From positions 1 through 43,046 of the forward strand of contig QKCT01000102.1 in assembly GCA_003245625.1 (NCBI GenBank): a stretch of 43,046 bases of DNA. The letters are read 5' to 3'. Below, piece by piece: positions 1-43,046 of the stretch; the first letter of the stretch is position 1, and each line of letters begins with the position of its first letter. The position numbers were made by a program, and so were the translations under genes. The notes under the pieces are model-generated. The model ran no database searches. It was not told where the DNA came from and saw nothing but the letters and a program-made list of their open reading frames with translations. The DNA comes from Bacillota bacterium. GTDB lineage: Bacteria; Bacillota_I; Bacilli_A; Izemoplasmatales; Hujiaoplasmataceae.

Positions 1-230
1 TATACATAATGGTTATAAAAAGTTTTTTTAACTTTAACTGCTAGACAATCATTATTAAAATTAATCTCATCTATTGTATACAAAGAGTCATTGAATGATT
101 CTGGCTTTGATTTCAAATACAAATCCCAATTTTGATTAATCTGATTTTGTATAACTTCAGGTATACTTACCAAAGAATCATCCACAAGAATTTTGTATTT
201 TTCAATTTTATATATAAGTGTGCTAATCAT
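1..230 (-). CDS. NUDIX-like protein, N-terminal part (runs off left edge)
   Basis: An open frame of 76 codons begins with ATG at 230 and is still open at base 1. It is preceded by an AAGG ribosome site and starts 12 bases after the stop of the radical SAM fragment, so the two were probably cotranscribed. The visible residues run LVDDSLVSIPEVIQNQINQ, then FNDSLYTIDEI, then FYNHYV. This pattern resembles the region before the catalytic box of a group of NUDIX-type proteins with an 'FNG-x-Y-x-I ... T-x-Y-x-HYLYT' stretch. The NUDIX box itself would lie outside the window, so the activity cannot be judged. The family call rests on remembered sequence pattern only. Confidence 0.45.
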   Translation of the reverse strand, partial: MISTLIYKIEKYKILVDDSLVSIPEVIQNQINQNWDLYLKSKPESFNDSLYTIDEINFNNDCLAVKVKKTFYNHYV

Positions 231-242
231 AATAAGGTACCT

Positions 243-761
243 TTATATAAAATACTTATGGTATAGGTCATCAGCATATGCTTCTGCAACAATATTATAT
301 GAATCATGTTTACATGGTTTCCTACATTTTCCAACATCAATGTTTTCAATAAGGCTATAGTGTTTTTCACTATACCAGTGTTCCAAAAATCCGCCATTAT
401 AGATATTTCCTATAATTGATGAAGATTCATTACGTTTTAGAACACACAAGGGAATATCACCATTTGCTTTTATTACCGACACCATTGAACTTGTAATGCA
501 CTTAGAATATTTCCTATCTTCTACTACATGTTTCCATTTTATTCCTGCATTAAAAACCTGTAAGTTAGATTCTTTATGTAATATAGCTTCATTAACTGCT
601 TTCTCAGCATTCTTCCACACCTCGTCTTCGACGAAATATGTTAGTGAAGCTGGTCTATATTGAATATAGTCAACATGTAAGGAATTTGCTAAGTTAACTG
701 CATTGATAATATCCGAAAAGTTGCTTTGTATAAAACCGCCTTTAACGTCTCTATTAAGCCG
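243..761 (-). pseudogene. radical SAM/SPASM protein, N-terminally truncated remnant
   Basis: The frame is open from a stop at 762-764 to TAA at 243. The C-terminal part, readable from GTG at 620, has SPASM-domain traits: a GDIPLCVL stretch, GNIYNGGFLEHWYSEKH, and a late cysteine pair C-RKP-C. Upstream of that GTG the same frame continues with sensible residues (VKGGFIQSNFSDIINAVNLA, then VDYIQYRPA), which look like the end of a radical SAM barrel. The barrel's N-terminal half, including the CxxxCxxC cluster site, is missing because the frame hits a stop and then a tRNA gene 35 bases further on. It is therefore a broken gene, or at most a short SPASM-only protein from the GTG. It is followed closely by the NUDIX-like gene. 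The original substrate is unknown. Confidence 0.7.
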
Positions 762-782
762 TTAAACGATAAAAAGCAACTT
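718..782. repeat. nested inverted repeats between tRNA-Leu and the SPASM remnant
   Basis: A perfect 10-base inverted repeat, AAGTTGCTTT (718-727) and AAAGCAACTT (773-782), encloses a second perfect 7-base repeat, TTTAACG (741-747) and CGTTAAA (760-766). The inner repeat covers the point where the remnant's frame closes. Read on the minus strand it lies just after tRNA-Leu and ends in a short CTTTTC run, so it could act as the tRNA terminator. It could also mark the breakpoint that removed the radical SAM N-terminus. The function is not established. Confidence 0.5.
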
Positions 783-795
783 GGTATAATCAACC

Positions 796-880
796 TGGTG
801 CGGCCGATGAGAGTTGAACTCACACGCCCGTTGGACACTACCCCCTCAAGATAGCGCGTCTACCATTCCGCCACGGCCGC
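796..880 (-). tRNA. tRNA-Leu (anticodon GAG)
   Basis: The minus strand folds as a class II tRNA. The acceptor GCGGCCG pairs with CGGCCGC, and the discriminator A is followed by an encoded CCA (796-798). The anticodon stem CTATC/GGTAG holds the loop TTGAGGG, giving anticodon GAG (leucine, CUY codons). A long variable arm and the T arm GTGAG-TTCAACT-CTCAT follow. The gene begins 7 bases after the phosphofructokinase stop and is on the same strand, so it is probably processed from a shared transcript. Confidence 0.95.
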
Positions 881-886
881 TATTGA

Positions 887-2107
887 TTATTTCATCTTGG
901 AGAATTGTTGAATCCCGTCTTTATAGACTGGAGTATTTTCTCCTTGAATCAATGGTAAAACGTAATCAATGAAATCTTTTGTGATTCCGTTTCCCTTGGC
1001 ATTGATCATGTTTTTTGGAACTTTCTTCTCTGTGTTGGCACATTGATCCAATGCATGTAATTTATAGGTGATTTGATATGGTCCTTCGGATGCACGATGC
1101 ATTACAACCATGAGATTTGTGTGTTTCGCTATTGCAGCTAAAACCGCTTGACGGCCGACTTCAATTGCTTCTTGAACATCTGTTAAACTTTGAAGATGAG
1201 ATGCTGCTCGTTGTGTGGAACCAAATTCCACTGAACGTGACGGGATACCTAAATCTGCAGATACTGTTGTAGCTAATTTGGATGCTACTCCACCAAGTTG
1301 AAAATGACCAAACGCATCTTTTAACCCAGAACTAGAAGAGATGAAGATCCCTTCTTCGTTTGAAATACCTTCAGATACTGCGACTAGACATTGTTTCTTC
1401 TTTTTATATATCTCGCTGACTTCTTTTTTGAATCGTTCAATTGAGAATGGAATTTCTGGTAAATAGATCAAATCAGGTCCAAATCCGGATAATCCTGCAA
1501 TTGCAGAAGATGCAGTCAACCACCCTGCATGACGTCCCATGATTTCCACGATTGTGACTTTTCCATTTGGATATGCCAACATATCATAAGAGATTTCCAT
1601 CATTGTGTTCGCAACGAATTTCGCTGCAGAGCCAAACCCTGGCGTATGATCGGTAAATGGGAGATCATTGTCAATGGTTTTTGGAACACCCATGATATAG
1701 CATTCATAATTGATGTGATCAAAGTAATCAGCAATCTTAGAACAAGTATCCATAGAGTCATTTCCTCCATTGTAAAGGAAATAACGGATATTATACTTTT
1801 TAAAGATAAATAATAGTCTTAAATAACTTGTATCGTCTTCGCGAAAATCAGGTAATTTAAAACGAACCGATCCAAATGCAGATCCCGGTGTGTGTTTTAA
1901 TAACTGGATGTCTTCTTCGGTTTGCTCGTTGATAAAAATGAAATCCTCATTCAATGCCCCTTTAATTCCATGACGCATAATGATGACTTCATCGATGAAT
2001 TCCGATTGTTTTCTTGCTTCGTCGATCACACCGAACGCACTCGCGTTGATAACCGATGTAGGACCACCGGATTGACCATAAAGCAGGTTGCCTTTCAGTT
2101 TTGCCAT
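887..2107 (-). CDS. pfp: pyrophosphate-dependent 6-phosphofructokinase
   Basis: This cytosolic glycolytic enzyme of 406 residues phosphorylates fructose 6-phosphate, probably with pyrophosphate. It has GQSGGPT near residue 11, GGNDS at 114-118 and PKTIDND at 142-148 followed by TDHTPGFGSAAK, then MGRHAGWL. ATP-type enzymes have GGDGS and PGTIDND; the Asp in the fourth position of GGNDS and the Lys in PKTIDND mark the PPi type. The start is ATG at 2107, nine bases after an AGGAG site at 2117-2121; an in-frame TTG at 2116 touches that site and is rejected. PPi use would save ATP and make the step reversible, which fits a fermentative anaerobe. The gene stands alone upstream of tRNA-Leu. Confidence 0.92.
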   Translation of the reverse strand: MAKLKGNLLYGQSGGPTSVINASAFGVIDEARKQSEFIDEVIIMRHGIKGALNEDFIFINEQTEEDIQLLKHTPGSAFGSVRFKLPDFREDDTSYLRLLFIFKKYNIRYFLYNGGNDSMDTCSKIADYFDHINYECYIMGVPKTIDNDLPFTDHTPGFGSAAKFVANTMMEISYDMLAYPNGKVTIVEIMGRHAGWLTASSAIAGLSGFGPDLIYLPEIPFSIERFKKEVSEIYKKKKQCLVAVSEGISNEEGIFISSSSGLKDAFGHFQLGGVASKLATTVSADLGIPSRSVEFGSTQRAASHLQSLTDVQEAIEVGRQAVLAAIAKHTNLMVVMHRASEGPYQITYKLHALDQCANTEKKVPKNMINAKGNGITKDFIDYVLPLIQGENTPVYKDGIQQFSKMK

Positions 2108-2271
2108 TTCTTTCAACTCCTACCTTGTAATATGATAACATACTTTATAAAAAAATATGTGAAGTTTTTTCCGAAAATCACATTTTTTGTTGGTTTTTTT
2201 GTCACATTTGTGAAATTGCTTTCATTCGAAGAAACATTGAGAATTGGAATCAAAAAAGAATATCTATAAAT

Positions 2272-2559
2272 CTACTCGTATATCAACCAATATTGCTTAC
2301 AATCTTTGGTTCTTTCTAAAAACTTATAATCTACCAAGGCTCTACGTAACGTCGCAAAATCAGGATAGATATTAAATAAGATATCATTCACTTCTTCTTC
2401 AGTGTATTTCTTACTTGCTTCAAATGCTTTGACGATATGCAATAACACTAAGTATTTCCTTTTTTGTTTACTGGGAAACTCTCTTAAGCGCAAAGGTTCG
2501 ACACTAATAAAATATCCCGTTAAGGCATTCTCCAATTCACTTGCTTTGTAATCAAACAT
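2272..2559 (-). CDS. DUF2087 family protein, possible transcriptional regulator
   Basis: A 95-residue protein with the DUF2087 pattern: LREFPSKQKRKYLVLLHIV at about residues 25-43, a YTEEEVN motif and TLRRALVDYKFLER. DUF2087 is a winged-helix-like module that often forms the C-terminal part of small bacterial regulators, and here it occurs alone. The start is taken as ATG at 2559, nine to twelve bases after AGAGGTGA; a GTG at 2571 lies directly against that site and is less likely. It is followed by pfp but separated from it by about 160 bases, so a shared transcript is uncertain. Its target is unknown. Confidence 0.75.
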   Translation of the reverse strand: MFDYKASELENALTGYFISVEPLRLREFPSKQKRKYLVLLHIVKAFEASKKYTEEEVNDILFNIYPDFATLRRALVDYKFLERTKDCKQYWLIYE

Positions 2560-2696
2560 CGCAATACTCACCTCTTTTCGCTACCATTATAGCATAATTT
2601 TTTTGGGAAAGTTTTTTTGGGTAAAAATTCTTTTAAAAACCCTTACAATATGGTATTATTTTTCATGTACGATACCCCAAAGATTTGGAGACAAGG

Positions 2697-4190
2697 ATGA
2701 CGGATAACAAACAGAAAAAAACACCTTTTTTCACGAAATTGAAACAATACGGACAAAAGAACGTCGCACCGTTTGATGTACCTGGTCATAAACTTGGCAA
2801 AGTTCCGAATGATTTATTACGCTACACTGGTCCTAAGATCTACGAACTCGACTCGAATTCGCCAATCGGACTAGATCACTTAAACAAACCAGTCGGTGTT
2901 ATCAAAGAAAGCGAAGCTTTGATGGCAGAAGCCTGCAACGCTGAAAAAGCGTATTTCATTACCAATGGTACCACCATCGGCATTTTGGCGATGATTATGA
3001 CTGTGTGCAAGGCAAAAGATAAAATCCTCTTACCAAGAAATGTTCATAAGTCAGTCATCAACGGATTGATTCTTTCTGGTGCTATCCCTGTATTTATGAA
3101 ACCAAATATCGATACCGACCTCGGTATCGCGAATGGTGTTTCGTTGGAAACCGTTCAGGAAGCAATCGAAGAAAACCCCGATGCAAAAGCTATCTTCGTC
3201 ATTAACCCTACGTACTTTGGAGTGATTTCTGATCTAAAGAAGATTGCGGAAATTGCACATCAAAATGATATGTCAGTTGTTGTGGATGAAGCCCATGGAG
3301 CACAGTTTTATTTCTCTGAAAAACTTCCATACAGTGCAATGGATGCCGGTTGTGATATTTCTGCTTTATCAATGCATAAAACAGCTGGTTCCTTTACTCA
3401 GTCTTCTGTTATCTTATGCCAAGGCGAACGCGTGGATCATCACCGCTTGCGTGCCAGCTTAAACATGTTGCAATCGACTAGTCCTTCTTCGCTTTTACTG
3501 GCGAGTTTGGATGTTGCGAGAAAAACGATGTATTTCCAAGGTGCTAAGAGAATCGAAAAAGTCTTACAGTTAGCGAAAGAGACAAGAGACAAACTAAACC
3601 AAATCCCAGGTATTCAAACCTTTGACAAAGATTATTTTATCAATCGAGGTTCCTTTGGATTTGATGAAACCAAATTGATTATCCGTGTTTCTGATTTAGG
3701 ATTATCCGGATTTGAAGTGTACCAAATGATGCGAAAAATCGCGAATGTTCAATTGGAACTAGCAGAGTCTCATATCGTATTGGCTGTTATTACGATTGGG
3801 ACAACCAAACAACACTTGGATAAACTTGTTTCTGGATTTAAAAAGTTATCAGAAAAATACTACAAACAACGGGATATGCTGGAGAAGATTGAATTCGAGT
3901 ACCAGTTCCCAGAACCATATACAAGACCTCGTGAAGCGTATCACGCTCCAAATAAGGTTGTAACACTTGATGACGCAATCGGTGAAATCGCCGCCGAACA
4001 AGTCATGATTTACCCACCGGGTATTCCGATTTTGATTCCTGGGGAAATCATTTCCGAATCCGTCATCAATGAAATCAAATTTTATATGCGGAAAGGTTCC
4101 GCATTACAAAGCGATCTCGACGATAATCATCTTCGAGTCGTCGATAAAGAAATCTGGATTAAATGGGAAGGTGACCTAGATGAGTTTTAA
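2697..4190 (+). CDS. speA: arginine decarboxylase (Orn/Lys/Arg decarboxylase family)
   Basis: A 497-residue cytosolic PLP enzyme of the fold-type I, speA/cad-like family found in Firmicutes. The N-terminal DVPGHKLG motif (27-34), DEAHGAQ at 197-203 and SMHKTAGS with the PLP lysine at residue 228 are all present. A smaller C-terminal domain starts near PEPYTRPREAY. The start is ATG at 2697, six bases after GGAG; an in-frame TTG at 2685 precedes the site. Sequence alone does not separate lysine from arginine specificity. The overlap with an agmatinase gene makes arginine-to-agmatine the best reading. Together the pair would give putrescine and urea. Confidence 0.85.
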   Translation: MTDNKQKKTPFFTKLKQYGQKNVAPFDVPGHKLGKVPNDLLRYTGPKIYELDSNSPIGLDHLNKPVGVIKESEALMAEACNAEKAYFITNGTTIGILAMIMTVCKAKDKILLPRNVHKSVINGLILSGAIPVFMKPNIDTDLGIANGVSLETVQEAIEENPDAKAIFVINPTYFGVISDLKKIAEIAHQNDMSVVVDEAHGAQFYFSEKLPYSAMDAGCDISALSMHKTAGSFTQSSVILCQGERVDHHRLRASLNMLQSTSPSSLLLASLDVARKTMYFQGAKRIEKVLQLAKETRDKLNQIPGIQTFDKDYFINRGSFGFDETKLIIRVSDLGLSGFEVYQMMRKIANVQLELAESHIVLAVITIGTTKQHLDKLVSGFKKLSEKYYKQRDMLEKIEFEYQFPEPYTRPREAYHAPNKVVTLDDAIGEIAAEQVMIYPPGIPILIPGEIISESVINEIKFYMRKGSALQSDLDDNHLRVVDKEIWIKWEGDLDEF

Positions 4191-5046
4191 TAAAGTAGAT
4201 TTATCATTTCAATCATGCAAAGCAAATTATCAGGACAGCGATGTTGTTTTATTCAGCACACCGCTAGATACGACAACCTCTTATCGTCCTGGAACACGGT
4301 TCGCTGGAAATGCAATTCGAGTGGAGTCAATCGGAATCGAATGGTACTCTCCATATATGGATATGGACCTAAAGGATTATAAGACCGTTGATATTGGTGA
4401 TTTAGAACTACCAATGGGTGATGTAGAATCCGCATTGGATGTTATTTATTTCACCACCAAGGATATATTAGAAGACAATAAATTACCGATGATGGTCGGC
4501 GGAGAACATCTTGTAACCTATCCTGTCATTAAGGCATTATCAGAGAAATACAAGGATTTACATATCATTCACTTGGATGCACATACCGATCTTCGCGATG
4601 AATTTTTGGGAAGAGCACTGTCCCACGCAACTGTGTTGCGTCGGTGTCACGATTTGGTTGGTGATAATCACATCTATCAGTTTGGAATCCGCTCTGGAGA
4701 CAAACACGAGTTTGAATGGGCAAAAACCCATACTCACTTACAAAAATTCAATCTCAACGGATTATTAGAAGTAATCGATTCTTTAAAAGACAAGCCGGTT
4801 TATATTACGATCGACCTCGATGTCTTGGATCCTTCTGTATTTCCTGGAACGGGAACTCCAGAACCAGGTGGAATCACATACAAAGAACTATTAGATGCCA
4901 TGCAATCCTTCACCAAATTAAATAACGTCGTTGGTGCAGATATTGTCGAACTTGCACCGATGTTGGATCCTTCTAATGTCAGTACCGTAGTCGCCGCAAA
5001 AACCTTGCGAGAAATGATTTTATTATTACATCGCCAAAAAAAATAG
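4180..5046 (+). CDS. speB: agmatinase (ureohydrolase family)
   Basis: A 288-residue dinuclear manganese ureohydrolase that would cleave agmatine to putrescine and urea. The metal-binding residues are visible as GGEH (107-110), DAHTD (133-137), SHA with His149, and DLDVLDP (212-218) followed by GTGTPEPGG. The length is normal for agmatinases. The ATG overlaps the end of the decarboxylase gene by 11 bases, so the two are translationally coupled. Arginase or formimidoglutamase are alternatives within the family, but the partner gene favours agmatinase. The TAG stop begins the stem of a terminator. Confidence 0.88.
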   Translation: MSFNKVDLSFQSCKANYQDSDVVLFSTPLDTTTSYRPGTRFAGNAIRVESIGIEWYSPYMDMDLKDYKTVDIGDLELPMGDVESALDVIYFTTKDILEDNKLPMMVGGEHLVTYPVIKALSEKYKDLHIIHLDAHTDLRDEFLGRALSHATVLRRCHDLVGDNHIYQFGIRSGDKHEFEWAKTHTHLQKFNLNGLLEVIDSLKDKPVYITIDLDVLDPSVFPGTGTPEPGGITYKELLDAMQSFTKLNNVVGADIVELAPMLDPSNVSTVVAAKTLREMILLLHRQKK

Positions 5047-5066
5047 CCCTATGAAGGGCTTTTTTC
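5045..5066. terminator. bidirectional terminator between speB and the DUF1361 gene
   Basis: AGCCCT (5045-5050) pairs with AGGGCT (5055-5060) across a four-base loop. T-runs follow on both strands: TTTTTT on the plus strand and ATTTTTTTT on the minus strand. The hairpin contains parts of both convergent stop codons (speB TAG 5044-5046 and the minus-strand TAG 5049-5051). Confidence 0.85.
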
Positions 5067-5711
5067 TTGCATAAATAGATAATAAAATAGTAATTGAATC
5101 AAAGTCATGATACAAACAAAAAACACCATAAACCAATCGATTGCCAAAACCAAATCTTTGAGGATAACCCAAAAGCGAATAAAATCCCAACTATTGTATC
5201 GAAAGAATCGGCCTACGTAAATCGCAAAGCCAGAAAGCACGGTAACAGTTGCAAGAATCCCATGTTGATATTTCCGGAATTTCGACTCTTTCACATAGTA
5301 CATCAAAACAGACAAAGAAGTCATTCCATAGTAGAACCCTAGAATCATCCCTGTTGCGATGTGAAACAGAGACAAATAAGCTTCATAATCCGTTTGATAG
5401 ACTAATTGTCCATCTCCCAACGATATCATGAAATCACTAGAGTCAATATAAATATAATCTGTGATCAAGTAAATTGCATTCGGATAAAACAAGAGCCACA
5501 ATACCAATAAAATGACAGAAACCCATTTTTTTGGAAAAATCTTATGATCAAAGAGATAGATAAACAAAAAAGGTAAAAAAGCAAGCAGGATATTCCACCC
5601 CAACATCAAATGCAAACCGCTTTTTACAGTAAAAAAAGTATAAACGGATAAAGCAAAATACAATACCATAAAGATTAAGGAACGAATGAATGTTGATTGC
5701 TTGATAAGCAT
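5049..5711 (-). CDS. DUF1361 family membrane protein
   Basis: A 220-residue integral membrane protein with about six hydrophobic segments. The DUF1361 core is recognisable as LGWNILLAFLPFLF followed by WLLFYPNAIYLITDYIYI. The PNAxYLxTD motif is the family hallmark. The start is ATG at 5711 after GGTGAT; two GTG codons further up are less well placed. It is a single-gene unit converging on speB and sharing its terminator. The function of the family is unknown. Confidence 0.8.
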   Translation of the reverse strand: MLIKQSTFIRSLIFMVLYFALSVYTFFTVKSGLHLMLGWNILLAFLPFLFIYLFDHKIFPKKWVSVILLVLWLLFYPNAIYLITDYIYIDSSDFMISLGDGQLVYQTDYEAYLSLFHIATGMILGFYYGMTSLSVLMYYVKESKFRKYQHGILATVTVLSGFAIYVGRFFRYNSWDFIRFWVILKDLVLAIDWFMVFFVCIMTLIQLLFYYLFMQEKSPS

Positions 5712-5760
5712 AATTATCACCACTTTCCATTATACCTAGAAACAAAGAGAAACTCCAGAA

Positions 5761-5785
5761 AAAAAGGTGCCAAAAGCACCTTTTT
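5761..5785. terminator. terminator after kbl
   Basis: AAAAAGGTGC (5761-5770) pairs with GCACCTTTTT (5776-5785) with a five-base loop. The minus strand, which carries kbl, continues into a T-run. It lies 20 bases after the kbl stop. Confidence 0.85.
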
Positions 5786-5804
5786 GTATTATAGAACATT
5801 GAAA

Positions 5805-6986
5805 CTATTTGATAAGTCCCATCTCTTTTCCAACTTTATGGAACACATCAATTGCAAAATCTAAATCCATTTTTTCGTGAGAAGCACTAATCATACAACG
5901 AAGTCTTCCTTTTCCTTTTGGAACCGTTGGGAAGACAATTCCAGAAACAAAAACGCCATTGTCCAATAAGGCTCTTGAGAATTCCATGGTTTTCGCTTCG
6001 TCCCCAATCATCACTGGTGTGATTGGAGTCTCGCTGTGACCAATGTCAAATCCAAGATTACTCAACCCTTCTTTGAAATAACGAGCATTTTCCCACAAAC
6101 GATCCGTATACTCCGATGAATCCATCAAGAGGTGTACAGAAGCGATAATTGCGCCGACTGCAGCTGGTGGTAAAGCGGTAGAGAAAAGAATTGGACGGGC
6201 TCGGTGTAGTAACCATTCCTTTACATTTTTGGAAGAAGCCACATATCCGCCGATGACTCCAATTGCTTTGGATAATGTCCCAATGATGAAATCCACTTGA
6301 CCATGCAATCCAAAATGATCCACGGTTCCTCGTCCTGATTCACCTAACACTCCACTTCCATGTGCATCGTCCACGTATGTTAAACAATTGAATTTTTTTG
6401 CTAGAGCGACAATTTCAGGAAGTTTCGCTAAATCCCCATCCATTGAGAAAACACCATCGGTGATAATCAATACATTAGCATACTGATCCCGTTTTTCTTG
6501 CAAAACCTTTTCCAAATCTTTCATATCGGAATGTTTGAATACCGCTTTATCTGCCTTCGATAAGCGGACTCCATCGATAATCGAAGCGTGATTTAATTCA
6601 TCTGAAATGATTAAATCTCCCTTATTGACAATCGCTTGAATGGTACCGATGTTACAATTCAATCCGGATTGAAATACAGTGACAGCTTCTTCTCGTTTGA
6701 ATTCCGCTAACAACTCTTCCAATTCTTCCAAGATATCTTGATTCCCGACAATCGTCCGAACGCTTCCCGTTCCAGCCCCGTATTTCTTCACGGCTTTGAT
6801 CGCTGCCTTTTTCACTTTCGGATGTGTTGCAAGACCAAGATAGTTATTCGAAGATAAATTGACGACTTGTTGGTCGTTTAGATCGATAACATTGGTACAT
6901 GGGCCATAGTTTATCGGAAGAATCCGATACACTCCATCTTCCTTTAGTTCTTGAATCTGTTTGTCGATATATTCAAGTTTACTCAT
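5805..6986 (-). CDS. kbl: glycine C-acetyltransferase (2-amino-3-ketobutyrate CoA ligase)
   Basis: A 393-residue PLP enzyme of the alpha-oxoamine synthase group. It cleaves 2-amino-3-ketobutyrate with CoA to glycine and acetyl-CoA in the cytosol. Visible motifs are [10 protein letters not shown] (43-52), [17 protein letters not shown] (206-215) and GTLSKAIG with the PLP lysine at about 240. The start is ATG at 6986 after AAGGAG. It overlaps the tdh stop by four bases (ATGA), so the two steps of threonine breakdown are translationally coupled. The family also contains AONS and ALAS enzymes, but the neighbour and the length make Kbl the clear choice. Confidence 0.93.
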
Positions 6987-8065
6987 CCTATCAACTCCTT
7001 TGGATATAATACAATTTTTCCGCAGTTTTTTTCTCCCATTACTTCTGCGGCTTGATTGATTTCACTCAACGGGAATGTATGTGTGATGACCTTATCCAAA
7101 TGGAGAAGGTTGTGATTTAGTAAATCTTTTACTTTGTCCCACGTTTCATTGATTCTTCTACCTGTGACTCCATATATCCGTACCCCTTTAAAAACGATAT
7201 CGTTGGTTACATCGATATTGATAAGATCGTTGGGAATACCAAGGATGGCAAATCCTCCGCCCGGTTTTAGATATTTGAATGCCGTTTCGATTGCGGTTTT
7301 GTTTCCCGAGAAATCTCCGATAACATCAGCACCCATGCCATTGGTATATTCCATTACCTTTTGATACACGTCTTCTGTCAGCGGATTAATGGTATAATCT
7401 GCGCCAAGTTCGTTTGCTAGATTTCTTCGAAAATCATTAATCTCAATGGCTATGACTTTTCGTGCCTTATAGGCTCTTGCTACATCCACCGCCATAATCC
7501 CAATTGGTCCACACCCTAATACGACTACATCTTTGTTTTCAATTGGAAAATGAGTGATCGTATGGACCGCATTACCTAATGGTTCTTGAACACTGAGTTG
7601 CAACTGATCATGGTGTTTCTCATTGATGAAGCAGTTCCTTGCTGGAATCTTGATATACTCTGCAAAACAACCATCGATGTCGACTCCGATTACTTTTGTG
7701 TTTTGGCAGATATGGGCTTCCCCTCTCAAACAAAACTCGCAAGTACCGCAAGTAATATGCGTTTCCGCACTAACGATATCACCGACTTTGACATTGGTCA
7801 CATCGGCAGCTATCTTGATGATTTCTCCACTGAACTCATGCCCTACCGTATACGGTAAATGCAATCTGCTTTGTGCCCACTTGTCATAACGATAAATATG
7901 ATAATCGGTTCCACAGAAGGAAGCGGTTATCACCCGAATCAATACTTCACCAGGTTCTAAAACCGTAGAGATGGTTTTTTTGACATAGGAAAAGCCTACG
8001 TCTTCTTTGTCCTTGACGACCGCCATCATTTCGAGTTCCAGAACATCATCTGATATTTGTGTCAT
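6983..8065 (-). CDS. tdh: L-threonine 3-dehydrogenase, zinc type
   Basis: A 360-residue medium-chain, zinc-dependent dehydrogenase that oxidises threonine to 2-amino-3-ketobutyrate with NAD. The catalytic zinc ligands Cys51 and His76-Glu77 are present, as are the four structural cysteines (106, 109, 112, 120) and the Rossmann motif GCGPIG (184-189). The start is ATG at 8065 behind AAGGAG (8072-8077); an in-frame TTG at 8083 lies upstream of that site. It is first in the tdh-kbl operon, whose leader carries a cre-like sequence. A related polyol dehydrogenase is the main alternative, but the kbl partner argues for Tdh. Confidence 0.93.
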
Positions 8066-8086
8066 TATACTCTCCTTATTCAATTA

Positions 8087-8114
8087 TACAAACGCTTACA
8101 TCATTTTTATTATA
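8087..8114 (-). promoter_or_regulatory. tdh promoter -10 box with cre-like operator
   Basis: The minus strand shows a -10 box TATAAT (8109-8114). Just downstream is TGTAAGCGTTTGTA (8087-8100), which matches the CcpA cre consensus TGWAARCGYTWNCW at 13 of 14 positions. The site overlaps or directly follows the expected transcription start, a position at which CcpA normally blocks transcription. No clear -35 box was found. Confidence 0.5.
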
Positions 8115-8164
8115 ACATAGAATGAGAAGAATATAGGAGAAAATGTTTATCTTTTTTTGCAAAA

Positions 8165-8191
8165 AAACAAGACTGTTTTTCAGTCTTGTTT
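8165..8191. terminator. terminator after the toroid-protein gene
   Basis: AAACAAGACTG (8165-8175) pairs with CAGTCTTGTTT (8181-8191) around a five-base loop. On the minus strand the stem runs into seven Ts. It lies 10 bases after the stop at 8202. Confidence 0.88.
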
Positions 8192-8201
8192 GAATTGTAA
8201 A

Positions 8202-9077
8202 TTATGCTTTTAGTAACGCCTTGATTACATTGTATGTCATGTACCCAGACCATTCCTTTTTCGCTGTTTCAAATTCTTTGTCATACTGTCCCCAATGCCA
8301 ATTTGGTTGAATCAAACCGTTTGCCAATTTTACCTGAAAATAGGCGAGATTCTCTTGTAGAAGCTCTTCTTTTCCCTCGATGAATTTTGGACAGATTAAC
8401 GCTAACTCATATGGCTGAAAACAGTACTGTTCCCAATTCTTGTTTTCCATTTCCTTATTGCATGCAGTTTGCAATATCGGTTCGAGATTCGTTTGAATTG
8501 GTTCTGGCATCCGATTGTAGAACTCCAGTAAACTAATGAGGTTATGTTTTCCCGCTTCGTGTGGAAAAACGTCGTGGGCATAATTCAAAATATAGGACAT
8601 TAACACATCAATATCTAGAGTTGTTAGATATTGTTGATATTGATATAAGAATCCAACAATCTGTGGGTTTGGATTCCCATATCCAAACTCTTCTACTCCA
8701 GAATAATTCCACCACATCGCCCGAGGATAGAGATCGACTTCTGGGGGAACCAATTCCCAACCTTTTTTCTCAGGGATGTAGGTTTTTTCGTAATATCGTA
8801 CAATATCTTGAATCAATTCGATTTTAAGGGAATCCTCTTCAATCTCATCTAGTATCTCCACCGCTATATCTGTGCTTGCAATATTCGATAATGGCAAACG
8901 TACATCGGGTTCTAATCCATGTCCAAAACCACCATCTTGATTTTGAAACGTTTTTAATTCCGTAATAATGTGATCTGCTTGGCCTTCAAAAAGATTTTTC
9001 AAAAGGTAATAATCGATCATTCTTCCATTTTCTTCGATCAATGATAAATGATCATTGATCATCTCTTTACTTAGCAT
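8202..9077 (-). CDS. alpha/alpha-toroid (terpenoid cyclase/prenyltransferase-like) protein
   Basis: A 291-residue soluble protein. The stretch FQNQDGGFGHGLEPD (about 45-59) is the repeated QxxDGGFG type of motif seen in alpha/alpha-toroid proteins such as squalene cyclases, prenyltransferase beta subunits and many uncharacterised homologues. I see no DxDD catalytic motif and no signal peptide, so an actual cyclase activity is not supported. The ATG at 9077 overlaps the end of the upstream GyrI-like gene by 11 bases. A second in-frame ATG at 9062 is possible. The role is unknown; I would annotate it as a conserved hypothetical protein. Confidence 0.65.
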   Translation of the reverse strand: MLSKEMINDHLSLIEENGRMIDYYLLKNLFEGQADHIITELKTFQNQDGGFGHGLEPDVRLPLSNIASTDIAVEILDEIEEDSLKIELIQDIVRYYEKTYIPEKKGWELVPPEVDLYPRAMWWNYSGVEEFGYGNPNPQIVGFLYQYQQYLTTLDIDVLMSYILNYAHDVFPHEAGKHNLISLLEFYNRMPEPIQTNLEPILQTACNKEMENKNWEQYCFQPYELALICPKFIEGKEELLQENLAYFQVKLANGLIQPNWHWGQYDKEFETAKKEWSGYMTYNVIKALLKA

Positions 9078-9549
9078 CTTCTTCTAGTAGCAGGCAGAAA
9101 TTCAAAATCGCACCTGCTTCTCCATAATCTTCTGTTGGTAGATAATCTTCATAATCAAAACCCATATGTACTTTGATTTTTTCGGACTTGATATAGTCAT
9201 AAATCAATTTAATTTCTTGGGAGATTTGATCAAATGGAATTGGAAAACAGATATATCGTCCCTTTTTTAATTTCTTCGTGACAATTCCAAGATTTGGTTC
9301 GATCAATCCTTCTGTTTCAATCATCGCATAATAATCAAACGTACCTGTTTCTTGAAAATCCAACCCATACATTTCAAGGCCGATAAAATGATGGGGGCTT
9401 TTAGTGTTCTGAATGTTCTTAAGGTCGGTCACAAACAATTTGTCCCATAATTTAGGAATCTTCTTCATGTCATCCAAATTAGAGACACCATTCTCAAATT
9501 CGATACCTGCAAAATATCTAGTATCGTATTCTTTGATGAAATATTTCAT
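9067..9549 (-). CDS. GyrI-like / AraC effector-binding domain protein
   Basis: A 160-residue protein resembling the small-molecule-binding domain of the GyrI/SOUL type (AraC-E_bind): an early RYFAGIEFENG strand, repeated beta-strand patterns, GRYICFPIPFD near residue 110 and a C-terminal FDYEDYLP. There is no DNA-binding domain, so it is a stand-alone ligand-binding module. The start is ATG at 9549 behind GGTGAG; the upstream extension of 40 codons lacks such a site and overlaps the previous gene. It is probably cotranscribed with the toroid gene. The ligand is unknown. Confidence 0.65.
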   Translation of the reverse strand: MKYFIKEYDTRYFAGIEFENGVSNLDDMKKIPKLWDKLFVTDLKNIQNTKSPHHFIGLEMYGLDFQETGTFDYYAMIETEGLIEPNLGIVTKKLKKGRYICFPIPFDQISQEIKLIYDYIKSEKIKVHMGFDYEDYLPTEDYGEAGAILNFCLLLEEDAK

Positions 9550-9612
9550 ATTCTCACCATCCTTACCTTTATTATAACCAGATAAAATTCTCATTTCAAT
9601 AGACATAAGAAA

Positions 9613-9635
9613 AGTCGCCCTAAAGCGACTCTTTT
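9613..9635. terminator. terminator overlapping the end of the membrane XRE gene
   Basis: AGTCGC (9613-9618) pairs with GCGACT (9625-9630). T-rich runs follow on both strands. The TAG stop of the upstream minus-strand gene (9620-9622) sits inside the loop. Confidence 0.8.
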
Positions 9636-10732
9636 TCAATAGAGGTTTGATCATCCAACAACAATCCAAAGAGAATCATTAACATAGCTGGAACGCCAAA
9701 GAGGAGGAATTGACCTAAACTAATGAGATACACAACACCGGTAATCAGGAGAGGGATTAGCATGATAACCCCATGTCTTAATACCAATAACCCGAAAAAC
9801 TTTGTCTTTTGATATTTCATTGCTGGGAAAAACAAAATATCTTCGATGATAATGAAAACCAACATACTGATGATGGAAGTAAAGTATAAATCAAATGACT
9901 CAACCATGAAAATCATCCGGAATAGCTCTATCAATGCATAGATTCCAATCAAATTCAGGAAAACGAACAGGACCCAATAGATTATTTTTGTAACGGTAGC
10001 GAGTTTTCCACTCTCTATCTTCCCTTGATATGCATCGAATACGTCGGCTCGAGATCGATTCTTTTTATAATATTGATATTGAGAAAAGTGATTCCTATAA
10101 TGATTAATAAATGGAAAATTAAAGTCAAATTGCTCAAAGGATATATTTTGAGAATAAATAATCAGGAAAGTAATAATTAGGATCAATTGTGGATAAACCA
10201 AGAATATTTCCCAATAAAGACCTATTAGAATAAATGCAAATACTAGTAATCCCGATAAAAGGTAATAGATTATCAGTAATTTCGATCTAACCAATACTCC
10301 CGTTATTTTAAATATGTCAATAATCAGATATGATAACGCAACCAAGAAGATGATCCAAAGCATTGTGTTTATTTGGCCATTGGTGGAGTGAAACAATAAA
10401 CTATATCCTGTAAAAACAAAGTCATTCACTATGACGTAATTGAAGAAAAAGGCAGTCATCGCAAGAACCGACATCACTAAGGAAATGATGTTTTTATTCG
10501 AACTGGAGTCCGCGGTCTTTTTTTCGATATTTCCAGCGATGATTTCATTGATGGAAATGGAATATAACAAACTCAGTTTCTCCAAGATTTGAATATCAGG
10601 AACGGATTCTCCTCTTTCCCACTTCGATACTGCTTGCATCGAAACACTACAGATTTCTGCCACATCTTTTTGTGTAAGATTCTTTTGTTTTCTTAGATTA
10701 GATAAGAAATTGCCCATTTTATAGGAATCCAT
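9620..10732 (-). CDS. membrane-anchored XRE-family transcriptional regulator
   Basis: A 370-residue protein with an N-terminal Cro/CI helix-turn-helix (about 7-62; LTQKDVAEICSVSMQAVSKW is the recognition region). About eight hydrophobic segments follow from residue 80 to near the C-terminus, with a charged cytoplasmic stretch around HYRNHFSQYQYYKKNRSRAD. Such fusions are thought to sense envelope or membrane state and act on nearby promoters. The start is ATG at 10732 after GGAGGG. It is a single gene, and its upstream region contains repeated GTTATCAA sequences that may be its own operator. No target can be named from sequence. Confidence 0.82.
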   Translation of the reverse strand: MDSYKMGNFLSNLRKQKNLTQKDVAEICSVSMQAVSKWERGESVPDIQILEKLSLLYSISINEIIAGNIEKKTADSSSNKNIISLVMSVLAMTAFFFNYVIVNDFVFTGYSLLFHSTNGQINTMLWIIFLVALSYLIIDIFKITGVLVRSKLLIIYYLLSGLLVFAFILIGLYWEIFLVYPQLILIITFLIIYSQNISFEQFDFNFPFINHYRNHFSQYQYYKKNRSRADVFDAYQGKIESGKLATVTKIIYWVLFVFLNLIGIYALIELFRMIFMVESFDLYFTSIISMLVFIIIEDILFFPAMKYQKTKFFGLLVLRHGVIMLIPLLITGVVYLISLGQFLLFGVPAMLMILFGLLLDDQTSIEKESL

Positions 10733-10778
10733 GTTTCCCTCCTGCGATATGATTTGACGTTATCTGTATTGTACCTTA

Positions 10779-10834
10779 GTTATCAAAAAAAGGCCAGATA
10801 CTCGTAATTGATTGTTATCAACCGGTGGTTGATA
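10779..10834. promoter_or_regulatory. candidate operator repeats upstream of the membrane XRE gene
   Basis: GTTATCAA occurs at 10779-10786 and 10814-10821. The second copy is the left arm of the palindrome TATCAACC-GGT-GGTTGATA (10816-10834). A TACAAT -10-like box lies close by on the minus strand. Position and symmetry suggest autoregulation, but part of the palindrome could also belong to the 3' region of the NUDIX gene, which stops at 10837. Confidence 0.35.
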
Positions 10835-10836
10835 CC

Positions 10837-11394
10837 CTATTTTTTACGTTTTCGAGCTTGTTCAATGAGTTTTCGATACAAGGGTTTCATCCGTTCTTCA
10901 TCGACATAGTCAAAGACTTCCTCAATGGAAAACCAGCGGACACCTGAGTTCTCATCCGGCTTGATTTTCACTTCGTGTTCCATATCTGCTATTAACAGAT
11001 ATGTGACATTTAAATGCAGATGGTCCGGAACATATTTCCCATTTTTTTGATGATTCGTTACTAAGATTACATCGACTCCAAGAATTTCATCATCAAATGG
11101 TCGGATTTCTTCTAGTCCAGTTTCTTCCTTTGCTTCTTTGATGGCTACATGCAGACAGTCGGAGTCTCCGTCGTTATGGCCACCCACCCATCCCCAGGAA
11201 TCATAGATGTTATGGTAAATAAATAATACATGATCCATTTCTTCATTCATTATGAATGCACTCGTGGTCATATGCGCAACAAGATTGGATCGCTCCAAAA
11301 TATCGGGATTACGCTTTAAAAATTGCTTGATAGCCAACAAATCTGTTTCTTCTTGCTCGTTGATTGGTTGATATTGAAATAGTTTATCGTACAT
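10837..11394 (-). CDS. NUDIX hydrolase
   Basis: A 185-residue protein with a NUDIX box at about residues 72-94 (GHNDGDSDC ... IKEAKEETGL) preceded by WGWVGGH. The REUxEExGU core is intact as KEAKEETGL. However, the Glu expected six residues after the first Gly is replaced by Ser78, with acidic neighbours that might compensate. The preferred start is ATG at 11394, after AAGGTGAC; an upstream ATG-like start at 11421 lacks a site. The substrate is probably a nucleoside diphosphate-linked compound but cannot be specified. Confidence 0.82.
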   Translation of the reverse strand: MYDKLFQYQPINEQEETDLLAIKQFLKRNPDILERSNLVAHMTTSAFIMNEEMDHVLFIYHNIYDSWGWVGGHNDGDSDCLHVAIKEAKEETGLEEIRPFDDEILGVDVILVTNHQKNGKYVPDHLHLNVTYLLIADMEHEVKIKPDENSGVRWFSIEEVFDYVDEERMKPLYRKLIEQARKRKK

Positions 11395-11457
11395 AAGGTC
11401 ACCTTCTAATTTACAGTACATTAAAACTATGATAACACAAAATCAAGAATAAAAAAA

Positions 11458-11486
11458 GAGAAGCTCTTACCATTGAAGAGCTTCTC
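11458..11486. terminator. terminator after the lipoprotein operon
   Basis: A perfect 11-base stem, GAGAAGCTCTT (11458-11468) with AAGAGCTTCTC (11476-11486), runs into seven Ts on the minus strand (11451-11457). It lies 11 bases after the lipoprotein stop. Confidence 0.92.
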
Positions 11487-11497
11487 CAACCCTAAGG

Positions 11498-12331
11498 TTA
11501 GGATGGAAAGATCAGTTGTAGGGCTTCTTGCGTTGCAAATCCACTATCACCTAAGAATTTCATGGAAACATAGACATTTTGTGTGTATTTCTCAGGATTG
11601 TACAAAGAACGAATACGATAGGTTTCCAAATCCGAATTCATATATTCTTCTTCCAAAATGACGTATGCAGTAGATGCAGCTAAATCTATTTGATTCAGAA
11701 GATTATCCTTCGTAATTACTGTCGATTGTATCAATTCATTTTGATCATCAAATTCCATGACGGTAATCGACTGTAATTCATCAATTTCTTGGAAGTGCAG
11801 TGTGTATTCCACTGTGACACTGGTTTGTGATGTATCATCTTCGGATAAAGAGTATGTTCCGGTTCTTGTAACAGTGACATTTGATTGAAGGGCGTATCCA
11901 TATAAAGACTCTTCTATAATTTGGGAATTTGATAAATCATAAAGTTGGATGATCGGATAAACGATATACCCATCAATGTCTGGTGAAAAGTAGATTGTTA
12001 AATCCGCTTGGTAAAGGTGAGTAATCGTTGTATATCCATTTGTATCAGTCACAACATCCGTATGCATATTTTGATCGTTAATAAAGAATCCGTCTCCATA
12101 TTTGTAATTGGTGCAATGGAAATCTGGATTTTCAATATCACAGAGCCATGACCAATAAAATTCTCCTGGTAATACTTCTTCTCCAAACCCTGTCTTGACC
12201 TCAAAATCAACTTTGACTGGGATATAGAACCCCAATCCTATTGCTTCTGTCGTCACATCTGTTTGGGCAAGGGAGCAACCATTTAACGCAATGACCATTA
12301 TTAGTAAAATTAAACTAGCGATTTTCTTCAT
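11498..12331 (-). CDS. secreted lipoprotein of unknown function
   Basis: A 277-residue protein with a lipoprotein signal peptide: MKK, a hydrophobic stretch, and the lipobox LNGC with the modified cysteine at residue 19. The mature part has an alternating beta-strand character with many Thr, Tyr and Asp residues and no recognised enzymatic motif. The region between residues 40 and 80 contains WSWLCDIENPDFHC, a possible cysteine pair. The start overlaps the upstream XRE gene by 17 bases, so it is the last gene of a three-gene operon. Its role is probably linked to the DUF2975-like membrane protein and regulator, which is an inference from gene order only. Confidence 0.7.
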   Translation of the reverse strand: MKKIASLILLIMVIALNGCSLAQTDVTTEAIGLGFYIPVKVDFEVKTGFGEEVLPGEFYWSWLCDIENPDFHCTNYKYGDGFFINDQNMHTDVVTDTNGYTTITHLYQADLTIYFSPDIDGYIVYPIIQLYDLSNSQIIEESLYGYALQSNVTVTRTGTYSLSEDDTSQTSVTVEYTLHFQEIDELQSITVMEFDDQNELIQSTVITKDNLLNQIDLAASTAYVILEEEYMNSDLETYRIRSLYNPEKYTQNVYVSMKFLGDSGFATQEALQLIFPS

Positions 12332-12542
12332 CTTTCTCCTCCTCGATAAAGGTTAGAATTTCTCCCGGTTCACATTCGAGATACTCACAGATTTTCTCTA
12401 ATGTTTCAAAACGGATACCTTTTGCTTTTCCGCTTCTTAAAATCGACATATTCGCTTCCGTGATTCCCACATACTCACATAACTCTTTTGATGTAATGTT
12501 TTTTTCCTTCAATACTTTTGATAAGTTCACATGAATCTTCAT
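12315..12542 (-). CDS. small XRE (Cro/CI) family regulator
   Basis: A 75-residue protein that is almost entirely one helix-turn-helix domain: LSKVLKEKNITSKELCEYVG, then NMSILRSGKAKGIRFETLEKI, then LECEPGEILTF. This is the YozG-like type, which is very often encoded beside a DUF2975 membrane protein, as here. The ATG shares one base with the upstream stop (TAATG), so translation is coupled. Autoregulation through the palindrome upstream of the operon is likely but not shown. Confidence 0.88.
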   Translation of the reverse strand: MKIHVNLSKVLKEKNITSKELCEYVGITEANMSILRSGKAKGIRFETLEKICEYLECEPGEILTFIEEEKDEENR

Positions 12543-13492
12543 TAGATGATTAGAGAATGATCTTCTTTCAGGTCATCCACCCTCCTAAAGTATTTTGCCA
12601 GAAGGAAGCCAATTAAAGCAATCATAATAGAGAAGATTGGGATATTTAGAGTAAAGTATAAATCGGTGAGGGATGATAAGAATAGAAGTTGCCATCCATT
12701 GATTGCCATTTGAAACAACAAAGATACTAGAATCAAAACAAAACTGAGTCGATAGATTTTCGTTACCGTTTCTGTTAGGGTAAACCCGGAATCATCTTGG
12801 TCGAGTTGATAGAGTGCTTCTTTTCCTTGAACAAGCAACAGAATAGTCAATACTTTAATTGCTAGTTGGAATAATAAAGTAATAGTCGCTAACCCGCCAG
12901 AAGCAAAGGTTAGGGTGCCAGCTTGTAATTTCTCCACAAATTGATTGAAATCCGAAACAAATGCCAATATCAAGAGAATAAGGATTGCTAGATCTACTAT
13001 TATGCCAAGCATTCGTTTTACACCAGATCCTTTTGTATCTTTTATGACAAACAAGAGATAGATTAGAATCAAGATATAGTTGATAAACAAAAACCCAGAT
13101 AATACAATCGTCTCGACTGTACTATTGTCAATCTGATTATTTTGGTAAAGCTCATTAAGCATGGTTATAAGTATTTGTGGATTTATGGCGAAATACAATC
13201 CAATAAAATGCATAGCAGTAAATGCTATCAATAGAATTCCTTTGATAGCACTCAAGTGTTTCTTCTTCCAAACATAGAATAAGAAGCCAAGTGGTAAGAG
13301 TCCAATCAGCAGATATAAGAGGATTGCGACGACATTTCCAAATCCACCTAGCAAACTCAAATATCGCAAGAAATCTCCAATAATTGTATATGGTAGATTG
13401 ATTAGTGCCATTGCATTTTCGACTTTAATATCGATGAAAGATAAGACAATTGCACCTACCAAGATTATGCCATATCGATATTTTGCTTTCAT
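12542..13492 (-). CDS. DUF2975-like integral membrane protein
   Basis: A 316-residue protein with about eight hydrophobic segments. The C-terminal end, AKYFRRVDDLKEDHSLII, resembles the end of DUF2975 proteins (a charged motif followed by a hydrophobic tail). It is about twice the usual DUF2975 length, and the N-terminal half looks like an added four-helix part. It leads an operon with an XRE regulator and a lipoprotein. The common DUF2975-XRE pairing supports the call. Its activity is unknown. A GAGGTGAT site precedes the ATG. Confidence 0.6.
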   Translation of the reverse strand: MKAKYRYGIILVGAIVLSFIDIKVENAMALINLPYTIIGDFLRYLSLLGGFGNVVAILLYLLIGLLPLGFLFYVWKKKHLSAIKGILLIAFTAMHFIGLYFAINPQILITMLNELYQNNQIDNSTVETIVLSGFLFINYILILIYLLFVIKDTKGSGVKRMLGIIVDLAILILLILAFVSDFNQFVEKLQAGTLTFASGGLATITLLFQLAIKVLTILLLVQGKEALYQLDQDDSGFTLTETVTKIYRLSFVLILVSLLFQMAINGWQLLFLSSLTDLYFTLNIPIFSIMIALIGFLLAKYFRRVDDLKEDHSLII

Positions 13493-13525
13493 TTGATCAC
13501 CTCATAATTATTGTTTTACGATAAT

Positions 13526-13559
13526 ATTATAGCATGAAATTATTCTTTTACAATAATTT
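13526..13559 (-). promoter_or_regulatory. promoter and palindromic operator of the DUF2975/XRE operon
   Basis: On the minus strand a -35 box TTGTAA (13548-13553) and a -10 box TATAAT (13526-13531) are separated by 16 bases. A perfect inverted repeat AAATTATT-N7-AATAATTT (13537-13559) covers the -35 box. It is a likely binding site for the XRE protein encoded in the same operon. Confidence 0.65.
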
Positions 13560-13568
13560 TTATAAAAA

Positions 13569-13588
13569 AAATCAGATTTCTCTGATTT
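13569..13588. terminator. terminator overlapping the end of the GNAT gene
   Basis: AAATCAGA (13569-13576) pairs with TCTGATTT (13581-13588) and runs into seven Ts on the minus strand. The GNAT stop codon (13572-13574) lies inside the stem. Confidence 0.82.
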
Positions 13589-14012
13589 CGTATACTAATT
13601 GATGGATATCTTTTGTCATGCGAATGTGATCGATATTCGCTTCTTGAAAAATGGAACCTTGTTCTCGATACCCCAACTTTTCATAAAAGTCTTTTACATA
13701 CACTTGTGCATTGAGATATACTTCGTAAATTCCATTGCTTACAGCGACTCGTTCTACTTCATGCATGATTGACTCGCCAATCTTTTGATGACGATATGGT
13801 TTTAATACTGCTAATCTTCCAATTTTATGACCATGTAACCTAGCTGCTCCGACAATCTTCGAATCTAGATATGCATTGATCAAAATGGATTCTTTATCCA
13901 ATCCATCAAATTCGATGGACCAATCCACATTTTGCTCTTGAATAAACACTTCACCTCTGACAAAAAAGTGATCAATTACTTCTTGCTTTGTATTTGCAAT
14001 CTTTATCTCCAT
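13572..14012 (-). CDS. GNAT family N-acetyltransferase (ElaA/YjcF-like)
   Basis: A 146-residue acetyl-CoA-dependent acetyltransferase. It shows the VRGEVFIQEQNV entry motif (about 18-29), the GRLAVLKPYRHQKIGESIM acetyl-CoA-binding loop (66-84), LNAQVYVKDFYEKLGY, and a late FQEANIDHIRM. This ordering is typical of the YjcF/ElaA group, whose substrates are mostly unknown. The start is ATG at 14012 after GGGGGAT; it follows the upstream stop by one base, so the two genes are coupled. Confidence 0.85.
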   Translation of the reverse strand: MEIKIANTKQEVIDHFFVRGEVFIQEQNVDWSIEFDGLDKESILINAYLDSKIVGAARLHGHKIGRLAVLKPYRHQKIGESIMHEVERVAVSNGIYEVYLNAQVYVKDFYEKLGYREQGSIFQEANIDHIRMTKDIHQLVYEIREI

Positions 14013-14013
14013 T

Positions 14014-15150
14014 TCATCCCCCAATATTCTTGTTTTGTAAAAGAAACAATCCTGTTACTTCATCAATGTCTTTATATTCCATATCATAATAGCTTTGTAA
14101 TTCGCTTTCAAGATATCGATCGAAAACAGGATAATTCTCTTCTTCATCCCAAACGGATTCATACTTTATTTGCAAGGCTTCCATCTTCTTCGATGTTCTC
14201 GTTGCTACATCGCCTATTAGTATTTTGCCATCCTTTTTTAAGAAATCTCTCATTTGAATCAATAGTTTTACTTGTTCCACTAACGATAGGTGATGAATCG
14301 AATAATTGAAGACAATAAAATCATACTTCTTCTTTATTAATAGAAGACATTGTTCAAAGGATGCGTGGATAAATGTAGCTTTTGGCATCTTGCTTTTTGC
14401 AATATCAATCATTTCTTTGGATAAATCAACTCCTGTAATAGAGAATCCCAACTGATACAAAGGAATACTGATTTCACCAGTACCTACTCCCATGTCCAAG
14501 ACTTTCCTATTTGGTCTTTTTGCGATTACCAAGAGCAATTGATACTTTAATTCCGAGTATCCAGAAAAAGGATATGTATGATTGGCTTCCGATTTTGCTA
14601 CATCCTTGTTATAGTTTTCTGACCACCGATCAAATAAAATTCGGCGTAATGTTGGCTCCACCTCAAGAATGTACTGAATTCGGTTTTCATTTACCGACAT
14701 TTCTTCAAAACCAAAAGATTCATGTAAGTGAATGGAAGCTGTATTGTCGCAGGATACATAAGAATGGATTCGTTCCACTCTATCTCTCTTTAAAATCGGC
14801 AACATTTGTTTCATAATATCTGTTGCATATCCCATATGGTAGTAATCTCTGTGGGTTTCTAAACCTTCTAGTACATATTTTGACTTATACTTCATTAATC
14901 GGCAGACGGTAACGATTTTTTGATCGTCGTTTCGAAATACAAAATAATATACGAACGCTTTATTTTTTGGCAAACTCTTTAGATAAGCGATATATTCCGC
15001 CTTTAAGGTTTCTCGGATTAGTTCAATATTGGGATCATCAAGTTGATATCCTCGATCTTCTTCTAACCCCTGATTCAAAACATCGAACCATTGTTCGATA
15101 TTTTCCATAGAAAGATTTGTTATTGTAGACTTATTCCATAGTTCAATCAT
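14014..15150 (-). CDS. GNAT acetyltransferase-SAM methyltransferase fusion
   Basis: A 378-residue two-domain protein. Residues 1-165 look like a GNAT acetyltransferase (GLETHRDYYHMGYATDIM acetyl-CoA loop at about 96-113, HLHESFGFEE at 141-150). Residues 170-378 are a class I methyltransferase, opening with FDRWSENY. The SAM motif VLDMGVGTG is at 217-225, the acidic motif ITGVDLS follows, and FIVFNYSIHHL is motif IV. Both catalytic frames look intact and no frameshift is needed to join them. The start is ATG at 15150 behind AGGGA. The gene is coupled to the smaller GNAT gene downstream. The acceptor may be a small molecule or a protein, and the fusion suggests two modifications of one substrate. 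Confidence 0.78.
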   Translation of the reverse strand: MIELWNKSTITNLSMENIEQWFDVLNQGLEEDRGYQLDDPNIELIRETLKAEYIAYLKSLPKNKAFVYYFVFRNDDQKIVTVCRLMKYKSKYVLEGLETHRDYYHMGYATDIMKQMLPILKRDRVERIHSYVSCDNTASIHLHESFGFEEMSVNENRIQYILEVEPTLRRILFDRWSENYNKDVAKSEANHTYPFSGYSELKYQLLLVIAKRPNRKVLDMGVGTGEISIPLYQLGFSITGVDLSKEMIDIAKSKMPKATFIHASFEQCLLLIKKKYDFIVFNYSIHHLSLVEQVKLLIQMRDFLKKDGKILIGDVATRTSKKMEALQIKYESVWDEEENYPVFDRYLESELQSYYDMEYKDIDEVTGLFLLQNKNIGG

Positions 15151-15276
15151 TTGTTTCCCTCTTGGTGTTTATTATACCACGAATCTAGAATCCAGAATAT
15201 GAAGAAAATGGAAATGTCAACTCAAAACTAGTTTAAGAATTCGATTCAAAGATACACTTTCATATAAATAAAAAAA

Positions 15277-15298
15277 TCTATCTCTAAAAAGAAATAGA
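15277..15298 (-). terminator. terminator after tRNA-Gly
   Basis: TCTATCTCT (15277-15285) pairs with AGAAATAGA (15290-15298) with one G-T pair. On the minus strand the stem is followed by a T-run (15271-15276). Confidence 0.7.
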
Positions 15299-15310
15299 CT
15301 TCATTTTCAA

Positions 15311-15384
15311 TGGAGCAAGCGAGGGGAATCGAACCCCCATTAGATGCATGGCAAGCACCGGTTTTACCATTAAACTACACCTGC
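15311..15384 (-). tRNA. tRNA-Gly (anticodon GCC)
   Basis: A 74-base class I tRNA including an encoded CCA (15311-15313). The acceptor GCAGGTG pairs with CGCTTGC using two G-T pairs. The anticodon stem GGTGC/GCATC holds the loop TTGCCAT, anticodon GCC. The T arm is GGGGG-TTCGATT-CCCCT. It lies 46 bases after the PfkB kinase gene on the same strand and is followed by a terminator. Confidence 0.94.
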
Positions 15385-15430
15385 GGTTCTGTTGTATTTC
15401 TATTGTAACGGAAAACGAGTAAATTTTCAA

Positions 15431-16312
15431 CTATTTTTTATCGCATTCCGACAATTTTTTCAACAGATACTCTCGGTTTAGGTTCTCCCCTACAATCTCC
15501 TTGGAAGTGATACAAGAATTTGCGGAAAACTTTCCGCAAAGCAAGGATTGCTCGAGTGAAAATCCTTCTAAATACCCAAACAAGAATCCGGCAAAGAAAT
15601 TATCTCCAGCTCCGTTGGTATCAAGGATATCTATTGGATCAGCTGAGATAGAAACGATTGAGTCTGTTTGATTGATTGCACTCGATCCATTTTTGGCATG
15701 TGTACACACAACCCAGTTTTTCCCTTCCTTAATCATATCGTTCATGAACTCTTTATATTGTGGCAAACGGTCACTCGATAAAAAGAGATAATCAGCCGCA
15801 TTCAAAAAAACCTGATGATAAGGATTCCCTAAATCATAATCATGGATATCACAGTATATTGGCTTCTGATACTGTTGAATCATCGGGATAAATTTCTGGC
15901 AATAATCTTTGATATTCAGAACAACCAAGTCAGCATCTTGCACGATACTAGCAAATTGTTTCACATTAATTTCTGAACCATCCTCCTTGGTAAGGAAAAT
16001 GGAAATACGATCTCCGGATGGATTCATGATATTACAATGGCGTTCGGTATTCCCAAAATAGTTTGGATAAAATCGGACCTTCGAGTCCTTCATTTTTTGT
16101 TCTATTTTTTTACCATATTCGTCATTTCCGATGACAGCTACAAATGTGACATCATACCCTAGTTTTGCAAGTGCTAGTGCTTTTCCAGCTCCAGTAGACC
16201 CAACTACAGAATAGGCTTTTCTAGCAAAAACATTTTGTGAAATCGGGTTAAAGAATTGATCTACTTGAATGATATCATCATAGGAAGCTCCACCCAATAC
16301 CAAGATTTTCAA
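15431..16312 (-). CDS. PfkB-family (ribokinase-like) carbohydrate kinase
   Basis: A 293-residue kinase of the ribokinase fold. It shows an early GGxSxDxI-type motif (residues 7-14), the substrate-side motif VGSTGAGKALALAKLG (37-52), and the DTNGAGDNFFAGF anion-hole and catalytic-Asp motif at 231-243. The sugar or nucleoside substrate cannot be told from these motifs. The start is a TTG at 16312, five bases after AGGAGG, which is convincing despite the rare codon. It follows the UPF0316 gene by nine bases and is probably cotranscribed with it and with tRNA-Gly. Confidence 0.85.
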   Translation of the reverse strand: MKILVLGGASYDDIIQVDQFFNPISQNVFARKAYSVVGSTGAGKALALAKLGYDVTFVAVIGNDEYGKKIEQKMKDSKVRFYPNYFGNTERHCNIMNPSGDRISIFLTKEDGSEINVKQFASIVQDADLVVLNIKDYCQKFIPMIQQYQKPIYCDIHDYDLGNPYHQVFLNAADYLFLSSDRLPQYKEFMNDMIKEGKNWVVCTHAKNGSSAINQTDSIVSISADPIDILDTNGAGDNFFAGFLFGYLEGFSLEQSLLCGKFSANSCITSKEIVGENLNREYLLKKLSECDKK

Positions 16313-16321
16313 TATTGCCTC

Positions 16322-16885
16322 CTACTTAGCTAGTTTTCTAAATGTATTGATATATCCACCTTTGATCATCGAAACTTCATTTGCTACGATAACTGCATCA
16401 TCATCCCATTCGTTGATAATGCGTAAGATATCATCTTTGTTCTTACGGTTGGAATACATCATTAATACTTTTCTGCTCTTGTTTTTTCCTTGAGCATCGA
16501 TGACAGTGACTCCGTATCCAGCATCCCTCAATTCTTTCACTACTTTTTCAGCTTCGTTGTGCATAATAATCGCTTGAATGAAGATTTTACCAACTGCCAA
16601 CTTATTTTCTAAAATAGATCCTAAGTATACTCCAGTCGCAAATCCGATACTATAGATAATTCCTTTCAAAGGGGCGGAAGCAACTCCGACGATTACTCGA
16701 GAAGCAACAAATACCCACAACAAAATCTCCAGCATCGACAAAACAGTACCGAGTTTTCGATACCCTTTATTAATGTAAATAATACGAAGTGTGGAAGTTG
16801 ATACTTCAATCACCTTCGCGAAAAAAATCAAACAAATTTCCCATAAAGGAACGGATGTTAAGAAATTCCAGATTGCTTCCCACAT
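16322..16885 (-). CDS. UPF0316 membrane protein (DUF5698-DUF2179)
   Basis: A 187-residue protein. The N-terminal half has three hydrophobic segments with the pattern FFAKVIEVSTSTLRIIYINKG typical of UPF0316 proteins. The C-terminal half (about 105-187) is a soluble DUF2179 domain ending in MIKGGYINTFRK. The domain is thought to bind a small ligand, but none is established. The start is ATG at 16885 behind GAGGTGAT; a further upstream start would add nine residues without a ribosome site. Confidence 0.85.
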   Translation of the reverse strand: MWEAIWNFLTSVPLWEICLIFFAKVIEVSTSTLRIIYINKGYRKLGTVLSMLEILLWVFVASRVIVGVASAPLKGIIYSIGFATGVYLGSILENKLAVGKIFIQAIIMHNEAEKVVKELRDAGYGVTVIDAQGKNKSRKVLMMYSNRKNKDDILRIINEWDDDAVIVANEVSMIKGGYINTFRKLAK

Positions 16886-16959
16886 GATAATCACCTCATC
16901 AAAAATAACCATAATATATTATACTATAATTCTAAAAAAAACCTATCAAAAGGTATGAA

Positions 16960-16986
16960 AAAACGGTTTCCGATTGAAACCGTTTT
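16960..16986. terminator. terminator after the LtaS-like gene
   Basis: A perfect 11-base stem, AAAACGGTTTC (16960-16970) and GAAACCGTTTT (16976-16986), sits 18 bases after the stop at 17005. Its T-run lies on the minus strand. Confidence 0.88.
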
Positions 16987-17004
16987 ATATAATAATTATT
17001 TTGC

Positions 17005-18894
17005 TCATTCTCTCGCGACTTTTGTCTCGATATAGATTCGATTGATGTAACCGATTTTTGTTTTTATCGCGTCACATTTTTCTACAAAAGCTTGATATTC
17101 TTCCTCCGTATACTGTTCTTTATAGTAGATGATTTCTTCTCCATCAACAGAATACATATTATAGTTGAAGAACCCAGTCATTTTGATGGAATAGAATACA
17201 TCTTCTTCGTCAGAGAAAACAGATGTACCTAAGTATAAATTTTGATCGTATTGTATCCCCAGTAAATCCATTAAAGTCGGAACGATATTATAAGGAGAAA
17301 CGAATTTTGAAATCGTCGTATCGGTATCTCCGGAATGTTCCAAATATTCTTGTGTTAAACTTGGATTATAAATACAGAAGAAATTATGATACATTTCCAT
17401 ATTATAATAAGAATTATCTGTGTCGGAGAAAATTTTTAAATATAAGTCATGATAATATACATTATGATCTCCATATAAGACAATAATGGTATTATCCAAT
17501 AAATCTTGCTCTTCCAAGGAATCCAGCATCATACCGATTGCCACATCGGTATTCATTACTGCGGCTTGGTAATGGCGTATTCTTGCTGCATCCTCTTCCG
17601 CACCATCCGCTAGAATATTGGTCCACAATCCATCTTCTTCCGCTTGATCAATTGCAGCGAAATAACCCAACTCTTCAAATAATGCTTTGTTTGCTAAACC
17701 ATAATCATATGGACCATGTGTAACCATTGTTGCCCAAGCAGAATAGAATGGACCATCCGTCGTCGTCAAATAAGGTAACATTTTTTCCATGGTTATGGAA
17801 TCAAGCGTATAATTCCCATTCCAATTCCAGATTTCTTCACCTGGGAATAGTTCTTCGTGTAGATAGACATTTTCAAAACCGAGTTGTGGCATCAATAAGC
17901 CACGGTCATAAAAAGTTGCGACATTATCATGGAAATAACTTGTTGTATACCCTTCTGTTGAAAGAATGTAAGGTAAGGCATAAGAAAAATCATACGTATA
18001 GTTCTCCGCATCGAGTCCTACAGTAGGATAATTTCCAATTGTCGCAATCATTTCCGAGACATTGGTTTTATTCTCGCTATAACTGTTTTCAAAATACAAT
18101 CCATCAGTCATTAATCGATACAGATTTGGAGTCAATGTTTCATTGATTGCGAATGGTTGAACAGATTCCAATAAAATTGAAATGACATTCATCCCTTCCA
18201 AAGAATTATAGTAATAGGTTGTATCAGCAGTATCAACAGGGATGATACCAGTATAACTCGGATTGTTTTGTTCGATAATGTCTTCTAATTCCTTTGTGTA
18301 ATATCCCAAAATACCATATTGTTCAAAAGAAGCTCGTTTGAATGTTGTGACGTTCGCATCTGCAAGGAAAGTGTTAATGGATTCTGTGTTAATCATAAAG
18401 AAGCCAATCACCAATAAAACTGTCGCAAAGAACGAAGCAAGTCCTTTTGCATAATAGTTAGGAATATATCCAGACGTTTTTTTCAAATACTTGTATAAAT
18501 ACCGATTTGCAACAACATACGTAGTAAAAAGACCAATTGCAATTAAAATAACCCATACCGATAACAAATCTGCATTGATCACATCTGCGGCTTCTCCTAC
18601 CAACGATAATTGTTGTAAGGTAAAGAGATCATAATAAACCGAATACATTGTAGCGTTAACCAGGAATAGCATTGTAATGACAAAAAACAAAAAGCCGAGG
18701 TAAATCATCGACCATTTTGTGGATTTAATTAAAAATATAAAACTGCTGAGAGCAAGAGCAATCATCAGATCAATGATCAAATCACGTGGTAAAAAGCTGA
18801 AGTCGACCCATATAAATGTTATGATTTCAGCGATCAGATAGTAGAGTATAAACACAAGAAAAATTTGTGATTTTTGCTTGAGCAATGCTTTCAT
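17005..18894 (-). CDS. ltaS: LtaS-like lipoteichoic acid synthase (membrane sulfatase family)
   Basis: A 629-residue protein with five N-terminal membrane segments (about 10-30, 40-56, 62-82, 112-130, 153-170) and a large extracellular alkaline-phosphatase/sulfatase domain. ILLESVQPFAI (240-250) carries the metal Glu. NKTNVSEM (275-282) matches the GKTSDSEF site, with the nucleophile Thr277. VTHGPYDY and YGDHNVYYHD carry further metal ligands. It would transfer glycerol phosphate from phosphatidylglycerol to a lipid anchor. Other LtaS relatives act as primases or phosphoglycerol transferases for other polymers, so exact specificity is open. The LPXTG-free C-terminus is normal. Its promoter contains a strong palindrome. 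Confidence 0.83.
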   Translation of the reverse strand: MKALLKQKSQIFLVFILYYLIAEIITFIWVDFSFLPRDLIIDLMIALALSSFIFLIKSTKWSMIYLGFLFFVITMLFLVNATMYSVYYDLFTLQQLSLVGEAADVINADLLSVWVILIAIGLFTTYVVANRYLYKYLKKTSGYIPNYYAKGLASFFATVLLVIGFFMINTESINTFLADANVTTFKRASFEQYGILGYYTKELEDIIEQNNPSYTGIIPVDTADTTYYYNSLEGMNVISILLESVQPFAINETLTPNLYRLMTDGLYFENSYSENKTNVSEMIATIGNYPTVGLDAENYTYDFSYALPYILSTEGYTTSYFHDNVATFYDRGLLMPQLGFENVYLHEELFPGEEIWNWNGNYTLDSITMEKMLPYLTTTDGPFYSAWATMVTHGPYDYGLANKALFEELGYFAAIDQAEEDGLWTNILADGAEEDAARIRHYQAAVMNTDVAIGMMLDSLEEQDLLDNTIIVLYGDHNVYYHDLYLKIFSDTDNSYYNMEMYHNFFCIYNPSLTQEYLEHSGDTDTTISKFVSPYNIVPTLMDLLGIQYDQNLYLGTSVFSDEEDVFYSIKMTGFFNYNMYSVDGEEIIYYKEQYTEEEYQAFVEKCDAIKTKIGYINRIYIETKVARE

Positions 18895-18915
18895 GGCGTA
18901 CCTACTTTCTGTAAT

Positions 18916-18941
18916 TATTATATCACAATAAAGTGATATAA
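18916..18941 (-). promoter_or_regulatory. palindromic operator in the ltaS promoter
   Basis: A perfect inverted repeat TTATATCAC-AATAAA-GTGATATAA (18918-18941) overlaps a minus-strand -10 box TATAAT (18916-18921). A possible -35 box TTGTTA lies 16 bases upstream. The repeat fills the spacer of this promoter about 25 bases before the start codon, so a bound repressor would block it. The regulator is unknown. Confidence 0.5.
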
Positions 18942-18953
18942 CAAGACAAAAGT

Positions 18954-18980
18954 AAAGGGATTGTAAAAGACAATCCCTTT
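18954..18980. terminator. terminator between mscS and ltaS
   Basis: AAAGGGATTGT (18954-18964) pairs with ACAATCCCTTT (18970-18980). A strong T-run follows on the plus strand and a weaker T-rich run on the minus strand, where mscS ends 35 bases away. Confidence 0.75.
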
Positions 18981-19014
18981 TTTGTGTGTTCTATATGAAA
19001 TGAATTTGATGATA

Positions 19015-19974
19015 TTATTTAGCTTGAGAATCGATTTTATGAACCACAACTTGAGGAAATGGAATTTCGATATTGTTCTTATCGAAAAGTATTTTAAGTT
19101 GTTTATTCATTTCCCTAACCGTATGTAATCGGTCCGTCTCTTTGACCCAAGCAACAACACGAATGGTTATGCCAGAATCCCCAAACACTTCGATTCCATC
19201 ATAAAATGGTCCTTTTTTAATTGTTGAAATCGCCTCTTTCATGTCCTTTAAATTTTCTCTCATAAACGCTTCAAACTTCTCAATATCTTCATTGTAACTA
19301 ATGGCGATTTCACAGATTGCTTGGGATAACACATTCGATGAGTTAATTGCCCCACGAATATCGGAATTATTCAGCATTTTGATATCTCCATTGATATCTT
19401 CAAACTTGGTGATGCGAAGCCCTAATTCTTTTACAATTCCTCGGAAATCACCGATTTGAATCACATCTCCAACTGCAAATTGTTTTTCAAAGATAATAAA
19501 CAATCCAGCAAAGATATCCTCAATCAAACTTTGCGCTCCAAAACTAATTGCTAGTCCAATGATTCCCGCACCAGCCAAAAGGGTTGGAGTTTGAACATTC
19601 CAAGCAGATAAAATCAGGAATAAAGCTGCAATAACAGCGAAATATTTCAAAGCGCTCATGATCAAGTTTCCTATCGTTTCCGAACGATGTCCTCGTTTCA
19701 CAAACATCGATACGATGAATAACAGGATTTTGTAAATAATCCAAATGAAGACTAAGACTGCAAAGGATTCCAAGATCGTTACGTAATTATTCTTGAAAAA
19801 ATCCCACAGGTTGAAAAACTTACCAATCGAGCTCTGGATAATCTGGGCAAATTGAGTTCCCGGGAAAACAATCGGTACTAATGTGCCAAGTGCAATACAC
19901 AAGAAAATAACAATCACAACGACGATGATTCGAACTTTTTCTTCCTTTGTTTTGTTTTTAAAATCAAATTTCAT
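19015..19974 (-). CDS. mscS: small-conductance mechanosensitive channel (MscS family)
   Basis: A 319-residue membrane channel that opens on hypo-osmotic shock. Segments near 15-36, 65-90 and 105-125 are hydrophobic. The pore-lining helix and start of the beta domain read LLAGAGIIGLAISFGAQSLI followed by FAGLFIIFEKQFAVGDVIQI, the family signature. A cytoplasmic alpha/beta domain ends in EIPFPQVVVH. The length and topology fit the short MscS/YkuT type. It starts 13 bases after the preceding surface-protein gene, so the two probably share a transcript. Confidence 0.92.
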   Translation of the reverse strand: MKFDFKNKTKEEKVRIIVVVIVIFLCIALGTLVPIVFPGTQFAQIIQSSIGKFFNLWDFFKNNYVTILESFAVLVFIWIIYKILLFIVSMFVKRGHRSETIGNLIMSALKYFAVIAALFLILSAWNVQTPTLLAGAGIIGLAISFGAQSLIEDIFAGLFIIFEKQFAVGDVIQIGDFRGIVKELGLRITKFEDINGDIKMLNNSDIRGAINSSNVLSQAICEIAISYNEDIEKFEAFMRENLKDMKEAISTIKKGPFYDGIEVFGDSGITIRVVAWVKETDRLHTVREMNKQLKILFDKNNIEIPFPQVVVHKIDSQAK

Positions 19975-19987
19975 TTCATTTTCTCCC

Positions 19988-21316
19988 CTATTCTGTGATG
20001 ACTTCTATTGTCTCATATTTTGTATAATCGAAAGAATTCCGTATTCCTATTATGATTCTACTAAAATCATAAGTCGGTTTATAAATTTCAAATTGAATGG
20101 TTTTGACTTCTCCATCCGGTATGATTTGGAAGTTTTGTCCCTCCATATACTGTTCATATTCATCGATTTGTTGATAAACCTCATAATAGGCTGTATCTAT
20201 GATATTTTCTGGATCATTCAATGTAATTGTAACAAGATAATAATCGCCTAGATCTTCTAAGAGATATTCATAACTATATCGAGGCGAAGTCGTGAATTCT
20301 ACCCCTTCCATAGGTTTGACCACTTCTTGTTTGGTATACGGATCCGAATATCGAACCGACAATTCGATATAATAGGTTGTATTTGGTTTCAGATGTTCAA
20401 ATATGATATGCTGATCCTCAGAATGCTGATAATACTGGTCATAGAAACTAGTTGGAGTAAAAGTCTGTTTTTGCTGAACAACATAACCTTCCATAAGTGT
20501 CAATTCCAATACAACATCCTCAACATCCATTGCTTCCACCCATGCACTCAAAGAAACAGTTGTTGAAGTAATCTGAACTGGATAAATATAAGCATAAATC
20601 TGGTAAGGGGTATGAAATTCAACTTCATCCAACAAAACTGTTTCCATATTAGTATTGATTGCCTCTAAACGAATCAGCACTGATAGGTTCTCATTATAAA
20701 TAGAAGGTAAGATCATCTGTGTACTTCCTAACCCTAAAACAGACGTTGTAAAACTTTGATACTCCAATTCCGAGGAATACTTAACAGCATATGAAATCTG
20801 TATTTGAGTATAGTCGAAAAATGGATCACTGATATAATAATCGATTTGATAATCTAATGTATATTGGTCATCTTCTGTCAGTAAGAGTATTCCTGTAATC
20901 GCTCCTCCAGGGTTTGGTGCAGTCGAGAGGCTTTGGCTAGCCAGTACTTCTGGCCCAAATCCTTTATCCGCTACAACCCTAAGGGTATATTTCGTATCCG
21001 GTTCCAAAGATGAAAACATCCCTGAATTCACTCCCGGAGAAGCTGTTTGATGATAGGTATCGAATTGATTTTCCAATACCAATTCCAACGTTCCATCAAT
21101 GATTGCATTATCGCTATCCGTAACGTTAACGGTATATGTAATCGCATCCGTAAATGCATTAATACTTTGGATTTCTGCCTTCGGACTTGCAGGGATTACA
21201 ACCACTGCAATTATGATTGCGGTGGTTGTAATCAACATAGACGAAAAAATAGATTTCAAAGCCTGAAATCTAGTTAGTTTTTTTTGTTGATCTTTAAACT
21301 GCTGCATACGTGACAT
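19988..21316 (-). CDS. membrane-anchored surface protein with fibronectin III-like repeats
   Basis: A 442-residue protein with a cytoplasmic N-terminus, one membrane segment at about 22-42, and a long extracellular part. The extracellular part contains repeated beta-sandwich patterns such as SSLEPDTKYTLRVVADKG and FEHLKPNTTYYIELSVRY, which match the L-x-P-x-T-x-Y strand pair of fibronectin III domains. At least three such units are suggested. No enzyme motif or sorting signal is visible. The start is ATG at 21316, six bases after GGGGGG; an ATG at 21322 overlaps that site. It precedes mscS and may be cotranscribed with it. The binding partner is unknown. Confidence 0.65.
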   Translation of the reverse strand: MSRMQQFKDQQKKLTRFQALKSIFSSMLITTTAIIIAVVVIPASPKAEIQSINAFTDAITYTVNVTDSDNAIIDGTLELVLENQFDTYHQTASPGVNSGMFSSLEPDTKYTLRVVADKGFGPEVLASQSLSTAPNPGGAITGILLLTEDDQYTLDYQIDYYISDPFFDYTQIQISYAVKYSSELEYQSFTTSVLGLGSTQMILPSIYNENLSVLIRLEAINTNMETVLLDEVEFHTPYQIYAYIYPVQITSTTVSLSAWVEAMDVEDVVLELTLMEGYVVQQKQTFTPTSFYDQYYQHSEDQHIIFEHLKPNTTYYIELSVRYSDPYTKQEVVKPMEGVEFTTSPRYSYEYLLEDLGDYYLVTITLNDPENIIDTAYYEVYQQIDEYEQYMEGQNFQIIPDGEVKTIQFEIYKPTYDFSRIIIGIRNSFDYTKYETIEVITE

Positions 21317-21400
21317 ATGCATCCCCCCAGCATCTATTTCATATTGTACTAAATCCGTTTATAATCTTCAATAACTCGCACGTTTTTCACATAAAAAAAA

Positions 21401-21420
21401 ACACATGTTTTATCATGTGT
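21401..21420. terminator. terminator after the amidase operon
   Basis: ACACATG (21401-21407) pairs with CATGTGT (21414-21420) and runs into nine minus-strand Ts, two bases after the amidase stop. Confidence 0.85.
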
Positions 21421-21422
21421 CT

Positions 21423-22835
21423 TTATTCGGATAGGGTTGGTGGGATTCGATATTTGGTAGCTTGCTCATATTGATATGCCACTTGTAAGCAGTATTGATC
21501 ATCAAAATTCTTAGCAACAAAAAATAATGAGCGTGGAATATCGTCTACCAAAGCCTTTGCTGGAACAGCCGCGACAGGATTCCCAGCAATTGGCGCATGA
21601 GAGGTTCTTCGATTCATAACCAACACATCAATTCCTTCTTGTTCCATGATTCGGTTGAATGCATTGGCATCTTCCAGCAACTGCTTTCTTGTTTCCACGT
21701 ATTCTTGTTCGGTTAAAGTACCGCTTGTTTCTTCTGCTGCTTCAAAAATACTTTGTCCATATTTAAGACAACGCTTCGGATCTTTTTTATTGAATTCGAT
21801 CAGTTCTTTTAAAGAGGAGATAGGGGAAGATTCTTGCACCGTATGGAAGTAATGATTGATGTCTGCTTTGAATTCGTAAATTAAGGTTTTGTGATTTGGC
21901 ATTTGTGGATGTTCCAGATGAACCTGTTTGATTGCCTTTGCTTTTGGTTCTAGTATTTGCATCGCTTTTTTGAAGATACGAATTTCTTCTTCCTCATAAG
22001 CGATATTATCAAATGTAAGAAAACCAACGGTAAGTTGATCAATTGGTTGATCATAGGTTTTCGAAAAATGATAATCCTTTTCTTTCCTTAAGAGAGTTGC
22101 TTTATCTGCTGGATCCTTTCCTACAATAGCCTCCAGTAGGATTGCTGCATCGGCAACAGTGCGAGTCAATGGTCCGGCAGTATCTTGCAAATGGGATATC
22201 GGAATAATTCCTGTCCTCGATACCAAACCAAGAGTCGGTTTAATCGTTACAATACTATTATTCTGTGCGGGTGCCGTTAACGAACCGTTCGTTTCGGTAC
22301 CGATAGCAATTGGAATGAGGTTCGCTGCGACAGCAACTGCCGAACCAGTGGATGAACCAAGCGGATCGATTTTCTCGCTATATGGTGATTTGACTTGACC
22401 AAAACGACTTCCGTATCCAGATGGCATATCACCAAAGCTCATAAAATAAGCGAATTCGGATAGGTTAGCTTTCCCTAGAATAATCGCCCCTGATTGTTCC
22501 AATAAGGTAACAATATGAGCCTCGTATGGGGCGATAAAATTGGCCAATGCCAATGATCCCGCTGTTGTATTTTGCTTGTCTTTGGTATTGATATTATCTT
22601 TCAAAACCAAAGGAATACCATGAAGAATGGAACGTGGTCCTTTTGAGTTTCGTTCTTCATCTCTTTGTCTAGCGATGGCATAGACATCTGGATTTACTTG
22701 AGCGATAGAATTCAATTCAAGTCCGTTTTGATCGATCGCTTCAATCCGTTCCAGATACATGTGAACAAGATCGACGCTGGTCCATTTTCCAGAATCCAAT
22801 CCTTCGGCCAGTTGTTTTATGGTGTATTCTTTCAT
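21423..22835 (-). CDS. amidase signature family hydrolase
   Basis: A 470-residue cytosolic hydrolase. The Ser-cisSer-Lys triad can be placed at Lys79 (VLKDNINTK), the Ser pair 161-162 in LGSSTGSAVAVA, and the nucleophile Ser185 in GTETNGS. Similarity is to stand-alone amidases rather than GatA, because no gatB or gatC lies beside it. The substrate amide is unknown. The start is ATG at 22835 after GGTGA, overlapping the HD hydrolase stop by four bases. It is the last of six coupled genes. Confidence 0.85.
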   Translation of the reverse strand: MKEYTIKQLAEGLDSGKWTSVDLVHMYLERIEAIDQNGLELNSIAQVNPDVYAIARQRDEERNSKGPRSILHGIPLVLKDNINTKDKQNTTAGSLALANFIAPYEAHIVTLLEQSGAIILGKANLSEFAYFMSFGDMPSGYGSRFGQVKSPYSEKIDPLGSSTGSAVAVAANLIPIAIGTETNGSLTAPAQNNSIVTIKPTLGLVSRTGIIPISHLQDTAGPLTRTVADAAILLEAIVGKDPADKATLLRKEKDYHFSKTYDQPIDQLTVGFLTFDNIAYEEEEIRIFKKAMQILEPKAKAIKQVHLEHPQMPNHKTLIYEFKADINHYFHTVQESSPISSLKELIEFNKKDPKRCLKYGQSIFEAAEETSGTLTEQEYVETRKQLLEDANAFNRIMEQEGIDVLVMNRRTSHAPIAGNPVAAVPAKALVDDIPRSLFFVAKNFDDQYCLQVAYQYEQATKYRIPPTLSE

Positions 22836-23437
22836 GATTTCACCGTCCATTCTCGATAGAATTCATTAAGATATTCTTTCATAAATTCTACTCGTTTTTT
22901 TGCGATAATTCTAGCTTCCTCGGTGTTCATAAGTTCTGGAAGCAAAAATAGTTTCTGATAAAAGTGGGCAATCGCTGAATTATCATCTTTATCGCCCTTA
23001 TACAATGGTCTATTTTTAAAACCGGAATAGGCAAAACATCGGGAGATACCGATTGCGCCTAACGCATCAAGCCGATCTGCGTCTTGGACAATCTCGCCTT
23101 CCAAAGTAGAAACTTTTTTCCCTTCTTTATGACTGGAAAAGGACATCGATTGAATGATGCCTAAAATCCAATCATATTCTTCGATGTTATATTTCTTCAA
23201 AAAATCGGAAGCACGATGAGAGCCAACTTCCGAAATCTTTGGATCATCCAAGTCATGTAACAAAGCGGTTAATCCAACAACAAAAAGATTTGCATCGTAC
23301 TTCTTTGCTAAGTCCATAGCTGTTCGATACACCCGAAAAACATGTTCGCTGTCATGTCCTGAGGATTCATTATCCAAATATCCTTTGACATAAGAAATCG
23401 CTAAATCCATGATTTCTTCTTGCCGATTACTCATCAT
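22832..23437 (-). CDS. HD-domain metal-dependent phosphohydrolase (YpgQ/YedJ-like)
   Basis: A protein of about 201 residues with the HD motif set: GHDSEHVFRV (about 26-35), LLHDLDD (59-65) and a late QDADRLDALGAIGI. This is the YpgQ/YedJ subgroup, some members of which remove pyrophosphate from nucleotides. The start is one of two adjacent ATGs (23437 or 23434) overlapping the stop of the upstream gene; the extra upstream frame would run inside that gene and is rejected. The neighbouring NAD(P)HX repair enzyme suggests nucleotide housekeeping, but this is weak evidence. Confidence 0.85.
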   Translation of the reverse strand: MMSNRQEEIMDLAISYVKGYLDNESSGHDSEHVFRVYRTAMDLAKKYDANLFVVGLTALLHDLDDPKISEVGSHRASDFLKKYNIEEYDWILGIIQSMSFSSHKEGKKVSTLEGEIVQDADRLDALGAIGISRCFAYSGFKNRPLYKGDKDDNSAIAHFYQKLFLLPELMNTEEARIIAKKRVEFMKEYLNEFYREWTVKS

Positions 23438-23924
23438 GATATTGTCCAGACAAGTCGATATAGTGAAGAGAGTTATGGCGATTCGCTTCCACTTCTTCAT
23501 CAGATAATTCTCGTACTATTCTCATCGGATTCCCCATAACGAGAGTTCTTGGTGGAACGATTTTACCAGGTGGAACTAGAGTTCCTGCGGCTACCATTGC
23601 TTTTTCACCAATTACGGCTTTATTCAATATAATCGATCCCATCCCTATCAAAGCATAGTCGCCAACTGTAGCGGCATGAATGATGGCAGAATGGCCAACT
23701 GTAACATACTTTCCTATATGAGTCGGCAAATTGGTATCTGTATGCACGACTGCATTATCTTGAATATTGGTTCCTTCACCAATAAAAATACTTGCCATAT
23801 CTCCGCGCACAGTTGCGTTGAACCAAATATTGGCTTTTGCTTCTAATGTCACGTCTCCAACTACTACTGCACTCGGTAATAGGATTGCTTGTGGATCGAT
23901 ATTTGGTTTGATGTTCTTATACAT
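23427..23924 (-). CDS. gamma-class carbonic anhydrase-like left-handed beta-helix protein (YrdA type)
   Basis: A 165-residue hexapeptide-repeat protein. FNATVRGDMASIFIGEGTNIQDNAVVHTD and the following turns (VGHSAIIHAATVG, GMGSIIL) form the left-handed beta-helix. Histidines in VVH, GHSAIIH and IHAA are placed as the metal ligands of gamma-carbonic anhydrases. Many YrdA/PaaY-type proteins have this arrangement but uncertain catalytic activity, so carbonic anhydrase is only a possibility. The start is ATG at 23924, six bases after AAGGAGG, overlapping the nnr stop by eight bases. Confidence 0.85.
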   Translation of the reverse strand: MYKNIKPNIDPQAILLPSAVVVGDVTLEAKANIWFNATVRGDMASIFIGEGTNIQDNAVVHTDTNLPTHIGKYVTVGHSAIIHAATVGDYALIGMGSIILNKAVIGEKAMVAAGTLVPPGKIVPPRTLVMGNPMRIVRELSDEEVEANRHNSLHYIDLSGQYHDE

Positions 23925-25386
23925 GTTGTTCCTCCTTAAAGACAAATGGAATTTCATCTAGAATATCGGATGCTGTCATTGATATTTCAGTCCACCGTTC
24001 CCTTGCTAGATTTCCAGCTTTCGTATGAATATAAATACCATCTAGAATCCCTTTGGTAAATTCTTTGTTAACAAGATTGGCTGCGATGATACCCGATAAA
24101 ACATCACCGCTTCCAGCTGTTGCAAATCCAGTGTTGTTCACTGGAATAAAATATGTTTTATCTGGTGTTGCTAGTACATTACATGGTCCTTTCAATAAAA
24201 CACTGAACCCTAAATCCGTCCATGTCTTCAATGCTTCTAATGTGGTGTTCATGATTTCTTTTGAATCGATTTTTGTCATTCGAGATAATTCTCCAAGATG
24301 GGGAGTTAACACTACATTTGGATTGTTTGGTTTTTGTTGTTTCAAATAGGATAATCCACTTGCATCAATCACGGTTGGTATCGTAGAGTGATACAATATC
24401 CAATCGAGAGAAGTGCGATATTGTTCATCCTCATTCATACCAGGTCCAAACACGATTGTTTTCGCTTTTTTCAAAATATCAATGGTCTGTTCTGTATGTT
24501 CGCCAATCATCAATTCAGGATAGAATTGTGTAAACGGTTTGTTAGATGCACTTGAAATAATTTTACAGATGCCTAACCCAGATCGCAAGGCGGCGTATGC
24601 ACTCATCTGGATGGAACCCATCATCGACTCACTTCCACCTAGAAAAATACCGAGTCCATAGGTGTATTTGTTTGATTGATGTTTTCTCACTTGAGGAGTC
24701 AAAGAATAGGATGACAATTCAATCTCTTTTTTCTTCTCGTCTTGATCCATAATCAAACCGATGTCTAACACCTTGGTTTCACCATGAAAATCCATGGCGT
24801 CATGAAGGAGGTTTCCAACTTTATATGCACCAATAATCCCTGTGCAATTTGCTTTAACTGCAATACCTGTGCTACATCCACTATCCGGGTGAATTCCCGA
24901 AGGAATATCGATGGAATAAACATTGGTATTTGATTCGTTGATATATTGAATTAAGGTTCTACGGTATCCGATGATTGGTTTGGATAGTCCAATCCCAAAG
25001 ATACCATCAATGAGGATATTCGAATCAAAAATCAATTGCTGATATCGATCCAATGAGAGTTCGTCATCGATGATATTGACATTACCGACTTGGTCATAGT
25101 AATAGCGGAAAGAGTCAGAAGCTTTTTCCATAGATCCGATGACAAAGATTTGCAGGTGGAATCCCATTTGCCGTAGTTCATTTGCCATAACCAATGCATC
25201 TCCGCCATTGTTTCCGACACCTGCAAAAATCGTTATCTTGTCATCGAATGAAGGCTTCATTCTCGCGATGAAATCTTTTGTTAACAAAAAACCAGCTGTT
25301 TGCATCAGCTGCGCTTCGGTTTCGTTCTTATGTTTCATTGTTTTGCGTTCTAATTGACGAATTTCTTCGACTGTATACACATTCAA
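23917..25386 (-). CDS. nnr: bifunctional NAD(P)H-hydrate epimerase / ADP-dependent dehydratase
   Basis: A 489-residue two-domain repair enzyme that restores damaged hydrated NADH and NADPH. The N-terminal epimerase domain (about 1-215) has VGNNGGDALVMA at 57-68 and DGIFGIG further on. The C-terminal dehydratase domain (about 220-489) has a PGMNED motif and ends with TGFATAGSGDVLSGIIA, the nucleotide-binding signature. The length is right for the fused bacterial form. The start is TTG at 25386, after GAGGTGAT. It follows the TraX-like gene by four bases. Confidence 0.92.
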   Translation of the reverse strand: MNVYTVEEIRQLERKTMKHKNETEAQLMQTAGFLLTKDFIARMKPSFDDKITIFAGVGNNGGDALVMANELRQMGFHLQIFVIGSMEKASDSFRYYYDQVGNVNIIDDELSLDRYQQLIFDSNILIDGIFGIGLSKPIIGYRRTLIQYINESNTNVYSIDIPSGIHPDSGCSTGIAVKANCTGIIGAYKVGNLLHDAMDFHGETKVLDIGLIMDQDEKKKEIELSSYSLTPQVRKHQSNKYTYGLGIFLGGSESMMGSIQMSAYAALRSGLGICKIISSASNKPFTQFYPELMIGEHTEQTIDILKKAKTIVFGPGMNEDEQYRTSLDWILYHSTIPTVIDASGLSYLKQQKPNNPNVVLTPHLGELSRMTKIDSKEIMNTTLEALKTWTDLGFSVLLKGPCNVLATPDKTYFIPVNNTGFATAGSGDVLSGIIAANLVNKEFTKGILDGIYIHTKAGNLARERWTEISMTASDILDEIPFVFKEEQHV

Positions 25387-25390
25387 AGTA

Positions 25391-26107
25391 TCACCTCAAA
25401 AACAAAAATCCGATGATAAAGATGAGCAAGATGTGAGCAGGATAGAAGATATAGAAAAACCACTTGGTATTCCATTTTCCCTTTTTATGGTTGTATAAGG
25501 CAATAAAGAGAAAAGCAACCAAAGAAAACCATTGCCACCACATCGTAGCCGGATATCTAGCGTATTCTTCCATTCCGATGTAATTCATAAACGGCACGGC
25601 AATAAACAATAGATTCAAAGCGACAACGAATAAGAATTGAGTCACAACATTCTGATATAGCCCAAAAAACAGAATCATGAGTACTCCATATCCTGCATAT
25701 GGAATATTCAAAGCAATAGATGCGATAACAACTAAAATGGAAGATAAGCGAATCCACATATTTTGACTATTCAATAACCACAATCCACCTAAGCCAAAAA
25801 CCAATGGCCAAATCACATTCCCAGGATATGCACTCAATAAACTGTAATTCTCTCCACCTATAAGCCAATACCCAACTAAGATTATTTCAATTCCTAGGGC
25901 AAAAACAAACAATCTCAAGAAATAACTCTTGAGATTTTTCGTGTGCCAGAATCCTTCTGCAATCATATATGCAAACAAGACAAATGCTATCCGTCCTACG
26001 CTGCGAAATATGAGAAACAAAACAGAATTTTGATCTAGCAAGTACACAGCAATGTGGTCTAGTACCATGGCGAATGCCGCCACGAATTTAATGGCATTGC
26101 GATTCAA
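25391..26107 (-). CDS. TraX family membrane protein
   Basis: A 238-residue protein with about seven hydrophobic segments. The N-terminal AIKFVAAFAMVLDHIAVYLL, GRIAFVLFAYMIAEGFWHT and the C-terminal YIFYPAHILLIF are characteristic of TraX-type proteins, a group first described for acetylation of F-pilin. In chromosomes without conjugation genes, as here, the role is unknown. The start is TTG at 26107, six bases after AAGGAG. It lies between exonuclease III and nnr in one operon. Confidence 0.85.
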   Translation of the reverse strand: MNRNAIKFVAAFAMVLDHIAVYLLDQNSVLFLIFRSVGRIAFVLFAYMIAEGFWHTKNLKSYFLRLFVFALGIEIILVGYWLIGGENYSLLSAYPGNVIWPLVFGLGGLWLLNSQNMWIRLSSILVVIASIALNIPYAGYGVLMILFFGLYQNVVTQFLFVVALNLLFIAVPFMNYIGMEEYARYPATMWWQWFSLVAFLFIALYNHKKGKWNTKWFFYIFYPAHILLIFIIGFLFLR

Positions 26108-26120
26108 TAAAGACTCCTTA

Positions 26121-26873
26121 CTAGATATCTAGTTCAATTTCCACAGGGCAGTGATCACTGCCTTCGATATCGTTACGTAATTCTACTTCTTTGATTTTAT
26201 CTTTGATTCGTTCGGAAAGAACGAAATAGTCAATTCTCCATCCAGAGTTGTTTGCTCTGGCATTAAACCGATAAGACCACCAAGTATATTTCACGGTGTC
26301 TGGATATAATTCGCGATAAGAATCGACAAAACCTGCATCCAAAAGCTCTTGAAATTTCGACCGTTCTTCGATGGTAAAACCAGGATTCATGGTATTGGTT
26401 TTCGGATTTTTTAGGTCGATCTCTTTATGAGCAACATTTAGGTCTCCACAGAGAACAACCGGTTTTGTTTTATCTAAACGAGATAGGTAATCGCGAAAAT
26501 TATCTTCAAACTGCATCCGATAGTCCAATCGAGCGAGTTCTGGCTGAGCATTTGGAACATATACATCAACAAAATAAAAGTCTTCATATTCTAAGGTTAT
26601 GATTCTTCCCTCATCGTTGTAGCCTTCTCCATCAATACCATAAGTGACTTGAAGTGGCTGTTTTTTTGTAAGGATTAAGGTGCCGGAATACCCTTTTTTA
26701 TCTGCACAATTCCAGTATTCATAATACCCTTCCACTTCAAATTCCTTTTGATCCTCTTGCATTTTAGTTTCTTGAATAGCAAAGATATCAGCATTGCTTG
26801 ATTGGAAGTAGTCGAAAAAGCCTTTTTTGATCGCAGCTCTTAATCCGTTGACGTTCCATGTAATGAATTTCAT
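26121..26873 (-). CDS. xth: exodeoxyribonuclease III / AP endonuclease
   Basis: A 250-residue base-excision-repair enzyme of the EEP nuclease fold. Key residues are visible: TWNVNG (5-10), QETK with the metal Glu at about 35, the DVYVPNAQ segment with the Tyr, GDLNVAHKEID, and SDHCPVE near the end. The ExoA-type length is normal. A TATAAT box on the minus strand (26906-26911) lies about 35 bases before the ATG. It opens the six-gene operon and is divergent from guaD. Confidence 0.95.
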   Translation of the reverse strand: MKFITWNVNGLRAAIKKGFFDYFQSSNADIFAIQETKMQEDQKEFEVEGYYEYWNCADKKGYSGTLILTKKQPLQVTYGIDGEGYNDEGRIITLEYEDFYFVDVYVPNAQPELARLDYRMQFEDNFRDYLSRLDKTKPVVLCGDLNVAHKEIDLKNPKTNTMNPGFTIEERSKFQELLDAGFVDSYRELYPDTVKYTWWSYRFNARANNSGWRIDYFVLSERIKDKIKEVELRNDIEGSDHCPVEIELDI

Positions 26874-26905
26874 ACGGTATAACCTCTTTCTAACAGTTTA
26901 ACTAA

Positions 26906-26911
26906 ATTATA
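26906..26911 (-). promoter_or_regulatory. xth promoter -10 box
   Basis: The minus strand reads TGT-TATAAT about 35 bases before the xth start. No good -35 box is seen at the usual spacing. Confidence 0.45.
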
Positions 26912-26962
26912 ACATAGAACCGGTTTGATTGCCCAATGAAAGACTATTTTTGGATAACCATT

Positions 26963-26990
26963 TTACAAATTATTGTGAAATCATTATAAT
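26963..26990 (+). promoter_or_regulatory. guaD promoter
   Basis: A -35 box TTACAA (26963-26968) and a perfect -10 box TATAAT (26985-26990) are separated by 16 bases, about 28 bases before the guaD ATG. No purine-riboswitch structure fits in the short leader. Confidence 0.7.
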
Positions 26991-27017
26991 AGAGATACAA
27001 GACGTAAGGAGAATATT

Positions 27018-27500
27018 ATGAAATCAACCAACCATCACGATTTCATGGCAAAGGCAGCAAGTCGTGCCAAGGAAACCATGAATCAGAATATCGGAGGGCC
27101 TTTCGGCGCTTTGATTATCGACAAAGACAACAATATTCTGGCAATTGCATCTAATTCCGTTTTAAAGGACCACGATCCAACGGCTCATGCCGAAATCAAT
27201 GCGATTCGTCAAGCAAGCCAAAACCTAGGCACTCATGACTTAAGCGGATGCACCTTGTATACAACCTGTTATCCATGCCCTATGTGTTTAGGCGCAATCA
27301 TCTGGTCCAATATCAAAAAAGTGTATTATGGCTGTACTGCAGAAGATGCCGGAGCGATTGGATTTCGAGATGATTTCATTTATGATTTTATCCAAAATAA
27401 TGCAAAGAATACCGAAATATTGGATTTAGAGAATCAAGATCGAGAGCACTGCTTGACGCTTTTCCAAGAATATCACGAAAAAGAAAAAGAGATGTACTAA
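27018..27500 (+). CDS. guaD: guanine deaminase (cytidine deaminase-like fold)
   Basis: A 160-residue zinc enzyme converting guanine to xanthine and ammonia. The zinc ligands are His57 with the catalytic Glu59 (HAE) and Cys87 and Cys90 in PCPMC. GGPFGALI (26-33), DPTAHAEI and AIIWSNIKKVYYG, plus GAIGFRDDFIYDF at the end, match the Bacillus GuaD type rather than TadA. An AAGGAG site precedes the ATG. It is the only plus-strand gene in this region and converges on the purine operon, to which it would supply xanthine. Confidence 0.9.
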   Translation: MKSTNHHDFMAKAASRAKETMNQNIGGPFGALIIDKDNNILAIASNSVLKDHDPTAHAEINAIRQASQNLGTHDLSGCTLYTTCYPCPMCLGAIIWSNIKKVYYGCTAEDAGAIGFRDDFIYDFIQNNAKNTEILDLENQDREHCLTLFQEYHEKEKEMY

Positions 27501-27506
27501 ACAAAA

Positions 27507-27534
27507 ACAGCACAAAATTGTGCTGTCTTTTTTT
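27507..27534. terminator. terminator between guaD and the purine operon
   Basis: ACAGCACAA (27507-27515) pairs with TTGTGCTGT (27518-27526) and runs into CTTTTTTT on the plus strand. On the minus strand it is followed by a weaker A/T-rich stretch with Ts. It ends at the thpR stop. Confidence 0.85.
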
Positions 27535-28066
27535 AATTCAGGTGGATATGGTCTCTTTCGATATAGGTAAGGATTCCTTCCACTCTAGTAGATTCCATCA
27601 TACTAATCCGTTCTGCACGAATGTTCAATGGTGTGGTTCGAATTCTCTCCAAATCTCTATCTGCGATAAGGGAGACTTGACGCCCTAATGTAATGTGAGG
27701 CGTGTATTTGGATGTTGGGATATCAAGACCGAGTTCTCGGAGTTTGAGAACCACTTGATTGTATAAGCGATCTAATGTATGGTTTTTTTGAATTCCCAAA
27801 TAAACGATTCGTTTTGGTTTCTCTTTTTGAAACATATCAATGGAAGTAGTCTTATACTCAAAAGCGTTGATTGTGATTTCGGACAGTTTATCTTTTATTC
27901 GTTGAAACATCTCTGGTTTGGTTTCACCAAGATACAAAATCGTCAAATGTAGATTGTCATAATCGGTAAAGTTCCCACCATCGCTGATTTCTTCCACTTC
28001 TTCCAACCAATCGTAAATAGAATCTTTGATTTCATAAGAAAACAACAAAGCGATGAATAGTTTCAT
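27533..28066 (-). CDS. thpR: RNA 2',3'-cyclic phosphodiesterase (2H family)
   Basis: A 177-residue 2H phosphoesterase, also known as 2'-5' RNA ligase. Both HxT motifs are present: HLT at 40-42 in LHLTILYLGE and HIT at 124-126 in TPHITLG. The length fits. It opens 2',3'-cyclic phosphates on RNA ends. It is the last gene of the purine operon, three bases after ygeW. A link to purine breakdown is not obvious and it may only share the transcript. Confidence 0.88.
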   Translation of the reverse strand: MKLFIALLFSYEIKDSIYDWLEEVEEISDGGNFTDYDNLHLTILYLGETKPEMFQRIKDKLSEITINAFEYKTTSIDMFQKEKPKRIVYLGIQKNHTLDRLYNQVVLKLRELGLDIPTSKYTPHITLGRQVSLIADRDLERIRTTPLNIRAERISMMESTRVEGILTYIERDHIHLN

Positions 28067-28069
28067 CGT

Positions 28070-29053
28070 TTATTTGTCACCCATGGTCATTGCCATTACT
28101 GCTTTCGCGGTATGAAGACGATTTTCTGCCTCTTGATATACAATGGAGTGTACTCCATCGATTACAGAGTCTTCCACTTCATTTCCACGGTCTGCAGGAA
28201 GTGCATGCATATATTTCACATTTGGTGCACCTAAGGCTATCATTTCTTCCGTGCATTTCCAACTCTTATAGGATTCTAACAAATCATCGACTACTGCATC
28301 GGATTGATTGTTCACCCAGGAACCCCAATTCTTTGGAATCACAACATCCGCTCCGCGAAATGCTTCTTCCATGTTATGTGTAATTTGAAATGTTCCCCCA
28401 CCGTCAAGTGCATTTTGTTTCGCTTGTTCGATCGCCCATTCCGGTAGATCGTATCCTTCTGGGTATGCAAGAGTGACATCCATTGCATATCGAGGGAATA
28501 AGAGGATTTGGGTTAAAGGAACAGAAATCGGTTTTTTATGGGAAGTAGCGTAAGCCCAAATAATAGAAACTTTAACGCGTTTGGTTTCTCCAAAGACTTC
28601 TTGAATCGTCATCAAGTCCGCTAATCCTTGCATTGGATGATACAGATCATCTTGAAGGCTCATAACAGGTACAGTGGAGTGTTCTGCCATTTCTCTTAGG
28701 TATTTGTTTCCAACACCCCAAAAACAATTTCTGCAGGCAATTCCGTGTCCATAGCTAGAAAGAATTGTAGCTGTATCTTTGGCGCTTTCCCCATGTGAAA
28801 TCTGCATTTTTGAAGTGTCTAGGAATGTTGCGTGCCCTCCGAGTTGGGCAAGTCCTGCTTCCATCGAATTTCTTGTTCTAGTACTTTGTTCGAAGAACAT
28901 TAGAAATGCTGTTTTGTTTTTTAAATATGTCGTGTCTTTGTTCGAGTAGAATTCATGTTTCAGTTGTTTTGATACATCGAGTAATGTATCGATTTCTGCT
29001 TTGGTCCATTCTTGAAGCGTGATGAAATGTTTTCCTTTGAATAATGGTTTCAT
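28070..29053 (-). CDS. ygeW: knotted carbamoyltransferase YgeW
   Basis: A 327-residue member of the aspartate/ornithine carbamoyltransferase superfamily. The carbamoyl-phosphate motif is STRTR (57-61, in FFEQSTRTRNS), and the late HALPADR replaces the HCLP of ornithine enzymes. The neighbours YgeY and the purine genes make YgeW the fitting subgroup. In the purine/ureido pathway it is thought to work in the phosphorolytic direction, giving carbamoyl phosphate from a ureido intermediate. The true substrate is not settled. A carbamate kinase that would turn this into ATP is not in the window. A good AGGAG site precedes the ATG. Confidence 0.85.
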   Translation of the reverse strand: MKPLFKGKHFITLQEWTKAEIDTLLDVSKQLKHEFYSNKDTTYLKNKTAFLMFFEQSTRTRNSMEAGLAQLGGHATFLDTSKMQISHGESAKDTATILSSYGHGIACRNCFWGVGNKYLREMAEHSTVPVMSLQDDLYHPMQGLADLMTIQEVFGETKRVKVSIIWAYATSHKKPISVPLTQILLFPRYAMDVTLAYPEGYDLPEWAIEQAKQNALDGGGTFQITHNMEEAFRGADVVIPKNWGSWVNNQSDAVVDDLLESYKSWKCTEEMIALGAPNVKYMHALPADRGNEVEDSVIDGVHSIVYQEAENRLHTAKAVMAMTMGDK

Positions 29054-29062
29054 ATTTGTCTC

Positions 29063-30271
29063 CTATTTGATTTTATTCATATATATCGAAGGTATTACTG
29101 CGTACATCGCACATGCCTTCACAAGATGATCTTTAAATGTTTTTTCGTTTGGAGCGTGAGCTTCTACTTCCGCTCCTGGACCAAATCCAATACATGGAAT
29201 TTGGTAGCGTCCCATGATGGAAACAGCATTGGTTGAGAAAGTCCACTTATCTACAATCGGTTGTTCTTGGAAAAGCTCTTTGTAGGCATCGACAGTCGAT
29301 TGGCATACAACATGGTCTTCCGGTAAAACCCAAGTAGGAAAATAGGATTTCGTTGGATAAACAAGTCCTGTATATGATGGTCTTGCATATTCATACATTT
29401 CCACTGTAGCACCAACTTTTTGAACAGAAGGTAAGTCTTTGATTTCTTGTAAAGCAGATAAGTATGTTTCTCCGTCCGTAAGACGTCTGTCGATGGAGAT
29501 AGAGCAACCATCTGCGACGGCACATCTCGATGGCGATGAATAAAAGACTTCACTCACCGTTAAGGATCCTTTTCCTAAAAAATCATTATCTAACAATCTG
29601 GTATGCAGTTCTTGAAGTTCTAGTAAGATTGGAGCCATTTTATAGATGGCGTTATCTCCACGTTCTGGTGCAGAACCGTGACAAGAAATACCGGTTGTCG
29701 ATACTTTGATTTCCATACGGCCGCGATGACCGCGATAGATACGACAAGAGGTTGGTTCGGTTATCACCACAAATTCAGGTTTCAACTTGTCTTCTTCAAT
29801 GATATATTGCCAACACAATCCATCACAGTCTTCTTCTTGAACCGTTCCAGTGATGAATAATGTATAATCATCTTCTAAGCCCAGTTCCTTAATGATTTTT
29901 CCGGCATACACCATAGAAGCCATACCACCTTCTTGGTCACTAGCTCCTCGACCGACGATGATTTCTTCATTTTCATATCCCAAATAAGGATCGTATTTCC
30001 AATTTTTGATTTCTCCGATTCCCACAGTGTCGATGTGTGCATCCATTGCGATCACATGCGCCCCATGACCAATTCTCCCAATGATATTTCCCATTGGATC
30101 GATGGTGATTTCATCAAAACCAACCGTTTCCATTTCTTGTTTGATTCTTAAGACAACATCTCTTTCTTCGCAACTTTCACTAGGAATCGCAATCATATCA
30201 CGAAGGAACTTTGTCATATCCGCTTTATATTCGTTGGCCTTTGCCAAAACGGTTTTAAAATCCACTTTCAT
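29063..30271 (-). CDS. ygeY: YgeY family M20 metallohydrolase
   Basis: A 402-residue dinuclear zinc hydrolase of the M20 peptidase family. Metal and catalytic residues are visible: His79 and Asp81 in MDAHIDTVG, Asp112 in [10 protein letters not shown], Glu146-147 in TVQEEDCDG, and a late His in VEAHAPNE. YgeY proteins occur with ygeW and ssnA and probably cleave an amide or ureido bond in a purine-derived intermediate such as a diaminopropionate derivative. The start is ATG at 30271; it lies two bases after the stop of the PLP gene, and its GAGGAA site is inside that gene. Confidence 0.85.
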
Positions 30272-30272
30272 A

Positions 30273-31631
30273 TTATTCCTCACGCATCTGTTGAATCAAG
30301 TTATCATAATGTTGAATCTTCTCATATTCTCCATTCCAGAAATCCATGGATTTCATCGAATCAAGATAATCCTTAGAATAACCAAATTTCAACCAATCTT
30401 TTTCTTTTTGATCGAATAGTTTTTGTTTTTGTTCTTTGGAACGATAATCTGCGATATCTTCTTCTCCAACTTTCAAGAAAACATCTTTGAACCAACGTCG
30501 CAAGACAAAGTCTTCGATTTCTAGATAACGATTTTCCATTTCTTGAATCACGGAATTGTATCGATCAAATCCATCTGTTGCGATGGTAACGACATTATCA
30601 TCTGGCCCTAAACGTAAGTATTTTGCCATTTTAATTGCACCTTGAATATTACAAATTGTAGAGACTCCAAACAAATCTTTCATCGCTACTGCCAATTCTT
30701 TTGGAACTCCTTGTTCAATCAAAATATCAGTGCCATCATGAATGACCTTTAATCCCTTTACACTGTCTTCATCCTTAATTAGTGTAATATAATCCGTATT
30801 CAGTACATTATGAATCAGGGTGCACATTTTATCTCCGATACCCTCGATCCGATGTTGTCCACGACCACCATTGGTCAATGTACTGCATTCATATGGTTCC
30901 AACGCTACGATTTTCGCTTCTGGGAACACGTGTTTGATTTGATCCCCTGCCGCAAGCGTACCTGCGGACCCTGGAGCAGAAACAAAGGCAGCAATTCGAC
31001 TATTTCCAATTCCTTCTACCGCTTCGATACAGGAATTCCCTGTGACGTGACGATGGAAGCGATAATTTGGTAGTAATTCAAATTGAGCCAAAGAACGATT
31101 TTTTGGATCTTCTTTTAGTTCAAATGTACGTTCCAACGTCAAAATAACATCGGATTCACTTCCTGGAGTTAAATCCAGTTTTGCTCCATATTTTTGAATG
31201 CGTTCATAGCGTTCTTTGCTCATATTATCTGGCATAATAACAATTGCATCGTATTTCATTAAATTACAGATATAGCTGACTCCGATCCCAAAGTTACCAG
31301 TGGATGGTCCTAGGATTGTATGTTCTCCCGGTAAAATAGTCTGGTCCACACATCCTTCGATTAAAGTGGAATACGCTGGTCCAACCTTATGGGACCCGGA
31401 TGGAAAATACGTTCCTAACAGTACGACGATATTACAATCGACTCCGGTTAGTTCTTTTGGTAGAACGATTTTATTGACTTGATTGTTTTCGTTCTTCCAA
31501 GTAATGTTGAACAAATTGATCGGATCTAACTCATCCGATTTTGCTTTCAAAGCTTTGGCTCTGATGTCTTTGGCGACCTTGTTGGGATGCAACATCTCTT
31601 CATAGGTTGGTCCAAATGGAATTTTACTCAT
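30273..31631 (-). CDS. fold-type II PLP enzyme in the ygeX position
   Basis: A 452-residue enzyme of the tryptophan synthase beta/cysteine synthase fold. The PLP lysine is Lys82 in [11 protein letters not shown], and the phosphate loop is [10 protein letters not shown] (108-117). A late [10 protein letters not shown] closes the PLP site. The GSHK motif is closer to TrpB-like proteins than to E. coli diaminopropionate ammonia-lyase (YgeX), yet the gene occupies the same place beside ygeY and ygeW. It probably performs an ammonia-eliminating step on a diamino or hydroxyamino acid. The start is ATG at 31631, nine bases after AAGGAG, overlapping the upstream gene by eight bases. Confidence 0.8.
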
Positions 31632-32880
31632 GATGTTTGTCTCCTTCATTGACTTTCATATACTCTATTAATTGTTGTAGATTAGGATCGAGTTCCACCC
31701 AATCTGAAATCGTCTTCATCGCTGATGCTTGATCTTTCAGACCATTTCCAGTCACGATAATTGTGACGGATTCTTCACTGCTAATTTTATCCTCTGCTCT
31801 TGCTTTGATAAACCCTGCAACGGAAGCAGCTGCAGCCGGTTCCGCAAATATGCCCTCTTCTTGTGCTAAAACTTTCATCGCAGATAAAATCTCTTCATCC
31901 GATACTTTGAGATACAATCCCGCAGACTTCTTCACTGCATCCATTCCTTTGATTGGATTTCTCGGAATTCCGACAGCGATACTGTCTGCGATTGTATTCT
32001 CTTCGGTTTCTTCCAAGTCTTTGTCTTCTAAGAAAGCATCCACGAATGGACTACATCCCTCACTTTGAATCCCCATAATTTTAGGAATATGTTGAATGAG
32101 TCCAACTTCATGCAAATCAAAGAAGCCTTTGTAAACACCGCCGATCGTGCAACCGTCTCCTACAGAAACAATAACCCAATCCGTTGGCTCAAAATGAAGT
32201 TGCTCAGCAATCTCTAAAGCAACTGTTTTTTTCCCTTCTACTAAGTGAGGATTGATTGCAGCATTTCGGTTGTACCAACCGTAGTGATCGATTGCGGCTT
32301 TACTGAGTTCAAATGTGGCTTTATAATCTCCTTTGACTTTGATTAGGTTTGCCCCATATATCTTTAATTGCAATAGTTTTCCTAGTGGTGCGCGTTGGGG
32401 AACAAAAATGACCGTCTCAAGACCGAGTTTCGCAGCGTTACCAGCTAAACTCGATGCGGCATTTCCTGTCGAAGAACAAGAAATCGTTTTTTTACCAAGT
32501 TCAAGTGCTTTGACACAGGCGATGACGCTTGCTCGATCTTTGAGTGACTGCGTCGGATTCAATCCGTCGTCTTTGATGTAAAGGTTTTTCGTTTGATATA
32601 ACTTACTTAGGTTTTCGCTATGATAAAGGGGTGTCCAGCCAACCTCTAAGGTATTCTTTGTATATGTTTCTTCCACGGAAAGAAAAGGTAGATAGCGCCA
32701 AATATTATAATTTTGATTGGCTTGAAAATAGGATTTATTGACAACTTGTCGAATTGCATCATAATCAAATTCGATGTCGAGTATCCCTTTTTCTCCACAT
32801 TCAGGACAGGTGAGAAGGTTGGGATCAGGCGACCAAGTTTTGTGACAAATCGTACAACGAAAATCTTTTATATAACTCAT
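31624..32880 (-). CDS. threonine synthase-like PLP enzyme with zinc ribbon
   Basis: A 418-residue fold-type II PLP enzyme. The N-terminal zinc ribbon has Cys9, Cys12, Cys25 and Cys28. NPTQSLKDRAS places the PLP lysine at 113, and SSTGNAASS (135-143) is the phosphate loop. The sequence is of the threonine synthase type. Threonine biosynthesis is unlikely to be its job, as no homoserine genes are nearby and it sits inside the purine operon overlapping ade by four bases (ATGA). It may share a substrate with the next PLP enzyme, for example as a second lyase. Function is inferred from context only. Confidence 0.78.
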   Translation of the reverse strand: MSYIKDFRCTICHKTWSPDPNLLTCPECGEKGILDIEFDYDAIRQVVNKSYFQANQNYNIWRYLPFLSVEETYTKNTLEVGWTPLYHSENLSKLYQTKNLYIKDDGLNPTQSLKDRASVIACVKALELGKKTISCSSTGNAASSLAGNAAKLGLETVIFVPQRAPLGKLLQLKIYGANLIKVKGDYKATFELSKAAIDHYGWYNRNAAINPHLVEGKKTVALEIAEQLHFEPTDWVIVSVGDGCTIGGVYKGFFDLHEVGLIQHIPKIMGIQSEGCSPFVDAFLEDKDLEETEENTIADSIAVGIPRNPIKGMDAVKKSAGLYLKVSDEEILSAMKVLAQEEGIFAEPAAAASVAGFIKARAEDKISSEESVTIIVTGNGLKDQASAMKTISDWVELDPNLQQLIEYMKVNEGDKHHE

Positions 32881-34595
32881 AAATCTTCACCTGCTTCGAG
32901 TGGGATAATCTTGAATTTGCGAACATCAAACAAACCTTTGTCAGTGCATTTTAAATCCGGTATCACAGGTAAGGAAAGAAATGCTAGAACTAAGAATGGA
33001 TCATCGATCTCGTTCTTTACTCCAAGCTCTCTTGCACGTTTCTCCAGTCGTTCTAATTTTTCACTGACAAATTCACCAGATTGATCCGTCATCAATCCAG
33101 CTACTTCCAGTTGGAGATAGTCAAACACCGCTCCGTTTTCCACCAGAACGATTCCTCCTTGAATTTCCTTGATGGTTTGAAGGGCAATCAAGATGTCGTT
33201 TTCATTATCTCCCACAACCACTACATTGTGAGAGTCGTGAGCTACGCTAAGAGCGATTGCAGCGTGTCGTAGTCCATAACCTGATAGCAACGCTTTTCCA
33301 ACGTTACCGGTGTAATGATGGCGTTCAACGACAAACAGTTTCAACAAGTCTCTTGCGTGTTCTAATTCCACATCACCGTTAATAAGAGTGACTTCTTCAA
33401 TGTGTCTTCTGGTTGTAACGTTATTCTTGACTAACTGAATGACATTCACAAATCCACTTTTCAATTGATATTGGAAGCTGAAATCCTCAAGATGAAAATG
33501 GACACTATCGTGTACTTCTTTGTTCTCTATCTTAACAGCTTCAAAGAGAGGTTTCTTGTCTTCTGCGACAAGTAACCCTTTTTTATATACTTTTTTAGGG
33601 ACAATATGATTCAAATCTTCAAATAAGACGAGGTCAGCAAAATATCCGGGAGCGATTGCTCCATGGTGTTTCAGTCCATAGCATTCAGCGATATTAATCG
33701 TTGCCATTTGGATTGCTGAAATCGGGTTTAATCCTTCTTTGATTGCAATATTGATATTATTGTTAATATGACCGACATGAATCATATCGGATGGATGAAG
33801 ATCATCGGAACAAAACAACAACCGACGGAGATAGTTTTCACTTACACCAGGCATCAAATCGATCACATTTTTGGTTTGCGACCCTTCTCTAAGATGAATA
33901 TACATACCGCGTTTCACCTTATCGACTAATTCTTCAGCGTTGGTACATTCATGGTCGGTTTTGACACCGGATAAAACATAAGCGTTCAAATCTTTTCCGA
34001 ATACGGTAGGTGCATGACCATCGATGAATAAGTCTTGATAGGCATCGAGTTTGTCATGAACTTCCTTGTCTCCTTGTATGACACCAGGATAGTTCATCAT
34101 TTCACCTAGTCCGATGACAGTGGGCAATCTCTTTAGTTCTTCTAACTCTTTTGGTCCAAGGATTGCTCCATTGGTTTCAAACGCTGTTGCTGGAACGCAA
34201 GATGGAATCATCATGAAGACATCAAGAGGTACTTTTGCAGCCGATTCAATCATATATTGAATTCCTGTCTTACCGCAAACATTTGCGATTTCATGGCTGT
34301 CTGCTATTACGGTAGTGGTACCATTTGGCATGACTAATTTCGCATATTCTCCCGGTGTGACCATCGAAGACTCAATATGGCAATGCCCATCCATAAAACC
34401 AGGACTAACAAAGAGCCCATGGCAATCGATTTCCTCTTTGCCGTGATAGGTTCCGGTTCCTAAGATAATTCCATTCGAGATTGCGATATCTTCTTCCTCA
34501 ATGGTTTTTGTAAAGACATTAACGATTTTGCAGTTTTTTAGTACAAGGTCTGCAGGGACTTCTCCTCTTGCTTGTTTGATGAGTTCCCGATTCAA
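32877..34595 (-). CDS. ade: adenine deaminase
   Basis: A 572-residue amidohydrolase that deaminates adenine to hypoxanthine. It has SPGFMDGHCHIESSMV (64-79), with the metal histidines, and ADSHEIANVCG (98-108). The usual family motif is DPHEIANV, so a Pro-to-Ser change is seen at residue 100. Its length and the C-terminal domain match Bacillus and E. coli adenine deaminases. The start is TTG at 34595, seven bases after AGGAG. It feeds the xanthine dehydrogenase encoded just upstream. Confidence 0.93.
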   Translation of the reverse strand: MNRELIKQARGEVPADLVLKNCKIVNVFTKTIEEEDIAISNGIILGTGTYHGKEEIDCHGLFVSPGFMDGHCHIESSMVTPGEYAKLVMPNGTTTVIADSHEIANVCGKTGIQYMIESAAKVPLDVFMMIPSCVPATAFETNGAILGPKELEELKRLPTVIGLGEMMNYPGVIQGDKEVHDKLDAYQDLFIDGHAPTVFGKDLNAYVLSGVKTDHECTNAEELVDKVKRGMYIHLREGSQTKNVIDLMPGVSENYLRRLLFCSDDLHPSDMIHVGHINNNINIAIKEGLNPISAIQMATINIAECYGLKHHGAIAPGYFADLVLFEDLNHIVPKKVYKKGLLVAEDKKPLFEAVKIENKEVHDSVHFHLEDFSFQYQLKSGFVNVIQLVKNNVTTRRHIEEVTLINGDVELEHARDLLKLFVVERHHYTGNVGKALLSGYGLRHAAIALSVAHDSHNVVVVGDNENDILIALQTIKEIQGGIVLVENGAVFDYLQLEVAGLMTDQSGEFVSEKLERLEKRARELGVKNEIDDPFLVLAFLSLPVIPDLKCTDKGLFDVRKFKIIPLEAGEDL

Positions 34596-34605
34596 ACTAT
34601 CACTC

Positions 34606-35445
34606 CTAGATTGTGTCTATAAATTGTCTTAATAAGTTCAAACTAACTTGTTTGCGGTATTCCTTATTGGAACGTTGATCGTCAATTGGACGAATATATT
34701 CTCGATATAAAGAGACAATATGCTCTTTATTTTGCTTTAGTTCTTGAACCGTTTTTGTAATGAATTGACATTCGATTTCAGGGTGTCGAACTACGGTGAT
34801 ATTGACGGAACCAAATGCAATCCGAAAATCCATAACCAAATTGTCTTGAATGGTAACAGCACCGGCAAAAGACAATTTACTGATAGCGTCACTTCTTCTA
34901 GGTCCAACTTTACGGAATGTTGCTTTTGTGAAATCGATTTTGTCTAGAATGATTTTGGTAATGATTTCGTTGGGTTCTAAAGCAATTTTACGCACTCCTG
35001 TGATGAACTCTTTGATGTCTACTCGACGTGTTCGATCTTTGGATTGAATTTCCAACATGGCATTCATCAAATATAACGGTACCAAAGAATCTCCGGCAGG
35101 AGATGCATTTGCGATATTTCCACCAAGAGTTCCAGCATGTCGAATCGCTGGAGAAGCCATTTCTAAAATCGTATCTTTTAATAATTTCGGGGTTGCGGGA
35201 TGTTCCAGTATGGATTCTAATGGTTCACAAGCTCCAATCGTGATGAATTCTTCCTCTTCTTGGATTCCTTGTAATTCACTCAGGTTTGCGATATACATGA
35301 CATCTTGTTTGAAGTTGATCGGTAAGGTTTTTAGATTGTGATGTTGAACCAACATATCTGTTCCACCAGCAACCAAACGATATGGATGATTTGCTAGTTC
35401 TGTTAAAGCGTCGGACAAACTTGTAGGGATGTATCCTTCTACCAT
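34606..35445 (-). CDS. xdhB: xanthine dehydrogenase FAD-binding subunit
   Basis: A 279-residue subunit of the CO dehydrogenase flavoprotein type. AGGTDM (26-31) and RHAGTLGGNIANASPAGD (102-119) bind FAD. It passes electrons from the iron-sulfur subunit to NAD or another acceptor. The ATG overlaps the iron-sulfur gene by seven bases. The length is normal for a separate FAD subunit. Naming follows the E. coli convention (A molybdenum, B FAD, C iron-sulfur). Confidence 0.93.
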   Translation of the reverse strand: MVEGYIPTSLSDALTELANHPYRLVAGGTDMLVQHHNLKTLPINFKQDVMYIANLSELQGIQEEEEFITIGACEPLESILEHPATPKLLKDTILEMASPAIRHAGTLGGNIANASPAGDSLVPLYLMNAMLEIQSKDRTRRVDIKEFITGVRKIALEPNEIITKIILDKIDFTKATFRKVGPRRSDAISKLSFAGAVTIQDNLVMDFRIAFGSVNITVVRHPEIECQFITKTVQELKQNKEHIVSLYREYIRPIDDQRSNKEYRKQVSLNLLRQFIDTI

Positions 35446-35912
35446 GTTCCATCACCATCCTTAACTGCGCGTTGAATTGCTTTGATTATCATGTTATATC
35501 CCGTACAACGGCATAAGTTACCAGATAAACCGATCTTAATCTCTTCCTCTGTTGGATTTGCATTTTTATTCAGTAAACTTTCAGATGCAATCATCATTCC
35601 AGGAGTACAGAAACCACATTGAACCGCTCCTTCTTCTTCAAATGCATTCCGTAATATATCATAGCGATGGGTTTGACTAAACCCCTCAATTGTAACGATC
35701 TCTTTATTTATAACATTGGCAATTGGAACGCTACAGGAATTGACAATTTCGTGATTCATGAGCACTGCACAGGCTCCACACTCACCTTCTCCACAACCTT
35801 CTTTGACTCCGGTTAACGAAAAGTCTTCGCGTAAAACGTCCAATAGTCTACGGTTTGGATTGGTGTCCAACTGCACTGGTTTTCCATTTAATTGAAATGT
35901 AATTTTAGCCAT
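35439..35912 (-). CDS. xdhC: xanthine dehydrogenase iron-sulfur subunit
   Basis: A 157-residue subunit with two 2Fe-2S clusters. Cluster one uses Cys40, Cys45, Cys48 and Cys60 (GCGEGECGAC); cluster two uses Cys99, Cys102, Cys134 and Cys136 (CGFCTPGM, GNLCRCTGY). It carries electrons between the molybdenum and FAD subunits. It overlaps both neighbours by seven or eight bases, which suggests balanced synthesis of the three subunits. Confidence 0.95.
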   Translation of the reverse strand: MAKITFQLNGKPVQLDTNPNRRLLDVLREDFSLTGVKEGCGEGECGACAVLMNHEIVNSCSVPIANVINKEIVTIEGFSQTHRYDILRNAFEEEGAVQCGFCTPGMMIASESLLNKNANPTEEEIKIGLSGNLCRCTGYNMIIKAIQRAVKDGDGTW

Positions 35913-37992
35913 GATTTACCAACTCCATTAAGTATTCCGGTGTTGCCGGAATCTTCATGATTCTTTTCTTTATCGCTTGTTCTATCGCTTTGGTAACCGC
36001 CGGTGCCCCTCCGACTAATGTCAGCTCGCCGACGCCTTTTGCCCCATAAGGACCAAATGCATATGGGTTTTCGTATAGGACCGTTTCCATCGGTCCCAAA
36101 TCCATTGCGGTTGGGATGATGTAATCTGTCATATTTTTTTGTTTCAACACACCATTTTCATGGCGCATCACTTCCAAGTACCCATAAGCGATTCCTTGTG
36201 CCAAACCACCGTCTGCTTGACCTAAAACAATTCGCTCATCAATTGCTTTTCCTACATCGTAAACCGACCACGATCCGAGCACTTTGGTAATATAGGTAAC
36301 CGGATCAACATCGACTTCTACGATGTTGATTCCCCAAGAATAAGCTGGATAAGCATCGCCTTGGAAAGTTGCTTCATCGTACTTAATATAAGAAGGTTGT
36401 TCATATTGTTTTTGAACCGTGAATTCGATTTCTTGGAAACGTTCTTTCATCTCTTTGGCTGCTCTAGCAACCAAACCACCAACTATCATCATTGTTCTTG
36501 AAGCAACTGTCGGTCCGGAATCCGGTACGAAATCCGTATCAGGAAAATCAAAAATAATTCGCTCTAAAGGTAATTCTATGATTTCTGCCACGACTTTTCG
36601 CAGGGTGGTACGAATTCCTTGTCCCATATCCACAGCCGCAACCAAAATATGGACGAAACCATCTTTGGTTTTACGTAACTTCACTTTCGCTTTGATATGA
36701 TTGGCTTCTCCTGAACCTGTGAATCCACAACCATGAAAGAACCAACTCATACCAATTCCTTTGTGGGAGGAAGGGTCTTGATACTCTTTATACTTGGTTT
36801 GATAATCAGAGATCTCCATTGCTTTTTCAATCATCTCTTCCATAATAATCGGATCACGGAAGGTACCATTTGTTGAAGTTTTATCCCCTTGTTTCGCTAA
36901 ATGTCTTTTTCTAAAAGTGAGTGGATCAATCCCTAAATCTTTAGCAATATGCTCCATAAACATCTCAACTGCGAAATACATTTGAGGTGCCCCAAATCCA
37001 CGAAACGCTCCATTTGGAACGGTATTGGTTAAATAGACATCTCCGCTAACGTCGAGATGTGGAATCGTGTATGCTCCTGTGCATGCAATTAAAGATCGGG
37101 ATAAAACAACACCGGATAAGCCAATATTCGCACCTGCATCAATACCGACATGTGTTTGAAATCCAAGAATCTGGTTGGTTTTATCAACTGCTGCTTCAAA
37201 ATGAATTTTGGATGGATGGCGCTTTGTGGTGACAAGCATATCTTCTTCTCGATCATACATCATCGATATCGGTTGTTTGATTTTTTGAATGGCAACCGCT
37301 AATTGACAAGCCATCAAAGAAGGGAATTCTTCTTTTCCACCAAAAGCCCCACCAATCGATGGTTGAATGACACGCACTTGATTTTCTTCAACCCCCAAGG
37401 CTTGAATAACAGCGTTTTTCACATAATATGGACATTGTATTGAACCAATTAATGTTACTTTATCATCATCGAGATAGCCGATAAATCCTTGTGGTTCGAT
37501 ATAGGCTTGCTCTTGATATCCGGTTTCATAATCGTAAGAAATGATCTTCTTAGCATGACGGAAAACGCGATTTCCGTCTCCTTTTTCAAAGTGATAGTGA
37601 ATCGCAGAGTTTACCCAATCAAATACTGGTTTTGTTTCTTCATATTCGATTTTTACTTGATCAACCAATTCTTTCACTTTTGCTTTATCTGGTCCTACAA
37701 TCAAAAGAATTGGTTCATGTAAATAGGTTACTTTGTCTGTTGGAAAAATCGGTTGGTCATCAAAGATAATCTTCACAACATTTTTCCCTGAAACATCGTC
37801 AGCACCTACGCTGTAATAGCCATCCGGTAATTCCGGCAGAACGATATTCTTAATCAAACCAGCTGGAATGGAACTTCGCACGGTCAAAGCGTGATGCATA
37901 TGATCTAACTTGATATCGTCAACATACAGTGCTTTTCCTGAAATCTTTTCAGCTGCATCAGTTTTGCGAACAGATTTGCTAATGTCTGACAT
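35905..37992 (-). CDS. xdhA: xanthine dehydrogenase molybdenum-binding subunit
   Basis: A 695-residue catalytic subunit of the xanthine dehydrogenase family, somewhat shorter than typical molybdenum subunits of about 750-770. Motifs include EQAYIEPQGF (161-170), GGAFGGKEEF (214-223), NGAFRGFGAPQ, DMGQGIRTTL, and a C-terminal GVGELTLVGG whose Glu fits the catalytic base. The GYQEQAYIEP pattern is close to that of the E. coli XdhD type found in ssnA-type clusters. No in-frame TGA is present, so no selenocysteine; a labile selenium ligand cannot be judged. The start is ATG at 37992 behind AAAGGAGG; the frame upstream of it overlaps the preA end and is rejected. Confidence 0.92.
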   Translation of the reverse strand: MSDISKSVRKTDAAEKISGKALYVDDIKLDHMHHALTVRSSIPAGLIKNIVLPELPDGYYSVGADDVSGKNVVKIIFDDQPIFPTDKVTYLHEPILLIVGPDKAKVKELVDQVKIEYEETKPVFDWVNSAIHYHFEKGDGNRVFRHAKKIISYDYETGYQEQAYIEPQGFIGYLDDDKVTLIGSIQCPYYVKNAVIQALGVEENQVRVIQPSIGGAFGGKEEFPSLMACQLAVAIQKIKQPISMMYDREEDMLVTTKRHPSKIHFEAAVDKTNQILGFQTHVGIDAGANIGLSGVVLSRSLIACTGAYTIPHLDVSGDVYLTNTVPNGAFRGFGAPQMYFAVEMFMEHIAKDLGIDPLTFRKRHLAKQGDKTSTNGTFRDPIIMEEMIEKAMEISDYQTKYKEYQDPSSHKGIGMSWFFHGCGFTGSGEANHIKAKVKLRKTKDGFVHILVAAVDMGQGIRTTLRKVVAEIIELPLERIIFDFPDTDFVPDSGPTVASRTMMIVGGLVARAAKEMKERFQEIEFTVQKQYEQPSYIKYDEATFQGDAYPAYSWGINIVEVDVDPVTYITKVLGSWSVYDVGKAIDERIVLGQADGGLAQGIAYGYLEVMRHENGVLKQKNMTDYIIPTAMDLGPMETVLYENPYAFGPYGAKGVGELTLVGGAPAVTKAIEQAIKKRIMKIPATPEYLMELVNHG

Positions 37993-38003
37993 GAAATCCT
38001 CCT

Positions 38004-39080
38004 TTACTGAAAACGAATTGCTTTGGTTGGACATTTTGCGATACAAAGTCCACACTCAAAGCATTTTTCCGAATCAAAAGTGATTCTATCTTTCCATTCG
38101 ATAGCGAAATATGGACAAATACGCTCGCATAAGCGACATTTCGTACATTTTTCTTCGATTAAAATTGGTGTGCTTTGTTTGTATACGACACTCTTAGTCA
38201 ATCCGGATTGAATCACTTCCTCGATACTCGCAAAGCCATGTTTCTCCAATGCCTTTGGAAGATCATCAATGATCTTCGAATACAGATTTTTGCCTCGTAA
38301 CAAAGCTGCAGATAACATTTGTACTGCGCTTGCACCTGCGAGCAAGAATTCCAAAACATCATCGGCAGTTGCGATACCACCAACGCCAATGACGGTTAAG
38401 TCTGGCTCGGCTTGCTTAATCTTATATACCGTAGCCAAAGCAATCGGTTTGATCGCTGGTCCGCTCGTCCAAACGAAGCCTTTGTCGTTTCCATAGATAA
38501 TGGAACGATTATCGATATCAATTTTCATCGTTGGACCTAAAGAATTGATGGCTACTACCCCATTTGCTCCTGCTTCTTTAATTGCTTTAGCAAAGCCTTC
38601 TGGGTTTGGAATATGAGGACTAATCTTCATATAAATCGGTTTTGTTGTATTTCTTCGAATCGCTCGAACTGTTTCTTGAATATCGGATAAATTCGTTCCC
38701 ACATAATGGGTCGAGATCTCGAAGGCATCCGCATAGGGATCGACTTTTGGAACTAGAAATTCCATATCATCTTTCGAATACCCCAAAGAAACAATGAGTG
38801 GACGATCCTTTGTTTTATGAAAAGATGGTAAAAAATCATTCAACCATGTTTCATAGGAATGTTCACTCCAAAGTTCCGAGTTCATGATAAATTGATTGTC
38901 ACCATAGATACACGGTTTTGGGATATTAGGTAACGCGACGGAAATGGTTTTCGTAACAATTCCACCACACCCTTCCGAAACTAAAAACTGCAATTTCTCC
39001 AAATCGCCATTTAATGGGCCAGCGGCTGGCATCAATGGATTGGCAAATTCCATCCCATCAAATTGTGTCTTTAAATTCAA
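38004..39080 (-). CDS. preA: PreA-like flavoprotein with two 4Fe-4S clusters
   Basis: A 358-residue protein. Residues 1-305 form a dihydroorotate dehydrogenase-like FMN barrel (FANPLMPAAGPLNG near the start, and VIGVGGIATADDVLEFLLAGA). Residues 309-358 hold two ferredoxin-type clusters: Cys312, 315, 318, 322 and Cys340, 343, 346, 350. This is the layout of PreA, the catalytic half of bacterial dihydropyrimidine dehydrogenase, but its partner preT is absent. In E. coli-type purine clusters the related slot holds YgfK. A role in reducing an oxidised purine ring is a fair inference. The start is TTG at 39080 after AAGGGATG and overlaps ssnA by 23 bases. Confidence 0.85.
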   Translation of the reverse strand: MNLKTQFDGMEFANPLMPAAGPLNGDLEKLQFLVSEGCGGIVTKTISVALPNIPKPCIYGDNQFIMNSELWSEHSYETWLNDFLPSFHKTKDRPLIVSLGYSKDDMEFLVPKVDPYADAFEISTHYVGTNLSDIQETVRAIRRNTTKPIYMKISPHIPNPEGFAKAIKEAGANGVVAINSLGPTMKIDIDNRSIIYGNDKGFVWTSGPAIKPIALATVYKIKQAEPDLTVIGVGGIATADDVLEFLLAGASAVQMLSAALLRGKNLYSKIIDDLPKALEKHGFASIEEVIQSGLTKSVVYKQSTPILIEEKCTKCRLCERICPYFAIEWKDRITFDSEKCFECGLCIAKCPTKAIRFQ

Positions 39081-40383
39081 AGTTCATCCCTTCTTTCTCT
39101 ATCTTATCCCAGCATTTCTGTGCTAGTTTTTTTGCATTTTCTTGTTTTTCTAACCAAGCATGATCGACTGTAAAGTCTTTTACTTTGGCGATTCCGTTGA
39201 TAAATACATTCTTTGGCTTTAGGTTAGGGAACAAACCAAAGAATACATGTCCAAAGATATTTCCCTCGTGAATCGGAGTGAATTCCTGATAAGGAACGGT
39301 AATAAAATCACTGACATACCCGGTAGATAATTTTCCCAGTTTAATGTGAAGAATGTCTCCGGCATATTCGAATGATGTGAGAATTGACTTTCTTATTGCA
39401 TCTAACCCAAGAGCGGTCGCATTTTCCTCACGATGATGGGCTGTGTAGTAGGCATTCAGATACTCTACTGGCATGGATGACAGTAGTCCATCGTTCCCAA
39501 TAAACCACGGTATTCCTTTTGCTTCTATCGATGCTAAAGGCGGTAACCCCACCGCATTATTCAAATTGGATGTTGTATTCACAACAATCTTGGATTTTGT
39601 CTTTTGAATGATGGACAATTCCAACTCGTTCACATTGGTACAATGCACCAACAGACTCTTCTCATTTAACAATTCAAACCGATTAAGACGTTCAATCACA
39701 GATTCATTGAAATGATTGTTTGTCCATTCTTCGTCGTACTTGCTTTCTGCCACATGAATGTGAATCCCGCTTTGACCAAGTTGTTGCTTTACTTTTAGAA
39801 GCGTTTCTTCGCTTAATGTAAAGGAAGCATGAAGACCAAATAACCCTGCTACAAAAGGCCCTCGGTATTTCTTGATAAAGTCACTGTTTTCTTGAATCGT
39901 TTCATCTACTTGAAAGCGATCGCTTGTTTCAAATGCAAGAATTGCTCGTTGACCGATTCCATCAACTACTGCAGCCTTAATCCTCTCCAATGAGCCTTTG
40001 ATTTGACCGCTTGCGTGGTGATCAATTAGGGTAGTACTTCCGGCCATAAGTTGATCTAGTGCAAAGGAAAACGCAGAAGCTTCAACCATATCCAATTCCA
40101 AGAAGTGGTCGAGTTTCCACCACAGTTGTTCTAATATATCTTGGAAAGTTTTGGGATTGTATGGAACAGATAAACCTCTTGCAAAGGCAGAGTATAAATG
40201 TGTATGTCCCGCAACAAATCCAGGTAACACGATTTGTCCTGAAACGTCGAACACTTCGTCTGCTTTTGTGATATCAAAGAACTCCATCGACCCGGTTTCT
40301 AGTATCGTTTCATCAAACAGAATGTATTGATTTTCCTTATAGGTGCGATAGTCATATGTTCTCGCATTGATCAATGCTTTCAA
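39058..40383 (-). CDS. ssnA: SsnA-type amidohydrolase
   Basis: A 441-residue amidohydrolase of the metallo-dependent family. GFVAGHTHLYSAFARG (about 55-70) carries the metal histidines. HIHVAESKYDEEW, LLVHCTN and a late FIGNDGLLSS supply further ligands. The GHTHLYSAFARG form is characteristic of SsnA, found in purine-degradation clusters, where it is thought to deaminate or open a purine-derived ring. The start is TTG at 40383, eight bases after GAGG; a GTG at 40392 touches that site. It lies between the hydantoinase and preA. Confidence 0.85.
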   Translation of the reverse strand: MKALINARTYDYRTYKENQYILFDETILETGSMEFFDITKADEVFDVSGQIVLPGFVAGHTHLYSAFARGLSVPYNPKTFQDILEQLWWKLDHFLELDMVEASAFSFALDQLMAGSTTLIDHHASGQIKGSLERIKAAVVDGIGQRAILAFETSDRFQVDETIQENSDFIKKYRGPFVAGLFGLHASFTLSEETLLKVKQQLGQSGIHIHVAESKYDEEWTNNHFNESVIERLNRFELLNEKSLLVHCTNVNELELSIIQKTKSKIVVNTTSNLNNAVGLPPLASIEAKGIPWFIGNDGLLSSMPVEYLNAYYTAHHREENATALGLDAIRKSILTSFEYAGDILHIKLGKLSTGYVSDFITVPYQEFTPIHEGNIFGHVFFGLFPNLKPKNVFINGIAKVKDFTVDHAWLEKQENAKKLAQKCWDKIEKEGMNFEFKDTI

Positions 40384-40393
40384 TCGATTCACC

Positions 40394-41680
40394 TCAAATC
40401 TTTTTGCCTAGTTGATAATTAAAAGTCATATTTCGTACTAGGAATTTTCCCCGATGCATCGTATGGACAACACGTCCTTTTCTCATGCATCCTTTATATA
40501 CGCTATAATCCGTGAATCCGTGGAAATCATCAATGATGTTTTCCATCAAATCATATACAAATAAGTTTGCTAATTTCCCTGGTTCTAAAGATCCACGATC
40601 TTCTAGGTTGTAGAGGGAACAGAGATTACTGGACATTTTTTCGATTATTTTTTTCTCAAAGAGTCGGTACATGATATCGAAGGAATATTCAATTCCTCCA
40701 ATACCGAGTGGAATATCTTTTAATAAGTAATGGTTTTTATCATCTATAAAGAAAGCACAATGGTCCGTTCCTATCGCAAAAATGTCATGGAAATGCTCTC
40801 TCAATTTACACATTTCTTCTTTGCTGCGAAGAGGTGGAGCCAAGGTATACAAGAATCCATCTTCTTTTTGCACTTCGTCTGAAGTGAATACAAAATAATG
40901 AGGGCAACTTTCTAAAAAGAAACGTTTGTTTAAAATATCAGAATAATCTGCCTTTAATTTCTCAATGGTATACCCGGATGATACATGGACCATATATAAA
41001 TATCCGCCATGCTCCCGAACAAATCCAGCCAGTTTAAGAGCTTCTTTTGTTTCTGCAATATTCGGTCTGGAACGATTTAAGTCCCGGAAGGTAAATTCAT
41101 CATTTGTAGTGATTAAATCATCATCTTCGATATGCGCCAAAAGCAGGAACTTGTATTTTTCTGAAAGTTCCAATAATTGGATGATGGCATCATCATCGGT
41201 TCTTCTTCCGGAGTCGGAATACGTCGTAAATAATTTTAGGGATTGAATTCCCAGTTCTTGCATTTTTAAAACAAATTCTTCCAGATTACACTTTGGATTC
41301 TTGATGGTTGCGTGGAAGAAATAATCAACACAGGAATTCTTTGCTTCTTCCATGCGTTTTCGATAAGCGGACTCTAGATCGTTTGGATTATCAACTGGAT
41401 CTAAAAAATCAATGATTGTTGTTACTCCTCCAAAAGCAGCTTGAATCGAACCAGATAAAAAATCATCACGAGAATGAATCTTTCCTAAATCAAGATTGAA
41501 ATGGACATGTGGATCGATCAACGCAGGCAGAATCAAAGAATCAGAAGCATTTAGGGTTTCCTTCGCTTCTAGGATTTCAGACGAAATATCTTTAATTCGT
41601 TCTCCTTCAATATAAACATGTTTTTTTTGGAATGTGCCGTTTTGATAAACGAGTCCATTCATGATCCGTATGTCAAACAT
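40394..41680 (-). CDS. hydantoinase / dihydropyrimidinase-type amidohydrolase
   Basis: A 428-residue cyclic amidohydrolase. Visible are IDPHVHF (55-61), the probable carbamylated Lys149 in SLKLFTTY, LAHIEDDD (181-188), HVSSGY, and GTDHCAFF. It would hydrolyse a ring amide such as an imidazolone- or hydantoin-like intermediate. E. coli has the comparable HyuA/YgeZ in its purine cluster. True D-hydantoinase substrates cannot be inferred. It starts with ATG at 41680 after GGTGAT, four bases from the upstream stop. Confidence 0.85.
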   Translation of the reverse strand: MFDIRIMNGLVYQNGTFQKKHVYIEGERIKDISSEILEAKETLNASDSLILPALIDPHVHFNLDLGKIHSRDDFLSGSIQAAFGGVTTIIDFLDPVDNPNDLESAYRKRMEEAKNSCVDYFFHATIKNPKCNLEEFVLKMQELGIQSLKLFTTYSDSGRRTDDDAIIQLLELSEKYKFLLLAHIEDDDLITTNDEFTFRDLNRSRPNIAETKEALKLAGFVREHGGYLYMVHVSSGYTIEKLKADYSDILNKRFFLESCPHYFVFTSDEVQKEDGFLYTLAPPLRSKEEMCKLREHFHDIFAIGTDHCAFFIDDKNHYLLKDIPLGIGGIEYSFDIMYRLFEKKIIEKMSSNLCSLYNLEDRGSLEPGKLANLFVYDLMENIIDDFHGFTDYSVYKGCMRKGRVVHTMHRGKFLVRNMTFNYQLGKKI

Positions 41681-41684
41681 ATAA

Positions 41685-42167
41685 TCACCCGCTTATGATT
41701 TGATATTCCTTGATTGCAAAATGGGATAATACTTTTTCTACTAGATCTTCTCGAACGGAGAGGAAAACATCGATGCCAGCTTCCAAAGCAGTTTGAATTT
41801 GTTTGGAAAAACCGCGATGAGATAATTCCAGTTTCCCTACTTCGTCGAAATAAAGTGGAGATACTCCTTCTTCAATCCAATGTTTATACAATGAATTGAT
41901 CCTTTTCTCTGCTGCATGATAAATCAAATAAGGTCCAATTTTTCCTTGAAAATCCACGCCTTCATCAAAGCCTTGCGTTTGCTTTTCATGAAGTAAATAA
42001 GGAAATTCTGTTCCGTCTTTTAAGACATAGGCATTGAATCCAAAAACATCACTTCCAATCATATACTTTTTGGATACAATTCCGTTCCCCAGATGAGTTT
42101 TCTCGTAGAGTTCTTTCATTCTGGTTGTTTTACCAGAATTCATTTTACCAATAACGATATGTACCAC
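41685..42167 (-). CDS. THEP1-like P-loop NTPase
   Basis: A 160-residue protein with a Walker A GKMNSGKTT (7-15) and a Walker B-like FDEVGKLEL (107-115), the arrangement seen in nucleoside-triphosphatases of the THEP1/NTPase_1 family. The start is GTG at 42167, eight bases after AGGAG; a GTG at 42176 is too close to that site. It overlaps the XdhC-type maturation gene by 23 bases. A role in molybdenum-enzyme maturation or nucleotide handling is suggested only by its position. Nothing in the sequence shows its target. Confidence 0.75.
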   Translation of the reverse strand: MVHIVIGKMNSGKTTRMKELYEKTHLGNGIVSKKYMIGSDVFGFNAYVLKDGTEFPYLLHEKQTQGFDEGVDFQGKIGPYLIYHAAEKRINSLYKHWIEEGVSPLYFDEVGKLELSHRGFSKQIQTALEAGIDVFLSVREDLVEKVLSHFAIKEYQIISG

Positions 42168-42978
42168 AATAAACACTCCTCATGTGGGAATGATTTTCTT
42201 TACCGTGTGAAATTGCGAGAATTTCAGAAGTAATCGAAATGGCAATTTCTTCGGGACTGCTTCCACCCAAATCTAAACCAATCGGTGCATAGAAATAAGA
42301 TAGATCAATATCCTTTCCATGAGCTTCATATGTGGCATCCAAATAGGTTTCCAATTTTTGAGGAGAACATAACATTCCCAGATATTTTGGTTTTAATCCA
42401 AGTTCAATAATCTTGTTTATAACATGATAATCATATTTATGGGATGGGGTACAAACAATGATGAAGCTATCTTCTTTCAATCCTTCCTTTTCAATGAAGG
42501 TAACAAAAGATTGTTCGACCAATCTGTCTGCACCTTGGAATGATTGAAGCACTTCCTTTCGGTCATCAATGACCGTTACGTGGAACGGCATTGTCTTCAG
42601 CACTTTGGATAATGCTTGGCCTACATGTCCGGCTCCAAAAATATAAATGGTTTCTTTCGGACCGTTGTATTCATAATATAATGTTACTTTTCCTCCACAA
42701 GCCATCGGCAAAGTATGAGACTCTGGGATGATTTTCCCTTCATCTAATAAATATGTTTCCAAGAGATTCTTGCGTTCTTGTAGTAAGGATTTTGAGCGAT
42801 TGATTGCATAATGCTCGAGAGCGCCTCCACCCACAGTACCAATACTTTTTCCATCTTCTGTTACAATCATTTTTTTACCGACTTCTACAGGACCGCTGCC
42901 TTCTTTGGCAACCGCAGTCACCAACATAAGATTGGTGTTTTGTTTCCGGTAAGTTGTCAGTAATTCATAGATATCCAT
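42145..42978 (-). CDS. XdhC/CoxI-type molybdenum enzyme maturation factor
   Basis: A 277-residue protein. The N-terminal XdhC/CoxI domain has VEVGKKMIV and GTVGGGALEH (48-56) and PMACGGKV (91-98). The C-terminal Rossmann domain has IFGAGHVGQALS (113-124) and the ending GLDLGGSSPEEIAISI. Such proteins hold the sulfurated molybdenum cofactor and insert it into xanthine dehydrogenase. This is a different protein from the iron-sulfur subunit that shares the xdhC name in E. coli. It starts 13 bases after the stop of the gene at the right edge. Confidence 0.92.
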   Translation of the reverse strand: MDIYELLTTYRKQNTNLMLVTAVAKEGSGPVEVGKKMIVTEDGKSIGTVGGGALEHYAINRSKSLLQERKNLLETYLLDEGKIIPESHTLPMACGGKVTLYYEYNGPKETIYIFGAGHVGQALSKVLKTMPFHVTVIDDRKEVLQSFQGADRLVEQSFVTFIEKEGLKEDSFIIVCTPSHKYDYHVINKIIELGLKPKYLGMLCSPQKLETYLDATYEAHGKDIDLSYFYAPIGLDLGGSSPEEIAISITSEILAISHGKENHSHMRSVYCGTYRYW

Positions 42979-42991
42979 CTTTGTTTTCCTG

Positions 42992-43046
42992 TTACAGCAA
43001 TAATGTTAAAGCAATTGCGACCAATAAGGAAGCGGTTGAAATCGCT
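42992..43046 (-). CDS. C-terminus of a membrane protein, probably a nucleobase permease (runs off right edge)
   Basis: The minus strand has an open frame from the right edge to TAA at 42992. Its last 17 residues read AISTASLLVAIALTLLL, a typical transmembrane helix. The ending resembles that of NCS2-type purine/xanthine permeases, and such a transporter would fit at the head of a purine-degradation operon. Only the helix is seen, so the transporter identity is a guess supported by context. The stop lies 13 bases from the next start. Confidence 0.4.
   Translation of the reverse strand, partial: AISTASLLVAIALTLLL

What the first reader, a model, noticed from the sequence alone, without database searches (positions are those of the whole stretch)
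30273..32880. Two different fold-type II PLP enzymes where other clusters have one YgeX
The genes overlap by eight bases and lie directly before ygeY and ygeW. One is threonine synthase-like with a zinc ribbon (Lys113); the other is TrpB/cysteine synthase-like with a GSHK lysine (Lys82). Known clusters use a single diaminopropionate ammonia-lyase. The pair could split the ammonia-elimination step, form a hetero-oligomer, or act on a different intermediate.
Basis: partly seen in the sequence, partly recalled or inferred. Interest (0 to 1): 0.75.

Follow-up and report, generated by a model that had tools for sequence, protein, structure and literature searches.

The report
Two-enzyme ending of purine breakdown
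Many oxygen-shunning bacteria appear to finish breaking down DNA bases and uric acid with a conserved pair of unstudied vitamin-B6 enzymes instead of the single known enzyme YgeX, and one of the pair probably releases the last three carbons as the amino acid serine rather than as pyruvate.

Summary
Window 30273-32880 (-) encodes two intact, different fold-type II PLP enzymes. PLP2 is ThrC-like with a Zn ribbon; PLP1 is CysK-like with GSHK. They overlap by 8 bases and lie between ade/xdh and ygeY/ygeW in a reductive purine/urate cluster. The host genome has no ygeX, and it has separate CysK, ThrC and OrtB genes.

The pair is a conserved module, not a local oddity. PLP2-PLP1 are adjacent in 71 of 72 loci holding both. 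Of 80 YgeY-bearing clostridial genomes, 66 carry both and 5 only one. Most lack YgeX. Each is its own clade, outside ThrC, CysK and YgeX.

Lead to PLP1's chemistry: all 137 PLP1-family proteins have Asp in GIGDK, aligned with Asp232 of Fn1055, a CysK relative that turns cysteine into L-serine; only 1 of 30 true CysKs has Asp there. PLP1 also lies directly before L-serine dehydratase genes in several operons and near SHMT. I propose that PLP1 makes L-serine from 2,3-diaminopropionate. PLP2's reaction is unresolved (racemase or lyase).

A hetero-oligomer is disfavoured: PLP1 and PLP2 divergence is uncorrelated. All functions are inferred; nothing was assayed. Verdict: a real, apparently undescribed variant ending of a known pathway.

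The parts
31624..32880 (-). PLP2: ThrC-like fold-type II PLP enzyme, 418 aa, Zn ribbon Cys9/12/25/28, Schiff-base Lys114
   Evidence: own 100%-supported clade
30273..31631 (-). PLP1: CysK-like fold-type II PLP enzyme, 452 aa from the Shine-Dalgarno-supported ATG (ORF open to 31649, 458 aa), GSHK lysine, long C-terminal extension
   Evidence: own 100%-supported clade
31386..31388 (-). Codon of PLP1 catalytic lysine (Lys88 of the 458-aa ORF, Lys82 from the likely start)
   Evidence: invariant in alignment A3; aligned with CysK Lys
30831..30833 (-). Codon of PLP1 Asp273 (GIGDK), aligned with Fn1055 Asp232
   Evidence: GIGDK in 137/137 PLP1-family proteins
32539..32541 (-). Codon of PLP2 Schiff-base Lys114 (SLKDR)
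   Evidence: invariant in alignment A2
29063..30271 (-). YgeY: M20-family hydrolase of the urate pathway
   Evidence: TIGR03526 691 bits over cut-off 321; start read
28070..29053 (-). OTC-like carbamoyltransferase in the ygeW position (327 aa; below both the YgeW and OTC curated cut-offs)
   Evidence: conserved position in related loci
32877..34595 (-). Adenine deaminase
   Evidence: TIGR01178 612 bits over cut-off 472.5
34606..38055 (-). Xanthine-dehydrogenase-type subunits (FAD, 2Fe-2S, Mo)
   Evidence: all below equivalog cut-offs
38004..39080 (-). UacX/PydA-like flavin reductase with ferredoxin domain
   Evidence: dihydroorotate dehydrogenase / PreA models
39058..40392 (-). SsnA-like aminohydrolase
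   Evidence: NF005540 326 bits, cut-off 444
40394..41680 (-). D-hydantoinase-like amidohydrolase in the HyuA role
   Evidence: TIGR02033 193 bits, cut-off 393

Best explanation
PLP2 and PLP1 are the terminal module of a variant reductive purine/urate pathway. HyuA-, YgeW- and YgeY-type enzymes bring the ring-opened product to 2,3-diaminopropionate (DAP), and the two PLP enzymes take DAP onward in place of, or beside, YgeX. The mechanism I commit to: PLP1 binds L-DAP on its GSHK lysine, eliminates the beta-ammonia to the aminoacrylate, and then, unlike CysK, uses the GIGD aspartate to activate water, giving L-serine plus NH3. L-serine goes on to pyruvate (Fe-S serine dehydratase) or to glycine plus a C1 unit (SHMT). 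PLP2, a ThrC-type enzyme without ThrC's NPxR arginine, acts one step before or beside PLP1; my first choice is D-DAP to L-DAP inversion, because HyuA is D-selective and PLP1, by homology, needs the L isomer. Shown here: the module, its conservation, its pathway context, usual lack of YgeX, clade identity, the conserved Asp. Inferred: action on DAP, serine as product, PLP2's reaction.
For: Conserved order PLP2-PLP1-YgeY-YgeW in purine clusters (71 of 72 adjacent). Co-occurrence 66 both / 3 / 2 / 9 neither in 80 YgeY genomes. YgeX absent in 47 of 53 PLP1-family genomes. GIGDK in 137/137 PLP1-family proteins against 1/30 true CysKs with Asp, aligned with Fn1055 Asp232; Fn1055 makes L-serine from L-cysteine and water with Asp232 a key residue (PMC12940168; PMC9865163); the PDB holds the D232N mutant with aminoacrylate. 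L-serine dehydratase genes directly after PLP1 or PLP1' in L048, L130, L208, L233, L241 and SHMT beside the pair in several loci. PLP2 lacks ThrC's Arg. Genes annotated cysteine synthase and threonine synthase are induced with the xanthine dehydrogenase cluster in Izemoplasma zrk13 (PMC8397711).
Against: No activity was measured. The window's genome and some near-complete relatives show no Fe-S serine dehydratase and no obvious PLP-type one, so serine would have to leave by SHMT there. The Sda/SHMT association is not significant against YgeX (9/60 and 8/49 against 0/15), and four of the five PLP1-Sda loci look like one ancestral arrangement. Racemase activity has no precedent in the ThrC branch that I know of. 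PLP1 with YgeX and without PLP2 (L056, L065, L119) needs an extra assumption.
Confidence: 0.42

Rival explanations
1. PLP2 is the functional YgeX analogue (DAP ammonia-lyase giving pyruvate), and PLP1 does a side reaction on DAP, such as making serine for biosynthesis or handling the other enantiomer. The two act in parallel.
For: Loci with PLP1 plus YgeX and no PLP2 (L056, L065, L119) make PLP2 and YgeX look interchangeable. Several relatives lack other serine deaminases, so a direct route to pyruvate would be useful.
Against: The tight co-occurrence (66 both, 5 single) is not expected of parallel, dispensable routes; 13 genomes keep PLP2 together with YgeX.
Confidence: 0.22
2. Sequential route: PLP1 turns DAP into L-serine and PLP2 deaminates L-serine to pyruvate, so the pair does in two steps what YgeX does in one.
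For: ThrC fold is close to serine/threonine dehydratases and serine racemases. The window genome and several relatives lack Fe-S serine dehydratase. Explains strict co-occurrence.
Against: Genomes with an L-serine dehydratase gene next to PLP1 still keep PLP2 (L048, L130, L233; L208 with L209; L241 with L242).
Confidence: 0.15
3. PLP1 and PLP2 form one hetero-oligomeric enzyme, each active only in the complex.
For: Overlapping genes, 71 of 72 adjacent, strict co-occurrence.
Against: PLP1 and PLP2 identities uncorrelated over 351 pairs (rho 0.06); PLP2s 72-79% identical pair with PLP1s 35-37% identical; genes unlinked in some genomes; PLP1 without PLP2 in L056, L065 and L119.
Confidence: 0.08
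4. One or both act on an earlier intermediate (albizziin, 3-amino-2-ureidopropionate or diureidopropionate), for example beta-elimination of a ureido group.
For: PLP2 is often directly before HyuA; in L120-L123 no ygeW lies near ygeY-PLP2-PLP1-hyuA.
Against: Most loci keep both YgeY and YgeW (71 and 68 of 80 loci), which already remove both ureido groups.
Confidence: 0.08
5. Ordinary housekeeping threonine synthase and cysteine synthase that happen to sit in the cluster.
For: PLP2 scores over TIGR00260's cut-off; nearest folds are ThrC and CysK-type.
Against: Separate ThrC and CysK in the same genome; separate clades; PLP1 scores 132 bits against a 351-bit CysK cut-off; ThrC's Arg missing in every PLP2 that could be scored; purine context throughout.
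Confidence: 0.03

Closest known systems
Reductive uric acid degradation pathway (E. coli, C. difficile; PMC12507026)
   Same: XDH-type subunits, UacX-type reductase, SsnA-like, hydantoinase-like, ygeW-position carbamoyltransferase and YgeY in one cluster
   Different: No YgeX; a ThrC-like and a CysK-like PLP enzyme stand in its place. The paper scored 'YgeX' by the broad family PF00291, which would count these two as YgeX
YgeX, diaminopropionate ammonia-lyase (TIGR03528 / TIGR01747)
   Same: Fold-type II PLP enzyme at the same place in the cluster
   Different: Separate clade; PLP1 best 28.8 bits to a DAP-lyase model with cut-off 276; no Asp before GN
Fn1055, cysteine hydroxyl-lyase of Fusobacterium nucleatum
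   Same: CysK fold, Asp at the GIG/GIS-D position that CysK lacks
   Different: Different clade and substrate context; PLP1 is about 120 aa longer, with Lys after the Asp and invariant His280-Asn281
Threonine synthase (TIGR00260)
   Same: PLP2 fold, Zn ribbon as in PRK08197-type members, SLKDR lysine, over the model's cut-off
   Different: NPxR arginine is Leu/Met, NAGN loop is DGC(T/S); extra to a real ThrC in the genome
OrtB, 2-amino-4-oxopentanoate thiolase subunit (NF040741)
   Same: Fold-type II catabolic enzyme of anaerobes, similar length
   Different: The genome has its own OrtB (L003, 601 bits, cut-off 550); PLP1 does not match the model

Membership tests
Reductive purine/urate degradation cluster | YgeY with SsnA, XDH-type enzyme, UacX or YgfK, hydantoinase and carbamoyltransferase together | tested here: met
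   SsnA-, HyuA- and YgeW-type genes score below equivalog cut-offs, so their roles rest partly on context
YgeX (diaminopropionate ammonia-lyase) | Match to TIGR01747/TIGR03528 over cut-off | tested here: not met
   PLP1 far below; PLP2 not in the 25 listed; no match in G000
YgeX (diaminopropionate ammonia-lyase) | DAP to pyruvate activity | not testable with these tools
   needs assay
Threonine synthase (PLP2) | TIGR00260 over curated cut-off | tested here: met
   231 bits, cut-off 167
Threonine synthase (PLP2) | Conserved Arg of NPxRxEGQKT (present in the three genuine short ThrCs compared) | tested here: not met
   Leu or Met wherever the motif could be scored
Threonine synthase (PLP2) | Tree position inside genuine ThrC | tested here: not met
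   own 100%-supported clade beside short ThrC
Cysteine synthase CysK/CysM (PLP1) | Curated CysK/CysM score | tested here: not met
   132 bits against 351
Cysteine synthase CysK/CysM (PLP1) | GIGA(G) loop | tested here: not met
   GIGDK in 137/137
Cysteine hydroxyl-lyase, Fn1055 type (PLP1 works like) | Asp at position 232 (Fn1055 numbering) | tested here: met
Cysteine hydroxyl-lyase, Fn1055 type (PLP1 works like) | beta-replacement by water giving L-serine | not testable with these tools
   needs assay
OrtB thiolase (PLP1) | NF040741 match | tested here: not met
   not among PLP1's 24 matches

The most novel reading that the evidence does not exclude
Anaerobic purine degradation has a second, unrecognised ending: a new enzyme (PLP1) replaces the beta-amino group of 2,3-diaminopropionate by water to give L-serine, after a ThrC-fold enzyme (PLP2) has inverted or otherwise prepared the D-configured intermediate; in YgeY-bearing Clostridia this pair is commoner than YgeX.
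Probability: 0.28. Interest if true: 0.75.

Novelty: new variant of a known kind. Interest (0 to 1): 0.6.

Why it matters
The reductive urate pathway was worked out only in 2025, and its late steps (stereochemistry, order of ureido cleavage) are open (PMC12990295). If the pair replaces YgeX, surveys that count PF00291 as YgeX mis-assign the last step in most of the YgeY-bearing clostridial genomes sampled here. If the product is serine, purine carbon enters glycine and C1 metabolism directly, which would suit the acetogens and DNA-degrading Izemoplasma-type bacteria that carry it. Two proteins usually annotated threonine synthase and cysteine synthase would get a new, directly testable function.

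Tried and rejected
PLP1 as OrtB: no NF040741 match, and a separate OrtB exists. Pair as housekeeping ThrC/CysK: separate copies and separate clades. The Acetoanaerobium and Fusobacterium hits first looked like OrtB; they are CysK-type, and the Fusobacterium one (L091) fits Fn1055 in length and in Asp232. Strict YgeX replacement: rejected because 14 YgeX genomes also carry a PLP1-family gene. Sda/SHMT neighbours of PLP1/PLP2 against YgeX (9/60, 8/49, 0/15): too few for significance. Papers on ThrC Arg160 and on YgeX Asp120/Lys77 were not in the library, so those residue roles are recalled, not cited; the Fn1055 structure paper was also not held. Residue-based assignment of PLP2's chemistry gave nothing decisive.

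Full report
Observation. The two genes are real and intact. PLP2 (31624-32880, minus) has a four-cysteine Zn ribbon and Lys114; PLP1 (30273-31631, minus, from an ATG with a strong Shine-Dalgarno) overlaps it by 8 bases and carries GSHK. Ade, PLP2, PLP1 and YgeY look translationally coupled. The rest of the cluster is the reductive purine/urate set: XDH-type subunits, a UacX-type reductase, an SsnA-like and a D-hydantoinase-like enzyme, YgeY and an OTC-like enzyme in the ygeW position. The pathway was characterised with E. coli and C. difficile enzymes and ends with YgeX turning 2,3-diaminopropionate (DAP) into pyruvate (PMC12507026). The window's genome has no YgeX match and has separate CysK, OrtB and E. 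coli-type ThrC.

Conservation. One scan of named genome contigs gave 80 loci with a PLP1 73-89% identical over nearly its full length, mostly in the order PLP2-PLP1-YgeY-YgeW with purine genes around; of 72 loci with both genes, 71 have them adjacent on one strand. In 80 YgeY-bearing genomes drawn from the phylum of Clostridium rhizosphaerae, the PLP1 family is in 69, PLP2 in 68, both in 66, neither in 9, and 7 of those 9 have YgeX. YgeX is in 21 of 80. The Fisher value for co-occurrence (5e-8) ignores relatedness. PLP1 comes in three subfamilies by identity to the window's: PLP1 (62-89%), PLP1' (35-41%) and PLP1'' (44-47%). Some loci have PLP1 or PLP1' with YgeX and no PLP2 (L056, L065, L119); others have all three.

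Families. A 50-row tree puts PLP1 (18 rows) and PLP2 (11 rows) each in a 100%-supported clade, PLP1 as sister to CysK/CysM and PLP2 beside short ThrC, neither with YgeX; the deep branches are weak. AF2 models are confident (mean pLDDT 90.9 for PLP2 and 92.6 for PLP1), and the nearest solved folds are threonine synthase and beta-cyanoalanine synthase/CysK. PLP2 lacks the Arg of the ThrC motif NPxRxEGQKT in every family member where the motif could be scored; that this Arg holds the substrate phosphate in ThrC is recalled, not tested.

Chemistry of PLP1. Every one of 137 PLP1-family proteins, down to about 35% identity, has Asp-Lys after GIG; true CysKs have Ala (1 of 30 has Asp). The Asp aligns with residue 232 of the Fusobacterium protein L091, whose length and numbering match Fn1055. 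Fn1055 converts L-cysteine and water to L-serine and H2S, with Asp232 among its key residues (PMC12940168; PMC9865163); the PDB holds its D232N mutant with aminoacrylate. So PLP1 plausibly hydrates the aminoacrylate to serine instead of letting it go to pyruvate.

Operon evidence. L-serine dehydratase beta and alpha genes (curated models matched over cut-off in L130, L208 and L241) follow PLP1 directly in L048, L130 and L233 and PLP1' in L208 and L241. In L048, L233, L208 and L241 the surroundings look alike (gatB, PLP1 or PLP1', sdaAB, sdaAA, molybdenum-cofactor-type genes), as if PLP1 and PLP1' had replaced each other in place, which argues for one function but means these four are not independent. 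SHMT lies next to PLP2 or PLP1 in several loci, and L130 is a single run PLP2-SHMT-PLP1-SdaAB-SdaAA-x-YgeY-YgeW. HyuA directly follows PLP2 in many others. RidA, which removes aminoacrylate, sits between YgeX and PLP1 in L157. In cultured Izemoplasma zrk13 (genome size 1,958,905 bp, the length of the G098 contig), 'cysteine synthase' and 'threonine synthase' are induced with xanthine dehydrogenase and guanine and adenine deaminases as one gene cluster (PMC8397711). G098 also holds a second, Fn1055-like CysK relative about 8 kb from PLP1, so which gene 'cysteine synthase' means is not certain.

Complex or not. PLP1 and PLP2 identities are uncorrelated over 351 pairs of genomes (rho 0.06): PLP2s 72-79% identical pair with PLP1s only 35-37% identical, and the genes are unlinked in some genomes. 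This favours coupling through a metabolite over a hetero-oligomer.

Weak points. The window's genome and several near-complete relatives show no Fe-S serine dehydratase and no obvious PLP-type one (not every PALP protein there was identified), so serine would have to leave by SHMT there, or PLP2 is itself a deaminase. The Sda/SHMT association (9/60 PLP1, 8/49 PLP2, 0/15 YgeX) is suggestive only. That HyuA is D-stereospecific and YgeX equally active on D- and L-DAP is stated in PMC12507026; that YgeX uses Lys77 for L and Asp120 for D is recalled. The three YgeX proteins compared have Asp before GN, PLP1 and PLP2 have Thr, which is why a separate inverting enzyme is attractive for PLP2, but it is not shown.

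Verdict. A real, widespread and, as far as the searched literature shows, undescribed variant of the last step of reductive purine degradation. The strongest new lead is PLP1 as a diaminopropionate hydroxyl-lyase making L-serine.

Noticed in passing
L222:9104-10489, L234:8755-10167, L240:4684-6069: PLP1 relatives 62-66% identical lie beside fumarate-reductase-type flavoproteins and small 2Fe-2S-type proteins, with no purine genes nearby; they probably act on another substrate.
   Followed up: no
L088 and L089 (Bosea and Rhizobium plasmids): PLP1' homologues 34-35% identical to the window's; in Bosea with RidA, a YgeX homologue split over two ORFs and an M20 hydrolase, in Rhizobium with an M20 peptidase and amino-acid transporter. 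Perhaps for plant diaminopropionate-type amino acids.
   Followed up: partly
window 28070-29053: The carbamoyltransferase in the ygeW position is 327 aa and scores below both the YgeW (181 of 500 bits) and OTC (252 of 281) cut-offs, while E. coli-like YgeW fills the same slot in other loci (L119, L158).
   Followed up: partly
L003 and L006 (window genome, contigs C14 and C98): The same genome carries OrtB, with its C-terminal part on a second contig end followed by what looks like the ornithine aminomutase genes, so an ornithine fermentation route seems present.
   Followed up: partly
L317:1420-2529: In G098 (apparently Izemoplasma zrk13) a CysK relative with GIGDG, similar to Fn1055, lies about 8 kb from the PLP1 gene.
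   Followed up: partly
L048, L208, L233, L241: PLP1 and the 35%-identical PLP1' occupy the same slot between a regulator gene and sdaAB-sdaAA near gatB, a likely in-place replacement.
   Followed up: partly
window 2685-4190: ORF weakly like ornithine, lysine and arginine decarboxylases, far below their cut-offs.
   Followed up: no

Follow-up and report, generated by a model that had tools for sequence, protein, structure and literature searches.

Which ring does the iron-sulfur flavoprotein encoded at positions 38004-39080 reduce, and from where does it draw its electrons? An earlier note on this DNA had described the protein as PreA-like, as replacing YgfK without the PreT partner, and as possibly fed by ferredoxin or by the xanthine dehydrogenase (XDH) encoded next door. 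The stretch that was analysed, called the window here, has 43,046 nucleotides and is the entire contig C28 of a draft genome of 1.85 Mb (118 contigs, around 90% complete). It is likely, in our assessment, that the gene encodes a ferredoxin-dependent reductase of the UacX type acting on yanthine (2,8-dioxopurine), by which an anaerobic bacterium would break the aromaticity of a purine ring derived from uric acid. The protein is a further UacX, an enzyme type first described in 2025, and not a new kind of system. The assignment is based on architecture and operon position, with the UacX of C. difficile compared by its description only.

The open reading frame is a convincing gene. Its start has AGAAGGG just 5' of it, and the frame overlaps the 3' end of ssnA. 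A start codon (ATG, TTG or GTG) stands at the start of the match in 17 of the 20 homologues checked, and none was seen there in the other three. In the uacX of one relative (G045), an in-frame stop that had been reported was not seen in the translated match, where the sole stop is the terminal one. Residues 3-278 match PF01180 (DHO_dh), which gives a barrel of the DHO-dehydrogenase/DPD type with FMN, and Fer4-type repeats follow at about residues 306-356. The cluster cysteines, C312/315/318/322 and C340/343/346/350, are invariant in 47 sequences, and so are N67 and E69. The FMN barrel fused to two 4Fe-4S clusters, claimed in the earlier note, is thus borne out; the protein has a single 2[4Fe-4S] domain and is without an FAD/NAD(P)H module. 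The features of the gene are as follows.

38004-39080, minus strand: uacX-like gene, 358 aa, TTG start
38205-39074, minus strand: FMN-type TIM barrel, residues 3-292 (PF01180; PDB profile match to PyrD B and DPD)
38010-38168, minus strand: 2[4Fe-4S] ferredoxin-like domain, about residues 305-357, with eight invariant Cys
38697-38714, minus strand: S123-T-H-Y-V-G128, shortened active-site loop without the catalytic Cys of DPD/PreA/PyrD
38874-38882, minus strand: N67-S-E69, aligned with N-x-E (609-611) of pig DPD

The gene belongs to a minus-strand operon with intergenic gaps of -32 to +11 nt, whose other members are given below in order, uacX standing between ssnA and the xdh genes.

42145-42978, minus strand: XdhC/YqeB-like molybdoenzyme maturation factor
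41685-42176, minus strand: NTPase_1 family protein
40394-41680, minus strand: hyuA-like hydantoinase/dihydropyrimidinase
39058-40392, minus strand: ssnA-like aminohydrolase, directly upstream of uacX with a 23-nt overlap (score 326, cut-off 444)
35905-37992, minus strand: xdh large (Mo) subunit (xdhL), XdhA-like, with a gap at the XdhD Glu606 position
35439-35912, minus strand: xdh [2Fe-2S] subunit
34606-35445, minus strand: xdh FAD subunit
32877-34595, minus strand: adenine deaminase (612 bits, cut-off 472.5)
31624-32880, minus strand: PLP enzyme, threonine-synthase-like
30273-31649, minus strand: PLP enzyme, cysteine-synthase-like by family scan, candidate terminal lyase
29063-30283, minus strand: ygeY (691 bits, cut-off 321.5)
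28070-29053, minus strand: carbamoyltransferase, candidate for the YgeW role, 36% identical to E. coli YgeW (181 bits, below the YgeW cut-off of 500)

The XDH genes that had been noticed next door are indeed there, since the genes of the Mo, [2Fe-2S] and FAD subunits adjoin uacX. For the two PLP enzymes (30273-31649 and 31624-32880), the best models are those of cysteine synthase and threonine synthase, and not that of diaminopropionate ammonia-lyase, so that the pathway may end with another lyase in this organism. The name 'ygeX' for 30273-31649 has no support in the family scan.

This set of genes resembles a pathway described by Li et al. in 2025. In E. coli, XdhD-YgfM converts urate to yanthine, YgfK and SsnA carry out the reduction, and HyuA, YgeW, YgeY and YgeX then follow (PMC12507026). 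The same work reports that in C. difficile YgfK is replaced by UacX, a PydA homologue without the FAD domain, which converts yanthine with reduced methyl viologen and SsnA, and for which ferredoxin is proposed as the donor (PMC12507026). The window protein shares with it the PydA-type FMN barrel and Fe-S clusters, the absence of an FAD domain, the ssnA cluster and the place of YgfK. Unlike C. difficile, where XdhD is described without YgfM and UacY replaces YgeW (PMC12507026), the genome of the window has an FAD subunit in both of its XDH complexes and a carbamoyltransferase in the cluster. The C. difficile XDH loci, as treated in PMC11448449, leave the verdict unchanged.

In the proposed mechanism, uric acid would first be converted to yanthine by an XdhD-type molybdoenzyme, encoded on contig C39 of the same draft. 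Reduced ferredoxin, for example from pyruvate:ferredoxin oxidoreductase (PFOR), would pass single electrons to the C-terminal [4Fe-4S] pair, and from there they would reach the FMN in the barrel, where yanthine would be reduced to its dihydro form. SsnA would then hydrolyse the reduced ring and so pull an unfavourable reduction forward, and HyuA, the carbamoyltransferase and YgeY would process the products further. UacX would, in this way, fill the job of YgfK without an FAD/NADH module, and among yanthine, urate, xanthine and uracil the first is, by analogy with the C. difficile enzyme, the likeliest substrate. The family scores count against this reading to some extent, as neither YgeX nor YgeW is clearly encoded and SsnA stays below its cut-off.

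The replacement of YgfK, as claimed earlier, holds by position. Between ssnA and xdhL, relatives encode either UacX or a protein of 1,003-1,014 aa, which is YgfK by its TIGR03315 score (1,318-1,342 bits, cut-off 835.3). Two genomes of the same genus as the window, G002 and G004, carry a YgfK of 1,003 or 1,009 aa there. YgfK was seen in the uacX slot at L041 6747-9758, L051 10619-13663 and L042 2504-5533. UacX is present in 40 of the 61 genomes (37 full, 3 partial) and YgfK above the cut-off in three (G002, G004 and G059), with a C-terminal YgfK piece at a contig edge in G050. The two were never found together, and 17 genomes, some of them incomplete, have neither. In the own genome of the window, no YgfK scores above 835.3; the best match has 302 bits and covers model positions 440-888. 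The two reductases share the operon slot and, by published work on relatives, the reaction; they differ in the FAD/NAD(P)H part that only YgfK contains. BLAST gives no match between the window protein and YgfK at E 1e-3, and one UacX (L097) matches it over 157 aa at E 4e-7.

How often the slot has changed hands was judged from a tree of xdhL with 70 rows, namely the window, the four YgfK genomes and those 65 of the 80 named loci whose xdhL ORF measures 640-780 aa. The UacX rows are interrupted by YgfK rows at two points, and the tree requires a minimum of three UacX/YgfK changes. The tree came from a quick search and the clustering of the labels is weak (21 of 500 shuffles were as low), so that only the minimum of three is claimed. 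The YgfK of G002 shares 83.2% identity with its counterpart in G059, which belongs to another family, and 77.7% with the one in G004 of its own genus, whereas for xdhL the values are 64.7% and 74.5%. This reversal suggests that ygfK moved horizontally into the slot.

The absence of preT, for which a search of the whole genome had been proposed, was upheld in the draft of about 90% completeness, contig C39 as the probable continuation of the cluster included, and also in two UacX relatives with single-contig genomes, G021 (96% complete) and G027 (94%). Among the 61 genomes, E. coli PreT finds nearly full-length matches in G046 (50% identity, 425 bits) and G042 (49%, 415 bits); the next score is 209 bits at 37%, with short partial matches of up to 40%. 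PreA exceeds its cut-off in the same two and in no other of 90 genomes (633.6 bits for the true PreA of G042), and PreT adjoins PreA in both. In the 80 named loci, 37 of which reach 20 kb, no ORF has a PreT-, NfnB-, AegA- or YgfK-type best match.

NAD(P)H could still reach the enzyme through a shared, unlinked flavoprotein, for example NfnAB or a 668-aa PRK13984-like protein, which we consider unlikely. The own genome does encode NfnAB homologues and has four Fer4_20 proteins (the NfnB homologue, the 668-aa protein, a truncated one of 456 aa and one of 895 aa), and in G021 and G027 an NfnB homologue adjoining NfnA is the only Fer4_20 protein. Each of the four, however, adjoins another likely partner, NfnA for the NfnB homologue, a NuoD-like protein for both the 668-aa and the 456-aa one, and a HypB-like protein for the 895-aa one, and none of them comes near the identity of a true PreT. 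The labels NfnA, NfnB, NuoD-like, HypB-like and guaD are presumptive; the naming of the NfnA/NfnB pair agrees with NCBIfam matches.

An unlinked GltD-like flavoprotein of PreT size (411-417 aa) was also observed in three UacX genomes, G010, G013 and G020, away from uacX and in a similar neighbourhood (L203 3618-4853, L204 3933-5186 and L205 3788-5023). Its neighbours there are, presumably, NUDIX, YitT-like and Lon genes. Matches of similar size to the PreT search occur in other UacX genomes as well, a further such stretch being L206 of G015. These proteins and matches count against the ferredoxin-dependent reading, as do the incompleteness of the own draft and the single 2[4Fe-4S] domain of UacX against the two described for PydAc.

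Ferredoxin is nevertheless the best-supported cellular donor. We infer it from the missing FAD/NAD(P)H module, the failure to find PreT, the precedents of PydAc and C. difficile UacX, and PFOR, which is encoded in the own genome and occurs in 36 of the 40 UacX genomes. PFOR is found in all four YgfK genomes too, so genome content does not decide the donor. In the published discussion, a commentary treats the donor of XdhAC, which initiates the pathway, as an open question (PMC12990295).

The PydAc of Clostridium chromiireducens, which works with reduced ferredoxin (PMC7332683), resembles the window protein: both join an FMN barrel to a ferredoxin domain, lack an FAD/NADPH part and have no Pyr_redox partner nearby. 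PydAc differs by reducing uracil, by its place in a Pyd cluster and by having, as described, two ferredoxin domains and up to 16 Fe (PMC7332683); the window protein has eight cluster cysteines, not 16, and a purine cluster. A likeness to E. coli PreTA and mammalian DPD is also evident, as the FMN and C-terminal Fe-S half of pig DPD aligns nearly full-length. The predicted structure (pLDDT 91.8) aligns with pig DPD 531-1005, which is this half, over 351-355 of its 358 residues, with Z 35.9-37.7 and rmsd 2.3-2.4 among the DPD rows listed. Unlike these enzymes, the window protein has no PreT/FAD half and no cysteine in the active-site loop, and its group is separate from PreA.

The loop that carries Cys671 in DPD is around twelve residues shorter in UacX and has no Cys, the exact partner of Cys671 differing between two DPD alignments. 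It reads STHY in 79 of 79 UacX rows, a count to be read with the fact that the named rows were selected, in part, by a pattern containing this motif, and also in 17 homologues found by protein search. Three PreA rows have FSCP, and eight PyrD rows have ISCP. From the alignment, the acid catalyst may be Thr124 or His125, and the shorter loop may make room for the bicyclic purine.

These data bear on another possibility, that the protein is a pyrimidine-reducing DPD (PreA or the ferredoxin-dependent PydAc) sitting by chance in a purine operon. The domain order is shared with PreA and PydAc, N67 and E69 have their counterparts in the N-x-E of pig DPD, and the identity to E. coli PreA is 28.5%; still, such an accident of position is quite improbable. 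The NCBIfam PreA score is 148.8 bits against a cut-off of 335. A tree of 25 rows, limited to UacX (14, from the window and its relatives), PreA (3) and PyrD (8), gives three separate groups with 99-100 support. The Cys-bearing loop is shortened and without its Cys. Moreover, uacX alternates with YgfK and has ssnA as its 5' neighbour in 77 of the 78 named loci (of 80) where it was called, the remaining one (L085) having an unassigned ORF of 160 aa. The description 'PreA-like' stands for the architecture and falls for the family: PreA/PreTA membership was rejected on the score, the tree group, the loop and the failure to find PreT.

For the ferredoxin-dependent yanthine reductase, the proposed source of yanthine lies beyond the window. 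The cluster of relatives extends to a second XDH of the XdhD type, and the own copy starts contig C39. This contig (L039 1-5042) opens within the gene of the XdhD-type Mo subunit; next come those of the 2Fe-2S and FAD subunits, then a gene at the place of MocA and one for a 5'-nucleotidase. Two of its 13 called ORFs match the window XDH subunits, and the others match no window protein. By comparison with relatives, the cluster probably continues past position 43046 onto C39, with roughly 1.3 kb seemingly missing in between. Glu606 of XdhD, proposed from modelling (PMC12507026), is present in all five aligned large subunits of the second XDH, the C39 copy included, and its position is a gap in the window XDH, in three homologues of it and in E. 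coli XdhA. On this residue argument, uacX probably adjoins the XDH that oxidises purines, and the genes of the XDH that reduces urate probably lie further up the cluster, outside the window.

Another reading is that the neighbouring XDH donates electrons directly, so that hypoxanthine or xanthine oxidation pays for ring reduction in one complex. Here xdhL is the next ORF 3' of uacX in 70 of the 78 loci, and the arithmetic of the published steps fits, as the four electrons set free on the way from hypoxanthine to urate equal the four used from urate to dihydroyanthine. One paper also speculates that the Fe-S proteins encoded in a cluster of this type act for XDH (PMC10470597). We regard direct donation as very unlikely, however, because the same XDH genes flank YgfK, which carries its own NAD(P)H module, and because XDH has its own FAD subunit. 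In addition, the XdhD-type FAD subunit, not xdhL, follows uacX in three Clostridium loci, and the XdhD-type enzyme takes up electrons in the pathway as published. Of the two electron sources in the earlier note, ferredoxin was strengthened and XDH, for which adjacency is the argument, was not; purine oxidation and ring reduction may be coupled only in the sense of an overall redox balance. A closed, carrier-free purine dismutation from the adjacent XdhA-type XDH to UacX, within a single complex and with the catalytic cysteine replaced by a Thr or His acid, is highly improbable.

The ferredoxin-dependent reading also gives a likely function to a gene in a locus already known by another name. 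The named-genome scan found 144 relatives, of which 80 were kept, at 61-91% identity. Most are drafts that go by the names Izemoplasmatales/Izimaplasma, Acholeplasmatales, Mollicutes or Bacilli; some are Clostridia, including three Clostridium genomes at 61-62%, and the names point to an Izemoplasmatales-related group for the window genome. Wasmund et al. describe 'xanthine-degradation loci', alike to some Clostridium loci, in marine, DNA-degrading Izemoplasmatales (PMC8289736). A cluster with XDH, adenine deaminase and other genes is reported as up-regulated in an isolate on DNA plus RNA (PMC10470597) and in one with thiosulfate (PMC8397711). The main text of Li et al. does not mention Izemoplasma, Mycoplasmatota, Tenericutes or Mollicutes (PMC12507026), and our literature search found no paper joining the Izemoplasmatales locus to the reductive uric acid pathway. 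The published locus probably is this pathway, which links it to the one known from gut bacteria. This reading, the at least three UacX/YgfK slot changes and the STHY loop are what is new here. The ferredoxin-type and NADH-type reductases alternating in one slot among closely related genomes offer matched pairs for the study of donor choice in anaerobic purine use, and the loss of the catalytic Cys raises the question of the acid catalyst in purine-ring reduction.

Some minor observations concern the cluster itself. A promoter scan was uninformative (34 sites against 44.6 expected by shuffling), and terminator-like sites (25 against 10.3) lie mostly inside genes. The order differs in the Clostridium loci L132, L136 and L138, which have a YgeV-like regulator, ssnA, uacX, the XdhD-type XDH, a mocA-like gene and then the window-type XDH. 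Lastly, a membrane-like protein of 209 aa without a Pfam match at 1e-5 is encoded between the XdhC/YqeB-like gene and the XdhD-type subunit (L040 11146-11775, minus strand), and its homologues occur in 45 of the 80 named loci.
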